Of a stretch of DNA of 64,000 bases, positions 1-64,000 are shown piece after piece. Source of the stretch: Candidatus Poribacteria bacterium (GTDB taxonomy: Bacteria > Poribacteria > WGA-4E > WGA-3G); the NCBI GenBank assembly GCA_028820845.1, contig JAPPII010000047.1:1-64000 (forward strand), given 5' to 3'. Numbering within the stretch: position 1 is the stretch's first letter; every line of letters starts with the position of its first letter. The notes under the pieces are model-generated. The model made no database searches. It saw only the letters and a list, made by a program, of their open reading frames with translations, and was not told the DNA's origin. Position numbers and translations under genes: made by a program.

Positions 1-3
1 GAG

Positions 4-177
4 ACTCCTTTCAATTGAGATTGTCATTATAGCACAATCTTCCTTTAGGGAGTGGCCTAAAAAACCGTAGGCAGTACAATCTTCTTCGTTTCGCCATTGG
101 ATACTCCTTTCAATTGAGATTGTCATTATAGCACAATCTTCCTTTAGGGAGTGGCCTAAAAAACCGTAGGCAGTACA
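4..177. repeat. Two copies of a 75-bp repeat with 99-bp period at the window edge
   Basis: Positions 4-78 and 103-177 are identical 75-bp copies separated by 24 bp. Each copy holds two possible hairpins: GATTGT/ACAATC (first copy about 19-40) and TTTAGG/CCTAAA with a 6-base loop (about 44-61). The array may continue beyond the left edge. On the minus strand each copy ends with GAAAGGAGT, a strong ribosome-binding-site-like motif. From there a 28-codon ORF runs 97 to 11, starting MAKRRR. A second minus frame, from an ATG at 204, stays open through both copies and off the edge because 99 is a multiple of three. Whether either frame is translated cannot be decided from two copies. Confidence 0.8.
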
Positions 178-215
178 GAACATCCACGAAGCGAGAACCC
201 GCATTAAGCATTTTA

Positions 216-1892
216 TCACACACGTCTATCATCAGAAACGCCCACATTCGGCGTTAGGGTATTTGACACCTCTCGATTTTCAACGAAAAAACTTGGATAA
301 AATTTGCTAAATTGTGGTCTGAATAAACGGTGGCACTTCAGTGGTGTTAGCAGTGCAGCGATGTCTTCTGGTAACTTAACACCATATTCATGTTCAAAGT
401 CTACAATATTTGCATAAAAATTATGAAACAAAGTAGAAATATCCAGTCCCATGTACTTGGCAGTTATTAGGTCTTTTCTTGCTTTGTCCCACAGTTTCAG
501 GCGTAAAAACGCTTCACCACGATCGTAATGAGCACGCGGATTGTCTGGATTTTGCCGTATTGCTTCGGTGTAATCTATACCAAACTGAGACTTGTTTTTC
601 TCATAAGCAGTTATACGTTTTGCTCTGTAAGTCTTACGGCGATTATCAAGTGCCTCGGTATAGTCAGGTTTGAGTTTTACTGCTGTATTATAATTTTCAA
701 TAGCAAGGTCAAACTCACCTTTGTTGTAGTAAGCCCCTGCGCGATTGTTATAGGCCTCAGCATAATCGGGTTTGAGTTCTATTGCTTTGTTAAAGTCTTT
801 GATAGCAAAGTCAATTTCGTTTTTCTTGCCGTAAACAGCACCTCGATTGAGATAGGCATTAGCATAATTGGGTTTAAGTTGTATCGCCGTGTTATAGTCT
901 TCAATAGCACAGTCAGAATTGCCTTTAAGATCGTAAGTCCATCCGCGACAGAGATAAACCTCAGCATCATCCGGTTTCAATTCCATGAGTTCTGTAAAAT
1001 CTTTGATAGCACGCTCATATTCATTATTTTTCATGTAAACAACACCACGATTGAAATAGGCTTCTGTCATATCCAGTTTCAATTCTATCGCTTTTGTATA
1101 GTGCTCAATGGATATTTCATATTCCCTTCGCTTTTCTTTTTTATCTTTCAGTCTATCTCCTTTATTCTGATGGGCAAGGCCCCTGTAAACTTGTGTGTCG
1201 GCACTTCCATGAATGTCTTGATTTATAATAAATCCATGTAGATCGTTGTAAATAGTTTCTGTAAATATTCCGTGGTACTTTTGTAGGTACTGTAGTATCA
1301 ACTTTTTTAGGTGTGCTGGAATAATAACTGTATTGTCCTCGCGCGGCTCAATAAAGCCCTTGGGTGAACGAATAAATACGCTTTTTTGAGCGACTACGCG
1401 GTTTCGTGGATTTCGAGGTTGCTTTATCATATCCTTTACCTCCTCGACTTTTTGTAAGATGACTCTACCGTCTTGGTCATGATGTCCATCACAGGCGAAG
1501 AATAAGGCGATTAAGTAGTCGGTTGTGAAGTCAATAAGGTTAGTCTTACCACCGTAGTGTTGGATCTCGGTTAGCATCTCAAAATCGATGGCCTCAGCGG
1601 TATCTTCCTCGCTTACACCAAAGAAGCTTGCTAGGTGTGGACGGAAATCCGGAGGCAGATCATCAGTATGGGGTAAGTGACCAGTATGTTTTTTAGCAGC
1701 ATTAAGCATCTCTTTTTGGATAGTTTCTATATCAAATCCTTCTATACCATCAAAATCTCGGTAAAGGGTTGAAGATACTTTTGTATGACTAGATCTACGT
1801 TCACCGCGGAAGATGTAAATACCATCCGCCGATTTTTCCTCTATTTCGTTGATTATTTCCTTAATCTGGCTTAAGTCGTTTTGTGAACTCAT
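216..1892 (-). CDS. FRG-domain protein with C-terminal TPR repeats
   Basis: 558 aa. The N-terminal third is an FRG domain: the IFRGE motif is at about residues 27-31, and the second conserved block (HYGGKTNLIDF, followed by a hydrophobic LFFA segment) is near residue 115. From about residue 255 to 480 there are roughly six tetratricopeptide repeats with YxNRGxxY and AIKDF signatures, which suggests a protein-binding scaffold. No signal peptide is visible, so it is probably cytoplasmic. FRG domains have no settled biochemical role but occur in phage and bacterial accessory proteins. It is the last gene of a minus-strand block that includes a helicase and a DNA methyltransferase. The last about 40 residues do not look like TPR and share a 20-bp DNA box with intergenic sequence near 58,858. 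Confidence 0.85.
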   Translation of the reverse strand: MSSQNDLSQIKEIINEIEEKSADGIYIFRGERRSSHTKVSSTLYRDFDGIEGFDIETIQKEMLNAAKKHTGHLPHTDDLPPDFRPHLASFFGVSEEDTAEAIDFEMLTEIQHYGGKTNLIDFTTDYLIALFFACDGHHDQDGRVILQKVEEVKDMIKQPRNPRNRVVAQKSVFIRSPKGFIEPREDNTVIIPAHLKKLILQYLQKYHGIFTETIYNDLHGFIINQDIHGSADTQVYRGLAHQNKGDRLKDKKEKRREYEISIEHYTKAIELKLDMTEAYFNRGVVYMKNNEYERAIKDFTELMELKPDDAEVYLCRGWTYDLKGNSDCAIEDYNTAIQLKPNYANAYLNRGAVYGKKNEIDFAIKDFNKAIELKPDYAEAYNNRAGAYYNKGEFDLAIENYNTAVKLKPDYTEALDNRRKTYRAKRITAYEKNKSQFGIDYTEAIRQNPDNPRAHYDRGEAFLRLKLWDKARKDLITAKYMGLDISTLFHNFYANIVDFEHEYGVKLPEDIAALLTPLKCHRLFRPQFSKFYPSFFVENREVSNTLTPNVGVSDDRRV

Positions 1893-1922
1893 GGCTTGTT
1901 CTCCCTTATAGCGATTCTATAT

Positions 1923-1960
1923 TAATCAAAACCGTGGATTATCACGGATTACGTGGATTG
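1923..1960. repeat. Degenerate 9-bp repeat (GGATT family)
   Basis: Three degenerate units ending in GGATT, spaced 9-10 bp, lie between the FRG-TPR gene and its upstream neighbour. The same family, or its complement AATCCGCGN, is present near 5591, 19588, 56926 and 62366. The rest of the 145-bp gap 1893-2037 shows no gene or clear promoter. Confidence 0.6.
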
Positions 1961-2037
1961 AAAAATATGATATTGATAATACCTAATGCCCTCGGTTGGG
2001 ACCCCAGAAGCGTGAGTAAATTAACCTTCTCGTCATA

Positions 2038-2994
2038 TCACACCAAACATTTTTTGAACGCTTCCATAAACGAAATTTTGCCTTCACACATCTGCTTCCG
2101 AATCCTCAATATTTCCGATGCGGTAGGCAGTCCCTTCACCACAATCTCTGCCTCAATATCCAATCGCCGAAACAATTGATTGAGTTCTTTGACAATATGC
2201 TCACGCAGATGCGCTTGTGCCCAATTGAGTGTTAGGGTTCTATAAAAACTATAGAACTCGCTCCAATTTTCTAAGTTAGAATCTCGTTGGTTCCAGCCCC
2301 ACCGCTCTGTCGCCCTGGCAATGAAAAGTTTTGTTTCTTGAGCATAGTGTTTTGCGTTAAAGTTTGTAGGCCACTCGTGCACACTTACTGTATATTTTAA
2401 AAAAGATGGAATGATATCTGGAAACCGTAAGAGTTTCTTGAGCATTGCCCGGTGTCTTCGATAACCACCTAACTTTTTTGGCATTACGATATCCCAGGTA
2501 TCCTTATCTGAGATGGTATCATAGATTTTGTCATCGGGGTGCCGGTATGTTTGCGGAAGTATTCGGATATACCTTCCAAATGCCCGAAACAACCACTGAT
2601 ATGCGAAGTTATGTAATCTGTATACTCCGCCATCTTTTTCGTCCCAGAAAATCTTGCGAACCGAACGACCTTCCCACACGAGTTCACTGGCAATTACTTC
2701 TGCTACATCACTCAACAATTTCTTTATAGGGCGTTGACTATACCAGTTAGGCTGATAACTACGAGTTAGTGATTCAAGAATTGCAAGAACACGAGGTTCA
2801 TCGCTATTTCTGCCATGTATTTCCACAGCAAAATTGGGAGCATAATCTGACTCACCTCCGATCGGCATTATCCCAAATCGAGCGTCTTCTAGGAACATAG
2901 ACAGATTCAAATTGTGATTGACTTCTTCCCTAAGTTTGGAAAAAGACTTAGCAACACGGGGTGTTTTCAAACGTTTGTGGGATTTATGTCTCAT
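2038..2994 (-). CDS. Uncharacterised 318-aa protein coupled to the 845-aa membrane protein
   Basis: I do not recognise this family. It is a soluble-looking protein of 318 aa rich in Trp, Arg and Tyr, with a basic N terminus and no signal peptide or membrane segment. Its start codon overlaps the stop of the 845-aa membrane protein by 4 bp, so the two are almost certainly translationally coupled and probably act together. The middle part (WEGRSVRKIFWDEKDGG) faintly recalls HK97-type phage portal proteins, but this is only an impression and I do not assign it. Its position downstream of a helicase and methylase pair makes an accessory, defence or mobile-element role possible. Confidence 0.75.
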   Translation of the reverse strand: MRHKSHKRLKTPRVAKSFSKLREEVNHNLNLSMFLEDARFGIMPIGGESDYAPNFAVEIHGRNSDEPRVLAILESLTRSYQPNWYSQRPIKKLLSDVAEVIASELVWEGRSVRKIFWDEKDGGVYRLHNFAYQWLFRAFGRYIRILPQTYRHPDDKIYDTISDKDTWDIVMPKKLGGYRRHRAMLKKLLRFPDIIPSFLKYTVSVHEWPTNFNAKHYAQETKLFIARATERWGWNQRDSNLENWSEFYSFYRTLTLNWAQAHLREHIVKELNQLFRRLDIEAEIVVKGLPTASEILRIRKQMCEGKISFMEAFKKCLV

Positions 2995-5528
2995 GACCCT
3001 TCATTCCTTGCGGCGCGATTCTCCTCTCTACGAATTTCTTCTCTGAGATCTCTACGTCGCTGTCCAAAATCCAGATTTTCTCCATCATCTCGCTGGCGAA
3101 TGTACATCGCGATAAAAATGTCAACCTCATCATAAAGCCGAATATAGGAGGGATGTCTCGCGAATATTCTTACTAAGGGGCTTTGATGTACCGGAACTGT
3201 GCGGGGTTCAGAATCAACGGTGATCCGATTTGGATCAGGCGAGATTTCTTGACGATCCACATCTTCTAACCGCCTTTCTATTATTTGTTGCCACCTGGTT
3301 CTATTTATATCGCGAGGGGCCATCCCGAAAACTGCTTCAGAGAGCGAGACAGCATTAGCCAGAAACTGAAGGCGTACCTCGCCCTGATCGTGATCGAAAT
3401 ATTCGTCCCATGCTTTTATGATTGGGGCCTTAATAGAGTCCGTATCGTGGTACTCGGAAAGTAGATATGCATAGCCGCTTATAGCCATGAGGTCCAAAAG
3501 AGGTCCCGCAGCGACTTTAAAATTACCTTGCGCTTGCCAATCGGAGGCTGTTTGTTCAGAGCTTAGTTGTTCAAATTGCAATAAACTGCCATGAAGGTAA
3601 TGGTTGAAAAGCTCCTCAATTGTATCGTAATCATTCTCACACATAGCACGTAGTAGTGTTTCTCCAATAGTGTGCAGAAACTGTCCAGCAAAGTCTGGGT
3701 ATGACTCTGGTCTTGATATTATAGAGAGTAAGAGGTTTTCTTTCGACATACGTTCTAATAATTCTCTACCTTGCTGTCTACGTTTTTCCATTAGCTCATC
3801 CATGTTCAAACTTGGCCATAGTATTTTTTCAACTTTTCGATCAGAGTTTAAATCGTTCCAAAATTGGTTAAGGACATCCTGGTGGCAATCAAGTTTGTTC
3901 CAATACTCTGATTCCCTTGATAATATCACCGCAGCCAACCATGGATGTTTTGAAGAGGTTGCAGATTCTATCCAAGGCTTGTAGAGCCCACCTATCTTTT
4001 TATAAAAACAGAGCATCGCAGTGTGATAGTTTTCTGCTTCCTTCTGACTTACAAGTTCTTCAAGATACCAGATAGGACTGATTATATGCCCTTCAACTCT
4101 TCTCTCGAACTCAAGTCTGGATTGCATCCATTCAAGCCGCGGCAGAATATGTACGGCAAATCCAACTCTGTAAATAGACTTTTTTGATTTCCATTTAATA
4201 CGCCTAATTTGCTGGTGTATCGCCTGCTGTCCATGAGACTTAATCGTGTGTCTGTAATCCAAAAGAACGTTGATAGGCATTATTGCCAACTGTCCACAAA
4301 TCTCCATGTGTTCCAGAGATTCTTCCTTTACAATGCTATCCTTCTCAACAAGCAGGAATTTCTCACACCACGAGAAAACCTCGCTTATCAGATCAAATGC
4401 ATATTCAATTTGGTGATCTGCTGCGAGTAGTCGAACATAAAGGTCAAGATGATTTAGCAATTCAATGACTATCGGATAGCGTTTCTCTTCCATATTGATT
4501 TCCAAACAACGACTCACAATTGGCAATATCGCAGATTCAATCCATCTGGAATCGCTTACAGACTCCGGACGTAACCCAGTGGCCGTTTCGTAGGCAAGAG
4601 AGGTCTTTGTATCATCTACCCGATACCAATCTGGATGCACATATTTTTGTCCGTACCACAAGCTATCCGTGGGGATTGATTTTTTTCTTCTTTCATAATC
4701 ACATAAAAATACAAGGAGATTTTTGCACAAACCAGCAAACGGACGGCCGTTTAAATGAGGTTCTTTGGCAGCTATTTCAGATACGGTAGCAAGCGTGTCT
4801 ATAGTAGTTTGAGCACGCCGATGTGCCTGATTCTGGAATGACCGATCAAACCAACGATAACCACCAGCTTGCACTTGTCGGTGACATTGGAATAACTGTT
4901 TGAAGAGACGATCTGAGAGAATTGTGGGATCGAAAAAATAAAATGCACGAGCACCTAACCGGACAAATCCAATAATCATCACCCCCGCACCCAGTATAAG
5001 GAGTGGTATTGCTAATATGATCGGTTCAAAACCTACGGTGTGAAAAGCAAGTAAACACACACCGAAAGAGGTAAGAAAGGCAAGCAGGCGCATGTACACG
5101 TTGCCAACTTGTTCTTTGGCTAGTAAGTCCCGGATGTCATTGGGTAGTCTCGCGTAGATAGCACCACCTATTGTGCTGATGGCAGCATAGTAAAGACCAA
5201 TGAATACTCCGCCTACCGCGATCACTGCTTCAAGCAAGGTCCCGTAAGTGCTATCCTCAGGAATAGTGAAGCCTATCTTTGCGAACAAAGGAACACAATA
5301 AGGATTAATGCCTTGGAGTCCGATAGTTATGAAAATCGCCAAGATTAGTTGGCCTAATATAGACCGTAATAGAAAAAATAGAGATTTTGTTGTTTTACCA
5401 CTTTCTCCCACGCGGTGTTTTATTCCGAACAGCGTTCTATAGGAGAAGAATCCGAGACGCGAAAAAGCATTTCTGGCCTTCCAGAAGAGGCGGGTTTGGG
5501 CAAGAGAAAGAAATAGAGTATTAAACAT
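2991..5528 (-). CDS. Large membrane protein of unknown function, four N-terminal TM helices
   Basis: 845 aa. Four hydrophobic segments can be seen at about residues 49-70, 95-118, 146-166 and 167-190. They are followed by a soluble region of about 650 residues that is predominantly helical and Trp/Glu/Arg-rich. No catalytic motif is recognised. The architecture, a membrane anchor plus a large cytoplasmic helical region, resembles sensor or effector subunits of accessory systems, but that is inference. The stop overlaps the start of the 318-aa gene by 4 bp. The 106 bp separating it from the upstream methyltransferase gene contain only a 9-bp repeat cluster, so co-transcription with the methyltransferase is possible but not shown. 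Confidence 0.8.
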   Translation of the reverse strand: MFNTLFLSLAQTRLFWKARNAFSRLGFFSYRTLFGIKHRVGESGKTTKSLFFLLRSILGQLILAIFITIGLQGINPYCVPLFAKIGFTIPEDSTYGTLLEAVIAVGGVFIGLYYAAISTIGGAIYARLPNDIRDLLAKEQVGNVYMRLLAFLTSFGVCLLAFHTVGFEPIILAIPLLILGAGVMIIGFVRLGARAFYFFDPTILSDRLFKQLFQCHRQVQAGGYRWFDRSFQNQAHRRAQTTIDTLATVSEIAAKEPHLNGRPFAGLCKNLLVFLCDYERRKKSIPTDSLWYGQKYVHPDWYRVDDTKTSLAYETATGLRPESVSDSRWIESAILPIVSRCLEINMEEKRYPIVIELLNHLDLYVRLLAADHQIEYAFDLISEVFSWCEKFLLVEKDSIVKEESLEHMEICGQLAIMPINVLLDYRHTIKSHGQQAIHQQIRRIKWKSKKSIYRVGFAVHILPRLEWMQSRLEFERRVEGHIISPIWYLEELVSQKEAENYHTAMLCFYKKIGGLYKPWIESATSSKHPWLAAVILSRESEYWNKLDCHQDVLNQFWNDLNSDRKVEKILWPSLNMDELMEKRRQQGRELLERMSKENLLLSIISRPESYPDFAGQFLHTIGETLLRAMCENDYDTIEELFNHYLHGSLLQFEQLSSEQTASDWQAQGNFKVAAGPLLDLMAISGYAYLLSEYHDTDSIKAPIIKAWDEYFDHDQGEVRLQFLANAVSLSEAVFGMAPRDINRTRWQQIIERRLEDVDRQEISPDPNRITVDSEPRTVPVHQSPLVRIFARHPSYIRLYDEVDIFIAMYIRQRDDGENLDFGQRRRDLREEIRREENRAARNEGS

Positions 5529-5590
5529 CGTTTGTTATTAGTCGTTCACAAAGGTTTCTGAATTGGAGGTAAGTGCGAAATGACACAGAA

Positions 5591-5638
5591 TCTTAAAAAT
5601 CCGCGAAATCTGTGTAATCCGCATAATCCGCGATTCAG
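5591..5638. repeat. 9-bp degenerate tandem repeat (AATCCGCGN)
   Basis: Four consecutive 9-mers of the form AATCCGCGA, AATCTGTGT, AATCCGCAT and AATCCGCGA occupy the gap between the methyltransferase and the 845-aa gene. The cluster runs into the stop region of the methyltransferase. Confidence 0.7.
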
Positions 5639-8600
5639 ACATTCCCCTCCACAATCGCAATCTCAGCTTCCGTTAAATTATACAATTCATACACCAGTGT
5701 ATCAATCTCATTTTCAAGGTCGAAAATGTCCGCGTCTGAATCAGTTTGCTTAGCAGCAATGATTTTATCAACCTTGTTTTCAATCTCAGTAACAAGGTGT
5801 TGGTTGGCTTTTGTGATAGGTGGGACGAGAAGGGGTTCTAATGCCTGAACGCTTACAATTAAGTCGCCGGTCCCTGTTTTCGGAGCAAGGTCAAACAGTT
5901 GATAGTGAGAAACACGAGAATTTAATACGGCAGTAAGAAACTTAACCTTTTCGCCCGTAGCAATACAAGTGCTATCAAGGCAGAACATCGGATGTTGAAT
6001 ATATGCGAAACGCAAAATTGAACCTATTCGTTTCCAAACAATCTTTTCCTCATCAAATTCGGAGTAGTAAGCACAAGCCCGGAGATTCCACCAATTTACG
6101 CCTTGGTCATCTCTATCGAATAGTCCTTTGCCTCTTGCTTTTACTTCTCCCGATTCTATTCGCTTTCCTATAGTCTGAAGGTGAGCATAGATAATAGGAT
6201 ACCTTTTTGGCATATTTAGATCATAATTAGTTGCTAATAAGTAAGATTTCACTGATTGGGCATAGTAGCACTCAATATCGCGTCCGCGCAGGAGCGGTTT
6301 GATGATTGCTGCAGACTTTGGGTCTTGATCTATGAGTTGCTGGCGTTTTGCTTCATCTATAATAAACGCTTCGTTGCAACCTGTTACAATTCCGCGATAG
6401 ATGTTTATATCCCAATCTTTGAGTGGTTTTCCAACAGCTTCTATTTTGCGTTTCAGATTGAGTTCAGCAGATGAGAGTATCGCCCACGGTTCCCCTTTCG
6501 CTGGCATCTCCATCGTCGCGCCATTATCAATCAAATACTGGGCTATGTTGTCGGTCTGTCTGTCAAAGTCTACGCCGAGAGATACACCTACGAATGCCGT
6601 AGAGGCATCGGATACAATCTTTTGAAAAAGCAAGATGTTTGTGTCAACGGTAGCGTCAAATACATCGGGTCCCATATCCAGCAGTTGAATCGGTTGGGTA
6701 AACTTTACAAAATAATCCCTCAACTTTTTACCGTAACCAGCGCGCATCCATTTATTAGAAGTGATAAAACAGACATGTCCGTTGTTTTGCAACAGTTGAT
6801 TCGCTTTTTCATAGAACAGACAGTAGATATCGCCTGTTCGGACAAAGGTATCAAAGCCTCTGTTTTGATAAAGATTTCCAAGTCTACCACCTTCTTTTTG
6901 CAATTGGATGTAAGGCGGGTTGCCAATCACGACATCAAAACCTTCAGTGATTCCAAACATCCATTCCGAGTCGAACCAATCAGCGGTGGCGTTCTGGTCA
7001 TAGGGGTCCCACTGTGAAATCTTTTCAGCGTCATCGGCAGGCATGCCGATGCTCTTTAGCTCTGTTGCCAATTCAGTACGTAATTCCGTGTCCTTTTGTT
7101 TGCATGTCCGTTTTTGCTGACGAGTCGTGGCGTGGAAATGCCGTTCGCGATTGCTGCTCAACTCACGTTCCAAATCCTGCGCTTTTTGGCTGGTGAGTGT
7201 CCGCTCCTCCGCAAGCCCTATCAGTGTGTTCGCAGCGATAAAGCGGGTCTCAAGGTTCGGTAACGGTTTGATACCGAAGTTCTCTGTGCCTTGTTCTGGC
7301 TCTTGTTCAATTGCGAGGGATATGAAGAAACGGAGTTTGGCGATCTGACATGCCACAGATTGGATGTCTACACCGAAGATGCTGTTTTGGATGAGGTATA
7401 ACTTCCGTCCGAAGTCGGAATCTCGGTAGCGTTTGAAGGTCTCGTCGATTTCAAGGAGTTCCTCACGCCGTGTTTGGTCATCTTGTGTATCATACGCCGC
7501 TTCGGTTCGCTGAACGGCGCGTTCCTTCTGTAACTTTTCCCATCGGGTGTTGTCTGGATCGAGTCGTCTAAGGGCAAGCGTCAATTTGTGGAGCATTCCC
7601 ATGGGAAAAGCACCGGAACCGACTGCGGGATCCAATATTTTGAGGTTAGAAATTGTTTTCACAATCGCGTCTGTCTCAGGGTCGTCAAACCACTCGTTGG
7701 CATCGTCAAAGGCTTGGGCATAGTCGAGGAGATAGTGTAACCGCTCGTCCCAGAGTTTTGCGTCGCCATCGGTTGGGTCGGATTTTTGGGAGAGCGTGGC
7801 GACTAACGCTTCATCTACCATATAGTCGACAATGGCGCGTGGGGTGTAGTAGGAGCCGGTCTGTTTTCGGACGGTTGCGCCGGTTTCGGGATTGTAGGCG
7901 GCGAGTAGGTTTTCAAACACTCTACCAAGGAGTTCGGGGTCCAACGCGACTTCTTGCTCTATCGGTGTGTTTTCCTCAACGGTGAATTTGTAGTGTTCAA
8001 GGAGGGAAATCAGCCCTCGGCTTTCGTGAAAAAAGAGGCGGTTGGGGATACTCAGTTTTTTGTAATCGACATCGGAAAAGCAGTCTATACGGTAGCCTCC
8101 CTCTTTGGGTCCATCGAAGGTATCTAAGCAGTCAAATAAACCACCGTTGATGAAAGGCGTTTTGGCAAAAAGTTCCAAAAGTTTGTCAGGATCGCGCATC
8201 TGCTTTTTATAGCGGAACCGTGAGAAATTACGATTACCCGAATAGTTTCCCTTGCTAAACTTACGCTCGTCTATTTCGGTGTTGAGTGTAGCGAAAAAGA
8301 GGTTTTGTAGCACGGCGCGATAGTAGGCATCGCCGTTATTAAAATCGCCTTCTGTCAATAGGTCTTGGATTTGTGCTTTGTTGAATAGGTCATCAGCTAC
8401 CAGTCCTTTTTCCTTGATAAACCAGATAAAGAGTAGGCGTGTGATGAGACGTATCACGTGCTCCTCCGGTTTCAGGGTGCGGTTTTCGTCTGTTGGGAAG
8501 GTTGCGGTTTCTATTGCCCATTCATACCACGCGAACAATTTTCGGTAGAACTGTTTGTTGAGCTCTTCGGTGTCGAGTTTGGCGAGCCATGCTGATAGGA

Positions 8601-9228
8601 GTCCGTCGAAGTTTTTCGGTTTTTTGTTGTCGTCTATCCACTTGACGCATGCCTCAAAGGAGAGTTCGGAGAGGATGTCGAGATGTGCGCGGTGTGGATC
8701 GTTCAGGCGGATGTCTTTGATGAGAGTGACTTGTCCGAGGACATCGCGGTCCTCGTTGGTTTTGTCTGGACGGCGGTCGGCAAACGCAACCGTCAGACGA
8801 TTACCGGCGCGAAATAAGATTACAGTCGGTGCAATCAGACGTTTGTTAATTTCTCGTGTGAACGCGGCGTATTGGGTACGGGAGTAGGTGTTGTCTTTTA
8901 GTTCGACTGCACAGAAAAGGAAGCTGCTGATGTTGCCTTTGTCAAAGGCATTGGACTCCAGCAAGGTCATTTGTGGGTCATCGTTAATTTCGTCGCTTGT
9001 GAACTGGAAAATGAGTTGGACGGATTCGGCGTGTTTGCGGAATTCTTGTTCGGTTTTGGTGTTTGGGTTGAGTGCTGGGAATTCTTCAAAGAAGTCGTGG
9101 ACGGTGCCGGAGAGTTTGAGGGTGCGCTCGCTTTGGTAACCTATTGTGGATAAGAGGTTTTTTGATTTTTCTAAAAAGTCGTCGGCGGGGATTGCTGATA
9201 GGGCGGATTTGATTGCTTGTTTGTTCAT
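5635..9228 (-). CDS. Eco57I-like N6-adenine DNA methyltransferase, restriction-system type
   Basis: 1,197 aa from the ATG at 9228, which has AAGGA upstream; a TTG at 9261 would add 11 residues. SAM-binding motif I (DPAVGSGAFPMGML) is near residues 533-546 and catalytic motif IV NPPY near 770-773, typical of gamma-class N6-adenine methylases. The C-terminal about 400 residues resemble a TaqI-like target-recognition region. In the N-terminal 150 residues FDKGN precedes AVELK, a possible PD-(D/E)XK nuclease-like D...ExK arrangement (inference). Length and layout match type IIG or BREX PglX/DISARM DrmMI-type methylases, but no other BREX or DISARM marker gene is nearby. It lies 25 bp downstream of the PLD-helicase gene, so the two probably form one unit that modifies and attacks DNA. 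Confidence 0.88.
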   Translation of the reverse strand: MNKQAIKSALSAIPADDFLEKSKNLLSTIGYQSERTLKLSGTVHDFFEEFPALNPNTKTEQEFRKHAESVQLIFQFTSDEINDDPQMTLLESNAFDKGNISSFLFCAVELKDNTYSRTQYAAFTREINKRLIAPTVILFRAGNRLTVAFADRRPDKTNEDRDVLGQVTLIKDIRLNDPHRAHLDILSELSFEACVKWIDDNKKPKNFDGLLSAWLAKLDTEELNKQFYRKLFAWYEWAIETATFPTDENRTLKPEEHVIRLITRLLFIWFIKEKGLVADDLFNKAQIQDLLTEGDFNNGDAYYRAVLQNLFFATLNTEIDERKFSKGNYSGNRNFSRFRYKKQMRDPDKLLELFAKTPFINGGLFDCLDTFDGPKEGGYRIDCFSDVDYKKLSIPNRLFFHESRGLISLLEHYKFTVEENTPIEQEVALDPELLGRVFENLLAAYNPETGATVRKQTGSYYTPRAIVDYMVDEALVATLSQKSDPTDGDAKLWDERLHYLLDYAQAFDDANEWFDDPETDAIVKTISNLKILDPAVGSGAFPMGMLHKLTLALRRLDPDNTRWEKLQKERAVQRTEAAYDTQDDQTRREELLEIDETFKRYRDSDFGRKLYLIQNSIFGVDIQSVACQIAKLRFFISLAIEQEPEQGTENFGIKPLPNLETRFIAANTLIGLAEERTLTSQKAQDLERELSSNRERHFHATTRQQKRTCKQKDTELRTELATELKSIGMPADDAEKISQWDPYDQNATADWFDSEWMFGITEGFDVVIGNPPYIQLQKEGGRLGNLYQNRGFDTFVRTGDIYCLFYEKANQLLQNNGHVCFITSNKWMRAGYGKKLRDYFVKFTQPIQLLDMGPDVFDATVDTNILLFQKIVSDASTAFVGVSLGVDFDRQTDNIAQYLIDNGATMEMPAKGEPWAILSSAELNLKRKIEAVGKPLKDWDINIYRGIVTGCNEAFIIDEAKRQQLIDQDPKSAAIIKPLLRGRDIECYYAQSVKSYLLATNYDLNMPKRYPIIYAHLQTIGKRIESGEVKARGKGLFDRDDQGVNWWNLRACAYYSEFDEEKIVWKRIGSILRFAYIQHPMFCLDSTCIATGEKVKFLTAVLNSRVSHYQLFDLAPKTGTGDLIVSVQALEPLLVPPITKANQHLVTEIENKVDKIIAAKQTDSDADIFDLENEIDTLVYELYNLTEAEIAIVEGNV

Positions 9229-9253
9229 TATGTTGTGTTCCTTTTTCAGAAAA

Positions 9254-12200
9254 TTATGCAATCACTAACCATGTTACCAGTTCAAAATCGCTGGAGTCCT
9301 TGGGGGCTTCGGACGCGGCTGGTAGTCTGAAGCCGCGGGTGCCGGCTCTCCCGATATTTTTGGATTGCGTTTTTTGATGCGACCGTGTGATATGGGCAAT
9401 GACGGTGTCTAAAAGTTTGTTGTAATGTGTCATGTTACCACCGTATTCGGTTTCTTGGTCAAACCAGAGACACAAATCGTCTATTGTGTTCTCTTTGCCA
9501 ACAGCAGATGCTTCAAACAGATCCAACACCTGTTTCGCATTGATACACCCGTAACGGATATCTCCACTGTTTCGGATATAAACGGCGTAGTAAGGATGGA
9601 TGGGACTGGCGGTTTTTTGCTGTTTGTCTGTGCTTGCGTTCGGCTGTTGTAGGAAGAAGATGACACCGTTTTCCGAGGGGTTGTTTTCGTTACTTGTAAC
9701 AGCGTAAGCACCATCTGGGGTCGCCTCAAGTTTTGCTCTGTTTCTTTCGAGATACTTGAGGAGTTGTGCGAAGAAATAATCTAAGGTAAAGTCGCTCATC
9801 ACTACAGTGTCAGAGAGGTCATCTAAATCAAGGACCTCCTCCCGGAGCTGCTCCAACTGCTTATCGCGGAAATTGAGTTCCATCTGTGCGTGTTCGTAAG
9901 CCGATTCATTCAGTGGGTCGTCATCACCGCTTGCAGTCGCATCGGCGAGTGCCATGCGGGATTCAACGCGATTTCGTAAACGGAGATAGACCTCCATATC
10001 TTCTGTGGGCCAGTAGTTAATCATTTTCACCGTTTTGTTTGGATTACCGATGCGGTCAATCCGTCCGAACCGTTGAATGATGCGGACAGGATTCCAGTGT
10101 ATATCGTAGTTTAGGACAGTGTCGCAATCCTGAAGGTTTTGTCCCTCTGAAACGCAGTCTGTGGCAATGAGTAGGTCAACCGTGTCGCTTGTCTTCTCAG
10201 CACGTATCCGTCCCCAGGGTGCAAAGTTTGTGAGAATAGCGTTGAAATTATTTTGTCCGGAAGTCGTTCGCGTCATATCCCCAGAAACCATCGCCATCTC
10301 AAGTCCTAATTCCTTTGCGAGTTCAGACAAGTTTGTAAAAAGGTAGTCTGCAGTGTCCTTGAAAGTAGTGAAAATTAGGAGCTTGCGATTGGAATCTTCC
10401 GCCTTTTCCCGAATGTGCTGCTTTATTTCTTTGAGTTTACCGTCTTTATCGGGCGTGATGGAACTGACCTTTTTCCACGCTGCGGTAAGGGTTTCTTTAT
10501 CTTTAAGGAGATCCTGCTTCCAACGGGTGCAATCCAATTCCTTTAGATGGTAGGGATTTCTTGCACGATTGATTAGAAATTCCTCATCGTCTTCATCGTC
10601 ATCGGGTAGGACATCTGCTGCTGCGTCCGTGATATTGCTGTTTTTCTGAAAGCGTTCAATCTTATCCAGCATTTCATCGTGTTTGTTGATGGTGCGTTCA
10701 AGTGTTTCAGAGAGCGCGTAAGCAGAACTTTCCAACCGTTTGAGGAAGTTGGTTTGCATCATGCCGATGAGAAATCTCTCACGGTCTTCCTGATTAAAGC
10801 GGAGTCGTTTTTTTTCGTCTGCTAACCGCTGTTTTGCCCCTTCATCTACAACGTAACTGGAAGGTCTATAGATGGATAGTTCAAAGTCACCGATTTGATC
10901 CGCTAGTGCCTTGTATGAAAGTTCACCGGACAGGTCGGTAGGTGGATGGCAATTGACTGGGTCGAGTTGTGTAGGAAATTCACCAATATTTTCTATTTCT
11001 TCAGCATAATACTTTTTAATATGCCTTCGGGAACGCGCAATGGAAACACCACTGAGCAGTTGGAAAAAGTCTACGCCTAAAGTATCAAACAATTCTGTTT
11101 TGTCTCTTGTGCCATATCTGGTTGCGTTTTCCTCCCACGTTTTGAAGGCTTTTTGCGCCTGTTGTATTAAAGTGCGGATATTGCTGACCCCCAAACTGTT
11201 TCTAAAGACATCTTCGCGTTTTTCTGTCATGAGATATATCTGATTGCGGAGGTCGGTGAGTGATGTATTTACGGGTGTCGCCGAAAGCATCAGGACTTTG
11301 GTTTTTGTGCCTTCCTTGATAACCTCTTCTAATAGGCGGGAATAGCGGGTGTGGCGGAAGTTGCCATCTTTGTCCTCACGGGGTTTGCTATCGTTTCGGA
11401 AGTTGTGGGATTCGTCAATCACAATCAGGTCAAAATTCTGCCAATTGAAATTCTCCAGATCAATACCACCGGACTCACCAGTATAACGGGACAGGTCTGT
11501 GTGTGACAGGAGTGTGTAACCGAACTTGTCATCAAGGAACGGATTGGTGTCTTGTGAGTTGTACGCTGGATAGAGTGACCAATTGTCATGCAGTTTCTTG
11601 GGGCATAGGACCAGCACGCGTTCATTTCGTAGCTCAAAGAACTTTATCACGGCGAGTGCTGTGTATGTTTTTCCTAACCCGACGCTGTCTGCTAAGATGC
11701 AGCCGTTGTGTCGTAAGAGGCGAGCAATTACGCTTTTCGCGCCCTCTTTTTGGAAGTCGTATAACTTGTCCCAAATTTTTGTGTCGTATAGATGTGTATC
11801 TTCAAGGGTCTGTTCGTTTGTTTTTCGGGTCTCAATTTCTTCACGGAACAGTGCATATAAGGTTTTGTAATAGATGAGTTCAGGTGGGTGATCTTGCCCA
11901 ATCTGCTTCAGTTTTGCCAGCACTTTCGCTTTGACATCTTCAACAAGTTTGTCGTTATTCCAGAGTTCATCAAACCACGCCTTGAGGTCATTTCGGTCTC
12001 GGTCGTCATTCACCTCAAGATTGAGTTCAATGTTGCTGTTATTTGAACTGAGTCCGAGTCCGCGCACGGTAAAGTTGGAGCTACCGAGAATTGCTTTGTC
12101 AACGCCGTTGTTGGCGATGTGATACATTTTTCCGTGTATCAGATTTGAGTCGCGGGTTGTGCGGATTTCGACCTTCTCTTTTATCCATTCGGCGCAGGCT

Positions 12201-12517
12201 TTGGCAATCGGTTTCTGTCGGAGCTGCTGGTTGAGTGCTAAGCCTGTGTCTGTTATATCAAACGCTTTTGTATCTGTGTTATTCGGATCCATACGTTTGA
12301 CGAAATCGGGGTCACCGAAAAGAAAACGGAGTTTCTCTATTTTGTGAAGGGAGTGTTGCATCTTTTCATAGGCGTAGATGGTGAAGTAGGCGGATACAAT
12401 GGAGAGTGCGGAGCCGTTCTTAATTTCCTGTTGTAGAAAGTCGTGGACTGTTTCACGGAGAAGGTTGTCTCGGATACCGGATTTTAGGTGTGCGTTTTTG
12501 TTTGACGGGGTTGCCAT
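9254..12517 (-). CDS. PLD-like nuclease domain fused to SNF2-family helicase/translocase
   Basis: 1,087 aa from the ATG at 12,517, preceded by GGAGGAAA; an upstream in-frame start at 12,592 lacks this support. The N-terminal domain has the PLD signature H128-x-K130 and GSSN at about 145-148. The SF2/SNF2 ATPase core follows, with Walker A DSVGLGKT near 277-284, DESH near 368-371, LSATPVN near 415 and helicase motif VI QRFGRIDRIG near 830. A C-terminal extension of about 200 residues is unassigned. PLD-SNF2 fusions are typical of DNA-targeting defence systems, where the ATPase moves along DNA and the PLD domain may cut. Here it is followed at once by the N6-adenine methylase. Cytoplasmic. Confidence 0.88.
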   Translation of the reverse strand: MATPSNKNAHLKSGIRDNLLRETVHDFLQQEIKNGSALSIVSAYFTIYAYEKMQHSLHKIEKLRFLFGDPDFVKRMDPNNTDTKAFDITDTGLALNQQLRQKPIAKACAEWIKEKVEIRTTRDSNLIHGKMYHIANNGVDKAILGSSNFTVRGLGLSSNNSNIELNLEVNDDRDRNDLKAWFDELWNNDKLVEDVKAKVLAKLKQIGQDHPPELIYYKTLYALFREEIETRKTNEQTLEDTHLYDTKIWDKLYDFQKEGAKSVIARLLRHNGCILADSVGLGKTYTALAVIKFFELRNERVLVLCPKKLHDNWSLYPAYNSQDTNPFLDDKFGYTLLSHTDLSRYTGESGGIDLENFNWQNFDLIVIDESHNFRNDSKPREDKDGNFRHTRYSRLLEEVIKEGTKTKVLMLSATPVNTSLTDLRNQIYLMTEKREDVFRNSLGVSNIRTLIQQAQKAFKTWEENATRYGTRDKTELFDTLGVDFFQLLSGVSIARSRRHIKKYYAEEIENIGEFPTQLDPVNCHPPTDLSGELSYKALADQIGDFELSIYRPSSYVVDEGAKQRLADEKKRLRFNQEDRERFLIGMMQTNFLKRLESSAYALSETLERTINKHDEMLDKIERFQKNSNITDAAADVLPDDDEDDEEFLINRARNPYHLKELDCTRWKQDLLKDKETLTAAWKKVSSITPDKDGKLKEIKQHIREKAEDSNRKLLIFTTFKDTADYLFTNLSELAKELGLEMAMVSGDMTRTTSGQNNFNAILTNFAPWGRIRAEKTSDTVDLLIATDCVSEGQNLQDCDTVLNYDIHWNPVRIIQRFGRIDRIGNPNKTVKMINYWPTEDMEVYLRLRNRVESRMALADATASGDDDPLNESAYEHAQMELNFRDKQLEQLREEVLDLDDLSDTVVMSDFTLDYFFAQLLKYLERNRAKLEATPDGAYAVTSNENNPSENGVIFFLQQPNASTDKQQKTASPIHPYYAVYIRNSGDIRYGCINAKQVLDLFEASAVGKENTIDDLCLWFDQETEYGGNMTHYNKLLDTVIAHITRSHQKTQSKNIGRAGTRGFRLPAASEAPKDSSDFELVTWLVIA

Positions 12518-12608
12518 GATTTCCTCCGGTAGTTTGTTGATGCTTTGCATTATAGCGTAACGCCGAGAAGATGTCAAGGAGAACAGGATCATTGTTCTTA
12601 AGCAGTGT

Positions 12609-13760
<1,152 letters not shown>

Positions 13761-13763
13761 GAA

Positions 13764-13796
13764 GCAATCAGCAGTCAGCCGTCGGCAATCAGCAAA
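13764..13796. repeat. 7-bp degenerate tandem repeat (AGCNRTC family)
   Basis: About five heptamers (AGCAATC, AGCAGTC, AGCCGTC, GGCAATC, AGCAAAG) stand head to tail just after the gap stop codon. The same family recurs near 14619, 27929, 30023, 30524, 32547, 45887 and 62448. Confidence 0.7.
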
Positions 13797-13872
13797 GAAC
13801 AAGTTATGGTATGTAAGCACCAGGCAACTGCCATACACTGGCAGCCGACAGTCATTACTCAAAGAGAGGGCT

Positions 13873-14634
13873 ATGCGAACACCTATCATTGCAGGAAATT
13901 GGAAACTGAACAACACGGTTTCAGAAGCAGTCTCACTCACAACGGCACTGAAACCGTTAGTTGCAGGATGTACGGACGTTGAGATCATCGTTGCGCCTCC
14001 TTTTACAGCACTTGCTTCAGTGAGCAGCACTATCTCAGATAGCAACATCCGCCTCGCCGCCCAAGATGTTTACTGGGAGGATAGCGGTGCGTTTACGGGT
14101 GAAATCTCTGCACCGATGCTGAAAGATGTCGGATGTGATTATGTTATTATCGGTCACTCGGAACGCCGGCAATACTTCGGTGAAACAAACGAGAGCGTCA
14201 ATCAGAAAGTCAAAGCGGCGTTAGCACACGGCTTAAAGCCGATTATCTGTGTCGGGGAGCAGCTCGAAGAACGGGAATCCGGACAGACAGAAGCAGTCAT
14301 CGAGAGTCATATCACAGGCGGTATTGCCGGTCTATCCGCAACGGATTTGTTGTCGTGTGTGATCGCTTACGAACCCGTCTGGGCAATCGGGACAGGAAAA
14401 ACAGCGACACCCGATCAAGCACAAGAGGTGCACGCCTTTATTCGAGGGTTGTTGACAGCCGCACATTCGGCAGAAGTTGCATCGCAGATCCGCATCCAAT
14501 ACGGTGGCAGTGTTAAGCCGGAGAACGCGTCAGAGTTGATGGCGCAGCCGGATGTAGACGGTGCCCTTGTTGGGGGTGCGAGCCTTGAAGCGGAATCGTT
14601 TGCGCAAATCGTAAAAATGGCAGTCAGCAGTTAG
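13873..14634 (+). CDS. tpiA: Triosephosphate isomerase
   Basis: 253 aa from the ATG at 13,873, preceded by GAGAGGG; this fits the family length of about 250. It interconverts dihydroxyacetone phosphate and glyceraldehyde 3-phosphate. Catalytic residues are K11 (GNWKLNN), H95 (IIGHSERR) and E167 (AYEPVWAIGTG). The phosphate-binding QYGGSVKP and GALVGGASL loops are present near the C terminus. The last residues (MAVSS) and the stop codon are encoded by the first units of a 7-bp repeat tract that continues downstream, so the C terminus has been overwritten or extended by repeat DNA. An upstream extension to 13,702 would overlap gap and read through repeats, so it is rejected. Confidence 0.97.
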   Translation: MRTPIIAGNWKLNNTVSEAVSLTTALKPLVAGCTDVEIIVAPPFTALASVSSTISDSNIRLAAQDVYWEDSGAFTGEISAPMLKDVGCDYVIIGHSERRQYFGETNESVNQKVKAALAHGLKPIICVGEQLEERESGQTEAVIESHITGGIAGLSATDLLSCVIAYEPVWAIGTGKTATPDQAQEVHAFIRGLLTAAHSAEVASQIRIQYGGSVKPENASELMAQPDVDGALVGGASLEAESFAQIVKMAVSS

Positions 14635-14655
14635 CAGTCAGTCGTCAGTTAAGAG
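14619..14655. repeat. 7-bp degenerate tandem repeat overlapping the tpiA stop
   Basis: Heptamers GGCAGTC, AGCAGTT, AGCAGTC, AGTCGTC and AGTTAAG run through the end of tpiA into the intergenic region before secG. Confidence 0.7.
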
Positions 14656-14772
14656 GTTATCTGTAACAATTCACCACTCTTTGGAACCCTCCAGGTTGTG
14701 AAAGATTGTTACAAATCACCCTTTACCGACAGTTAGTTGCCGATTGCTATCTACATAGGAGGAAATTGTTAA

Positions 14773-15180
14773 ATGGGAATTATCATTGGTTTTGTACTGG
14801 TGGTCTTTGTACCGCTCTGCGTCGTTCTGACGCTGGTTATTTTGCTACAGGACAGTAAGGGTGAAGGACTTTCGTCGAGTGCATTCGGTGGTGCTGAGAT
14901 GCAATCCGTTCTCGGCGGACGTGGTGCAGCAACTTTTCTGAGTAAAATGACCACATGGCTTGCTATAGGTTTCATGCTTATCTCACTTTTCTTGATGCGT
15001 TTCTATGGTGAAGAAAAGGTTGGTGCGCTTACGCCGATAGAACAAGAGACAACACAAGAAGCGACAGCAGAACCTGTTGACACAATAGGCGAAGAAAGTG
15101 TTGAGACGACTACAGATGGCGCAGGCGGAGATACTGCCGACGATGCGTCAAAGACAGAAATTGACGATACGTCAGAGTAA
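14773..15180 (+). CDS. secG: SecG, protein translocase subunit
   Basis: 135 aa with an AGGAGGAAA ribosome binding site. The two transmembrane helices (about 4-24 and 56-76) are separated by the family's conserved cytoplasmic loop, with QDSKGEGLSSSAFGG followed by GGRGAATFLSK. SecG assists SecYE in exporting proteins through the inner membrane. The last about 55 residues form an acidic, Thr/Glu/Asp-rich tail that is longer than in E. coli SecG and low in complexity. Its place after tpiA is the usual gap-tpiA-secG arrangement. Confidence 0.95.
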   Translation: MGIIIGFVLVVFVPLCVVLTLVILLQDSKGEGLSSSAFGGAEMQSVLGGRGAATFLSKMTTWLAIGFMLISLFLMRFYGEEKVGALTPIEQETTQEATAEPVDTIGEESVETTTDGAGGDTADDASKTEIDDTSE

Positions 15181-15241
15181 AGGTCGCGAGCACAGTTCGT
15201 TCCTACAAGAAGGTGTGTCTCACTGATAACTACTAACTGAT

Positions 15242-15670
15242 ATGGCAGACCTGCCTACCACGCTTTCATGGACAGTCCATCCAATCATTGAGAACTGGCG
15301 TAAGTCGGTTTTATTAGGGCTTTTTCTGGCACTGCTTTTATTTGGCATCTATTTGGGTTTCCAATCCATTTATGTCGCCTTGATCTCTGGTATCGTTCTG
15401 ATCGGTTCACTCTACAAGTACTTCCTACCGTTCCACCATCAGTGTGAAGCCGATCGACTCATCATCACAAGTTGCTGCTACAAGCTGGAACGGTCTTGGG
15501 AAACATTTCGCAGCTTTTACGTTGACGCGAACGGGGTCCTACTCAGCCCGTTTGCCCGCCCAACACGCCTTGAAAATTTCCGCGGCGTTTACGTCCGATT
15601 CGGAAAACACACCCCTGAAGAAGTCGTTGATTTTATAACCAGTAAGATTAAATCAGAAACTTCGTCTTAG
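15242..15670 (+). CDS. Small inner-membrane protein, 142 aa
   Basis: I do not recognise a named family. Two adjacent hydrophobic segments (about residues 25-42 and 44-62) are followed by a soluble C-terminal region of about 80 residues with a short Cys pair (TSCCY) and a basic surface. This layout resembles small PH-like or YcxB/DUF2244-type membrane proteins, but the match is only structural. It lies 60 bp after secG and 22 bp before the uronate-isomerase-like gene, so it may belong to either transcript. The Shine-Dalgarno signal is weak. Confidence 0.7.
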   Translation: MADLPTTLSWTVHPIIENWRKSVLLGLFLALLLFGIYLGFQSIYVALISGIVLIGSLYKYFLPFHHQCEADRLIITSCCYKLERSWETFRSFYVDANGVLLSPFARPTRLENFRGVYVRFGKHTPEEVVDFITSKIKSETSS

Positions 15671-15692
15671 CATTTGAAACCGGAGGATTAAT

Positions 15693-16973
15693 ATGAATGT
15701 TTCCGAATCAAACCAGACGCAGACAATTGGAACCACAGAATCACTCAGAACCGCTGTGCTTGACGCGGTCAGTTCCCAAAGCGTTACAGATATCCATACG
15801 CACCTCTTCAGTCCACCGTTTGGTGAGTTGTTGCTGTGGGGGATTGACGAATTATTAACCTATCACTACCTCATCGCCGAAGTATTCCGCAAATCGGATG
15901 TCTCGTATCAGCAATTTTGGGCGATGACGAAGACAGAGCAGGCAGACTTGATTTGGCAGACCCTCTTCATTGAGAATTCACCCATCAGTGAAGCCTGCCG
16001 CGGGGTTGTTACAACACTGAACGAGTTAGGTTTGGATGTCAGTTCACGGAATCTACAGGACTATCGTGGCTACTTCGCCGATACGACGGTCGAGGCATTT
16101 ATTGATACCGTCTTTGAACGCTCGAAAGTCTCTAAAGTGGTGATGACAAACGACCCGTTTGATCCTGCAGAGGCACCCGTCTGGCAGTCAGGGGATACCG
16201 GCGATGCCCGCTTTGCGGCGGCACTGCGGATGGATGTGCTTATCAATACCTATCAAGAGACGGGTTATGAACACCTCCGGGGTCTCGGCTATGATGTGGA
16301 TCCGACGCTCTCCTCAAAAAAGACTTATAAAGAAGTCCGTCGATTTTTAGAGACATGGATCCAACGGATGAACCCAAAATATATGGCGGTCTCCCTTCCA
16401 CCGGACTTCCAGTATCCTGATGATGGCGTTTTGGGAAGGCTGTTTGATAACTGTATATTACCCATCTCTCGTGAGTTTAATGTCCCCTTCGCACTGATGA
16501 TTGGCGTGAAACGTGCGGTTAACCCACAACTCCAGATGGCTGGAGATGGAACGGGTAAGGCAGATTTGGAGAGTTTAGAGACGCTGCTACGCGAGCATCC
16601 TGATAATAAGTTTCTCGTTACGCTCCTGTCGCGTGAAAATCAACATGAGCTATGTGTCATCGGACGGAAATTCAAAAATCTGATGATATTTGGATGTTGG
16701 TGGTTCATGAACAATCCGAGCATTATTGAGGAGATCACGCGAGAACGGATTGAGCTGCTCGGTCTGAGCGTTATCCCTCAGCATTCAGATGCCCGAATCT
16801 TGGATCAACTCGTGTACAAGTGGAAACACTCACGTCAAATCATTGCCGACGTTTTGGTAGAAAAATACCAGACGCTTCTTGATGTCGGGTGGAGCGTCAG
16901 TAAATCAGAGATTCAGCGGGATGTTAACAACCTCTTTGGTGGGAACTTCGATCGATTTTTGAATGGAAGTTAG
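15693..16973 (+). CDS. Uronate-isomerase-like amidohydrolase-superfamily protein
   Basis: 426 aa, preceded by GGAGG. The metal-binding motif D33-I-H35-T-H37 near the N terminus, followed by a tryptophan- and histidine-rich barrel, places it in the amidohydrolase superfamily. The overall pattern (DIHTHLF, then WGIDELLTYHYL) resembles glucuronate/uronate isomerase (UxaC), which converts glucuronate to fructuronate. It is somewhat shorter than UxaC (about 470 aa), so it may be a divergent homologue with another sugar-acid substrate. It ends convergently with the MazG-like gene, overlapping by 4 bp. Confidence 0.8.
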   Translation: MNVSESNQTQTIGTTESLRTAVLDAVSSQSVTDIHTHLFSPPFGELLLWGIDELLTYHYLIAEVFRKSDVSYQQFWAMTKTEQADLIWQTLFIENSPISEACRGVVTTLNELGLDVSSRNLQDYRGYFADTTVEAFIDTVFERSKVSKVVMTNDPFDPAEAPVWQSGDTGDARFAAALRMDVLINTYQETGYEHLRGLGYDVDPTLSSKKTYKEVRRFLETWIQRMNPKYMAVSLPPDFQYPDDGVLGRLFDNCILPISREFNVPFALMIGVKRAVNPQLQMAGDGTGKADLESLETLLREHPDNKFLVTLLSRENQHELCVIGRKFKNLMIFGCWWFMNNPSIIEEITRERIELLGLSVIPQHSDARILDQLVYKWKHSRQIIADVLVEKYQTLLDVGWSVSKSEIQRDVNNLFGGNFDRFLNGS

Positions 16974-17254
16974 CAGGAACACGGGGTCGCTTTGCACTTC
17001 GGACACCCGTCAGCATAGATCTGCGCCGCATCCTCCAAGTCGATACCGAGCAGACTTGCCAACGTGATAAGCCATGCAAAGACATCGGCGAATTCCTCAC
17101 GTAGCCGCTCTATATCTCGTGGTTGTTTCCGAATCTCTTTTGCGAGTTCTCCGACTTCTTCGACGAACCATGTGAAGGTTAACGGCACGCCACGCTCGGC
17201 ATCTCGTGTGTAATAAATGGCTTCAATCTGTTTTTGAAAGTTTTGGATTGTCAT
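16970..17254 (-). CDS. MazG-like nucleotide pyrophosphohydrolase with Cys tail
   Basis: 94 aa from the ATG at 17,254, preceded by AAGGAGT. The all-alpha MazG-type core has an EEVGELAKEIR helix (acidic residues about 32-40) and a second EEFADV helix (about 53-58). These acidic residues bind Mg2+ and hydrolyse nucleoside triphosphates to monophosphates, removing damaged or surplus nucleotides. The last eleven residues contain four cysteines (CPKC...CSC), a likely zinc site not found in classical MazG. It is the size of single-domain MazG-like house-cleaning enzymes. An upstream extension to 17,362 is rejected because it lacks a ribosome binding site. Confidence 0.85.
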   Translation of the reverse strand: MTIQNFQKQIEAIYYTRDAERGVPLTFTWFVEEVGELAKEIRKQPRDIERLREEFADVFAWLITLASLLGIDLEDAAQIYADGCPKCKATPCSC

Positions 17255-17373
17255 ACGACTCCTTTTTGTGTATAATCGTGCTGAAGTAGAACTAATAGGA
17301 CGGACGCAATTTTGACCGTAGCCCGCTCTGTGAGATGAAGATTCCTGAAAAAACACAGACATTCCGGTTGCAC

Positions 17374-17392
17374 AACCTAACAGGTTATGCTA
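17374..17392. repeat. Mini-hairpin with AAC loop and ATGCTA tail, copy 1
   Basis: AACCT-aac-AGGTT followed by ATGCTA. Two further copies at 57001 and 58873 have different but still complementary stems. Confidence 0.65.
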
Positions 17393-17426
17393 CAAAAGAA
17401 CATTCTGCGGAAGTCCTAACTAAGTT

Positions 17427-17562
17427 ATACCAATTCTAATTGATAATTCCTCTTAAAAGGTTGACTATTTTTCAGCACTGCTCGGTGCGGTTAGAAACCG
17501 CACCTACCGGGTGTGGTGTGAGTGGGTTCGGTTAATGCGAGATAAACTTTTAGAAATGGTAT
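17427..17562. mobile_element. MITE-like element, copy 1 (136 bp)
   Basis: The ends are imperfect terminal inverted repeats: ATACCAATTCTAA on the left and the complement of ATACCATTTCTAA on the right, 12 of 13 matching. The centre holds a strong hairpin, GGTGCGGTT-aga-AACCGCACC. If the element is taken as TACCA...TGGTA, TTA lies on both sides. It contains no coding capacity. A second copy follows directly in the same orientation. Confidence 0.75.
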
Positions 17563-17563
17563 T

Positions 17564-17699
17564 ATACCAATTCTAATTGATAATTCCTCTTAAAAGGTTG
17601 GCTATTTTTCAGCACTGCTCGGTGCGGTTAGAAACCGCACCTACTGGGTGTGACGTGAGTGGGTTCGGTTAATGCGAGATAAACTTTTAGAAATGGTAT
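17564..17699. mobile_element. MITE-like element, copy 2 (136 bp)
   Basis: Direct neighbour of copy 1 and nearly identical to it; a few substitutions are visible, such as ACTGGG for ACCGGG and gacg for gtgg. Same terminal repeats and central hairpin, flanked by TTA and TAA. It ends 42 bp before the sugar isomerase gene, so it forms part of that gene's upstream region. Confidence 0.75.
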
Positions 17700-17741
17700 A
17701 AGTTAGAAACAAATTTAGGTTTATGGAAAGGAGCTGCACCG

Positions 17742-18563
17742 ATGATAGGTATCTCTTACCATGCAGGTGGCATGAAAGACCTGCCTCTACACGAAGTTAT
17801 CACCATTCTTGCCGATGCCGGTTACGATGCGATTGAGATGATGTGCGGTCCAGAAGCACACATTCCGTCCGGTGAAGTCACGGATAGCTTGCTCAAAGAG
17901 GTTAAAGCGATGACATCAGACCACGGGTTGAAGGTCTCTGTCATCAATCCGTTCGCGGGCCCCGGTTTGTATCAATTAGCATTAGAAGACCAGCAGGGAG
18001 CCGTTGATCATTACGCCCTTCTCCAAGATGTCGCGGTAGCACTCGGCGCGCAGGGTGTCAATTTCCTCACTGGCTACGGCGGGGATAAAGGGGATGCCTT
18101 CGCGTGGCGGCTCCTCGTTGATGTTCTGAAACCGATCTGCCGACGCGCGGAAGAACTCGGCGTGACGATGAACATCCACAACCACGAAGCGACAACGATT
18201 GATGCGTCCTCGAAAGTTACCCTGCTGATAGAACACGTAGGCTCCGACGCGCTGAAGGCACTCAACGATATTACCAACTTCTACCATCTCGGTGAGGATA
18301 TCGCTGAAGTAACCGAAAAATTGGGACGGCTTACCGCTCACTGTCACGTCAAGGGTGTGACGGGAATGTATCCGTATAGTACTTTCCTCATTCCCGGTGA
18401 AGCGGGGGACGAGTTGGATTTCCGAACCTTTGCAGAGCGTTTGGGAAAAACGGGTTACGATAAGTACATCTCAGTGGAGACCTTTCCACACATGCGGATG
18501 GAGAAAGCAGAGATTGCTTATGACATGATGGCGCGGACGTTGAAAGAGTTGGGCTTAAGATAG
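17742..18563 (+). CDS. Sugar phosphate isomerase/epimerase (AP endonuclease 2-like TIM barrel)
   Basis: 273 aa, with AAAGGAG upstream. The xylose-isomerase-like TIM barrel shows the metal-site pattern of the family: GYDAIEMM near residue 30, NIHNHEATT near 147, then LNDITNFYHLGED, HCHVKG and a terminal SVETFP. The Glu, Asp, His and Glu ligands would hold one divalent metal used to isomerise or epimerise a sugar. The substrate cannot be read from sequence. Several TIM barrels of this class occur in the window. A hairpin at 18,565-18,598 follows the stop. Confidence 0.85.
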   Translation: MIGISYHAGGMKDLPLHEVITILADAGYDAIEMMCGPEAHIPSGEVTDSLLKEVKAMTSDHGLKVSVINPFAGPGLYQLALEDQQGAVDHYALLQDVAVALGAQGVNFLTGYGGDKGDAFAWRLLVDVLKPICRRAEELGVTMNIHNHEATTIDASSKVTLLIEHVGSDALKALNDITNFYHLGEDIAEVTEKLGRLTAHCHVKGVTGMYPYSTFLIPGEAGDELDFRTFAERLGKTGYDKYISVETFPHMRMEKAEIAYDMMARTLKELGLR

Positions 18564-18564
18564 A

Positions 18565-18598
18565 TGCGAAAGGCGCGGTTCCAAGCCGCGCCGACGCA
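18565..18598. repeat. GC-rich hairpin after the sugar isomerase gene
   Basis: GGCGCGGTT-cca-AGCCGCGCC, extended by an outer TGCG/CGCA pair. There is no T-run, so it looks like a REP-type palindrome rather than an intrinsic terminator. It separates two convergent genes. Confidence 0.65.
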
Positions 18599-18605
18599 TT
18601 ATAGC

Positions 18606-19403
18606 CTACTGTGTCTCTAACGCCTTGATCCCGGGCCAATCGCGCCACATATCCTCGTTGGGGGGTTCCTCCTGTGTCTCCGCCAATTCGGTTTTTCGGA
18701 AGTCGTAGAGCACAGCCTGCCGGATCTGCTTTGAATAGTTGTGTCCCGCAGCGTGCCCGATCCGATGGTGCCAGAAGACAACATCACCGGCATTCCCATA
18801 ACACTCAACGCCAGAGGTTCTGCTGATACGCTCTCGGTCAATGTCGTATTGGGGTGTCGGTTCGTTCTTGTATTGGGAATGGTAATCGTAGTAGAAAGTT
18901 TTGTGGCTTCCGGGCCAGACTGTAAACCCGCCACCTTCTGGCGACACATCGTCAATATAGCCGACTGCACCGAGATGGAACGGATGTGCGTCAACGTGGC
19001 ACCCGATTGACTTCTTCGGGATATCCCCATAGGGAAGGGTACAATAGATGCCGCGCACACGCTCAGGCTGCACCAGGTTCCCTGCCCCCAAAAACTGCTC
19101 TGCCATCCGCCAGACGTTTGGATCCGTCGCGAGCAGTTTGACCATCCAATCTTCACCACCGGGTTCACGGAAATTCCATCGGAATCCACGACGATTATTG
19201 CTCTTATCAAGGTTTTCCTCATCCGGTGTAAAGGGACCGACCCACGTTTCAGGATCCTCACGTTTACGTCCTTCCGGTGCGCCATCCCATAACCTTGCCC
19301 GTGCCCGCTCCATCAATTCTGGGGCAAGGACGTTTCGCTTTATCAAATACCCTTCATTCTTGAAAAATTCCATGTCTTCGCGTGTAAGTTCAACCATTGT
19401 CAT
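18606..19403 (-). CDS. Phytanoyl-CoA dioxygenase (PhyH) family oxygenase
   Basis: 265 aa. Fe(II)/2-oxoglutarate-dependent oxygenase of the PhyH family. The iron-binding motif is H136-x-D138 (GCHVDAHPFH) with a distal His at about 217 in HHRIGHAAGHN, and an Arg at about 228 fits the 2-oxoglutarate-binding position. GGGFTVWPGSHK is the typical block between them. The substrate is unknown; many such paralogues occur in Poribacteria-like genomes. AAGGA precedes two possible ATG codons (19,403 and 19,397); the second has the better spacing. It is transcribed alone and convergent with the sugar isomerase. Confidence 0.9.
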   Translation of the reverse strand: MTMVELTREDMEFFKNEGYLIKRNVLAPELMERARARLWDGAPEGRKREDPETWVGPFTPDEENLDKSNNRRGFRWNFREPGGEDWMVKLLATDPNVWRMAEQFLGAGNLVQPERVRGIYCTLPYGDIPKKSIGCHVDAHPFHLGAVGYIDDVSPEGGGFTVWPGSHKTFYYDYHSQYKNEPTPQYDIDRERISRTSGVECYGNAGDVVFWHHRIGHAAGHNYSKQIRQAVLYDFRKTELAETQEEPPNEDMWRDWPGIKALETQ

Positions 19404-19770
19404 GTATCCTTTTTCGTTGCAATTACCTCAGAACGTGGTATTGAACCTGACTGCTCTCACCCAATTTTGGGAATTCTACTGGAATTTAACGATTTTTTCA
19501 AGGAAAAGATAATTAGTTGGCAGAGCGATTCAGTTCTCCTGAAAATCCGCTAAATTGCTAAGCCGTTGCTGCCTACCAACACCCGAAAAATCAGCGTCAT
19601 CCGTGATAATCCGCGACTCAGACAACTATAGTGCGGTTTAGAATTAATGAAACATTACACAGCGGGCGAAGAGACTTCGCCCCTACGGCATGCCGAGTTC
19701 TTCGAGATTGTCAAAGTGTCTTTTTAATTCTAAGTTTTACTATAAAAAGTGAATACCTCTGGGCAGAGAT
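19404..19770. other. Intergenic region with repeats, no gene seen
   Basis: No supported ORF. It contains a 9-bp repeat cluster at about 19588-19620 (ATCCGTG, AATCCGCG units) and a GGGCGAAG-aga-CTTCGCCC hairpin at 19664-19682. The promoter of the downstream gene lies at its right end. It serves as the divergent promoter region of the PhyH and DUF5916 genes. Confidence 0.6.
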
Positions 19771-19800
19771 TTGACAAGTACTACAGGTTTCGAGTATAAT
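19771..19800 (+). promoter_or_regulatory. Consensus promoter placed for a leaderless transcript
   Basis: Perfect -35 TTGACA at 19771-19776 and perfect -10 TATAAT at 19795-19800, spacer 18 bp. The ATG of the DUF5916 gene starts 8 bases after the -10, where transcription itself should begin, and there is no Shine-Dalgarno sequence. Confidence 0.75.
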
Positions 19801-19807
19801 TAGGCGC

Positions 19808-22039
19808 ATGCTAAGATTTGTGATTGTGTTCCTGCTCTCTCTTTCATACCCGATTCTGCTCTTCGCACACCCAGAGGGTGCGGGAGAGCATACCATTGAA
19901 GCCTACCGAATTGAAGGTGAACCGCCAAATATTGATGGGCTGCTCAACGAGGCTGTTTGGCATCAGGCACAACCTCGGAGTGGTTTCATTCAGCTGCGAC
20001 CTTCGCGCGGTGCTGCCGCAACAGATGACACAGAATTCCGTATCGCTTACGATGCCAACAATCTTTACATCGCATTTCGATGCTACGATGCTGAACCCTC
20101 CAAGATTCTTAATCGACTGACCCGGCGCGGTGAGATCAACGCATCGGATCTCATCTCTTTTTTCATTGATCCGCATCACGATCATCGGACCGGTTATAAG
20201 TTTGCGACAAATCCGAGTGGTGTGCAAAGCGATAACTATCGTTACGAGGACACGCAACGGGACAGCAATTGGAAGGGGATTTGGTGGGTTGAATGTAACA
20301 TTGATGAATTAGGATGGACTGCTGAGTTTAAAATTCCGTTTTCTAACTTCCGGTTCACCAACAAACCCACACAAATCTGGGGTTTTGACATAGAACGGGT
20401 AAACCGTCGAAAGAGTGAGGTTACGGTGTGGAAACAGCTAACACAAGCGGGTGTGGTTACACGGATGTCGGATTTGGGGCATATCTTGGGCATCCAGGGC
20501 ATTGAAACGGGGAAAAATTTTGAGATTATGCCGTACCTTTTAGGTGGGGGAACGGGTGCTGCCGATGTGGATCTAACGCGCCAACTCGGCACCGGACTGG
20601 ATGTTCAATACAACCTCACGAGTGCGCTGAAGGCGAACGTTACATTTAACCCGGATTTCGCACAGGTTGAAGCGGATCAATTGGAGATTAATTTGACCCG
20701 TTTTCCGACCCGTTTTCCCGAAAAACGCCCGTTCTTTGTTGAAGGCAATAGTTTCTTTGAAACGCCGTACGATCTTATGTTCAGCCGTCGTATCGGGAGT
20801 CGCGGGAATATCCTTTGGGGTGGTAAACTTACAGGGAAAGTAGGGAACTACTCTATGGGTGTCTTAGGCAATCAAACGGGGGAATTCGGTTTGTCTGAAA
20901 CCGCTTCGTCAGAAAAAGAGGCGGCATGGTTTTCTGCGATCCGCGTTAAGCGCGACATCCTTAAACGCTCAAACGTTGGGATTCTATTTGTCAATAAAGA
21001 GCAGGGCGGCAGCGACAGATGGCATAGCCGCGTCGGTGGCGTTGATATGAATCTTGCGCTTGGCAAAACTTATCATCTCACAGGTCAGTATGCGGGTAGC
21101 TTTCATCCCGGTGAGGATAGCAATAACTCGGCGTGGACGATTGATTTTGCACAACGCAACTACCTGTGGAGCAGTAGCATTGAACTGGAACGGGTCGCGC
21201 CGCATTTTGAGATTAACGAGACTGGGTATCTCCGTAAAGAACGGAACCGCGGATGGCAGCGGGTTCAGATGCGCACTTCCTATTCTCCGCCGTGGGGGCC
21301 CCGCCAGTTTTTCTCAGGCATCAGTGGACGGCTCTCACAAAGCCTTTATACCCCCGAATATTTTGCTGCGTGGAGAGAACGGAACCCTGAACTGTCGCTT
21401 TCACCTGAATTTGACGAAGATTTGCTCAGATGGCATGTGAGTGCTGATGTTGGGATGGATTTCAGAGAGACGCTTGTAGATGATATTATGCTCTACTATT
21501 ATCGGAGTCGAGAAGTTGAATTGACAGAGGTATTTGTAGCGGATGGATACGGATTTGAGATTGACACCAACTCTGCATATCCGATTGCTATTGGCATCGG
21601 CATGGATTTTTCGGACTACTTTAACTTCGGCCGACAACAAGCGGGTAAACAGCGAAGTCTCACCCTTGAATCGACGCTGCGTCCACAGAGCAATTTTTCA
21701 ATAGAATTAGACAGCGGTTATGCCCAAAGCCTCGATTTAACGGGGGCAATTGACGGTAGATTTTTCGTCAGCTCCATGCGTGCGACTTACCTATTCACAC
21801 GGGAATCGTTTCTTCGGATATTCGCCCAAGCGAACCGAGAACGTGAGCTCTCTGAGGAAATCCATCAAAACTACCTGTTGAGTTTTCTCTTCGGATGGGA
21901 ATATAGTCCGAAGAGTCATCTGTTTGTTGCTTACAATGAAGCTTGGGGGGATGCCGCCACTCGGACGGGTGAAGGTCGCGAGTTACAGTTGGAAAATCGG
22001 GTTGTAGTGGTTAAAGTGACGTATTTGTATAACTTGTAG
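19808..22039 (+). CDS. Secreted CBM9-like / DUF5916 outer-membrane barrel protein
   Basis: 743 aa. A signal peptide (about 1-20, ending LLFAHP) is followed by a carbohydrate-binding family 9-like domain at about 35-200: IDGLLNEAVWHQA, YDANNLYIAFRCYD, FIDPHHDHRTGY and GWTAEFKIPFS. The DUF5916 region runs from about 240 to the end; it has alternating hydrophobic/aromatic strands and ends in an aromatic-rich strand, as expected for an outer-membrane beta barrel. Function is unknown; a role in glycan or protein handling at the surface is inferred from the CBM9-like fold. The gene starts directly behind its promoter. A GC-rich hairpin follows at 22058-22078. Confidence 0.88.
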   Translation: MLRFVIVFLLSLSYPILLFAHPEGAGEHTIEAYRIEGEPPNIDGLLNEAVWHQAQPRSGFIQLRPSRGAAATDDTEFRIAYDANNLYIAFRCYDAEPSKILNRLTRRGEINASDLISFFIDPHHDHRTGYKFATNPSGVQSDNYRYEDTQRDSNWKGIWWVECNIDELGWTAEFKIPFSNFRFTNKPTQIWGFDIERVNRRKSEVTVWKQLTQAGVVTRMSDLGHILGIQGIETGKNFEIMPYLLGGGTGAADVDLTRQLGTGLDVQYNLTSALKANVTFNPDFAQVEADQLEINLTRFPTRFPEKRPFFVEGNSFFETPYDLMFSRRIGSRGNILWGGKLTGKVGNYSMGVLGNQTGEFGLSETASSEKEAAWFSAIRVKRDILKRSNVGILFVNKEQGGSDRWHSRVGGVDMNLALGKTYHLTGQYAGSFHPGEDSNNSAWTIDFAQRNYLWSSSIELERVAPHFEINETGYLRKERNRGWQRVQMRTSYSPPWGPRQFFSGISGRLSQSLYTPEYFAAWRERNPELSLSPEFDEDLLRWHVSADVGMDFRETLVDDIMLYYYRSREVELTEVFVADGYGFEIDTNSAYPIAIGIGMDFSDYFNFGRQQAGKQRSLTLESTLRPQSNFSIELDSGYAQSLDLTGAIDGRFFVSSMRATYLFTRESFLRIFAQANRERELSEEIHQNYLLSFLFGWEYSPKSHLFVAYNEAWGDAATRTGEGRELQLENRVVVVKVTYLYNL

Positions 22040-22057
22040 TGGTTGGTTAGGAAAACC

Positions 22058-22078
22058 GGTGCGGTTGCAAACCGCACC
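22058..22078. repeat. GC-rich hairpin (GGTGCGGTT family)
   Basis: GGTGCGGTT-gca-AACCGCACC, the same stem as in the centre of the 136-bp MITE-like elements but standing alone. It may be a solo relic of them or a terminator-like palindrome. Confidence 0.7.
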
Positions 22079-22153
22079 TACCAATTTTAAGTGAGCGTCG
22101 GTTAAAATTGGATTGTGGAAGGTTGAAAGGAAAAAGTGAGCGTCGGTTAAAAA

Positions 22154-22182
22154 TTGTAAAAAGAATTGAGGTATGATATAAT
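22154..22182 (+). promoter_or_regulatory. Promoter immediately before the SMR transporter gene
   Basis: The -35-like TTGTAA is at 22154-22159 and the perfect -10 TATAAT at 22177-22182, with a 17-bp spacer. Only six bases separate the -10 from the ATG at 22,189, so the mRNA is probably leaderless. Confidence 0.65.
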
Positions 22183-22188
22183 AAAAGC

Positions 22189-22557
22189 ATGAAAGATTTT
22201 TTACTGCTATTTTTCAACGTCTTGCTGACAGTGATCGGGCAAATTCTGTTCAAACACGGCATGAATACGATAGGTCGTATCAGTACGCTGCGGGATGCCC
22301 TTGGAAAATTGACGCAGGCGTTCTTGAACCCTTATATTCTCAGCGGGATTGCGATATACGGTTTTACAACGCTCGTCTGGCTCGTTATTCTGTCGCGCGT
22401 TAAACTGAGTATCGCGTATCCGATGTTAAGTTCTGGATATGTGTTGTCAATTTTGTTTTCATGGATGGTGTTCAAAGAATCCATTCCGAAGATTCGTATA
22501 ATTGGCGCGCTGATCATCTGTATCGGTGTTTATCTTGTTGCGCAAGGGGAGTCTTAA
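22189..22557 (+). CDS. SMR/EmrE-like four-helix transporter
   Basis: 122 aa with four transmembrane helices (about 3-22, 45-65, 70-92 and 100-118), the size of small multidrug resistance or ArnE/ArnF-type flippase subunits. VLLTVIGQILFKHG, KLSIAYPMLSSGYV and a terminal GxxLIxxGVYLVAQ pattern are typical of the EamA/SMR fold. The usual membrane-embedded Glu of EmrE is not clearly present in helix 1, so drug export is less likely than lipid-linked substrate flipping. A 158-aa membrane protein starts 3 bp after its stop, so the two probably share a transcript. Confidence 0.8.
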   Translation: MKDFLLLFFNVLLTVIGQILFKHGMNTIGRISTLRDALGKLTQAFLNPYILSGIAIYGFTTLVWLVILSRVKLSIAYPMLSSGYVLSILFSWMVFKESIPKIRIIGALIICIGVYLVAQGES

Positions 22558-22560
22558 TCG

Positions 22561-23037
22561 ATGGTAGAACGGGGGTCTGCTCGTGCTGAGATGGGTAATT
22601 CTGGAAGTAACTCAGGTGAACCTGTGTATGTCCGTTCTTATGTTGCGCTGGTCCTGTCTGCGATCCTCCCCGGACTTGGTCAGTTATACTTATCGCAATT
22701 TGTCAAGGGTGTTATAATTTTCCTAATCTTTGCTTCAGCAGCAGGTCTTTTCTATTTGAATTCGTTGCCCGTAACGGAGTGGGGTGATTTGTTGCGTTTT
22801 CGCGCTGCTACAAAGGGGGATGACCGATCAGACAACGCGTCGGCGAATGAGGCGCAGGATCCTGATGAACTGGCGAAACCTTATGAAATCCATATTTGGA
22901 CGTTTGATGATGGTGAAAAGTTAATGTACCGACCCTCTTGGAAACTTAAAATTAGCTCATCCGTCCAAGGTGTACTCTGTTGGCTGTACGCCGTTGGTGA
23001 TGGCTGGCGCGGGAGGCGTAGAACCAGAAAACGCTAA
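22561..23037 (+). CDS. TM2/DUF5683-like small membrane protein
   Basis: 158 aa. A hydrophilic N terminus of about 25 residues precedes two hydrophobic segments (about 30-45 and 49-66). The first carries the signature ILPGLGQLYLSQFVKG, seen in many small membrane proteins of the TM2 and DUF5683/DUF6677 type. A polar region of about 70 residues then leads to a short hydrophobic patch and a very basic end. No enzyme motif is seen. It begins 3 bp after the SMR gene. The function of this group is not known. Confidence 0.7.
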   Translation: MVERGSARAEMGNSGSNSGEPVYVRSYVALVLSAILPGLGQLYLSQFVKGVIIFLIFASAAGLFYLNSLPVTEWGDLLRFRAATKGDDRSDNASANEAQDPDELAKPYEIHIWTFDDGEKLMYRPSWKLKISSSVQGVLCWLYAVGDGWRGRRRTRKR

Positions 23038-23064
23038 TTTCTTGAGAACGATACGCTACAACTT

Positions 23065-23200
23065 ATACCAATTCTAATTGATAATTCCTCTTAAAAGGTT
23101 GGCTATTTTTCAGCACTGCTCGGTGCGGTTAGAAACCGCACCTACCGGGTGTGACGTGAGTGGGTTCGGTTAATGCAAGATAAACTTTTAGAAATGGTAT
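23065..23200. mobile_element. MITE-like element, copy 3 (136 bp)
   Basis: Same length, ends and central hairpin as copies 1 and 2, flanked by TTA on both sides. It lies directly upstream of the TPR/propeller lipoprotein gene and supplies a possible in-frame ATG (23,173) to that gene, although the likelier start is at 23,215. Confidence 0.78.
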
Positions 23201-23214
23201 TATACATTAGGTTT

Positions 23215-24612
23215 ATGGTAAAATATAACACGAAATTTTGTCCAAACAGGCAAAATTTGTCTTCGTTTTACAGTCGTAACTACGGCTTAATAGTTCAATG
23301 CCTTATTCTCTTCGTAATCTTCTTGGTTGGTTGTCAAGGGAACTCGGCAGTTTTGAAAAAGAACCGAGCCCTCTTAAACACTGGCATGTTCCAAGAAGCG
23401 GCAGATGGGTTAGAGACCCTTGTTGAGACAGATCCTGAAGATGCCGAGGCGCGGATACTGCTTGCGAAAGCCTACAATGCACTAGGACGTTACACCGATG
23501 CGGTCGTGCAGCTCCGAAAAGCTTCGCAACTTTACGCCACAGACCCTGAAACCCTTGCTGCAACGCGTCTTGAACTCGCACGAACCTATCTCAAATTCGG
23601 GGATAGAGACTCTGCCTTCCGCGTGTTACGACTCATTCAACACGGCAATTCCGATCACTCGGTTTTGCGCCAAATCGCTGAACTGATTGGGGATAGTTAC
23701 GAAAGTAAACAACTCACCCACGGGGACTCGGATAACTATTCACCCACTTTCTCATCAGATGGAACAGAGATAGCGTTTGCCTCGTTCCGACTTGACAACG
23801 GCGAAATTTATTTGATGGACTTGAACGGGCGCATTCGCCGCCGCGTGACGTTCACGACGGATTTCAACGACAGTTCCCCCACCTTTCTTACAACTCCGAA
23901 CTATATTTTCTATAGCAGCGAACCGAAATCATCACGAGAGGTTAAAGTGGTAATCCAGAGTAGCGGTTCAACGCCGATTTACGCTGGCTTCAACTTGACC
24001 CACATTCATAGCAAAGTTACACGGGCGGTCTTACCGGTAAGCTTCGGTGCTCGTGTGCCGCGGGCGTCACCGGTGGAAAATCAGGTAATTTACGAATCCA
24101 ATGCTGACGGAAATCTGGAATTATATCTTCTCAATTTAGATGGGCTTGATCTGGCACAAATTACATCTGCCGACGTTGAACCGAAACGCATCACTTACAA
24201 CGAGACCGATGACGGAAGCCCGGCGTTCTTCCCTGATGGCAAACGCATCGTATTTGTCTCCTCTCGGGGCGATGTCAATCAGCTCTACACAATGGATATT
24301 GATGGACAGAACGAGAAACATTTCAATCCGAACCGCTACGATTGTTACAATCCGACCGTGTCGCCTGATGGCAAAACGATAGCGTATGTCTCCGCCAGAG
24401 ACGGGGACATGGAGATTTACCTTATCGATGCTGATGGTAAAAACGAGCGACGTATCACAGGTGAAATCGGTGTGTCTATTCATCCGGCGTTCTCACCGGA
24501 CGGTCGACACCTGGCGTATGTTTCTGACAGAAGTAATACTTTTCACATCTATATGATGTCTCTTGATAAACCCATTACTCGTGAGGAATTAGTCAAGCGT
24601 TTATGGAATTGA
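23215..24612 (+). CDS. Lipoprotein with TPR repeats and TolB-like beta propeller
   Basis: 465 aa from the ATG at 23,215. The N terminus has a hydrophobic stretch ending in the lipobox LVGC (about residue 40), so it is probably a lipidated envelope protein. Two to three TPR units (about 45-140) are followed by WD40-like/PD40 blades: repeated YSPTFSSDGTEIAFAS, PAFFPDGKRIVFVSSR, PTVSPDGKTIAYVSARDG and PAFSPDGRHLAYVSDR. TolB and DPP-type propellers use these to bind partner proteins. The alternative start at 23,173 lies inside the MITE-like element. An IS200/IS605-like hairpin overlaps the stop. Confidence 0.85.
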   Translation: MVKYNTKFCPNRQNLSSFYSRNYGLIVQCLILFVIFLVGCQGNSAVLKKNRALLNTGMFQEAADGLETLVETDPEDAEARILLAKAYNALGRYTDAVVQLRKASQLYATDPETLAATRLELARTYLKFGDRDSAFRVLRLIQHGNSDHSVLRQIAELIGDSYESKQLTHGDSDNYSPTFSSDGTEIAFASFRLDNGEIYLMDLNGRIRRRVTFTTDFNDSSPTFLTTPNYIFYSSEPKSSREVKVVIQSSGSTPIYAGFNLTHIHSKVTRAVLPVSFGARVPRASPVENQVIYESNADGNLELYLLNLDGLDLAQITSADVEPKRITYNETDDGSPAFFPDGKRIVFVSSRGDVNQLYTMDIDGQNEKHFNPNRYDCYNPTVSPDGKTIAYVSARDGDMEIYLIDADGKNERRITGEIGVSIHPAFSPDGRHLAYVSDRSNTFHIYMMSLDKPITREELVKRLWN

Positions 24613-24645
24613 CATACTCCCCGTTAAAGCACCGGGGTTTTAGAC
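24610..24645. repeat. IS200/IS605-end-like hairpin, solo
   Basis: TTGACATACTCCCCG with a CCCCG/CGGGG stem (24619-24623 and 24633-24637) followed by TTTTAG. The pattern resembles terminal hairpins of IS200/IS605 elements and could equally act as a weak terminator. No transposase gene is near. Confidence 0.4.
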
Positions 24646-24670
24646 ATAAAGGAACTTTGATAAGAGAAAT

Positions 24671-25633
24671 ATGTTTAGAGTAACCAAACCAGAAGGTTTT
24701 GGCAACATCCAACTCGAAGAAGTGCCAATACCGGAGGTAAATGACCGTCAGATTCGGGTGAAATCAGATACAACGCTCATTAGCCGCGGCTCTGAACTCT
24801 TCCGGCGATACATTCGAGAAGAAGCCGTATCCCCCTCAATTATGGGATACTCACTTACAGGGAGGGTGGATGCCGTAGGCGCAGCAGCGACAGATTATAG
24901 CATTGGCGAGCGCGTGATGGTTGTAGCACCACATGCGGAATACGTCATTGCCGAACCCGACCCAACCGATGGACGTATCGTCCGACTCCTCGACGACGTA
25001 AGTTTTGAAGAGGGCACTTTCCTGCCGCTGTCCACCAGTGCGATCGCTTGGGCAGACTCCTCTGGTGTGAAAGCGGAAGATACTGTCGTTGTTTTGGGAC
25101 AAGGTTTAGTTGGTAGCCTGATGCTGCAAGTATTTCGTGGATACGATCCGGCTCGAATTATCACCGTAGACGCGTTGCCGCTTCGGTGCGAACTCTCTAC
25201 GCAACTCGGTGCGAATGTGGTCATAAATGCCGAAGACGCGGATCCGGTTGAAGTGGTGCGTCACCTTACTGACGGAAACGGGGCAGATTTGGTAGTTGAT
25301 TGCGTTGGCGGTTACGCTGGCATTAGGTCGTTTGAACAGGCACAAGATATGACCCGTCGATTCGGTACGATTCAGCTTATCGCGCTCTACCAACAAGCAC
25401 CGCTCCCGTTGCATTCCTCAAAGATAATGAGCAAACGCCTTGTCGCGGGTATCTTGACCGATGAACCTCGCTCTCAGATCGTTGGACGCGCCCAAGAAAA
25501 GATAAAAGCGGGTGAGATTCGCGCCTCTGAGATGATTACACATCGCTTTCACTACACCGAAGCGAAAGCAGCGTTCGATCTGCTCTGGAATTCTCCCGGT
25601 GATGCGCTTGGAGTGCTGATAAAATGGCAATAG
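24671..25633 (+). CDS. MDR-family zinc-type alcohol dehydrogenase-like oxidoreductase
   Basis: 320 aa. A GroES-like N-terminal domain (SRGSELFRRYI, YSLTGRVDAVG, GERVMVVAPHAEYV) is followed by a Rossmann domain with VVLGQGLVGSLMLQ (about 139-152). It is a medium-chain dehydrogenase/reductase. The classical catalytic zinc ligands (Cys about 40, GHE) and the structural four-Cys loop are absent, so it is closer to the zinc-independent or 2-desacetyl-bacteriochlorophyllide-dehydrogenase-like branch; the substrate is unknown. The stop lies inside the start of the methyltransferase gene (10-bp overlap), so the two are co-translated. Confidence 0.85.
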   Translation: MFRVTKPEGFGNIQLEEVPIPEVNDRQIRVKSDTTLISRGSELFRRYIREEAVSPSIMGYSLTGRVDAVGAAATDYSIGERVMVVAPHAEYVIAEPDPTDGRIVRLLDDVSFEEGTFLPLSTSAIAWADSSGVKAEDTVVVLGQGLVGSLMLQVFRGYDPARIITVDALPLRCELSTQLGANVVINAEDADPVEVVRHLTDGNGADLVVDCVGGYAGIRSFEQAQDMTRRFGTIQLIALYQQAPLPLHSSKIMSKRLVAGILTDEPRSQIVGRAQEKIKAGEIRASEMITHRFHYTEAKAAFDLLWNSPGDALGVLIKWQ

Positions 25634-26208
25634 ATGCCCCGCCACGAGAGATCGAGTTCCACGCAGCGTTACGAGGATTTCCTGTCACTTTCTCCACAAC
25701 ATGGGGGCTTTTTTCGCCAAAAGGGCTCGACGCAGGTACAGACTTATTGATCGAACATATAGAGATTCAAGAAGATGATATCTGTCTTGACCTCGGTTGT
25801 GGATACGGCGCCATAGGTATTAGTATCGCTAAATGTACGCCAACGGCAACGGTCTACATGGTGGACAAAGATTTTGTGGCAGTTGACTACGCCGGTAAAA
25901 ATGTGGCGCGGAATCAACTCTCAAATTGCCACGTCCTCCTGAGCAACGGATTTAGCCATCTCCCCGACATCCAATTCGATTTAATCACCTCCAATCTTCC
26001 CGCCAATGTCGGTAAAGAACTCCTACAGATTTTTCTGGCAGATGCGAAGCAGCATCTGAAACCCAACGGTCGCCTCTACGTCGTGACGATTTCTGGGCTG
26101 CGAGAATTCATCAAGCGTAACTTCTTGAATATTTTTGGAAATTACCAGAAGGTTAAACAGCGTCACACCCATACCGTAGCAATGGCAACTCGTAACCCCA
26201 ACAATTAG
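25624..26208 (+). CDS. Class I SAM-dependent methyltransferase (RsmC/MTS-like)
   Basis: 194 aa. SAM motif I LDLGCGYGAIGI is at about 55-66 and an acidic motif II (VDKDF) follows; the motif IV position reads NLPAN in place of the NPPF of RsmC/RlmG enzymes. The layout matches the small-molecule/MTS domain found in rRNA guanine-N2 methyltransferases, but without their N-terminal half. The changed motif IV makes the target uncertain. It overlaps the end of the dehydrogenase gene by 10 bp. Confidence 0.82.
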   Translation: MAIDAPPREIEFHAALRGFPVTFSTTWGLFSPKGLDAGTDLLIEHIEIQEDDICLDLGCGYGAIGISIAKCTPTATVYMVDKDFVAVDYAGKNVARNQLSNCHVLLSNGFSHLPDIQFDLITSNLPANVGKELLQIFLADAKQHLKPNGRLYVVTISGLREFIKRNFLNIFGNYQKVKQRHTHTVAMATRNPNN

Positions 26209-26237
26209 ACGGTTCCATACTTCACTACCCAAAAGAT

Positions 26238-26267
26238 TTGACATAGGCGCGTTCGATTCAGTATAAT
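26238..26267 (+). promoter_or_regulatory. Consensus promoter of the transglutaminase-like gene
   Basis: Perfect -35 TTGACA at 26238-26243 and perfect -10 TATAAT at 26262-26267, with an 18-bp spacer. The ATG at 26,325 has its own AGAAGGA ribosome binding site. Confidence 0.75.
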
Positions 26268-26324
26268 TAACACTATAAACAACGCCAATAATCAGGCACT
26301 TTCTTCAGCAGTCAGAAGGACGCT

Positions 26325-27926
26325 ATGGGAGATAAACAACAAATGGATAGCGTGCGTTTAGTGCTAATAATTGCTTGTGTAGGTGTATTCACTGGTCCCG
26401 TCTTCGCGCAAGACAACGGTCCGAATGGTAGAACCGTTCGGGTCAAGATTGTTGATACGACTACTATAGCAGAGAACCCAATCGAAAGCGTTAAGTCAGA
26501 AAAAGATAAACTACAAATCACATTTGAAAACATGCCACAAGACTTGCGGGAACAATGGTACAGTCTCACCCTGATGAATACCAAGCTCGGTTATATGCAC
26601 GTTTCTCTTGAAGAAACCGAGTATCAAGGCGAACCTGTCATCCGGAACAAATTTAACATGGTCATGAACTTTAAGGCACTCGGAACGGATGTCACACAAG
26701 AAACCACCCGTGCTGAGTATACCGGTTTCGACCTGATGCCGCGCTATTTCCTTTCGACTTCCGATGCCTCAGGGTTAAAACAGGTGGAAGGACGGATTGT
26801 AGATGGCATTGCTTATATTAAAACCACACTCAACGGAGAAACGACTGAATCAAAAGTCCCCGTGCCACCGGATACAATCTCCGAATACCCTGGTCTGCAG
26901 TCTCTTTTCAGGCAAAAAGGGCTCAAAATAGGAGATAAATACAACCTTCATATATTTAGTTTCGACCTGTTGAAACCTGTAAAAACAGAGATTGAGGTTA
27001 CAGCGCAAGAGACTTTAATCCATCAATCAGAGGAAAAGCAGGTTTTCGTTTTGCCTCAAACAATGGATATAGCCGGGGGCATCACAGCGAAGTCTTGGAT
27101 GGATGCCGACGGCGTGATCTATAGAACAGAGGTGCCCTTGATGGGATTTTCTCTGGTCGTTACAAAAACCGATAGAGAAACGGCTCTTGGTGGCACCGCA
27201 GAGGTTGATGTTATCTTAAAAACCCGCATTCTCCCCGCTGGAAAACGCCCGACCCCAAAGGCGGAACACCTCGAAGCCGAAGTGAAGCTTTTGTCAGGAA
27301 ACATCACCGAAGCCATTATGTCTAACGCCCGCCAGAAACTCGAAGTCGAGACTGGACAATCAGGTAGCATTTCAATCCAAGTTCCAACGGTTGTTGCGGC
27401 CGACTGTCCTGATTTACCTATTCGTGATGCGGCGGGTGAATTCCTTCGGAGCAGTGCTTACATTCAAGCAGCCCATTCTGACATCCAAGCAACGGCTCAG
27501 GAGATTTTGAATGGCGAGACGAATTCATGGCGTGCCGCGAAAAAATTGTGTCAATGGGTTTATGAATCCATCACTGACAAAAGAGTGACAGGTGGCTTTG
27601 GTTCGTCATTAACGGTATTAGCGTCGCTCTCTGGAGACTGTACGGAACACACGACACTTTTTATAGCGTTGGCACGTGCCGCTGGAATCCCTTCACGCAT
27701 CTGTTCGGGTATTGTATTTTCAAGGGATGCTTTCTATTATCACTTCTGGCCCGAAGTTTACGTTGGCAGATGGGTACAAATGGATCCGACGTTCGGTCAG
27801 ATGGTGGCGGATGCGAATCACATTCAACTTGGCGGAAGTACGCTGGAATCGGACAACCTAATGGAATTTGCCGAAGGGGTCTTCCAAACAATCAACCGAC
27901 TTGAAATTGTGATTACCGATGAGTAG
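26325..27926 (+). CDS. Secreted transglutaminase-like (cysteine protease fold) protein
   Basis: 533 aa; start fixed by AGAAGGA. A cleavable signal peptide (about 1-28, ending PVFAQ) points to the periplasm or surface. The C-terminal region is a transglutaminase-like domain with Cys439 (SGDCTEHT), His473 (YYHFW) and Asp487 (QMDPTF) as the expected catalytic triad. The middle about 300 residues are beta-rich and resemble the N-terminal part of DUF3858-type transglutaminase proteins. Proteolysis or cross-linking of envelope proteins is possible. The region 27,927-28,162 downstream contains a repeat tract and no gene. Confidence 0.87.
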   Translation: MGDKQQMDSVRLVLIIACVGVFTGPVFAQDNGPNGRTVRVKIVDTTTIAENPIESVKSEKDKLQITFENMPQDLREQWYSLTLMNTKLGYMHVSLEETEYQGEPVIRNKFNMVMNFKALGTDVTQETTRAEYTGFDLMPRYFLSTSDASGLKQVEGRIVDGIAYIKTTLNGETTESKVPVPPDTISEYPGLQSLFRQKGLKIGDKYNLHIFSFDLLKPVKTEIEVTAQETLIHQSEEKQVFVLPQTMDIAGGITAKSWMDADGVIYRTEVPLMGFSLVVTKTDRETALGGTAEVDVILKTRILPAGKRPTPKAEHLEAEVKLLSGNITEAIMSNARQKLEVETGQSGSISIQVPTVVAADCPDLPIRDAAGEFLRSSAYIQAAHSDIQATAQEILNGETNSWRAAKKLCQWVYESITDKRVTGGFGSSLTVLASLSGDCTEHTTLFIALARAAGIPSRICSGIVFSRDAFYYHFWPEVYVGRWVQMDPTFGQMVADANHIQLGGSTLESDNLMEFAEGVFQTINRLEIVITDE

Positions 27927-27928
27927 TT

Positions 27929-27972
27929 ACCAGCAGTCAGGTCGCTGCGCTTTCAGCATTCAGTTAAGAGGC
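27929..27972. repeat. 7-bp degenerate repeat after the transglutaminase-like gene
   Basis: Degenerate CAGCAGTC and CAGTTAAG units of the heptamer family, interrupted by unrelated bases. The remaining bases to 28,162 show no ORF or strong promoter, apart from AAAGGA just before the TTG start of the next gene. Confidence 0.5.
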
Positions 27973-28162
27973 TCCCGGCGGTCATAGAATGTGTCACTGC
28001 CATAAATATCTTTTGGGTGACCACTGAGAGAGTTGCAAAACGATAATGCGGGGAATGCCTTTAAGGCATTCATATCGTTGATTTCCACACGGGCTTCATA
28101 CCGTTGATTCGCAACCCGCCCTGCCCGTTGACAGCCATTAAGCCACAAAGGACAAAACAAGA

Positions 28163-30468
<2,306 letters not shown>

Positions 30469-30469
<1 letters not shown>

Positions 30470-32472
30470 TGATAGATTTTTGGTATGTTGCGCGCTCGCT
30501 TGGGATCCTGTGCTTAATTATGGCAATCAGCAGCCAATCATCAGCAGTCGGTCAAGAACGGTTTGTGGAAACCGAAAGCAATACGCAACCACCATACACT
30601 GAAAGCCGAAAGCTGAAAGCCGAAAGCCAATATGATGAGGCGAATATCGTACGCAGTCTCGTCATCAGCGGGAATAACTCATTTTCCGACCAACAAATTC
30701 GCGCCCTGATGGGGACAGATGTCTGGAGTGTCTATGATGAGACCCTTCTGAAAGCGGATTTTGAAGCGATCGTCCGTTTCTATCGGGAGAATGGCTATCA
30801 GTTCGCTCGCATTATTGAAGAGCAACTCTCTGTAAAGAAATTCGGAGATGGTATTTACCTGGGTATCGAAATTGATGAAGGTAACATTGGACAGATTCTC
30901 GTAAGCGGTAATATACAGACGAAGGAGGAGGTAATTCGGCGTGAACTTCTATTTGCGGAAGGAGATATCTATACAGAAGCAGATAGAATAGAGAGTGAGC
31001 AGATTCTGCGGCGTAAGACGTATATTGGTGCTGCAAAGGTGGATGCCCAGTGGGATGAACTCTCAAAAAGGGTTATCGTTCATGCAAGTATTACGGAACT
31101 CTTGTCGTTCCCATTCGGAGCAGACTTGAACCTGAACAACCAGAAAAGGTACTGGCTACTACAATTTCGGGATCCAAACCTGTTCGGTTCGGGGCAAAGT
31201 ACCTTGTGGCGTTACGAAAGGATTAGCGAAATTGGCGAGAGGACGCGGAGCCTTGTGAGAGGTAGATATTCCAACCCTCGCCTTTTTAATTCACACTGGA
31301 ATTTTGACGGTGAATATATCCAGAAGCGAGATGGGGACTCTTTACTTGTATTGTTAGAACGTCCACAATATACATTGAAAAGTCGATGGAGTGCAAGTAT
31401 CCGTTTTTCTGAATCGGTCAATCCCGTAACTTGGTATGAAAACGGACGAGAAACCGATAGGTTTGAGCAAAATTTACAAGGCGCCTTTGCAAATGTGCAA
31501 CGCTACTTCGGGGACAGACGGCAACAGAACTATATAGGGCTCTGGGCGACCTCACGGCGTTTGAAATATGTGTTACTTGACAAATCAGTTGAATCAGGAG
31601 CGATGTTAGAAGAGCGCGATATAAAGCGGGTTGGTTTCACGCTGGGTAGAAAACACACCGCATATCACAAAACTCGGTTTCTCCAACGGATGGGACAAGA
31701 GGAGAATTTTCTCGTCGGTGCGCAATACGCGCTGTCTCTTGGGTATGCTTCGCCATTATATGGCTCTGACCGAACAGAATCTTACGCTGAATTGGCTGTC
31801 GGTTCGGGGTGGATGAAAGGAGATCGGTTTTTTGGTCTCACAACAGTCGCACTTAACACAAACTTGACGAGTCGAATTGAACGGTCTGTTCTCCAGGCAC
31901 GGACTTCTTGGTTTTATACAGATGTATTTAATACCGGTGATATCTATACGCTTGAAAGGGGTTTTAGAGAGAATGGCCTCTTTGACTTTCATCAGACATT
32001 TGTTGCGCAGCTGACAACAGAGATGCAGTTCGGATGGAGTGGGCGGAGTCAAGTCCTTTTGGGGGCTTTTAATGGTTTGCGCGGTTATGATTATAGACAA
32101 TTCAACGGAGAGAAGCTCGTCCTATTGAATCTTGAGAGTCGCACTGTATTTGGTGGCACAATTTTCCACAAAATGGACGAAGCTCTCGCAGCGGTAGCGA
32201 CGTTTGTGGCGCGCCCGTTTATTGATAGACCTGTACACCTTGGATTCATATTAAGCGGCGTTGTGTTCGCTGATATTGGATATATCTGGAATGGAAGAAA
32301 CAGTTTTGATTTGGCGGCACCAAAGCGGAGTGTGGGATTTGGATTGCGGAGTAGCCTCTCTCAGTTTAGTGGTACGGGCATTCTTCGGGTAGAATTTGCG
32401 TTTCCGCTCGATCCGCCTTTCGCGCCATCGCTTAAACCTCGGATTTTTTATGGTCAGGAACGCACATTTTAA
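30469..32472 (+). CDS. Omp85/BamA-TamA-like outer-membrane protein
   Basis: 667 aa. A signal peptide is followed by two POTRA-like domains (about 60-140 and 141-215; the first starts VRSLVISGNNSFSDQQIRAL). A C-terminal beta barrel follows (about 220-667), with the conserved lid-loop type sequence FNGLRGYDYRQF near 535-546, matching the VRGF/Y motif of Omp85 proteins. It probably inserts or exports proteins across the outer membrane. The N-terminal region between signal peptide and POTRA contains repeat-encoded residues (SSQSSAVG and YTESRKLKAESQ). It overlaps the BatA/VWA gene by one base, so the two surface proteins are co-translated. Confidence 0.88.
30599..30626 (+). repeat. 14-bp repeat in the Omp85-like gene
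   Basis: Two copies of CTGAAAGCCGAAAG, each made of two heptamers, just downstream of the signal-peptide region. A shorter heptamer tract lies at about 30524-30553. Confidence 0.85.
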
Positions 32473-32546
32473 CTGGCTGTCAGGGGTCAGCCTCAGTAAC
32501 CCGTTGGCGGTTGCAAACGTTTGTAATTCCGAGGAGGTTCTCTGGA

Positions 32547-32581
32547 CTGATAACTGATAACCGATAACTGATAACTGATAA
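32547..32581. repeat. CTGATAA heptamer tract
   Basis: Five head-to-tail heptamers (CTGATAA four times, CCGATAA once) directly upstream of the DUF6785 gene start, so the tract occupies the position of its leader. Confidence 0.9.
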
Positions 32582-32588
32582 CTACAAA

Positions 32589-34496
32589 ATGAACTCTTCG
32601 GATCGCATATCAACCGAAAATATTACATGGCGAGCGATTTTGTTGGGGTTGTTATCGCTCCCGCTCAACATTTACCTTGTTGTTCAGACGGAGACAGTCT
32701 GGACGACACAGTATCCTACCACGATGGCGATTTTCTTTAACGCCGTCTTCACGCTCTTCCTTATTGCTATTCTCAATCTGCTCTTAACACGTTATCTACC
32801 GAAATGGCAACTCACGCAAGCAGAGATGCTAACGGTGTATCTCATGGTAACGCTGGCGTGTGTCGTCTGTGGACACGACCTTTTGCAGGCGACGATGTGT
32901 GTCTTGGGACACGCGGCGTGGTTTGCGACACCCGAGAATGAATGGCAATCGCTTTTCTTCCGCTATATTCCGGACTGGATTGCTGTGATGAACCGCCGCG
33001 CCTTAACCGGCTACTATGAAGGCACCTCAAACCTATTTGAGACAGATCATATTCAGGCATGGCTCACCCCAGTATTGGCATGGTTGGTTTTCTTCTCTGC
33101 TTTAGCATTCTCTATGATGATGCTGAGTGTAATCCTCCGTAAACAGTGGATTGAACACGAAAAGCTGAGTTACCCAATCATCTTGCTCCCTTATGAAATG
33201 ACAAAACACAGAGATTTCTACCGAAACCGATTGCTCTGGATAGGTTTCGCTATCGGATGTGGGATCGATTTGCTCAATGGAATTAGTTTTCTCTATCCTT
33301 ACGTCCCGAGCCTTCCTATCCGTCACGACATTGGCATCTTGTTCACAGAAAAACCGCTGAATGCTATCGGTTCAACACCTATCCATCTAAACCCTTACGC
33401 CATCGGCATAGGTTTTTTAATGCCGCTGGATTTGTCGCTCTCTTGCTGGTTGTTTTACCTGTTCTGGAAGGCACAACTCGTTTTCGGAGCGATGACAGGA
33501 ATGAATCAGACCCCTGGCTATCCGCATATTGATATGCAATCAACTGGTGCGTATTTTGGTCTCTGTTTCTTCGCGCTTTGGATAACACACAAGCATCTCT
33601 GGCAGGTTGCCCGCAATATTTTAGGTTTGAAAACAAACATTGATATAACAAATGAACCGATGGGATACCGGAGCGCGTTTGTTGGATTCTTGGTGGGTAT
33701 GGCAGTTGTGTTTGGATTTTGTTTGAAGGCAGGGATGTCGTGGTGGGGCGTACTTGGGTTTTTCAGTATCCAATTTATACTTGTTTTAGCGTTTACACGG
33801 ATGCGTGCGGAACTCGGGACCCCGACGATGGATTTCTATCGTGCGGGTCCTGGTATTTTTCTGACTTCACTTGTTGGTTCCAGAAAGATTGGTCCGCCAA
33901 CGTTGACAGGCTTCGCGTTCCTTTACGGGTTCACGCGCAACTATCGTTCGCAACCGATGCCGAACCAATTGGAGGGCTTTAAACTCGCTGATAGAGGCGG
34001 CATCAACACGCGTCAAATTCTGTGGGTGATGTGGGGTGCGACGGTCATCGGGTTAGCTATTGGATTTGTTGCGTTCCTGCACGCGGGTTATAAACATGGA
34101 AGTTTAGGGACATGGCGCGGGCAGGAGGCGTTCAGTGACCTACAACGCTGGTTGACCCTTCCGAACGATACGGACTGGGGACGTATGGGATTTTTCGGCT
34201 TTGGTATCACTCTGACGCTCACGACGCTCTTTATGCGTCTGCGGTTTATTTGGTGGCAGCTGCATCCGTTGGCTTATCCGCTTGCGGGGAATTGGAATTT
34301 CGGTCGGCTTTGGTTTCCGGTATTTCTGGCGTGGTTGCTAAAATCTATACTGATTCGCCACGGTGGGATTGGTGCGTATCGCCGAACACTGCCCCTGTTT
34401 TTAGGGACAATGCTCGGCGAATTCGTGATGGGGAGTATTTGGGCAATTTTAGGACTGTTTCTCGGACAGCGGATGTATTCGTTTAAGCATTGGTAG
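32589..34496 (+). CDS. DUF6785-type polytopic membrane protein
   Basis: 635 aa with about 12 to 14 hydrophobic helices spread over the whole length, for example about 15-35, 48-68, 88-105 and 155-180. Conserved polar signatures are present, including WIEHEKLSYPIILLPYEM and RMRAELGTPTMDFYRAGPG. The architecture matches the DUF6784/DUF6785 proteins common in Poribacteria-type and planctomycete-like genomes, distantly like oligopeptide-type transporters. Substrate and direction are unknown. No good ribosome binding site precedes the ATG, which stands 7 bp behind a heptamer tract. Confidence 0.8.
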   Translation: MNSSDRISTENITWRAILLGLLSLPLNIYLVVQTETVWTTQYPTTMAIFFNAVFTLFLIAILNLLLTRYLPKWQLTQAEMLTVYLMVTLACVVCGHDLLQATMCVLGHAAWFATPENEWQSLFFRYIPDWIAVMNRRALTGYYEGTSNLFETDHIQAWLTPVLAWLVFFSALAFSMMMLSVILRKQWIEHEKLSYPIILLPYEMTKHRDFYRNRLLWIGFAIGCGIDLLNGISFLYPYVPSLPIRHDIGILFTEKPLNAIGSTPIHLNPYAIGIGFLMPLDLSLSCWLFYLFWKAQLVFGAMTGMNQTPGYPHIDMQSTGAYFGLCFFALWITHKHLWQVARNILGLKTNIDITNEPMGYRSAFVGFLVGMAVVFGFCLKAGMSWWGVLGFFSIQFILVLAFTRMRAELGTPTMDFYRAGPGIFLTSLVGSRKIGPPTLTGFAFLYGFTRNYRSQPMPNQLEGFKLADRGGINTRQILWVMWGATVIGLAIGFVAFLHAGYKHGSLGTWRGQEAFSDLQRWLTLPNDTDWGRMGFFGFGITLTLTTLFMRLRFIWWQLHPLAYPLAGNWNFGRLWFPVFLAWLLKSILIRHGGIGAYRRTLPLFLGTMLGEFVMGSIWAILGLFLGQRMYSFKHW

Positions 34497-34527
34497 GCGG
34501 TTGGTAGTTAGCACTCAGAGAGCCTAC

Positions 34528-35608
34528 TTAATCCGATATTTTCTGTAAACGGATACCACCACCAGAGGTGCGCAATTTCATCAGGGGACCCCCGCCGTTT
34601 ATGCTCCCTTTCAACCTATTTTTTGGAACTTTTCCCTGAATGGTGGATGCTACTGCAAAGTCTGTTGAGACGCTCCCGCCGCTGGTTGTGGCGTCCACAT
34701 CAATTGCGATATCTGGGATGAGGATAACAGTTATGTTACCGCCGGATGTGCGCAAACTACATTCATCGTGAAGTTGTGCTGTTAGAAGGGCTTGGATAGA
34801 ACCGCCTGAGGTTCTGGCATTTACAGTCCCGATGGTGCTCCCCAGTTTGATGCTACCTCCCGAGGTATGAACATCTACGTCTCCACTACACTTCTCAACC
34901 TTGATACTACCCCCGGATGTTTTGCCCCAAACGGAGCCCTGAATGTCCCCAAAGCGGATGCCCCCGCCAGAGGTTTGTGCTTGAACATCGCCTGCGACAT
35001 CGCCCACTTCAATACTACCACCAGAGGTCTTGAGATCGACAGGACTGTCACACGATGTAAGTTTGATGCTACCCCCGGATGTTCGTCCCCACACTGTCCC
35101 TGTAATGTTTCCGAAACGCAAACTGCCGCCTGAGGTCCTCGCGCGGACATCCCCGTTAAGGTCGGCTACTGAGATACTACCGCTTGCGGTATCCAAATCG
35201 ACGTTGTAATCTTTAGGCACAGTTAGTTACCTGAAAACGAATTTCGAGACGATTTAGCACTTTCCTCCAGTGCTCTCGACCTTGTTTGAATGTGCCTTCA
35301 ATACGGACACCAGTATCTTCGTTGGTGAATGCCACATCAAAATCGGCAAGTGCCTCTTTTGCAGCAGATCTGCTCAACGGCTTTGCTGCCTTTGTGACGA
35401 CGATCTTAACCTGATCCCCTTCAGCGGTTTGGACATCAATTGCACCAAACTCTGAGACAAGGGTTAGGCTACCACCCGAATTAACGCTATATGCTTTTTC
35501 AATCTTGTCCACAATATGTTCCTCATCCGTTAAGGCTACCTCACAACCAATAGTAAAAAATAAAACCAATACCGAGAGAGAAAAGGTTAAGGTAATAAAC
35601 CGATTCAT
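34528..35608 (-). pseudogene. DUF4097-family lipoprotein gene interrupted by a 4-bp duplication
   Basis: The two minus-strand frames together make one gene. 35,608-35,213 encodes a lipoprotein signal (lipobox FTIGC, about residue 22) and the start of a DUF4097 adhesin-like domain, ending RFQVTNCA and stop. 35,220-34,528 continues PKDYNVDLDTASGSISV and then about ten TSGGSI/RFG repeats that form a beta-helix-like fold. Between them GTTA is doubled at 35222-35229. Removing one GTTA joins the frames as RFQVT-VPKDYNV, the expected family sequence. The undisturbed product would be about 360 aa, exported and lipid-anchored. The break could be a recent mutation, a reversible slippage event or a sequencing error. 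Confidence 0.85.
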
Positions 35609-35751
35609 AGGACATCTCCAGTGAATGTTTTCTGTTGGGTTTCTGCTGAAGGACGGGTTCCTTCAAGCGTTGGTATTCGCCAAATTGGTACGATACAGAA
35701 CAACCACGCATCCGTTGGGAAAAACCGCGCGGCTTTTCCCAACGTACGTTT

Positions 35752-36327
35752 TTAGAGTTCTTCGTTCTGTTTGACTTGTTGTGTTCTGATCTCTTGGAGG
35801 ATTTCTACAACCGTCTCCATCTGTCCTTCCAGTCTGGCAATACGTTGATCAACAGATGTGGTAGATTCCGCGTCCTCATCTTCATCAGAGGTGACTTCTA
35901 CCGTCTCGACTGTATCAGTATCAGATTTCTCTTGGGTGCGTTCCCCCAAGAAGTCTTTGAGAAAGTCAGGTACCGATTGCCGTACAACTTCACTAACATC
36001 TTTCAGTTCGTCGCCAATGGTTTTTTTCACGTTGGAGAAGTCGAAGTCGATATCAATCGTAGGACCTTCTCTAAGATATGCAGCAACTTGGTGGCAAGCA
36101 ACACTCACCTCACTAAAAGATGCCCCCGTTTCAAGGGGTTGAAACAACCCTTGAGGGACAGCACCGATCTCGCTTAAGCGGTCAAGCGCGTTGTTGACTT
36201 GCTGGGCGCACCGCTCCTCACTTTCTGAAGGATCTACTATCGGTGATGTCTCTACTACGCGAGCAGTTGTTTCCAAGAGCCGTAGAATTCCGCGAATTTC
36301 CTTTTGGGTTTCGTGTTCGTTAGACAT
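35752..36327 (-). CDS. Uncharacterised acidic coiled-coil protein, 191 aa
   Basis: AAGGAGA precedes the ATG. It is a soluble, acidic protein with no signal peptide or membrane segment. It is helical at the N terminus. A stretch at about 125-160 is rich in Glu, Asp, Ser and Thr and low in complexity. The C-terminal heptads (RIARLEGQMETVVEILQEIRTQ) predict a coiled coil. I recognise no family; oligomerisation through the C terminus is inferred. The leader downstream of 36,328 contains two diverged copies of an approximately 45-bp block (both with TATAGAGTC and AAAAAGATAG-like cores, near 36358 and 36438), of unknown meaning. Confidence 0.75.
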   Translation of the reverse strand: MSNEHETQKEIRGILRLLETTARVVETSPIVDPSESEERCAQQVNNALDRLSEIGAVPQGLFQPLETGASFSEVSVACHQVAAYLREGPTIDIDFDFSNVKKTIGDELKDVSEVVRQSVPDFLKDFLGERTQEKSDTDTVETVEVTSDEDEDAESTTSVDQRIARLEGQMETVVEILQEIRTQQVKQNEEL

Positions 36328-36510
36328 GATTGTCTCCTTTTTATGGGCATTTGCCTATATAGAGTCCGTTAAGGCTAAAAAGGATAGCGAAAAATAGTTG
36401 GTGGCTGTCAACCACTCCTGCCTTTTGAGCCTATCTGCCCATATAGAGTCACCCGAGGATAAAAAGATAGTGGAAAATTTAAAAGGAACGCGAATTCGGA
36501 TATTTAGACA

Positions 36511-37725
36511 TTAGGAGGGGTCCGATTTTAGTTCACCGACATTCCGGCGGATTTTTATTACTGCCTTAATAATGTCCTCTATGTCCTCCTCGCTTGCCAT
36601 CAGGACATTTTGACTTAAGGAGAGACCGGTTTGGCATATCTTCTCAGTCTCAGGACAATGCACATCGGTATAATTGAGGTCTTGACCGAAAAGATTAGAG
36701 GTAAGAAAAGAGGCGCGATACATCGGCGTTGTATACCAATATCCCATGGGTATCCCCTCTGCACGCATTGCTTTGAGAAATGTTTCACGTGAAATGTCTT
36801 CAAATTCCTCAGCATCAAAGAGTGCTTTATAGCCGTGGCACCCGCCCCGCGTTGCACGTGGATCGAGAGGTGTGACTTTGATGCCGGGAACCTCGCCGAG
36901 CCACCCATCTAACCATCGCATATTTTTATGGCGATAGTTGGTTTCATCTTCAAGTCGAGTTATACGCGAGAGGAGGAGGCCGGCTTGCCACTCAGTCATA
37001 CGGAAATTGCCGCCGAAGGGTTCTGCCTCGCCGAATTCAGCATCGGGGAGTGTGCGTCCACAATTATGGAGTGCATACGCGCGTTCGTAGAGTTCCCGGT
37101 CGTTGATGAGAACGATACCGCCTTCACCGGCGCAAAGGTTCTTTGACGATTGGAAACTGAAGCATCCGAAATGTCCCCAGCTGCCGACACCTCGCCCGCG
37201 CCACTCGGCACCGTGTGCCTGCGCGCAATCCTCGACGATTTTAAGGTTGTGCCGATTTGCGATGTCAACCAATGCGTCAAGATCGGCTGGATATCCGGCG
37301 ATATGAACCGGTAAAATCGCCTTTGTTTTTTCGGTGATAGCGGCTTCAACTTTTGAAGGATCCAACAGGAAACTATCTGGTGCGGTATCCACAAAAACAG
37401 GAACGGCATGCGTCATGAGGATCGCGACGACTGTTGCCTGGAAGGTATAGGGTGTGGTAATGACCTCATCACCCGGACAAACGCCAGCGGCTTTCAGGGC
37501 GACATAGAGTGCTGATGTCCCACTATTGACACAAACGCCATACTTCGCGCCTTGGAATTCAGCGAACTGTTGCGCGAATTCTGGAACCTTTGGTCCGCCA
37601 ACGCCCCACTGTCCACTTTTGTAAATTGCTTCAAACGCCTCAATATCGGCAGGGTCCTGCGTGGGCCATGTCGGATAGGGATCCGTGCGGACAGGTTCAC
37701 CGCCGTTTATTGCTAATGTTGCCAT
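36511..37725 (-). CDS. DegT/DnrJ/EryC1/StrS-family aminotransferase
   Basis: 404 aa, preceded by GGGGGA. PLP-dependent sugar aminotransferase fold. The Schiff-base lysine is K195 (FQSSKNL), the pyridine-binding Asp is D166 (VEDCAQAHGA), and the phosphate-contacting NSGTSALYVAL is at about 67-77. Such enzymes transaminate keto-sugars for nucleotide-sugar or antibiotic pathways; distant relatives act on inositols. No other sugar-biosynthesis gene is next to it, so the substrate cannot be inferred. Gene length and motifs are intact. Confidence 0.93.
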   Translation of the reverse strand: MATLAINGGEPVRTDPYPTWPTQDPADIEAFEAIYKSGQWGVGGPKVPEFAQQFAEFQGAKYGVCVNSGTSALYVALKAAGVCPGDEVITTPYTFQATVVAILMTHAVPVFVDTAPDSFLLDPSKVEAAITEKTKAILPVHIAGYPADLDALVDIANRHNLKIVEDCAQAHGAEWRGRGVGSWGHFGCFSFQSSKNLCAGEGGIVLINDRELYERAYALHNCGRTLPDAEFGEAEPFGGNFRMTEWQAGLLLSRITRLEDETNYRHKNMRWLDGWLGEVPGIKVTPLDPRATRGGCHGYKALFDAEEFEDISRETFLKAMRAEGIPMGYWYTTPMYRASFLTSNLFGQDLNYTDVHCPETEKICQTGLSLSQNVLMASEEDIEDIIKAVIKIRRNVGELKSDPS

Positions 37726-38039
37726 ATCTTCGTCCCCCTTCGATTCCTAAAGAACGTAATGCTGATTGTCTGAACAAGAGTTTATGGGATTAATGGATTT
37801 TCAGGATTATGGATCCTGCTTAATTGAGGATTGCTTTTTCCGAATGGACGTTGATGGACGTGCATTCGGCGTTGATCCTCTAAGCACTTACAAGGATAAC
37901 ATGTTTGGCAAAGCGCGTCAAGTAGGACGTTCAATTCTAAAAAACTTGACTTTTGATTGCTTATGTAGTATGCTATATTAAACAAGTGGAAACAGCCAAT
38001 GCCTGCCAAAGACATCAGCAGAATAAAGGGGAAAAGAAA
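37726..38039. other. Divergent intergenic region
   Basis: It holds the upstream sequence of the aminotransferase gene on one side and the promoter of the 82-aa protein on the other. A degenerate GGATT-type repeat lies at about 37788-37817. No supported coding sequence was found. Confidence 0.55.
37946..37974 (+). promoter_or_regulatory. Probable promoter of the 82-aa coiled-coil protein
   Basis: TTGACT at 37946-37951 and TATGCT at 37969-37974, spacer 17 bp. An AAGGGGA ribosome binding site follows before the ATG at 38,040. Confidence 0.5.
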
Positions 38040-38288
38040 ATGGACACTCGGGAGTTATATGAATTGCTGTCAAAGCAGATAACTGAAATGGACGCCCGGT
38101 TCACGAGGCAGTTTGAGGCCCTCGATAATCGGCTTGAGACGCTCGATAATCGGCTCCGGAATGTTGAAATAGATGTTGCTGAAATTAAAGGACAGAAAGC
38201 CGGGTGGGAATCTGCTCGAAATTGGGTATCTACCGGCATTGCCCTCGTTGCCCTTGGGGTCGCAATAGCAGTCGCTTTATGGAAGTAA
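38040..38288 (+). CDS. Small tail-anchored coiled-coil protein
   Basis: 82 aa from the ATG at 38,040, with AAGGGGA upstream. The N-terminal 50 residues form a coiled coil containing a duplicated heptad (LDNRLETLDNRLRN, 21-bp repeat in the DNA). The C-terminal 20 residues are a transmembrane helix ending in WK. Size and layout resemble haemolysin XhlA-type or tail-anchored proteins; a specific function cannot be given. It is transcribed opposite to the neighbouring DUF402 gene. Confidence 0.7.
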   Translation: MDTRELYELLSKQITEMDARFTRQFEALDNRLETLDNRLRNVEIDVAEIKGQKAGWESARNWVSTGIALVALGVAIAVALWK

Positions 38289-38348
38289 CCGAATAATTTG
38301 GATGGATAGCACACCGCTGGCATGTGTCTTATGTGTGAGTCGCGTTTT

Positions 38349-38909
38349 CTATAGGCATATCATGTCAGTGATGTGAGGAATTAGGTCTGCGAATTTTCCC
38401 CTCTGCACCACCTCTTGTAACCGAGATTCTAAATGTCCCGCTTCAACTTCAGCGATTAATGTTTTCATAACCTCCCACGCTTTTCTTTCCAATTCAGCAT
38501 CAATCGCACCGCCTTGAACCGCCTCTTCAAACTCATCTTCGTCTTGGATTTCATAGGTGCCGTCTGGATTTACCCAGAGGTCCAAAAAGAGGTCGGTTAT
38601 TTCAAAACAATTGAGTTTGCCCGTTGCATCTACAGTTCGCTTGACCGGCTTCATAATATCGCAGTAATAACCCGTCCATTCATTATTCAGATTATACACT
38701 TTGGCGATACCGTACCACAGACCCGTAAATACGAACCAGACTACCGGAAAGTTATCGCCTAAAACCGTATCACCATTTTGAATTATAGGTAAGGCAGGTT
38801 TAACCCGTTGCCCCGTAACAATGACTTCCTCGTCCACATAAAGCAATTGTTGGTGAGATCGATTTACCCGATTCGGAGGCCATTTATAGATGAGTGTTAT
38901 GGTTTCCAT
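38349..38909 (-). CDS. DUF402-family protein, copy 1
   Basis: 186 aa. The DUF402 core is present: a WFVFTGLWYGIAKVYN segment, WTGYYCDIMKPVK, the DLFLDLWVNPDGTYEIQDEDEFE block (about 107-130) and a helical tail. Several members of this family, such as staphylococcal Ntdp, are nucleoside tri/diphosphatases that use acidic residues in the LDL...DEDE region; both are intact here. It is paralogous to the gene at 39,467 and separated from it by a coiled-coil membrane protein gene. Confidence 0.85.
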   Translation of the reverse strand: METITLIYKWPPNRVNRSHQQLLYVDEEVIVTGQRVKPALPIIQNGDTVLGDNFPVVWFVFTGLWYGIAKVYNLNNEWTGYYCDIMKPVKRTVDATGKLNCFEITDLFLDLWVNPDGTYEIQDEDEFEEAVQGGAIDAELERKAWEVMKTLIAEVEAGHLESRLQEVVQRGKFADLIPHITDMICL

Positions 38910-38933
38910 TCCAACTTCAAATCCGTATGCGTA

Positions 38934-39356
38934 TCAAGGGCCTGATTCTTTTTTCCTTAGGGGCTCCTCTACATTTATTCGTTCAATGATCATTCCGATT
39001 TGTGCCTCTAACTTTTCAATCTTTTCGGCTTGTGCTTTTTGCCCCCTTTCTCGCCACGCCATGATGATTTGAGGGAGACTAACAGTGAGGATAATCAAAG
39101 CTATTAGAGCAATTACAAAATTAGATATCAGGTTTAATCGCTTATCCATTTCTTCGACTTTGTCGGTGACGTTTTTTATTTTTAGATCCACATGTTCTTT
39201 TACTCTGCCCTCGGACTCTTTGATAATTTCTTTCATTCTATCTTCGGACTCTTTGACAATTGAACGAATCTTCTCAAGGTCCTTTACAGTCAGTTCGCTG
39301 AACACAGGGGCAGTAAAAATTAAAAACGCAATGGTAGAAATTAGGATTAATTTCAT
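38934..39356 (-). CDS. Secreted coiled-coil protein with C-terminal TM helix (family A)
   Basis: 140 aa from the ATG at 39,356, preceded by AAGGAG. Signal peptide (about 1-20, ending PVFSEL), then a Lys/Glu-rich helix with repeated KESE-R-KE units, a transmembrane helix at about 80-100 followed by LPQIIMAW, and a short coiled-coil tail. It is clearly paralogous to the protein at 60,066-60,530, which shares the order signal, helical region, EMDKRL, transmembrane helix and PQII. Function unknown. It lies between two DUF402 copies in the same direction. Confidence 0.78.
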   Translation of the reverse strand: MKLILISTIAFLIFTAPVFSELTVKDLEKIRSIVKESEDRMKEIIKESEGRVKEHVDLKIKNVTDKVEEMDKRLNLISNFVIALIALIILTVSLPQIIMAWRERGQKAQAEKIEKLEAQIGMIIERINVEEPLRKKESGP

Positions 39357-39466
39357 GTTAGTCTCCTTAAATTCTTGTGTCAAACTGATGTTAATTAGTA
39401 GAATTGTATCACAGACTAACTATAACCTGCAATTAAATCGTTATAAACACGATAACTTGTGGTGGT

Positions 39467-40024
39467 CTATCGCTCAATCCAGTCTACATCTATTAAGAGA
39501 TCCGAAAGTTGCGCACTATTAATAACCGTTTGTAATCGTTGTTCTAAGTGACCGGTTTCAACTTCAGCGATTAATGTTTTCATGACATCCCACGCTTTTC
39601 TTTCCAATTCAGCGTCAATCGCATCACTTTGAACCGCCTCTTCAAACTCATCTTCGTCTTGGATTTCGTAGGTGCCGTCTGGATTTACCCAGAGGTCCAA
39701 AAAGAGGTCGGTTATTTCAAAACAATTGAGTTTGCCCGTTGCATCTACAGTTCGCTTGACCGGCTTCATAATATCGCAGTAATAACCCATCCATTCGCCA
39801 TTCAGATTGTAAACTTTCCCGACATCGTACCATAGTCCCGTAAATACGAACCAGACTACAGGAAAGTTGTCCCCTAAAACAGTCTTACCATTTTGCACGA
39901 TGGGTGCGGAGGGTCTGACACATTGAGATGTGAGAATAACCTCATCGTCCATGTAGAGCAATTGCTGTTGAAAGTGATTAACTCTGTCTGGGGGTCTTTT
40001 ATAGGTAAGTGTTACGGTTTCCAA
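39467..40024 (-). CDS. DUF402-family protein, copy 2
   Basis: 185 aa, a close paralogue of the gene at 38,349. The region encoding the acidic nucleotidase-like block is 120 bp identical at the DNA level (38554-38673 and 39669-39788). The N-terminal part and the last 25 residues are clearly diverged (HLEQRLQTVINSAQL here). The two copies may differ in regulation or partner. The family assignment and conserved LDL...DEDE block are as in copy 1. Confidence 0.85.
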   Translation of the reverse strand: METVTLTYKRPPDRVNHFQQQLLYMDDEVILTSQCVRPSAPIVQNGKTVLGDNFPVVWFVFTGLWYDVGKVYNLNGEWMGYYCDIMKPVKRTVDATGKLNCFEITDLFLDLWVNPDGTYEIQDEDEFEEAVQSDAIDAELERKAWDVMKTLIAEVETGHLEQRLQTVINSAQLSDLLIDVDWIER

Positions 40025-40049
40025 AATCCATTTTCCTTAATACTGCGAA

Positions 40050-41057
40050 TTAGGAGACTATTGCCTCACGGAATGCCTTGATATGCCTTGGGGTTGTCCC
40101 GCAACATCCACCGACTAAGTAAGCACCGGTTTCGAGGAGTTTGGGGACATAACTTGCCATCTGTTCGGGAGTCTGCGTATAGACGGTCTGATGGTTCTCA
40201 TCAAGTTTGGGCATACCAGCGTTCGGATATGCCATCATCCGCTTGCCCTGAATTCCTCTGTTGGTCAGGGCTGCGTGGAGCTGCTGAGTACCCGTAATTG
40301 CATAAGGCATTCCGGTGTGTTCGTCTCGTCTGGATTCAGCACCGCAGTTCACACCCATAATGCTAACGGCATCTAATAACGAGTCGCCATTTGAAAATTC
40401 ACCTTCCGTGAGGATATTCAGCAAATCTGCCGGAGAATTCCCCCAATCTGTCCGGTAAACGACCTTGCCACTCCGCCGTTCCTTTGTCCACTTGTATGTC
40501 AAGTTTACCGCGATAGGGAGCTCCGTCTGACGTGCGACATCTACAGCGATTGCTGCCTCTTTCGCGGAAAACATTGTTTCAAGACAAAGGAAATCTACGC
40601 CTTCTTCTGCGAGGGTATGAATCACCAATTTGTGCGCCTCTCTGGCATCTACGTTTGGAATCCCGAAAGTTGTATCGCCGCTGTCTGCTTCGATTGCGCC
40701 GGGAGAGGGACCGACGGAACCTGCAATATAGACATCTCTACCATTCCGCTCAATAGCAGCCTTTGCGTGTTGAACAGCGAGGCGTATGAGGCGTTGGGCA
40801 TCCGATGGACTTTGTCCCGCCATTTGTAGATGCAGCGGCGACGCTACAAACGTATTGGTTCCTATTGCCTCAGCACCTGCGCTGATATAATCTGAATGGA
40901 TGTCAATAACGGCAGTGGGATGCAGTTCGTTGGCGAGTGCGCTATTGGTAAGTTCTATATTGCGTGTAAACAATTGCGAACCGAACCCACCATCATACAA
41001 AATCGGTTCATCAGCCTTTAAGCGTTCCTGAAAGTTTTTAATTTTACCTTCCTCCAT
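40050..41057 (-). CDS. Homocysteine S-methyltransferase (MetH N-terminal/MmuM-like)
   Basis: 335 aa. The barrel begins with LYDGGFGSQL; TNTF is near residue 68. The zinc ligands are C238 (MGVNCGAE) and C318-C319 (GGCCGTTP). These enzymes transfer a methyl group to homocysteine to give methionine, either from S-methylmethionine or, as in MetH, from a methyl-corrinoid. The neighbours are a corrinoid activase and a corrinoid-binding protein, and its start overlaps the activase stop (TAATG). A corrinoid donor is therefore likely here (inference). Confidence 0.9.
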   Translation of the reverse strand: MEEGKIKNFQERLKADEPILYDGGFGSQLFTRNIELTNSALANELHPTAVIDIHSDYISAGAEAIGTNTFVASPLHLQMAGQSPSDAQRLIRLAVQHAKAAIERNGRDVYIAGSVGPSPGAIEADSGDTTFGIPNVDAREAHKLVIHTLAEEGVDFLCLETMFSAKEAAIAVDVARQTELPIAVNLTYKWTKERRSGKVVYRTDWGNSPADLLNILTEGEFSNGDSLLDAVSIMGVNCGAESRRDEHTGMPYAITGTQQLHAALTNRGIQGKRMMAYPNAGMPKLDENHQTVYTQTPEQMASYVPKLLETGAYLVGGCCGTTPRHIKAFREAIVS

Positions 41058-42952
41058 TACAACGTTCCTGGCATCGGGTTAAATTGACAGCCCTCCACGA
41101 ATACATCAAAGAAATCGGGAGTTGTCTCCAGTTCAATGTGTTCGATATTCTTGACGAGTGCCTCAATATCTGCGCGTTTTTTCTCGGAAAGGAGGACAGC
41201 CGTCGCACCGGCGACTGCGGCGTTACCGACTTTGACGACATTTGTCTCTGGGACAGGGGCAAGGAAACCGATCTCGACAGCGTCTTGTAGGTTAACATAA
41301 TTGGCAAAACCACCGGCTAAAAAAAGCCTTGTGATGTCTTCAGGGACACAGCCGAAGTGCCGTAAAACGATGTACTGCCCGCAATAGTTCGCAGCCTTTG
41401 CTTGTGCGAGATTGCTCGCATCGTCGCGCGAGAAGGTGATACCGTGTTCTGGCAAAATTGACATGATGCGTTGCTTTCTATCCGAAAAAACGCCTTTTGG
41501 ACTCATCATATCATTGCGACGGAGTTCGGCGAGGAGCGAAATCAGTCCTGAACCGCACAACCCTTGGGGTGCCTCATTATCAATTGTCTCATAACTGAAT
41601 TGATCACCGTTCCATTTCAGAGATTCAATGGCACCCGGATAAGCGGGCATTCCGTATTCAATGCCGCCGCCTTCAAATGCGGGACCGGCAGGACATGACG
41701 CAGCAACCATCCGTTTCGCATTGCCAACAATCACCTCTGTGTTTGTGCCGACATCAACTAACATGACAATCTCATCTGTTGACGGTATATCGATTGAGAC
41801 TAAATCGGCGGCGACATCTGCCCCGACATGGCTCGCAATCAAGGGTAGACTGACAACCATCGCCTTCGGATTCGCTCGGATACCTAAGCGGCGTGTTTTT
41901 TCAACAAGGGCGGTTGTTGAACGGATTCCGTCCCGATACTCGTGTTCAATCGTTGACTTATACGGTTTTTGACCGATGCTCTGGACATCCCGCTTGAAGA
42001 AGATATCGCGCATCGTCGTATTGCCAGCGACAACGACCTCATAAATTTCTTGCCGGACGAAATTATGGCGATCGCACATATCCATGATTTCGCTGTTCAG
42101 TGCAGCGATAAGGGAACGACGGAGTTCTCCATGAAATTCGCCATCATAACTGATACGGTTCATGATGTCGCTGCCCCCAAAACGCTGTGGATTTTCAAAG
42201 GAACTCACAGAGACCGTTTTCCCCGTCTCCAAATCCACCAGATTTGCCACCACTGTGGTCGTTCCGATGTCTATAGCTAAGCCATAAACGTGTCCCCGGT
42301 AGCGGTCAATCGGTTCATCATTGTAATAGACAACACCCTCGCGATGGCGCACGCGTGGATTAAGCTCTGGCGTTTCGTTGTTATTTGTGATGGCGTACGT
42401 TAGAATTCTGGGTGTGCGGCGGAGTGGTGTAAATTCAATGTCCGTATCAACATCAATAACGACGGCTTGGCAGGCAAGGCGGTAGTTGTCTCGTAGGAAG
42501 GCCTCCGCTTCGTTGGGTGGCTGGAGAGCGTCCATCCCGCGTTTGATTTCAACAATACATTCATGGCACTGTCCGGTTCGGAAACAGGAGGTAGGCACTT
42601 GTACGGCTAAATCGTCTGCGTAGTCAAAAACGGTTTTTCCGGGAGTGAGTTGATAGACTTTTCCGTCAGATGTAATCGTGCCAGTGCCGTGTGATTCTGC
42701 TGCTTCGTCTGAATCGTCAATCTCCCACGCGTCTCGATAGTCTAACTTATCATCCCCGACACAGAGCAATCCCGTCCCTTCATCAATTTTTCGCTGGTTT
42801 CGACAACCGAATTTCGCCGTGCAGTGGTCAAGCCGATTCTTGTAGGGACATCGGTAGGTGGCTTGGACATCGGCGTGTGTGACCAATCCTTCAAAAATCT
42901 GTGTAATTTTATTGAGGCGTTTTTCGTATTCGGCTTTGTCTATTTTTTTCAT
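41057..42952 (-). CDS. RACo-type corrinoid activation protein (ferredoxin-ASKHA)
   Basis: 631 aa. The N-terminal 70 residues contain four cysteines (C35, C44, C50, C64). A 2Fe-2S ferredoxin-like domain follows, with C123, C129, C132 and C161. The ASKHA ATPase domain starts LAIDIGTTTVVANL (D228). This is the DUF4445/RACo family, which uses ATP to reduce inactive Co(II) corrinoid proteins. It starts shortly after the corrinoid protein gene (TAG-AGGGAC-ATG), so all three genes of the module are coupled. The extra N-terminal cysteine cluster is not part of the core RACo fold I know. Confidence 0.9.
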   Translation of the reverse strand: MKKIDKAEYEKRLNKITQIFEGLVTHADVQATYRCPYKNRLDHCTAKFGCRNQRKIDEGTGLLCVGDDKLDYRDAWEIDDSDEAAESHGTGTITSDGKVYQLTPGKTVFDYADDLAVQVPTSCFRTGQCHECIVEIKRGMDALQPPNEAEAFLRDNYRLACQAVVIDVDTDIEFTPLRRTPRILTYAITNNNETPELNPRVRHREGVVYYNDEPIDRYRGHVYGLAIDIGTTTVVANLVDLETGKTVSVSSFENPQRFGGSDIMNRISYDGEFHGELRRSLIAALNSEIMDMCDRHNFVRQEIYEVVVAGNTTMRDIFFKRDVQSIGQKPYKSTIEHEYRDGIRSTTALVEKTRRLGIRANPKAMVVSLPLIASHVGADVAADLVSIDIPSTDEIVMLVDVGTNTEVIVGNAKRMVAASCPAGPAFEGGGIEYGMPAYPGAIESLKWNGDQFSYETIDNEAPQGLCGSGLISLLAELRRNDMMSPKGVFSDRKQRIMSILPEHGITFSRDDASNLAQAKAANYCGQYIVLRHFGCVPEDITRLFLAGGFANYVNLQDAVEIGFLAPVPETNVVKVGNAAVAGATAVLLSEKKRADIEALVKNIEHIELETTPDFFDVFVEGCQFNPMPGTL

Positions 42953-42958
42953 GTCCCT

Positions 42959-43717
42959 CTACCATACCTCATCTTCTTCCAGAAGAAACTTTTTAGCCAA
43001 GGCAACACAAGCAAGGGCATCTTTGCCGTATCCATCAGCACCCATGTCATCGGCAAATGTCTGCGTAACAGGGGCACCGCCTACCATAATCTTTACGTCT
43101 TCCCGTAGGTCTTCGTCAATAAAGGCATCAATTGTTTTCCCCATGTTTGGCATTGTCGTCGTCAGAAGTGCGGACATCCCCAAAATAGGTGCTTCATATT
43201 CCTCAACAGCCTCCATAAATTCATCTTCGGAGGTATCAACCCCCAAATCGTGGACGACGAAACCTGCCCCGCGCAACATCATGATGCAAAGATTTTTGCC
43301 GATATCGTGGAGATCTCCCTTGACGGTTCCCATAATTACGGTACCGATGGGATCAATGCCTGACTCAGAGAGAATGGGTTCAATATATGCCATTCCGGCT
43401 TTCATTGCGCGTGCACAGGCTAAGACTTCAGGGACAAAGATGAAGTTTTCGCGGAACTTGATACCAACGATGCCCATCCCAGCGATGAGTCCATCATCCA
43501 TAATCTCCAGTGCCTCTGTGCCATCCTCAAGTGCTGCCTCCGTCAATTCATCAACAGTGTGATGGTCGCCATCAATAAGCGCAGCGGCGATGTCTTGCAT
43601 TGCCGGGGTCGCTTGCGCGAACATCTCGATAGTCAGTTCTATCTCATCAGGCTGCTCAAGATATTCTTCGATTTCTTCTCGGATAAATTCATTTGCGATG
43701 TCATTAATAGATGTCAC
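42959..43717 (-). CDS. Methyltransferase cognate corrinoid-binding protein
   Basis: 252 aa, from GTG at 43,717 with GAGGAGG upstream. Helical cap (about 30-110) plus a B12-binding Rossmann domain with the cobalt-ligand motif GDLHDIGKN (His about 137), followed by SALLTTTMPNM and GGAPVTQ. This is the MtbC/MttC/MtmC-like class that shuttles methyl groups from a substrate methyltransferase to an acceptor. It heads the operon with the RACo activase and homocysteine methyltransferase. No MttB-, MtaB- or MtmB-type substrate methyltransferase gene is in the window. Confidence 0.9.
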   Translation of the reverse strand: MTSINDIANEFIREEIEEYLEQPDEIELTIEMFAQATPAMQDIAAALIDGDHHTVDELTEAALEDGTEALEIMDDGLIAGMGIVGIKFRENFIFVPEVLACARAMKAGMAYIEPILSESGIDPIGTVIMGTVKGDLHDIGKNLCIMMLRGAGFVVHDLGVDTSEDEFMEAVEEYEAPILGMSALLTTTMPNMGKTIDAFIDEDLREDVKIMVGGAPVTQTFADDMGADGYGKDALACVALAKKFLLEEDEVW

Positions 43718-43800
43718 GAGTTTTGAACGCCTCCTCAAAGAACATAAGATAGCATAGGCACAGAAAAATGGCAAACGATTTTTGTGAAAGATAATAGCGT

Positions 43801-43895
43801 CGTTGCATCAGGCGATTGTCAAACAACTCTGCGAATTTGGGAGGCGCGCTTTGGAAGCGCGCCTATTGGAAAAGGCTTCTGGTGCGTTGCATCAG
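43801..43895. repeat. GC-rich hairpin bracketed by an 11-bp direct repeat
   Basis: CGTTGCATCAG occurs at 43801-43811 and 43885-43895. Between them AGGCGCGCTT-tgg-AAGCGCGCCT (43842-43864) is a perfect 10-bp stem. The placement of direct repeats around a palindrome looks like an inserted element with target duplication, or a remnant of one. Confidence 0.6.
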
Positions 43896-43900
43896 ACAGC

Positions 43901-44944
43901 CTAATTCTTCTCCCGGTATTCCTTCAAAAGAGCATTAATCTTGTCAAGAAAATCTTGTGAGTAGATTTCACCGACGAGTGCGTTATGGGTGTCTATGGCA
44001 ATGACATCCCATGCTTCGCGGGATTCATCCTCGAATTCGACGACCTCAATGCCAGCTTTCTTTTGGAGTGCCTCAAGTGCCCTGTCATTATCTTTCCGAA
44101 TATCCTGAATTAAGCTGTCCTGATACGCGTCCGCGGTTTCACGCACTACCTTCTGCTGTTCTGGTGAGAGTCGATCAAAGCTCTCCTTGGTCATGACTGT
44201 GGCACCGACCCCAACATTAACAGGGAGATCACTCATGTATTTGAATTTATCATACCACTGCAATGCTACAGTGACATACGGAGATGCAACTATCGTGTTA
44301 AGCTGTCCTGCATAGAGGGAAGGGAGGACCTGTGTAACCTCTCTGAGTACAGTTGCGATTTCGGCACTTTCGTAAAATGTACGTGCGATTTTGTCGCTTG
44401 AGCGCGCCCACATCTTGACGGTTGATGACTGGAGATCGGCAATAGTGCGGATGGGCTGATTACTGAAGATATAATAATAGCCAATGTCCCCCATACCGAG
44501 CAGGACATATCCAGCATCCATAAAGGCTTTTTCAAGATCTGCCCGGAGGTAATCGCGTACATAGTCAAGTTCATCATAGGTTTTGAACATCCGAGGCAGT
44601 TGGAAAATCAGCACTTCTTCCTGAATTTCACCGAGCCCAGTGGCTGTCATAGCCCCTGCGTGGATCAACCCTGCACGCATCTTTCGGACGACATCGAGTT
44701 CGTCTCCTTGTACACCGTTTGGATAGATACGGAGTCGGAGTTCACCGTCCGTTTTTGCGCGAATTTCTTTTCCCATCGCCTCAAAATTGTTCATCCATGT
44801 AGAGCCTTTCGGTGCGAGGGTTGCGAACTTAATAGATTCAGCAGCGAGACCTGCCATGGGTAGACAAAGCATCCCGAAAATTAGTAGAAACACGCCCATC
44901 AAGTGAGCGGCGCGTGCTTTATAGTCGGTTTTCTTTTTCTGCAT
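43901..44944 (-). CDS. TRAP transporter substrate-binding protein, DctP family
   Basis: 347 aa with an N-terminal signal peptide (about 1-34, ending GLAAESI). DctP fold: KFATLAPKGSTWMNN near the start, followed by GVQGDELDVVRKM and MWARSSDKIA motifs. It binds a small organic acid or related solute in the periplasm for a tripartite ATP-independent transporter. Its start overlaps the TatT gene stop (TAATG). The membrane subunits DctQ/DctM are not in the window. Confidence 0.93.
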   Translation of the reverse strand: MQKKKTDYKARAAHLMGVFLLIFGMLCLPMAGLAAESIKFATLAPKGSTWMNNFEAMGKEIRAKTDGELRLRIYPNGVQGDELDVVRKMRAGLIHAGAMTATGLGEIQEEVLIFQLPRMFKTYDELDYVRDYLRADLEKAFMDAGYVLLGMGDIGYYYIFSNQPIRTIADLQSSTVKMWARSSDKIARTFYESAEIATVLREVTQVLPSLYAGQLNTIVASPYVTVALQWYDKFKYMSDLPVNVGVGATVMTKESFDRLSPEQQKVVRETADAYQDSLIQDIRKDNDRALEALQKKAGIEVVEFEDESREAWDVIAIDTHNALVGEIYSQDFLDKINALLKEYREKN

Positions 44945-45852
44945 TATTCAATCCCTCCTTCTTCCATTTCTTCTAAATCAAAAAGCATATCCACCTGATC
45001 AAGCCAACGTTTCGCTCGTGATTTTGCCAAGGCAGTCGCCGCCTCCTCGCCAGGATAAACGTCCGAGGGTGCATCAAGGACTTCCTGTAAAGACCGTTTG
45101 TAGAGTTCAGCGTCCTGTTTAGGATAGGCATAGTAACGCGCGAGGTAGAATTTGCTCATTAGGAACTTACCGTCATTAATCTCGTCTACACGGTCAATGT
45201 GTTCCTTCGCCTTCTCCGGATCACCACCGATCGTTGGTGCTCGGTCCCCGTAATAGACGGCATAGAACAGATGGGCGCTACCGAAGTAGAAAGTTTCATC
45301 CAATTCAAGGATACGCGCCATCATGAGTTCGACACGCGTAAGGTCAATTACCTGCATCGGATCATCCTTCTGAAGGCTAATCCCGCGCGCCACAGCGTAA
45401 GCCGCCCAAAACAGGGGTTCAACCTGTTTTTTCTCGAGTTTCTGAAGTGCTTTTTTAAAGGTCTCCATATCAACACTTCTCGGTTCTCTGAACGCTTCAT
45501 CGGATTTTGCAAGCACGTCGAATGCATAAGCCTCAGCCTGTTTATAGCGGTCAATTGCCTGTGTACGCATCTCTGCTGCAGTCTCGTAGTCTCCAGCAAT
45601 CTCAGCCTCCTCCATCCTATCCTCCAGAAACCCGGCGTAAGAGGAACACGCGCGGGCGGTACTAACGAGGATACCTGCGCTGCCAATTTTAGCCAATCGC
45701 TCAAGGGTCCCGAGATTGCTTTCGAGGGTAGATTCCACAACGGTTAGATTACCCTCACTCTGAATCCGCGATAACTTGGCGAGACCACATCCACCAAGGA
45801 ATATCGGGAGGAGTAGAATGGATATACGAAAACAAAACTTATTGTATATCAT
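44944..45852 (-). CDS. TRAP-associated TatT (T-component) lipoprotein
   Basis: 302 aa. Lipobox LGGC at about residues 19-22, then TPR-like helical repeats: a YKQAEAYAFDVLAK-like helix pair and the MMARILELDETFYFGSAHLFYAVYYGDRAPTIGG region typical of the TRAP TatT family. TatT lipoproteins form trimers with DctP proteins and are thought to handle hydrophobic ligands in the periplasm. Coupled to dctP by a one-base stop/start overlap. GGAGG lies about 14 bases before the ATG. Confidence 0.88.
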   Translation of the reverse strand: MIYNKFCFRISILLLPIFLGGCGLAKLSRIQSEGNLTVVESTLESNLGTLERLAKIGSAGILVSTARACSSYAGFLEDRMEEAEIAGDYETAAEMRTQAIDRYKQAEAYAFDVLAKSDEAFREPRSVDMETFKKALQKLEKKQVEPLFWAAYAVARGISLQKDDPMQVIDLTRVELMMARILELDETFYFGSAHLFYAVYYGDRAPTIGGDPEKAKEHIDRVDEINDGKFLMSKFYLARYYAYPKQDAELYKRSLQEVLDAPSDVYPGEEAATALAKSRAKRWLDQVDMLFDLEEMEEGGIE

Positions 45853-45886
45853 GGGTGTTAAATTTGCCTCCTAATATGGTTGTCAG

Positions 45887-45907
45887 TTATCAGTTGTCAG
45901 TTAAAGG
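45887..45907. repeat. TCAGTTR heptamer tract
   Basis: Three heptamers (TCAGTTA, TCAGTTG, TCAGTTA) in the gap between the UspA-type gene and the TatT gene. Confidence 0.6.
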
Positions 45908-45971
45908 TTTGTAGCAATGAGATGATATTTAAATTCCACAAACTGCTCTTGCCCGAAAACCGAAAACTGGA

Positions 45972-46811
45972 TCAATGGTAAAGGAAGAGCGGGATGGTTG
46001 TCTCTTGGATCAAGTGCTGTGTAACGCTGCCGACAAAAAATTCGCGAACACTTTTCCTACCGTAAGAGCCCATTACCAACATGTCAATGTCATTTTCGGC
46101 GATGTAGGATTTGACAACGGCATCAGGATGTCCGCTCTGCGTGACAAGATTCGGTTTAATACCGTAACTCTCAAAGAACCCGCCGAGATTTTCCAGCAGT
46201 GCTTGTCCGGCTTCAGGATCATTATTAACAGTGAGCAGTGTTATGTCGCAGGCGTTCCATATACCGAGGAGGAGGAACATGTGTACTGCCTTAGAAGCAG
46301 GCGCACTGTTATCATAGGCGACAAGAACTTTCTCAATTTTCCGGACTGAATCGGGAACAGCAAAAACAGGAGCAAGACCGTTTTTCAGTACCCGTTCAAG
46401 CGTTCCATACGTCTCGTTGGCTGTGTATTCAAAGAAAGTCCGCTTCCCCATTACAATAAAATCGTGGAATTTGGATTCTTCAATAATTTCGGAGAAAGGT
46501 GTGCCGGTATCTGCGTGCAAGACCGCATTGATCTGTCGCTCCTCACAAATACGAGCGAAATCGTCAAGAATCCCCTTTGCCTTTTCCGCTGCCTCCTTTA
46601 ACTGTTGGTCTTCAAGTTGGACGTCATAATGCGTGCCACCGAGCGGCACTGGACCACTTGAAGATTGAATACCGGGCAGGTCAATAATAGCGACTCCTGT
46701 AATCGCTGCGTCGTGAGCAAGTGCGAGTTGACAAGCATACTCTATTGCTGCTTGAGCATAAGGAGAACCGTCTAAACCGAGTAGAATTTTAGAAAAACCT
46801 GAATGCTCCAT
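45972..46811 (-). CDS. Universal stress protein with two Usp domains
   Basis: 279 aa, preceded by GGGAGGAA. Two UspA folds in tandem: residues about 7-145 begin KILLGLDGSPYAQAAIEYA; residues about 155-279 end with the nucleotide-binding pattern VMGSYGRKSVREFFVGSVT (G-x2-G-x9-G-S). The second domain is ATP-binding type; in the first (VMGKRTFFEY) the pattern is degraded. Tandem Usp proteins are regulatory or protective under stress. No partner gene is apparent. Confidence 0.92.
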   Translation of the reverse strand: MEHSGFSKILLGLDGSPYAQAAIEYACQLALAHDAAITGVAIIDLPGIQSSSGPVPLGGTHYDVQLEDQQLKEAAEKAKGILDDFARICEERQINAVLHADTGTPFSEIIEESKFHDFIVMGKRTFFEYTANETYGTLERVLKNGLAPVFAVPDSVRKIEKVLVAYDNSAPASKAVHMFLLLGIWNACDITLLTVNNDPEAGQALLENLGGFFESYGIKPNLVTQSGHPDAVVKSYIAENDIDMLVMGSYGRKSVREFFVGSVTQHLIQETTIPLFLYH

Positions 46812-46944
46812 CGTAGGAATTCCTCCCTTTCAGTTTCACTCGCGCGCCTGTAGAGCAAAACTCGAAAAAATATATTGAATAGCGCGCTGATGGTAATTTC
46901 GTTGTGATACTTAAAAAAATAGCAAGCTCTGGGTAATCTACAAA

Positions 46945-48057
46945 CTACACCGTGAAAGGTAGCAGCGCGATTTTCCCGTCGATCCGTCCCGCTGGGGTCT
47001 CAATTTGAACGCGACTTCCGGCATCAGTGACCACCATCCGAACGTAAGCCATCGCGATCGGTTTTCCGAGCGTTGGGGCAAAGGTGGCACTCGTAATCCA
47101 ACCGACCTCCTTATCCCCATTGAAAACCGGTATACCTTGGTGGAGTTCAAAGGATTCCGCTGATGCCGAGATGCCCTCAACTTCAATACCACGCAATAGG
47201 CGATTGGGATGCCCGCGATATTTCATCCGAGCGACAATTTCTTGCCCAATATAGCACCCCTTCTCAAAGTCAATCGCGTGTTCTAACTCCGCCTCAAGCG
47301 GGATGACAGCATCGGTCAGTTCGGTTCCATACCTTGGAATGCCTGCCTCAATCCGAAGCGACTCAAGGGCGTTCCAACCAATCGGTTGAACGTTAAACCG
47401 TTCACCTTCACGCATTAGTCTTTCCCAAAGCGGCACCAATGCCTCAGCTGCAGTGTAAAGTGTATAACCCATCTCGCCTGTTGTATCTGTTCTCACACAT
47501 ACAACATTATAGTTGAACAGGGCATCCGCTTCATGAAAACGATTGTAGCGTTCAGGTAAGTCGGCGAGCCCATTCATACCCAGTACAAGCTGGACGAGGT
47601 CTGATGACTGAGGACCGTGGACAGCAATTGCCCCGGTTTCAGCAGTTAAATCAGAAATCTCGACATCGTCAGCGATAATGTATTTGTCCAATTCGTTGAA
47701 GAGGGTTTCTGTCGTCTCAGCGGCGGTGTCAATGCCTATCATATCTTTGAAGACATAGACATTAAAATCAGCAATAATCTTGCCTCGATGCGTCAAGATC
47801 ATGGCGTACGTGCCTTGTCCTTCTGATAGGCTTTCAACATCATTGGAGATGAGACGGTGCAGAAATTTTGCCCGATCTTCTCCGACTAATCGGTGTCTGC
47901 CGCGATAGGATACATCAGCAATGCCGACATTGTTCCTCACAGTGTGATGCTCGGAAATTGGGTCGGTAAATTGGATAGCTACATTCCAGTCGTGGTGCCT
48001 TTTCGCAAAGGTCGCTCCCAACTGTTCATGGATGTGATAAAGTGATGTTGTTTTCAT
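46945..48057 (-). CDS. GcvT/YgfZ-family folate-binding protein
   Basis: 370 aa. The GcvT aminomethyltransferase-like fold spans the whole protein. The YgfZ signature KGCYIGQE is present at residues 266-273 with C268, the residue associated with Fe-S cluster assembly and repair. GcvT itself carries a different, catalytic Asp motif here. The N-terminal part (VGIADVSYRGRHRLVGEDRAKFLHRLISND) is typical for the family. It follows the 1,254-aa surface gene by 11 bp and has little Shine-Dalgarno signal, so it may depend on read-through from that gene. I prefer a YgfZ-like role over glycine cleavage. Confidence 0.87.
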   Translation of the reverse strand: MKTTSLYHIHEQLGATFAKRHHDWNVAIQFTDPISEHHTVRNNVGIADVSYRGRHRLVGEDRAKFLHRLISNDVESLSEGQGTYAMILTHRGKIIADFNVYVFKDMIGIDTAAETTETLFNELDKYIIADDVEISDLTAETGAIAVHGPQSSDLVQLVLGMNGLADLPERYNRFHEADALFNYNVVCVRTDTTGEMGYTLYTAAEALVPLWERLMREGERFNVQPIGWNALESLRIEAGIPRYGTELTDAVIPLEAELEHAIDFEKGCYIGQEIVARMKYRGHPNRLLRGIEVEGISASAESFELHQGIPVFNGDKEVGWITSATFAPTLGKPIAMAYVRMVVTDAGSRVQIETPAGRIDGKIALLPFTV

Positions 48058-48068
48058 ATTTTTATAGT

Positions 48069-51000
48069 TTAAAAGATGCGGTCCAAACGCAAAATGATTT
48101 GTGGATTCCGTAGCGAGAACGATGCACTAAGGGGTTCTGCAACCTCAAGCGCAATACTCAAAGGTCCGAGACCTCCTGACGAATCCATAAAAACGGAACA
48201 ACCGACACCGATTGCGGTGTTGAATTGCGTCGTGAATTCGCCAAAGTCTGGAAATGCGACATCGTCGTACCACCACGCCCTACCCGAATCTAAGAAGCAG
48301 CTCAGCGTCCATCCAAGAACAGCATCAGATTCGGGGAACGTTACCTCTTTCATAAATCGATACTCAAGGTTAAGCAGTAACCGATTATCTCCAGCAAATC
48401 TATTGAAACCGTAGCCTCGGAGGTTAGCACCACCACCGAGGTGCAGGAGTCGTTGTGTGGGCAAGGGCGCGTCTGAAAAATCACCGCCAACTCGGACATG
48501 GAGATGATGCGGACCGAACAATCGTGTATAGCGTATCAACTCAAATTGATAGAGATTGAAGGGATAGTCTCCTCTTGCGATTTCGATGCCGACCTGTCCA
48601 CGCCACCCCCGTTGGGTGCGTTCATTGGCAGAAAAGTAGGTATGGAAATGCCGCCTTGTGGTGGATTTGTGGTCTCGCGTATCAAAGGCATAAATCAAGG
48701 CGACCCCTTCCAACACACCGCTATCAATTCGGGCATTGCCTCGCTTGACCTGGTTTCGATTTAAGTAACTCCAATCCGTTGATTTGGAGAGATTATCGTG
48801 TGCTTCCGTTGTCAATTCGAGTCGCAAGTAGTGCCATTCCGAAGCTGCGTAGGTTATCCATCCCTGAACACCCTGACGGCGGTAATAATCCTGAAGGTCG
48901 AAACCGTAGTAGGCAGCACTCAGATTGACGTTACCGGAACTTAGCGCGGCATTAGAACTGATGCCTGTGAGTTTATACACACTTGCGCCGACTTTGAGAG
49001 ATTGCCGACTAAAAAAACTCTTCTCAAGTCCGGCGTGATAGTCCCATGTTTTGCTGGAAAATCCACGACTTAGGGCACCGAAAAGTTGCTCTTTACCTAC
49101 GCGCTGGGTTGTGAGCCGGGTTGCGAGTGTTCCGCCTGCGCCGAGTACTAACCCATGGACACGGTTGAATTGAAGAATCGGGAAGCCGGAAGTGCTCGCG
49201 CGCGGTTGCTCCTCAATTTCAACAATCATGATGTTTTTTCCGCCCTCGCGCTGGACTCGCCAATTCTGGATCGATTTGAAGTCCTCATTATTTGCGTTGA
49301 GCTGCCGTCGCATCTGGTTTATTTTTGACTGCCCGAGGGAACGATGATAGACATCAGGAGTCGGTGAATTCGGTTTTTCGTCGGCATCTGCGGTTTCTAT
49401 ATTCAGTGCCTTCAAGAGTTCTTCGCGAGAAATTTGGTGATTTCCGGTAAAACGTACTTCGTGTAATGTGCCCTCATTAATGGTAAAGGTAAGCACATCG
49501 TCAAGGTATTGACGGGTAACCGTAGCGGACTCATGGTCAAATGCAAGTACATCGTCAATGTGCCGATAAGTAACCGTAGCGAATTCGTATCCGCGGTTTA
49601 AATAAAAATCCGCAATCAATTGTTGTTTGCGTTTAACAACATCAAGGGCGAGATAGCCACTTTCTAATTGAAACCACCGCTTGATGAAAGCCGTAGGAAA
49701 AGTTCTGTTTCCATCAATCTGAATCTGGCGAGCAAATACGACAGGTGCTTCTGTAATTTTAATAAGCAGTCCAATAGTTGCCGAGCGTTCGGACGCTGCA
49801 TCGTCGGCAATCAACTGTTTCGTCTCCAAACGTACATCCTGGAACATGTCTCGGTTCCGCATTTCAGCCAGCAACCATGACAGTTGGGTGCTTGTGATAA
49901 CATCTCCAGCCCGAACAGGTATTTGTTGCTGAACAACCTCTGTCGGAATTAAAGTATTGCCCTCAATTTCAATCGTTGCAACTCGGAATTGCTCTTCGGT
50001 TGCAAAGGTTTCAGAAGGGAAAGGTGACCGTCTTTCAAAACGGAGAACTCCCATCGCTGGGGCAATGTATTCGGAAAGGGGTGCGGTGTATTCATGTGGC
50101 AAATGGGGCCACCATGGATGCTCGTCATAGTAAGTTGGTAACCAATAACTGTACTCCCGCTGTGTAGTAGATACGAAGTTTTCGGTATCCTTTGTAATCA
50201 GCTGCGCCTTACGGTGAATGTTAAAAAGTGATATATCTTTGAGTTCGGACGAATTTTGTAAATTTATCTGCGCCGGTTTTTCCAGCGTTTCACGCGGGAT
50301 CGCAATTTCAAGGCTCCAAGAAGTGGCGTTAATTTGTGTTGCAACCTCCGCATCTGAACTCCAAGCGCGGTCTCCTTCAAAGGTCGTCTTCAGTGCTTGT
50401 TGATCCAAGGCAAGTTGGACATCTGATGGCGCGAATTGGAAGCTCGCCTCTCCGGGCTTACTGACCTGTTGGTCAAAGAGCGCGCCAATTGGATTGATAA
50501 CAAGGTGATGGTAAACATCGGTGCGTGGATTGGCATCAATTAGGATTTCAATGCACTCATCTTCCCAAATCGGGGAATCGCGCTGCGTCTGTGAGACACG
50601 AGGTAGTTGCGAATTGGGGATATGTGCAATCACACCGATATATAAATTTTGATCATCCCACATCAAGAAAGTCTCAGTCAAATCGTTAGATGCCTCAGTG
50701 CCTTCAGCATTCTGAAACACCGAGAGGGCACTGGCAGCTTGCCAGACAAGTTCAGACAAATTTCCATCAACAACCGGAGGCTTCTCTGTTCGCGGCACAG
50801 GATGTGCGGCATCCAGCAACGACGCGGGTTCTGTATCTGCTTGGGCGTTCCCTTGGTCTCCAGTAGGCATACTTTGTAGCAGCGAGATTCCTTGAGTCGC
50901 TTTTAAACGAAATAGCGGTCCACCATCATTAATAATAGCGAGTGGGGTATCACTTTCAATTTGTGCCGGTAGATTAATGACGACTTGCTGCTTTTCGCTT

Positions 51001-51833
51001 TCAAGCAGGGCATCAATAGCGTAATCTTCAGGAAGTTGCAAAAGTATGTTTCCACCTTGCGCAGTTATATCCATCGGTGCTGCAACAGGGTCAAGGATAG
51101 TCAACTCAACCGCTCCATTCTTCGTCTCCAATTTGTTCTGACCGCGTGTCAACAAAATCTTGCCTTTGATGTTTCCACTTGTTAGGTTCACATTATAGTT
51201 CCCTAAGGTTTCATTTAAGTGGACATTACCTGTCTCCGTTTTAATCTCTATCTCCCCACGAATGCCCTGAAGTTGGATCTCTCCTGCCTTCGATTGAAGT
51301 TTAACGGAGACATCTGAAGGCGTTTTAATTGTACATCTCAACCGGAGGTGCCCACCGAATGTTACTGGTAGATTCTCAATACTGGAAAATGGAATTGGGG
51401 CTGCTTGGGTGTCATCGTCTCCGGGGAGTTGGACTTTCAACTGAAGCGTGCCGTTGTCTTTGGTTCCTGTTACAGAGATATTATCAAGGTAGCTGCGGAT
51501 AGCGAGGTCGTGTCCGGTATGTGTGGCTTGTGTCTGTTTTTCAAGGGCAACGGTAATTGTATCCCCTTCTGTAGCGACGCATTCGATGTCTCCGGGTATA
51601 TTTAAATTCAGATTTATTTGGTAAACGTCTTGGAAACTAAAGGTATGTGATGATGTTGTCCGCAATGCCGACTTCTGTGCTTCAGCAATTGATTCGGCCG
51701 CAATAGGGTTAGGTGTCCGACTCTCAACATCATGATCCACTGCGTATGTAGGATAGACAAGTAGATTTAACACGAGCATGCGTGTGAGAAATAGAAAAAG
51801 ATTGGGTAGAATGGGGCGAGATAGGAGTGACAT
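48069..51833 (-). CDS. Adhesin (DUF4097)-CBM9-POTRA-Omp85 fusion
   Basis: 1,254 aa with a signal peptide (about 1-32, ending YAVDH). From about 55 to 300 a DUF4097 adhesin-like beta region is seen, with VKLQSKAGEIQLQ-type strands. A CBM9-like domain follows at about 340-560: VVDGNLSELVWQAA, WDDQNLYIGVIAHI, DECIEILIDANP. Two POTRA-like domains lie near 610-800 and an Omp85-type barrel of about 380 residues forms the C terminus; the lid-type motif GGGANLRGYGFNRF lies near 1130. Omp85 proteins normally carry only POTRA domains in front of the barrel. GAGGAA precedes the ATG. Confidence 0.85.
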   Translation of the reverse strand: MSLLSRPILPNLFLFLTRMLVLNLLVYPTYAVDHDVESRTPNPIAAESIAEAQKSALRTTSSHTFSFQDVYQINLNLNIPGDIECVATEGDTITVALEKQTQATHTGHDLAIRSYLDNISVTGTKDNGTLQLKVQLPGDDDTQAAPIPFSSIENLPVTFGGHLRLRCTIKTPSDVSVKLQSKAGEIQLQGIRGEIEIKTETGNVHLNETLGNYNVNLTSGNIKGKILLTRGQNKLETKNGAVELTILDPVAAPMDITAQGGNILLQLPEDYAIDALLESEKQQVVINLPAQIESDTPLAIINDGGPLFRLKATQGISLLQSMPTGDQGNAQADTEPASLLDAAHPVPRTEKPPVVDGNLSELVWQAASALSVFQNAEGTEASNDLTETFLMWDDQNLYIGVIAHIPNSQLPRVSQTQRDSPIWEDECIEILIDANPRTDVYHHLVINPIGALFDQQVSKPGEASFQFAPSDVQLALDQQALKTTFEGDRAWSSDAEVATQINATSWSLEIAIPRETLEKPAQINLQNSSELKDISLFNIHRKAQLITKDTENFVSTTQREYSYWLPTYYDEHPWWPHLPHEYTAPLSEYIAPAMGVLRFERRSPFPSETFATEEQFRVATIEIEGNTLIPTEVVQQQIPVRAGDVITSTQLSWLLAEMRNRDMFQDVRLETKQLIADDAASERSATIGLLIKITEAPVVFARQIQIDGNRTFPTAFIKRWFQLESGYLALDVVKRKQQLIADFYLNRGYEFATVTYRHIDDVLAFDHESATVTRQYLDDVLTFTINEGTLHEVRFTGNHQISREELLKALNIETADADEKPNSPTPDVYHRSLGQSKINQMRRQLNANNEDFKSIQNWRVQREGGKNIMIVEIEEQPRASTSGFPILQFNRVHGLVLGAGGTLATRLTTQRVGKEQLFGALSRGFSSKTWDYHAGLEKSFFSRQSLKVGASVYKLTGISSNAALSSGNVNLSAAYYGFDLQDYYRRQGVQGWITYAASEWHYLRLELTTEAHDNLSKSTDWSYLNRNQVKRGNARIDSGVLEGVALIYAFDTRDHKSTTRRHFHTYFSANERTQRGWRGQVGIEIARGDYPFNLYQFELIRYTRLFGPHHLHVRVGGDFSDAPLPTQRLLHLGGGANLRGYGFNRFAGDNRLLLNLEYRFMKEVTFPESDAVLGWTLSCFLDSGRAWWYDDVAFPDFGEFTTQFNTAIGVGCSVFMDSSGGLGPLSIALEVAEPLSASFSLRNPQIILRLDRIF

Positions 51834-51909
51834 TCCGTGACAATTCCTCTACAACTTTAGCATACATCGCAGTGTAATATCGGCATGAAAACCGTCCCTA
51901 CAGATTTCC

Positions 51910-51938
51910 TTGACATATTTTAAATAATACTTTATACT
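51910..51938 (+). promoter_or_regulatory. Consensus promoter of the xylose-isomerase-like gene
   Basis: TTGACA at 51910-51915 and TATACT at 51933-51938 with a 17-bp AT-rich spacer. The transcript would have a leader of about 125 bases before the ATG at 52,073. The 239-bp gap 51834-52072 shows nothing else. Confidence 0.75.
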
Positions 51939-52072
51939 TATTAGAAAAGTCAAGCAGTTTTTTCCGTATCCTTCATAGCAATTGCCACGTTTTACTTAGT
52001 GTGAAGAAATACTATTATTTTATTCCCTAATGAAGCAGGCATTCCAAAAACGCTGCGTACAGGAGAAAGAAG

Positions 52073-53125
52073 ATGAGTGAATCTGTCAAAGGGGCAACAG
52101 AATACTGTTTCTCTTTTGGACCATGGAACATACACGAGGGAACAGACCCTTTTGGACCGCCTGTTCGGGAATTGTTCAGTTTTGATAAGAAAGTTGAATT
52201 TTACCGAGATCTCGGTTTTGTTGGTATCCAATTTCATGATGATGACATTGTCCCTGATATTGACGAAAAAACATACGCCGAATTGATAGAGCAGACGAAA
52301 AAGGTTAAGGCGCGACTGGATGGTGAAGGACTCACAGCAGAGGTAGTGGCACCACGGCTGTGGGAATCTCCGCAAACTATAGATGGTGCTTATACATCGA
52401 ATTCCGCTAAAGAACGACACTACGCGCTGGAACGCTCAAAACGGTGTGTGGACATTGCCAACGAGATTGGATGCAAAAACCTTGTGCTATGGCTTGCGCG
52501 CGAAGGCACTTATATTCGAGAGACGAAATCGTCGGCAGCTGCAGTCGGACAGATCCTTGATGCCATTAACGTTCTACTCGAATACGATCCAGAAATCCGA
52601 ATTTTAATTGAACCGAAACCGAACGAACCGATGGACATCGCCTATATACCAACGATTGGACATGCTATCGGTTTAGCGTATGCGAGCAAGGCACCAGAAC
52701 GTGTTGGCGGGTTAATTGAAAGTGCGCACGCGATTCTTGCGGGATTAGAACCCTCCGATGAAATGGGGTATGCCCTTTACCATAAGAAACTCTGGAGTGT
52801 CCATCTCAATGATCAGAACGGTCTAAAGTTCGACCAAGACAAGGCATTCGGTTCGGTCAACTTACGGCGTGCATTTAATCAGGTCCGGGTGCTCGAAGAG
52901 AACGGATACGGCAGAAATGGTGAATTCATAGGGCTGGATGTGAAAGTTATGCGAACACAACCGCGCGAAATCTCTACAAAACATCTATTGAGTAGCCGCC
53001 GAACCTTTTTAAATCTACTCGAAAAGGTCCGAACTTATGATAAAAAAGTCGAGCAGGAGTTTATCGCAGCTCGAGACTACGAAGGCTTGGATTTCTATAT
53101 CCTTGAACACCTCCTTGGTACCTGA
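52073..53125 (+). CDS. Xylose isomerase-like TIM-barrel protein
   Basis: 350 aa, with CAGGAGA upstream. It follows the xylose isomerase fold of the actinobacterial class: FHDDD at about 54-58 (active-site His), LIEPKPNEP at about 178-186 (metal-binding Glu and Lys) and HLNDQNG near 256. The N terminus FSFGPWNIHEGTDPFG corresponds to the family's FTFGLWTVGW...DPFG block. It may act on xylose, glucose or a related sugar; the family is broad, so the substrate is not assigned. It is followed by a nucleotide kinase gene after 85 bp. Confidence 0.87.
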   Translation: MSESVKGATEYCFSFGPWNIHEGTDPFGPPVRELFSFDKKVEFYRDLGFVGIQFHDDDIVPDIDEKTYAELIEQTKKVKARLDGEGLTAEVVAPRLWESPQTIDGAYTSNSAKERHYALERSKRCVDIANEIGCKNLVLWLAREGTYIRETKSSAAAVGQILDAINVLLEYDPEIRILIEPKPNEPMDIAYIPTIGHAIGLAYASKAPERVGGLIESAHAILAGLEPSDEMGYALYHKKLWSVHLNDQNGLKFDQDKAFGSVNLRRAFNQVRVLEENGYGRNGEFIGLDVKVMRTQPREISTKHLLSSRRTFLNLLEKVRTYDKKVEQEFIAARDYEGLDFYILEHLLGT

Positions 53126-53210
53126 GACTATCGGAAATGCGCGTAAATTGTTCATGTAAGACACGTTATAACTCAATGAAGAATAAAGGCGGCAGAGGAC
53201 AAAAACAGAA

Positions 53211-53861
53211 ATGATAACGGATAAGAGCCCTCTACCTGAGGCGACTGGACCGTGTTATCAAGCAGTGTTGCTTGTCGGTCCCCCCGGTGTTGGTAAGGGA
53301 ACACAAGGGAAGATGCTGGCACAAATTCCTGGTATTTTCCACATCTCCAGCGGCGACATGTTCCGCGAACTTGATCGCAATTCAAAATTCGGGCGAATTT
53401 TCCAAGAATACGCAGGCATCGGTAAGTTAGTGCCAGATGATATGACAATCAAAATCTGGCAAGACTACATGGCGGCGAAAATACGTGACGAGGTATACAA
53501 CCCGAAAAGCGATCTGCTCATTCTTGATGGCATCCCCCGTAACATCACACAAGCAAATTTGATGGCACCTTTTGTGCAGGTTTTTAAAGTCATCTACATG
53601 GTTTGTGAAGATCGGGAAGTGATGTTTAAACGGATTCGCGGACGCTCGTTGAAAGAGCACCGCATTGACGACGCCGAAGAACTGGTAGTTCGCTATCGAT
53701 GGGATGTTTATAAACGAGAAACGGAACCGCTGATCGACTACTACCCGCAAGAACGCGTTCGGATTGTGGATGCGAATACTATTGCTTCTGATGTGCTTCA
53801 CCAAATCCTATCGGCAGTCGTTCCAGTTCAGAAGAAGTACTTTGAACCACCTGTGATGTAA
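53211..53861 (+). CDS. Adenylate kinase-family nucleoside monophosphate kinase
   Basis: 216 aa. P-loop GPPGVGKGTQ at about 23-32, SSGDMFREL in the NMP-binding region, LDGIPRN near 105-110 and an RIDD-type arginine region near 145-155. The LID insertion is short and has no zinc-binding cysteines. It phosphorylates AMP or another nucleoside monophosphate with ATP. An N-terminal extension of about 18 residues sets it apart from typical Adk, so it may be a second kinase rather than the housekeeping enzyme. AGAGGA precedes the ATG. Confidence 0.88.
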   Translation: MITDKSPLPEATGPCYQAVLLVGPPGVGKGTQGKMLAQIPGIFHISSGDMFRELDRNSKFGRIFQEYAGIGKLVPDDMTIKIWQDYMAAKIRDEVYNPKSDLLILDGIPRNITQANLMAPFVQVFKVIYMVCEDREVMFKRIRGRSLKEHRIDDAEELVVRYRWDVYKRETEPLIDYYPQERVRIVDANTIASDVLHQILSAVVPVQKKYFEPPVM

Positions 53862-53890
53862 ATGGTTGTCAGTAACTTAAAATTCCCTAT

Positions 53891-55594
53891 TCAATCGCGA
53901 CGTTGATAGAGGCGGAGCTCAGGATGTACCAGTGCTCGCATTGGAAACGGAGCATCTCTATCAGATATTTGAACGCCTAAAAAGCGCGGTGTCCGCTTAA
54001 AGGTCTTGGACAATACATACGGACTTCCTACCCCTAAAATCCGCTCGTAAAATGCCAGCGTCTCCTCCACGGCAACTCCATCAAGAGGATACCAATCCTG
54101 TTCTTGATAATCTTTGGGTTGCTTCTGGTATTTTTGGAATACTTCAAGGTTTGGCACGAGGATAAGGCCCCACTCTGCCTCCCCATCCATCACCTCTAAA
54201 TCTACTTCGGGAAGCAGCCAATCGAACAAGACCTCTGGTGCGCGGGCGATAATCTCTTCTGGCGGAACGTGCTTCGTTATCCATTCAGATGCTGAAATAC
54301 GTGTCGGTTGTGTTGTCAGGACAAAAGCAAAAGCAGCCGTATACATCGATGCATAAAGTACCACAATCCCTCCTACAACGACTGTAACCCATTTTCCAAA
54401 TACACCATACCCACCTGCTCCAGTAAGACTTTTAGAACCTCTCATTTTTCGCTGACATCCGAACTCGAAAAGTGCTTCGATAGTACCTGGCAAACGCACA
54501 AGCGCAGCCGCAGCAAACACAGTCAGAGTTGGATAGAGTATCAACAAATGACGGGCAAACTTGACTTTATGGACCCCGATAAAGAGTAGATAGGGAATAA
54601 CGAAGGCAAGTAAAGCGAACGCCACTGTAGGGGCTCCGCCGATGTCCCGTCTCAGCGAAAGGATACCTCGCAGCACACCCAAACCGACAAGGAGCGCGAG
54701 CGGCAATCCCACGCCCCATTTCAAGAGGCTCCACAGGTAGGTAAACCGCTGTAGCCAACCAGCATCGCCCGTTGAAATGAGACCGAAATGTCCTTGATGA
54801 TAGTGGATCGCCTCATACCAGAAATCAGAAAAGAAAAGATTCCACGTTGGTGAAACCAGATCCATTAACCAATAGGGACAGAGGAGTGTGAAGGTTAAAA
54901 CAGAAACACCGATGACTGTTGCGAGCCTTTTATAGAATCCGGTGCTACCGACAAAACACAACAGAGAAAAACCGCAGAAGACAGTCGTGAACTTGACTGC
55001 AAACCCAAATCCAGCGACAACACCGAGCCATACCGCAGTCTGGGAGGTCAGCGCACCTGAAGAAGAACGCGAACGTGTTACAAGATAGAGAAACAGCGTC
55101 ACACAAAAGGTCGCTGGCATGTCAACGAGTGCGAGACGCGACTCATTGGTGGCGTGTAACATTGCAACAGCGAGCAATCCGGCTGCGATTTGTCCAATCC
55201 GTCTGCCGTAACACCGCCGCCCGATGCAATAGGTAAGCCAGAGTGTTGCCGTTGATAGTAAGACATTCACACACCGTGCCAACAAAATCACACGGGGTTC
55301 CGTTAGGTGTATACCGACAAACGATAACAGTTTCCCTATCAGCGCGATGAGGTAAAACCACGCTGTTCCGGGCCAATTGTAGGTTTGTGGGACGGCTGTG
55401 AGGTGAACGAGGTTCAGCACATCTTGCGCAATGATGACCTCACGCGGATCTGGCGCGTCGGGCAAGCCGACGTTTATACCGATGAGACGGAGCGCGAAAC
55501 CGATTGCGAGAATCGTTGAGATAATAAGACTATTCGCAAAGTTGGGATGGTTTGCTAAATTGGGGGAATTTCTCGCTGCAACAAGCGATTTCAT
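53891..55594 (-). CDS. GT39/ArnT-like membrane glycosyltransferase
   Basis: 567 aa with about 11 hydrophobic helices over the first 430 residues and a C-terminal soluble part. The first periplasmic loop carries GLPDAPDPRE (about 46-56), the acidic site used by GT-C enzymes of the PMT/ArnT class to transfer sugar from a polyprenyl-phosphate donor. The acceptor (lipid or protein) cannot be told. No other glycosylation gene is next to it. No clear ribosome binding site lies before the ATG at 55,594. Confidence 0.85.
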   Translation of the reverse strand: MKSLVAARNSPNLANHPNFANSLIISTILAIGFALRLIGINVGLPDAPDPREVIIAQDVLNLVHLTAVPQTYNWPGTAWFYLIALIGKLLSFVGIHLTEPRVILLARCVNVLLSTATLWLTYCIGRRCYGRRIGQIAAGLLAVAMLHATNESRLALVDMPATFCVTLFLYLVTRSRSSSGALTSQTAVWLGVVAGFGFAVKFTTVFCGFSLLCFVGSTGFYKRLATVIGVSVLTFTLLCPYWLMDLVSPTWNLFFSDFWYEAIHYHQGHFGLISTGDAGWLQRFTYLWSLLKWGVGLPLALLVGLGVLRGILSLRRDIGGAPTVAFALLAFVIPYLLFIGVHKVKFARHLLILYPTLTVFAAAALVRLPGTIEALFEFGCQRKMRGSKSLTGAGGYGVFGKWVTVVVGGIVVLYASMYTAAFAFVLTTQPTRISASEWITKHVPPEEIIARAPEVLFDWLLPEVDLEVMDGEAEWGLILVPNLEVFQKYQKQPKDYQEQDWYPLDGVAVEETLAFYERILGVGSPYVLSKTFKRTPRFLGVQISDRDAPFPMRALVHPELRLYQRRD

Positions 55595-55615
55595 CTTTTA
55601 TAATCTGTTAAGATG

Positions 55616-56230
55616 CTATTGTCTTTCTATAATTTGTAGTTTTTTTTGAATATCGGCTTTGAGCTCTTCATCCTGTCCTATCAGTGTTAATGATTTCTCA
55701 AGATCCTTCTTACTTCCATTGGTGTCTCCTAACTTGTATTTGGCAACGCCCCTATTCGCATGGGCTCTCGCTAAATTAGGGTCCAAGTCAATGGCAATGT
55801 TAAAGTCTGAAATAGCGTCTTCCGGGTGTCCCAGTTTGCCTTTTACGACTCCTTTCGTGCCTCCTCTACCGTTATAGGCTTCCGCTAAATCGGGTTTCAA
55901 GCGAATAGCCTCGTCAAAATCGGACAAAGCTTCAAAATTTTGTCCTATATTTGCATTCGCAATACCTCTATTGCCATAAGCATCTACATGATCGGGCTCA
56001 AGACTAATAGTTTTGCTAAAGTCGGCAATAGCTTCAGAATGCTGTTCCAGCTGCCCGTAAGCTCTTCCTTTTTGGTAGTACGCTTCCGCAAAATCAGGTT
56101 TTAAGCGAATTGCCTCGGTAAAGGCTGAAATGGCATCAAAATAATTTCCTTGATTGTACAACGTAATACCCTTATCAAGGTAATTTTCTGGAGATTCAAC
56201 ATTGTTATTTAGAGTATTGGTGTTTTCCAT
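55616..56230 (-). CDS. TPR protein, 204 aa
   Basis: After a short polar N terminus the protein consists of about five tetratricopeptide repeats (AIRLKPDFAEAYYQKG and AISLEPDHVDAYGNRG types, residues about 15-185) and a short charged tail. No signal peptide, so cytoplasmic; a protein-binding adaptor is inferred. The repeats resemble those of the FRG-TPR protein at the left of the window. The stop region is close behind the glycosyltransferase start. Confidence 0.85.
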   Translation of the reverse strand: MENTNTLNNNVESPENYLDKGITLYNQGNYFDAISAFTEAIRLKPDFAEAYYQKGRAYGQLEQHSEAIADFSKTISLEPDHVDAYGNRGIANANIGQNFEALSDFDEAIRLKPDLAEAYNGRGGTKGVVKGKLGHPEDAISDFNIAIDLDPNLARAHANRGVAKYKLGDTNGSKKDLEKSLTLIGQDEELKADIQKKLQIIERQ

Positions 56231-56307
56231 TAGACTGTTTTTCCTGTAGAGTGATACTCAGACCTCAGGTAGTCTATTGGCTCGTCCCGACTCGGAACTT
56301 CTTCCAG

Positions 56308-56766
56308 CTATGGAGCGTCTAACTTCACCAGAAGTTCTTTTAGCAGTTCATGTAATGTAGGATCTCCCGTGTCCACACTCTCTTTTTCGTTGCTAACTGT
56401 GGGATTTTCCGTGTCTACGCTCTCTTTTTCTTTATTAGCACGCCTGTAGATAAGGATGGTCACTAAAGGACTTCCCAAAATTCCAGCCAGAATTATGTAT
56501 AGTAGGTTAAGCATAATTCCTGTTCTTTCTTCAAGTTTCGTGACCGATGCTTTCAATTCTCCAACAGTTGTTTTCAATTCTCTCACAGTTGTGTTGAGTG
56601 CTTTCACTGTTGTGTCAAGATTTCCCACTGTTGTGTTCAGTTTCGCCACATCTATCTTTTGGGTAACTGTTATAACATGTGAATCTGATTCTTCCTGTCC
56701 GAAAGCGGAAGCAACAACAAAAAGGACACAAAAAACTTGGAGTAATATAGTCCGCCCATTTGGCAT
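56308..56766 (-). CDS. Secreted coiled-coil protein with TM helix (family B)
   Basis: 152 aa from the ATG at 56,766, preceded by AGGAG. Signal peptide (about 1-24, ending SAFGQ), a run of heptads of the form LNTTVxxLxTTV (about 40-85) predicting a long coiled coil, a transmembrane helix (about 90-112), then a cytoplasmic tail with a duplicated ESVDT-xNPT element. The general plan equals that of the proteins at 38,934 and 60,066. Function unknown. Confidence 0.75.
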   Translation of the reverse strand: MPNGRTILLQVFCVLFVVASAFGQEESDSHVITVTQKIDVAKLNTTVGNLDTTVKALNTTVRELKTTVGELKASVTKLEERTGIMLNLLYIILAGILGSPLVTILIYRRANKEKESVDTENPTVSNEKESVDTGDPTLHELLKELLVKLDAP

Positions 56767-57000
56767 TGTAAATCTCCTGAATTTTGAAATTTTAACGTAT
56801 GAAAACAATGCAAACGTTATATTTTCAGTTAGAGGCTAAATTATTTTAACATATTATTCAAGAAAAAAACAGGGAAATGAGAAACCCAAAAATTCTATAC
56901 ACATTTCCCCCGAAATTATTTGCGCAATCCGTGTCATCCGCGATTTGCGGCGTACTCACCCAAATGCGACATGCCCTCAGACAACAAATAACGGAGGCAC

Positions 57001-57019
57001 AGACTAACAGTCTATGCTA
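57001..57019. repeat. Mini-hairpin with AAC loop and ATGCTA tail, copy 2
   Basis: AGACT-aac-AGTCT followed by ATGCTA. Stem bases differ from copies 1 and 3, but pairing is kept. A GCACA upstream of the stem is shared with copy 1. The rest of the gap 56767-57031 holds a 9-bp repeat near 56926-56955 and no gene. Confidence 0.65.
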
Positions 57020-57031
57020 CAGGATCCATGT

Positions 57032-57907
57032 TTACGTATACCAACTCGGAAACGGCAGCCCCTTTCTTTTCAAGAGCGCGAGCTCGGCTTTGAGGTTGCA
57101 TTGCGATTTTTTTGTCCCTTGGATACTCGGCTCGCGCGACAACTTTATCCGCAATGTTTTCATGGCATTATGGATCGCAGAGTCAATGATACCGAGCAAT
57201 TCAAGCACGCGCCGGTCGAGATCTGCCCGGACCGCATCATGCTTTTTCTGTTTTGCACGGTAACACTCGTTAAACGGGAGCAGCTTCTCACGCTTGAGGG
57301 CATTGAAGATTGCTTCCGCCTCTATAAGTTGTGCTTCTGTTAACGCGGTTACATCTAACGTGGGAAGCGTGCCGAGTGTTGTTAAGGCTATCATGCCTCG
57401 TCCTGGTTGTTGTTTACCGGCGTGCATCCAGTGGCAGAGCAACCCAAGCGTTGAATTGCTCCAGAGCATGAACGGGTATTCATATCGGGGATCCTCAATA
57501 GCGACATTGCTTAGCGATCTTACACCAATAGAAGGTCTCTCTATGAATACAGCAGCTGCCGAAGAAGCGTTAAACCTTAGATTGACATTGTAGTGGGTAC
57601 GGCTATTGCGGGTAAGCAGCTGCTGCAGCTTCGCTTCGCGTCCGGGATGTAGTACACCGTGAGCATCAGGAAGTGCCTCCATTGTTCGCTGGATAGGAGA
57701 GTTGACCTGCCAGAGACAAGGATAATCATCTGTGTCACCACAACCCTCCATCATATCAAAAGTGCCTTGTTTGCCAGCACCGTATACATGTAGGTGAGAC
57801 CTGCTAACGGTTGCCAGTTCACCCACACGACACATCGGGATATCTGCTACTTTTAATTCGGTAGCGAGGTTCAGCTTCCCGTTTATCTCCTTTTCAGTTG
57901 CCCCCAA
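57032..57907 (-). pseudogene. C-terminal fragment of a large DNA-methylase-like protein
   Basis: The open frame encodes 291 aa, beginning at TTG inside the end of the upstream dockerin gene; an in-frame stop lies just upstream. The sequence (WSNSTLGLLCHWMHAGKQQPGRG, then LPTLDVTALTEAQL, LPFNECYRA and LDRRVLELLG) resembles, from memory, the C-terminal specificity region of large N6-DNA-methylase-type proteins of about 1,000 aa. No SAM motif or NPPY is present, so the catalytic part is missing. I call it a remnant, perhaps of a lost modification gene. It could still be expressed by coupling to the upstream gene (25-bp overlap). Confidence 0.6.
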
Positions 57908-58821
57908 GAGGTAATTGTTCTTCTTATGAGTGCTGGCGCAGCCTGTGTGATAGCCTCATGTGCTTTTGCTTTGACTATAAGAAGATCAATTTCGTTGGTT
58001 ATCCCGTCGTTATTTATATCCGTATCATACAGAATTGAGTTTTGCATGGCTTGCCTAACAAGTTCAACATCTGCTAAGTCAATGCGATTATCATTATTCA
58101 CGTCAGCGTCTATTACTTGGTTAGAGGCTTGTAAATTTTGTTGAATGGTTAATCTGCCGCTTTCATTCAAGAATGCAGCATCCGTGTAGCGAATACCGTA
58201 TTTATCCAGTGTTTCTTTCACACCTTGTTGAATGGTATGTGGTGGATTCATAAGGTTTACGCGATTTGGTACTGTATTTGAAGAATGGCTAATCTTAAAA
58301 GCGTGTGCGATTTCATGTGCGGTAGTTGGCAAAATATACAAGGGATTATCAAGGGCAATAACACCTAAATAGTTACAATCATCAGGGTGTGAAGCTGCGC
58401 CGGGCCATTGCCAGCAAAAGAATTTCATGAAACCTGATGCTGTTTTATTGCGGAGATTTTTTTTTCCAGCTAAAAATACAACTACTATTTTGTTTTGTGT
58501 ATCATAATCTAATTGAAAAGTCTCATCTTGGATAGCCTCCGCGCTATCATAATACTCGGCTTTTTGCTTACCCCTAACAATTTTTATATCCGAATCAAAA
58601 TCAAAGGTTTTGGGACCAAAGCCGTATCTATCCATTTCTGACGCAAAGAATGCTTGTACTTCTATCATTATATCATGAACAAAATCTATATCCTCTCGGC
58701 TTGAATAAAAAATATCGGAGGGTTTCAGATAGATAACTTCAATCGGCGGTTGAGCATAAACAACAAACGAAAAACTGAATAAAAGCCAAGATAAAATTAT
58801 GGTTGGTCTCATAAATTTCAT
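57883..58821 (-). CDS. Secreted metzincin-like metalloprotease with dockerin domain
   Basis: 312 aa from the ATG at 58,821, preceded by AAGGAGC. Signal peptide about 1-24 (VVYAQ). The zinc site HEIAHAFKISH (about 169-179) follows the metzincin spacing HExxHxxxxxH, with Lys where Gly is usual. NLMNPPH some 20 residues on could be the Met-turn. Two calcium-binding dockerin-type loops are present (ADVNNDNRIDLAD and TDINNDGITNEID, about 237-280). The end (TSWGQLKRR) is short and basic. Dockerins bind cohesins on scaffold proteins; no cohesin gene is in the window. It probably acts outside the cell. Confidence 0.83.
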   Translation of the reverse strand: MKFMRPTIILSWLLFSFSFVVYAQPPIEVIYLKPSDIFYSSREDIDFVHDIMIEVQAFFASEMDRYGFGPKTFDFDSDIKIVRGKQKAEYYDSAEAIQDETFQLDYDTQNKIVVVFLAGKKNLRNKTASGFMKFFCWQWPGAASHPDDCNYLGVIALDNPLYILPTTAHEIAHAFKISHSSNTVPNRVNLMNPPHTIQQGVKETLDKYGIRYTDAAFLNESGRLTIQQNLQASNQVIDADVNNDNRIDLADVELVRQAMQNSILYDTDINNDGITNEIDLLIVKAKAHEAITQAAPALIRRTITSWGQLKRR

Positions 58822-58872
58822 GTGTAAGCTCCTTGATTTAACATATTTCACGAGAATAAACGGTGGCATTTC

Positions 58873-58891
58873 AGCCTAACAGGCTATGCTA
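58873..58891. repeat. Mini-hairpin with AAC loop and ATGCTA tail, copy 3
   Basis: AGCCT-aac-AGGCT followed by ATGCTA. The preceding 20 bases contain AATAAACGGTGGCA, which also occurs inside the FRG-TPR coding sequence near 322-341. Confidence 0.65.
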
Positions 58892-58909
58892 AAAAGGACG
58901 CAACTTGCA

Positions 58910-59452
58910 TTACATTAGAGGAATCTGAGGAAGCCCCAATTTCTCGAAGATTGCGTGCCACCGTTCGCCGTGATTTTCACCCGCAGCAACAGGCACAAAT
59001 CCAAGGTTGAGATAATTTTTGATTGCGGGCAGGCGAAAATCGTCGGTGTCTAACATCACGGATGCCACGCCTCGTGCTTTAAAATAGTCCAAAACAAACA
59101 CTGTTAACCACTTTCCGAGTCTATATCCTCTGTGTTCTGGCAGCACTGCAAGCATGTCAATATAGCCGATGGTTTTGCCACGGAGACCTTTCGTCCATGC
59201 ACACGCTGTGCCGATAGGTATACCCTTATAGACAACAAAACAGAAGCCATCAGGATCAAAGTTGGGTTGGTCGATAACATTGGTATACGTATCTTGGGCG
59301 GTTCTACCTTGGTCAACGAAGGAAACATCCATAATTCGAGCCCAATGCGCTTCGTCCCCTTTCTGATAGGTTCGGATGTGATAGGCATCAGGACACCGGA
59401 GCTTCGGCAGATTCTCCAAATCCTGTAGACCCATTTTGAGTTGATCTTCCAT
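58910..59452 (-). CDS. GNAT-family N-acetyltransferase, copy 1
   Basis: 180 aa, preceded by GAAGGAA. GNAT core with acetyl-CoA-binding motif A near 100-115 (LPEHRGYRLGKWL, the Q/RxxGxG/A-type loop) and LNLGFVPV near 155. These enzymes acetylate amines of small molecules, antibiotics or proteins. The substrate is unknown. It lies 6 bp after a paralogue of the same family (about one third to one half identical by eye), so the pair arose by tandem duplication. Confidence 0.87.
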   Translation of the reverse strand: MEDQLKMGLQDLENLPKLRCPDAYHIRTYQKGDEAHWARIMDVSFVDQGRTAQDTYTNVIDQPNFDPDGFCFVVYKGIPIGTACAWTKGLRGKTIGYIDMLAVLPEHRGYRLGKWLTVFVLDYFKARGVASVMLDTDDFRLPAIKNYLNLGFVPVAAGENHGERWHAIFEKLGLPQIPLM

Positions 59453-59458
59453 TTCCTT

Positions 59459-60055
59459 CTAAGCTGAAACTTTCGTCCAGAGTTCGTCAGGGAGCATTTT
59501 TCGGACGTTTTCGATTTGCGCTGACATTGGCGGGAGCTCTAATTTTTCAAAGATGTCTTGCCACCGTCTGGATTGTCCCTCTTCAACATAAACGGGTATG
59601 AACCCTAAATTGAGATAGGTTTTAACAGCCGGAATACGAAAATCGTCGGTATCCAGCATAGCACTTATGAATCCATTATCCCGAAAATAGTGGAGTACAG
59701 CGAGTGAGACCCATTTTCCGAGTTTATGTCCGGTATGCTCAGCAACAACCCCTACCATGTGGACGTACCCGACCTCCTTTTCATCGACAGATTGTCGCCA
59801 TGCGCAAGCGGTCCCAACGGGAAGGCCCCAATATGTTGCGAAGTAGAATCCATCGGGAAGAAACACATCTCTATCGGTAATCTGGTCCCGCGTATCTCGC
59901 TCAGTACGTTCCCTACCGCCAAATGAGTCGCTGATGATACGCGCCCAATGGGTCTCATCGCCTTCAATGTAAGTGCGCATACCATAGCCGGTTGGAAGTT
60001 CGAGTTTCGGTAAGTTCTTTAAATTGGGGCGTACCATCCTGAGCTGCCGTGGCAT
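59459..60055 (-). CDS. GNAT-family N-acetyltransferase, copy 2
   Basis: 198 aa from the ATG at 60,055, preceded by AAGGAGC; an upstream start at 60,115 has no such site. GNAT motif A is HTGHKLGKWVSLAVL (about 114-130) and motif B includes YLNLGFIPVY. It carries a C-terminal extension (ENVRKMLPDELWTKV) that the paralogue downstream lacks. Both share WARI, PDGFYF-type and ACAW signatures. Substrate unknown. Confidence 0.87.
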   Translation of the reverse strand: MPRQLRMVRPNLKNLPKLELPTGYGMRTYIEGDETHWARIISDSFGGRERTERDTRDQITDRDVFLPDGFYFATYWGLPVGTACAWRQSVDEKEVGYVHMVGVVAEHTGHKLGKWVSLAVLHYFRDNGFISAMLDTDDFRIPAVKTYLNLGFIPVYVEEGQSRRWQDIFEKLELPPMSAQIENVRKMLPDELWTKVSA

Positions 60056-60065
60056 CTGTTGCTCC

Positions 60066-60530
60066 TTAAGTGCGTTCCTGCCTGTAGATTGCCATCTCTT
60101 TTTCCAACGCTTCAATCTGTTTTTGCTGTGCCTCGATTTTCTCGTCTTGTGCGCGAACTTCCTTTCGCTGCAATGCGACGATGATCTGAGGCACCCCGAT
60201 AACGACTGCGATGAAAGCCACTAAAGCCAAGACTAACATAAAAAGGTTATTCAGCTGCTTGTCTAACGATCTGATTTCGCCGGTCAGACGTTTGTCCATT
60301 TCCGAGAGCGTGGTATTCACCTTTGCAATCTCTTGAGAGACATATTCTTTCGTGCGGGATTCGGATGCTTCAAGATATTCTTTCGTGCGGGATTCGGATC
60401 TCGCAACTGCTGTTTCAACCTCCTCTTTAACGATGAGGCGGATTTTGTCAATATCTGCTTGGGTAAGGGCACTGAATGCGGGACCGCTAAAGAGCGAAAA
60501 CACTATCATTGAAGCTGTGATTAATTTCAT
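60066..60530 (-). CDS. Secreted coiled-coil protein with TM helix (family A)
   Basis: 154 aa from the ATG at 60,530, with AAGGATAGGA upstream. Signal peptide (about 1-20, PAFSAL), then a coiled-coil region containing a duplicated SESRTKEY motif (33-bp repeat, 11-residue period), the shared EMDKRL box, a transmembrane helix at about 95-117 followed by PQIIVAL, and a Gln/Glu/Lys coiled-coil tail. It is a paralogue of the protein at 38,934. It is transcribed with the two GNAT genes. Confidence 0.8.
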   Translation of the reverse strand: MKLITASMIVFSLFSGPAFSALTQADIDKIRLIVKEEVETAVARSESRTKEYLEASESRTKEYVSQEIAKVNTTLSEMDKRLTGEIRSLDKQLNNLFMLVLALVAFIAVVIGVPQIIVALQRKEVRAQDEKIEAQQKQIEALEKEMAIYRQERT

Positions 60531-60706
60531 TTTCCTATCCTTATTTTCGGATGTGAGTCGTAATATTTTAGCAAAATTGATCAATAAGTGCAAGCATATA
60601 ATGCGTATAAGAGAAACAAAAACCTTTACAATATTTTTCACTGATGCTACAATAGTGACCAATCGTTCATAGGGTGAGAAACTATCGGCAACGAAGGCAG
60701 CAACAG

Positions 60707-61252
60707 GTGAAAAGATCATTTAAAAGAAAACCCAATATTGTGCTTGTTGGTTTTATGGGCACTGGGAAGACCTCTGTCGGCAGACGGCTGGCTTCGCAGC
60801 TTCGGATGCGATATGTCGATACAGACGACATCATTGAGCGGGATACCGGGCGACGCATCACGAACATCTTTGAGGAAGACGGTGAACCGGCTTTTCGAGA
60901 TCTCGAAAGCGAAGCTGTGTGCAAAGCCTCTAAACTGTACAACCACGTTATCTCTACCGGTGGCGGTGTCGTTTTGAGAGAGACCAACATAGAAGCACTC
61001 AAGCAAAATGGGATTATCTTCTGCCTCACAGCGACACCGGAGGAGATATATCGGCGGGTCCGACACCAGACACATCGTCCACTCCTTCAAACGCCTGATG
61101 CGCTCGCCAAAATTCGGTCAATGTTGGAAGAAAGAGATCCGTACTATGCAGAAGCCGATTATACAATTAAAACAACAAGACGCTCATTTCGGGAAATCAT
61201 TGGGTATATAAGACATATCTATACAAAAAGGACGAGGGGACCAAAACGGTGA
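60707..61252 (+). CDS. aroK: Shikimate kinase
   Basis: 181 aa from GTG at 60,707, preceded by AAGG at 9 bases; a GTG at 60,674 would add 11 residues. P-loop GFMGTGKTSVG at about 12-22; shikimate site DTDD, the FRDLE block (Arg and Asp), GGGVVLR near 86, and the arginine of the lid RPLLQ. It phosphorylates shikimate in aromatic amino acid synthesis. It is coupled to aroB by an overlapping GTGA, a common arrangement. Confidence 0.93.
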   Translation: MKRSFKRKPNIVLVGFMGTGKTSVGRRLASQLRMRYVDTDDIIERDTGRRITNIFEEDGEPAFRDLESEAVCKASKLYNHVISTGGGVVLRETNIEALKQNGIIFCLTATPEEIYRRVRHQTHRPLLQTPDALAKIRSMLEERDPYYAEADYTIKTTRRSFREIIGYIRHIYTKRTRGPKR

Positions 61253-62340
61253 AAACTCTACGCGTGGAGCTTGGAGATAACAGTTATCCGATCGTTGTCG
61301 GAACAGATCTCCTCAATCGAGTTGGGGAACTGTTGACCCCCCATACCAAATCCAATAAGGTCCTCATCGTCTCGGATACCTTTGTTCAGGGATGCCATAC
61401 ACCTATCGTTCAGAAAAGCCTCGAAGCTGCTGGGTTCGATGTCCGCACTATTGCGGTTCCGACTGGCGAAGAGAGCAAATCGTTGGCGCAGTTTTCACGG
61501 GTCCAAGATAGTTTGGTTGACCATCAACTTGACAGGGGTTCAACGGTCATTGCACTCGGTGGGGGTGTTATCGGGGATTTAGCAGGCTTTGCGGCAGCGG
61601 TGTATATGCGGGGTATCCCTTACGTTCAGATTCCGACGACGCTCCAGGCACAGGTTGATGCCAGTGTCGGTGGGAAGACAGCAATTAATCATCCAAAAGG
61701 CAAAAACCTGATTGGGGCGTTTCATCAACCGAAATTGGTACTTATTGACGTAGGAACGCTGGAAACTTTGCCGCAACGGGACATTCGAGCAGGACTTATT
61801 GAAGTTATCAAGATGGGCGTTATCCGAGATGAACCGCTGTTTGAGATGGTCGAAGCGAACCTTGACGCTATTTTGAATTTGGAGAGTGCGATACTCAGTG
61901 AGATGATTGCGGGTGCGTGTACCAATAAGGCAGAAATTGTCGCGAAAGATGAGAAAGAGAGTGGATTGCGGATGGTGCTTAACTATGGGCATACCTTCGG
62001 ACACGCGCTTGAAGCCGTGACGCACTATAACCGATACCGACACGGTGAAGCGGTTTCTATCGGTATGAACTGCGCAGCGCAATTAGCTATGAATTTGGGG
62101 ATGTTCTCTGAAACGAATTTTCAACGGCAACGGACACTTTTAGAACGTGCGAATTTGCCGATTGCTTTTCCGTCGGACATCACCGCAGAGGCACTATGTG
62201 AGGCGATGTATTTAGACAAAAAGACATTAGGTGGCAAACTCCGCCTTATTTTACCGACGCGTATTGGAGAAGTTGTTATACGAGATGATATTGACGATCA
62301 GGACGTTATAGAGGCTATTTCACAATGGAGCAGGAAATAG
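61249..62340 (+). CDS. aroB: 3-dehydroquinate synthase
   Basis: 363 aa, start GTG overlapping the aroK stop; GAGGGGA lies in front. It converts DAHP to 3-dehydroquinate, using NAD and a divalent metal. GGGVIGDLAGFAAAVYMRG at about 104-122 is the NAD-binding signature. HPKGKNLIGAFHQP and the metal ligands in NYGHTFGHALEA (about 243-254) are intact. Length is standard. It is one of the clearest housekeeping assignments in the window. Confidence 0.95.
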   Translation: MKTLRVELGDNSYPIVVGTDLLNRVGELLTPHTKSNKVLIVSDTFVQGCHTPIVQKSLEAAGFDVRTIAVPTGEESKSLAQFSRVQDSLVDHQLDRGSTVIALGGGVIGDLAGFAAAVYMRGIPYVQIPTTLQAQVDASVGGKTAINHPKGKNLIGAFHQPKLVLIDVGTLETLPQRDIRAGLIEVIKMGVIRDEPLFEMVEANLDAILNLESAILSEMIAGACTNKAEIVAKDEKESGLRMVLNYGHTFGHALEAVTHYNRYRHGEAVSIGMNCAAQLAMNLGMFSETNFQRQRTLLERANLPIAFPSDITAEALCEAMYLDKKTLGGKLRLILPTRIGEVVIRDDIDDQDVIEAISQWSRK

Positions 62341-62365
62341 CAGTCAGTTATCGGTAACTGTCTGA

Positions 62366-62402
62366 ATCACGGATTACGCGGATTATACGGATTACACAGA
62401 TT
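62366..62402. repeat. 9-bp degenerate tandem repeat (ACGCGGATT)
   Basis: Units TCACGGATT, ACGCGGATT, ATACGGATT and ACACAGATT stand in tandem, in the opposite orientation to those near 5591. A short 7-bp tract (CTGATAG, CTGATAA) follows near 62450-62467. No gene lies between 62,341 and 62,496. Confidence 0.75.
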
Positions 62403-62496
62403 TTAATATCTGGTGTGTTCAGGTGGTTCTGATAGTTACAAGGTTTCCTGGCTGATAGCTGATAACCGCCAGCTACAAACGAGGATACATAAATTT

Positions 62497-63642
62497 ATGA
62501 AAAAAACAATTCAATATCTAACTGTCTACTTGGTTTTATGCATAGCGATTAGCAGTGCATTTAGCCAAGGGCTTGCACCACCAGCAAACGTGACGGCGGT
62601 GGATACCCCGAACGATGATGGGAGTAGTATCACCGTTAAGTGGGACGCAGCACCGGCGGACAGCGGTATCAGCGGGTACCAAATCCTGCGCCGGATTCCT
62701 GGTGGAGGTCTTGAAGAAGTTGGCGAACTGCTACCTGCTGGAACGACAACTTATGCCGATGCCACTATCGAAAAGGGAACTGCTTACGCCTATATTGTGC
62801 GTGCAATTAGCCAAACAGAAGCGACGGTGGAATCCGAAGAGACTGCCCCCGTTAGTGGGTCAGGTGAATGGTTTCATACAGGCAAAGTACCGCTTTTGGT
62901 TGCTATGCTCCTTTTTTCCGCGGCGATCGTTTGGAATATCTATGATGCGCGAAGCGGAAAAGAGATATTTGTCAGGCGGATTCCTGGATTAGAAGCCGTT
63001 GATGAAGCAATTGGTAGAGCGACGGAAATGGGACGTTCGATTCTCTATAGCTTAGGTTTAGGACGCGTAGAGGAAGTGCCGACTATTGCGAGTATGACGA
63101 TTCTGGGTCAAGTTGCGCGACGCACTGCCGATTATGAAACACCATTGCGTGTCCCGTGTCGAGATCCAATTGTTATGAACGTCGTGCGCGAGGTTGTGCG
63201 AAACGCTTATCTTGATGAGGGGCGGCCAGATGTCTATAATGAAGAAAACGTCTTCTTCTTAACTGAGAGCCAATTCGCGTACGCTGCAGGTGTAGACGGC
63301 ATAATGGTTCGTGAAAAGCCAGCGGCAGTATTTCTACAAGGTCAGTTCTTCGCTGAATCTCTTATCCTCGCCGAAACAGGAAACTCTATTGGCGCCATTC
63401 AGATTGCAGGAACAGATTCCGAACACCAACTTCCCTTCTTTATCGCTGCATGTGATTACACCTTAATCGGTGAAGAGTTGTACGCGGCGAGTGCCTACCT
63501 GTCAAGAGAACCGATGCTCCTTGGCAGCCTCAGAGGGCAAGACTGGGGAAAACTCTTTATCTTTGGTATTATCGTCCTCGGTGTAGTGCTTGAATTAGCG
63601 GGCGTTAATTGGATCACCACACTCCTACAACGGGTGGGTTAG
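62497..63642 (+). CDS. Fibronectin type III / DUF6754 membrane protein
   Basis: 381 aa from the ATG at 62,497, preceded by GAGGA. Signal peptide about 1-24, then one fibronectin type III domain (about 25-110: PPANVTAVDTPNDDGSSITVKW...YAYIVRAIS). A transmembrane helix (about 127-145), a cytoplasmic middle domain with GLEAVDEAIGRATEMGRSI (DUF6754-like) and a final transmembrane helix (about 350-372) follow. Function not known. It appears to be in an operon with the truncated membrane protein gene that starts 8 bp after its stop. Confidence 0.83.
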   Translation: MKKTIQYLTVYLVLCIAISSAFSQGLAPPANVTAVDTPNDDGSSITVKWDAAPADSGISGYQILRRIPGGGLEEVGELLPAGTTTYADATIEKGTAYAYIVRAISQTEATVESEETAPVSGSGEWFHTGKVPLLVAMLLFSAAIVWNIYDARSGKEIFVRRIPGLEAVDEAIGRATEMGRSILYSLGLGRVEEVPTIASMTILGQVARRTADYETPLRVPCRDPIVMNVVREVVRNAYLDEGRPDVYNEENVFFLTESQFAYAAGVDGIMVREKPAAVFLQGQFFAESLILAETGNSIGAIQIAGTDSEHQLPFFIAACDYTLIGEELYAASAYLSREPMLLGSLRGQDWGKLFIFGIIVLGVVLELAGVNWITTLLQRVG

Positions 63643-63650
63643 GAGGTTTT

Positions 63651-64000
63651 ATGAAACGACAAGTCCCATTAATCCTTTGCTTTGCTTTTGGGATTGTGAT
63701 GATCCTCACACAATTCAGTCCGCACTCATTTTCGCAAGGGATTTACGAGGAAGTTATCAGTTGGACATTGATTATTTCTCCTTTTGCGTTGGTATTAGCA
63801 ACAGCGACCCTGATTCAAACCCACGTCGCGCGCATTCAACGCCGCACAGATCATTGGCGATACAGTTTTGTCGTGTTTGCCGGACTCATCACGATGGTGG
63901 TAATAGGGGTTCCATTTGGGCCGCAGCATCCAGCTTTTGAATGGTTTTATACCAATATCCAGGTCCCTATGGACGCGACGATGTTTTCGTTGCTTGCCTT
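63651..64000 (+). CDS. Partial membrane protein running off the right edge
   Basis: The ATG follows the strong site GGAGG. About 116 residues can be read: a signal-like or transmembrane segment (LILCFAFGIVMILT), a second hydrophobic stretch (SWTLIISPFALVLATATLI), a basic loop and a third (FVVFAGLITMVVIGVPFG). The end lies outside the window. Its position behind the DUF6754 gene suggests a joint role, but the family is not recognised. Confidence 0.75.
   Translation, partial: MKRQVPLILCFAFGIVMILTQFSPHSFSQGIYEEVISWTLIISPFALVLATATLIQTHVARIQRRTDHWRYSFVVFAGLITMVVIGVPFGPQHPAFEWFYTNIQVPMDATMFSLLA

Follow-up and report, generated by a model that had tools for sequence, protein, structure and literature searches.

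Proteins of the Omp85 superfamily usually carry at least one POTRA domain ahead of the barrel, and the RG[FY] motif in loop 6 of the barrel is a mark of the superfamily. BamA has five POTRAs and no other N-terminal domain. An earlier note on the DNA studied here stated that Omp85 members normally have only POTRAs before the barrel, but this is too narrow: other N-terminal types (patatin, metallo, WD40 and lipoprotein, as well as a type with no N-terminus) have already been described (PMC4104836). In PlpD, the N-terminal domain was at first held to be translocated, as recounted in PMC4104836, and was later shown to remain periplasmic by authors who suggest that the Omp85 scaffold has been put to novel functions (PMC11116518). 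Neither DUF4097 nor CBM9 is found among the Omp85 subfamilies in section 10 of PMC4104836, and the words CBM, carbohydrate and DUF4097 are absent there. DUF4097 is now unified within the Toastrack domain, which is part of envelope-stress systems and is predicted to be intracellular (PMC11237479), and the sugar clamp of Thermotoga CBM9-2 consists of Trp71 and Trp175 (PMC8280721). In the open-licence literature searched, we found no paper joining Poribacteria with Omp85, and none that brought together Omp85, BamA, the outer membrane and a carbohydrate-binding N-terminal domain fusion.

We analyzed a window of 64,000 nucleotides (the whole stretch of DNA) from a Candidatus Poribacteria genome, in which one ORF encodes DUF4097, CBM9, three POTRAs and an Omp85 barrel in a single protein (Table 1). 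This order, proposed in the earlier note, was confirmed by Pfam and by fold matches of predicted models. In Pfam, DUF4097 scored 26.6 bits (cut-off 22.9), CBM9_1 (PF06452) 37.5 bits (cut-off 23.4) and POTRA 61.8 bits (cut-off 21.3), and there was no patatin match. Three POTRA stretches lie across 49218-49985, two above the cut-off and one slightly below it. The Omp85 match was slightly below its cut-off of 24 when the protein was run singly (23.6 bits) and above it in the whole-genome scan (27.3 bits). No lipobox was seen on reading the apparent signal peptide.

Table 1. Positions of the fusion gene, its parts and other genes in the window
Feature	Position	Strand	Basis or remark
Whole fusion ORF	48069..51833	(-)	1254 aa, ATG start; signal peptide-DUF4097-CBM9-POTRA x3-Omp85 barrel
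Apparent signal peptide, residues 1-31	51741..51833	(-)	Sequence reading; cleavage guessed after ...PTYA
DUF4097/Toastrack beta-helix, residues 56-320	50874..51668	(-)	Pfam, AlphaFold model, fold match
CBM9 domain, residues 341-602	50028..50813	(-)	Pfam and fold match
Trp423 codon, equivalent to clamp Trp71 of Thermotoga CBM9-2	50565..50567	(-)	Alignment
Trp574-Trp575 codons, likely place of clamp Trp175	50109..50114	(-)	Approximate alignment, weak second stretch
POTRA 1	49749..49985	(-)	POTRA profile
POTRA 2	49470..49730	(-)	POTRA profile; carries lineage-specific 18-aa insertion
POTRA 3	49218..49463	(-)	20.1 bits, cut-off 21.3; fold from model
Omp85 barrel, residues 879-1254	48072..49199	(-)	Profile, fold, motifs; loop-6 LRGY (1138-1141), FLDSG strand
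GcvT-like gene	46945..48057	(-)	Pfam; 11 nt downstream of fusion; probably no functional part
Stand-alone DUF4097	34528-35220	(-)	Same window
CBM9 + DUF5916 protein	19808-22039	(+)	Same window

Structure prediction, suggested in the earlier note as a check, backed all domains with models that matched solved structures. Two AlphaFold models were used, one of the full-length protein and one of the N-terminal half, which was folded separately because Foldseek with the full model gave only Omp85-type chains among the 50 matches listed. In the structure search, the POTRA and barrel fold of the full-length model matched BamA, TamA and Sam50 (Z 22-24), including D. radiodurans BamA (Z 24.0 across 318 residues, 4.1 Å); with a pTM of 0.48, the relative placement of the domains in this model is unsure. 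The N-terminal-half model matched CBM9 structures (7nwn, Z 17.8; 1i82, Z 17.0) and DUF4097-type 'putative adhesins' (3pet, Z 13.9; 4qrk, Z 12.8). The domain that the earlier note called an adhesin is indeed DUF4097; the name adhesin is outdated and has given way to Toastrack (PMC11237479).

The same domain order in a single ORF was found in 73 of the 84 Poribacteria genomes searched, six of which are single-contig genomes (G005, G010, G022, G029, G044 and G079). The fusion in G050 and G057 was found with an f5 protein as the query. The source genome assembly consists of 125 contigs, as might favor misassembly, a frameshift or a fused gene prediction, but an artefact of this kind is practically inconceivable in view of the 73 genomes and the six single contigs, and an assembly join is excluded because the identical ORF layout recurs in many other genomes. 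The fusion therefore stood up to the domain-order search and to the frameshift and misassembly check that had been proposed for it; it is genuine and widely conserved within the phylum, and the Omp85 superfamily gains with it a phylum-wide architecture. No separate neighboring genes for its domains were seen in the relatives' neighborhoods inspected. ORFs of some 240-290 aa that carry CBM9 alone occur in genomes both with and without the fusion; we rejected the idea that they are a split form of it, because no POTRA-barrel gene adjoined any of the four ORFs whose neighbors were inspected by eye.

A pattern scan for the fusion yielded 54 loci, and we aligned 43 of them with the window protein. 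These 44 rows leave out L106, L109, L116, L117, L128, L129, L143, L151, L155, L156 and L157, which were near-duplicate, cut, shortened or non-fusion loci, and the conservation figures from them exclude the f3 form and the decayed f5 and f6 forms. Purifying selection was observed on all four parts of the protein (dN/dS 0.09-0.28 for seven pairs and four parts). Invariant positions made up 8.8% of CBM9 and 8.5% of the barrel, and mean all-pairs identity in CBM9 was 53.4%; in this alignment, CBM9 is conserved about as strongly as the barrel. All three POTRAs were conserved across the rows compared. The loop-6 RG pair was present in 42 rows, with HG in the remaining two, and the D of the xDxG barrel strand in 43.

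The putative sugar clamp was kept as well. Trp423, which aligns with Trp71 of CBM9-2, was W in 43 of the 44 rows. Trp574 and Trp575 were W in 43 and 44 rows, respectively; they lie near the place of Trp175 only in a weak second alignment stretch, which two other alignments did not reach. The kept residues support the earlier suggestion that the protein may recruit glycans, sugar binding itself being predicted from them. We have met no earlier case in which the N-terminal arm of an Omp85 contains a sugar-binding module, and most members here retain the clamp residues.

Several forms depart from this architecture. In family f3, DUF4097 is joined directly to the barrel with no CBM9 or POTRA match. 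In a quick tree with SH-aLRT support only, f3 was placed, to clade level, inside a 25-row clade (support 97) together with full-length members, and the full-length L062, L153 and L063 fell outside it; the root region of this tree had a support of 13 and long branches. As read from the quick tree, f3 would represent a loss of modules from the full-length form. In G051, G054 and G059, the domain order is kept, CBM9 has no Pfam match and the equivalent of Trp423 is absent by eye, and CBM9 appears to have decayed in some deep lineages. Neither CBM9 nor the POTRAs can therefore be indispensable everywhere. The source genome also encodes a paralogue, C67, with the order DUF4252-CBM9-barrel and no POTRA match, whose gene is preceded by genes for a zf-HC2 (anti-sigma-type) protein and for DUF4252. 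Its CBM9 came from another lineage, so that fusion of CBM9 to an Omp85 barrel occurred on at least two occasions. Since f3 and C67 both lack POTRA matches, POTRA-free forms persist. The f3 deletions, the decayed CBM9s and the independent fusion in C67 make the role of each module in an Omp85 barrel testable by comparison.

The fusion shares with BamA and TamA the succession of POTRAs and a barrel bearing the RG motif in loop 6, and differs from them in having three POTRAs and two extra N-terminal domains. BamA itself is encoded elsewhere in the genome (C42, five POTRAs, 408 bits against the equivalog cut-off of 297.15), as is a TamA-like protein, C123, which scores 66 against the TamA cut-off of 625 and adjoins a TamB-type ORF; the fusion is therefore an extra Omp85. 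We rejected its identity with BamA because of its NCBIfam equivalog score (56.2 bits against 297.15), its three POTRAs and its extra N-terminal domains. Identity with TamA was likewise rejected, given the TamA-like C123 elsewhere and the absence of any TamB match among the seven ORFs near the fusion that were run in Pfam. Sought as a sign of a two-partner secretion (TpsB) system, the TPS exoprotein domain PF05860 had no match in the source genome and likewise none in any of the 14 control genomes. Similar to PlpD and the patatin-Omp85 proteins (type Vd), the fusion has a globular domain at its N-terminus, ahead of POTRA and barrel and on the same polypeptide, but Toastrack and CBM9 stand where PlpD has a patatin lipase, and there are three POTRAs where one is described for PlpD (PMC11116518). 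WD40-Omp85 and the other subfamilies of Heinz and Lithgow 2014 resemble it in carrying an extra N-terminal domain on the barrel. With the Toastrack proteins (LiaG, LiaF, DUF4097) it shares the DUF4097 beta-helix fold and a weak LiaG match. Those proteins are predicted to be intracellular (PMC11237479), whereas the Toastrack of the fusion should be extracytoplasmic because it lies after the apparent signal peptide and before the POTRAs, contrary to that published topology prediction.

We tentatively favor an extra, apparently phylum-specific Omp85 that faces the periplasm, serves in translocation or assembly and uses its arm to hold a glycan or a client bearing one, a function that we infer along with periplasmic placement, sugar binding and client handling. 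Sec would export the protein, its C-terminal barrel would sit in the outer membrane, and the five N-terminal modules would extend as a long arm into the periplasm. The POTRAs adjoining the barrel would handle client chains, as in BamA, TamA and FhaC; CBM9 in mid-arm would grip one end of a sugar, which would be the reducing one should the domain behave like CBM9-2; and the Toastrack beta-helix at the tip could be a protein-docking surface. The arm may thereby capture a client that bears a glycan or is bound to one, or tether the protein to a glycan in the periplasm, as a client passes into or through the outer membrane. Against this translocation or assembly reading we count the frequent neighbor of the fusion, a GcvT-like gene that follows it in 40 of the 54 loci, as well as the decayed CBM9s of G051, G054 and G059, the f3 form lacking CBM9 and POTRA matches, and the unsure domain placement in the full-length model. 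It is unlikely that the fusion is gated by glycan, with the CBM9 clamp capturing, in the periplasm, a free (reducing) glycan end on a client or nascent polysaccharide and feeding it to the POTRA-barrel; if so, Poribacteria would move or insert glycosylated clients through a dedicated outer-membrane pathway distinct from BAM, TAM and two-partner secretion.

The barrel might instead serve mainly as an anchor, making the fusion a glycan receptor or scaffold in the periplasm that is tethered to the outer membrane and has no transport activity. The periplasmic domain of PlpD and the suggested reuse of its scaffold (PMC11116518) are consistent with such a role, as are f3 and C67 with no POTRA matches, but the three POTRAs and loop-6 motif conserved in the 44 rows exceed what an anchor needs, and we consider it possible but doubtful. 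Surface display, which the earlier note had raised, would place DUF4097 and CBM9 outside as passengers binding host or environmental glycans. In its favor, the passenger-POTRA-barrel order recalls type Vd, for which PlpD was first reported to be translocated (PMC4104836), and the genome holds 18 CBM9 matches. Display would, however, require the barrel to let through about 550 residues folded into two beta-domains. Since both domains precede the POTRAs and the counterpart in PlpD was later shown to be periplasmic (PMC11116518), we regard display as quite unlikely. The association of Toastrack and DUF4252 with signaling might point to a sensor of envelope stress or glycan whose barrel reads the state of the outer membrane, in keeping with the place of DUF4097 within the Toastrack of envelope-stress systems (PMC11237479) and with the zf-HC2 and DUF4252 genes before C67; however, none of the seven nearby window genes run in Pfam was a signaling gene, and such a role seems improbable.

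Both N-terminal domain types also occur as separate proteins in the window, as the earlier note had stated. The CBM9-DUF5916 proteins (for DUF5916 we found no literature) resemble the fusion in that a long C-terminal region comes after a CBM9 at the N-terminus, but those tested had no POTRA or Omp85 match and their CBM9s belong to a different clade from that of the fusion. These proteins are frequent in the source genome, which is rich in CBM9 (18 matches).

The earlier note had read one ORF of the window as a fusion of an adhesin region, a CBM9, POTRAs and an outer-membrane barrel, and profile searches matched each of these parts behind an apparent signal peptide (table below). The POTRA stretch nearest the barrel scored slightly below cut-off, and the Pfam POTRA match of the window protein above it; the Omp85 match reached 23.6 bits against a cut-off of 24 with Pfam on the ORF and 27.3 bits in a whole-genome scan. 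An alignment of 44 rows gave an AlphaFold2 model of residues 56–1254 (mean pLDDT 78.0, pTM 0.48) that resembled BamA, TamA and Sam50 over its POTRA and barrel parts (Z 22–24 in structure comparison). A second model, of residues 56–602 (pLDDT 79.1, pTM 0.51), resembled two sets of structures, CBM9 domains (7nwn, Z 17.8, 2.8 Å, 179 residues; 1i82, Z 17.0) as well as putative adhesins of the DUF4097 type (3pet, Z 13.9; 4qrk, Z 12.8); domain-to-domain placement is unreliable in both models. POTRA 2 carries an 18-residue insertion (window 49473–49580), an imperfect tandem copy (35/54 nt identical) that is shared with the same-species locus L128 and missing from the other aligned rows displayed.

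Features of the fusion, its divergent forms and other Omp85-type proteins of the genome (G, genome; C, contig; L, locus; f, Poribacteria family)
Feature	Location	Strand	Length	Description
Fusion ORF	48069-51833	-	1254 aa	
DUF4097 match	residues 82-275 of window protein			Pfam, above cut-off
CBM9_1 match	residues 355-522 of window protein			Pfam, above cut-off
POTRA stretches (three)	49749-49985, 49470-49730, 49218-49463	-		profile search
C7				three POTRAs
C37 (L101)	L101 1960-5016 (G000:C37)		1018 aa	Peptidase_MA_2-TolB-like (PD40) propeller-Omp85 barrel
C122 (L102)	L102 2630-8530 (G000:C122)			two Omp85-barrel genes, PA14-domain gene in between
C67 (L103)	L103 1814-4378 (G000:C67)			DUF4252-CBM9-Omp85 barrel, without POTRA match
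Divergent-CBM9 fusion, G051 (f6)			1011 aa	
Divergent-CBM9 fusion, G054 (f5)			1045 aa	
Divergent-CBM9 fusion, G059 (f5)			1055 aa	
Divergent-CBM9 fusion, G050 (f5)			~1112 aa	
Divergent-CBM9 fusion, G057 (f5)			~1044 aa	

Matches to the fusion were present in all 60 genomes searched, namely the window's own (5.69 Mb) and 59 relatives titled Poribacteria, a group linked with sponges. Two conserved peptides scanned across 84,980 species genomes, a search blind to divergent fusions outside Poribacteria, gave 54 loci, 52 of them titled Poribacteria; at the remaining two the match was confined to the CBM9 part. Profile searches found matches in 80/82 genomes class-wide and, with the DUF4097-CBM9 half, in 82/84 phylum-wide (own genome counted in each). 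Counting as full order a single ORF with the profile matching into the last part of CBM9, we found it in 55/58 genomes of f1 (the start is cut by a contig end in G015), 2/2 of f2, 7/9 of f4, and 1/1 each of f7, f8 (1023 aa, barrel end absent), f9 (1095 aa) and f10 (1118 aa), or 68 genomes in total. A Pfam check covered G082 (f9) and G083 (f10), with the DUF4097 of G083 recognised by the family profile; in G052 (f7), CBM9 (22.8 bits) and DUF4097 (18.5 bits) were both below Pfam cut-offs. In five further genomes a single ORF has the same order and its CBM9 part is divergent; G050 and G057 were assigned by alignment to residues 29–1053 and 83–1054 of the G059 protein.

The same one-ORF order thus occurs in 73/84 genomes, including the single-contig genomes G005, G010, G022, G029, G044 and G079, where the whole ORF is present, and this rules out an artefact of assembly, frameshift or fused gene prediction. 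The 11 genomes without intact order include G013 and G049 (contig-end cuts), G080 (frame break) and three of f3; G055 gave only a 411-aa barrel piece among the matches listed, and profile searches of the 84 genomes found no such gene in G065, G047, G056 and G058. At L128 (G080:C686) a break between residues 625 and 654 puts the ORF in two frames; the contig is titled 4.9x coverage, and the break is perhaps a sequencing error.

In the 44 rows (the window protein and 43 of the 54 scan loci), mean all-pairs identity was 48.4% for DUF4097, 53.4% for CBM9, 50.9% for POTRA and 56.3% for the barrel, with 5.3%, 8.8%, 4.0% and 8.5% invariant positions, respectively. Across seven sequence pairs, dN/dS was 0.09–0.28 for every part and lowest for CBM9 in four. 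These figures indicate that the CBM9 of these families is not a decaying leftover of an accidental fusion.

As described in PMC8280721, Thermotoga CBM9-2 holds sugars between Trp71 and Trp175, a second CBM9 has a Tyr and Trp clamp, and CBM9 clamps apparently prefer reducing ends. Trp423 of the fusion aligned with the W of NPWEQDS, taken as Trp71, and is W in 43/44 rows. Trp574 (W in 43/44) and Trp575 (44/44), in a PWWPH stretch, lie near the Trp175 place, where the alignment is weak. Judged by eye, G051, G054 and G059 have a non-W residue at the Trp423 place. The deep-branching L063, L158 and L170 keep the fusion with a divergent CBM9, without a Trp423 match by eye.

To our knowledge, every Omp85 protein characterised so far has its POTRAs in the periplasm. 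The N-terminal domain of PlpD was also shown to be periplasmic, contrary to earlier secretion reports (PMC11116518). Because the POTRAs are periplasmic and the PlpD domain stays there, we infer that the Toastrack (DUF4097) and CBM9 domains of the fusion probably sit in the periplasm. For Toastrack, protein-docking surfaces were proposed and an intracellular location predicted (PMC11237479); the fusion argues for extracytoplasmic use as well. The RG motif of loop 6, kept in 42/44 rows, and the three POTRAs favour a barrel that would work in translocation or assembly, with the CBM9 as a putative glycan grip; a PlpD-like protein, its barrel chiefly an anchor, is a close rival. Gene neighbourhoods at the 54 loci point to no functional partner: XylI-like, adenylate kinase, GcvT-like and TRAP genes are common to most loci near the window's lineage, the GcvT-like gene lies downstream of the fusion in 40/54 loci and is the sole window neighbour kept in f2 (2/2 loci), and none of the window's neighbours was found at the six f4 loci. 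A 2014 survey describes ten Omp85 subfamilies, none in its section 10 with DUF4097 or CBM9 (PMC4104836). The fusion is a variant of the Omp85 kind with a new architecture; it is real, conserved and unusual, and its function is putative.

The whole-genome scan gave nine Omp85-barrel matches, one below cut-off. C42 is BamA, with five POTRAs and 408 bits against a cut-off of 297. C123 has POTRAs and a barrel and scored below the NCBIfam TamA cut-off; we label it TamA-like because it adjoins and follows a TamB ORF (63.1 bits). One of the two C122 barrels has a DUF4252 match slightly below cut-off. A quick barrel tree with long branches placed the window protein in a 35-row clade (SH-aLRT 99) with the C122 and C67 paralogues, apart from BamA and the others. 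In the CBM9 tree, the fusion CBM9s formed a single clade (support 100) and that of C67 (row L002) paired with a CBM9-DUF5916 protein, L019 (support 100); these placements indicate two or more separate fusions of CBM9 to Omp85 barrels. In the f3 proteins L064/L155, L066 and L067 (649–687 aa), DUF4097 leads into the barrel, and neither CBM9 nor POTRA was matched. Since the full order occurs in f1, f2, f4 and f5–f10, deletion of modules in f3 is a simpler reading than late gain elsewhere.

A zf-HC2 gene of anti-sigma type precedes the C67 fusion, as does a DUF4252 gene, and many relatives have barrel matches in ORFs of 820–870 aa, similar in length to that of C67. The window itself encodes a second Omp85-like protein with two POTRAs (30469–32472), immediately after a BatA/VWA gene, and a stand-alone DUF4097 protein made of regular TSGGSI repeats (34528–35220).
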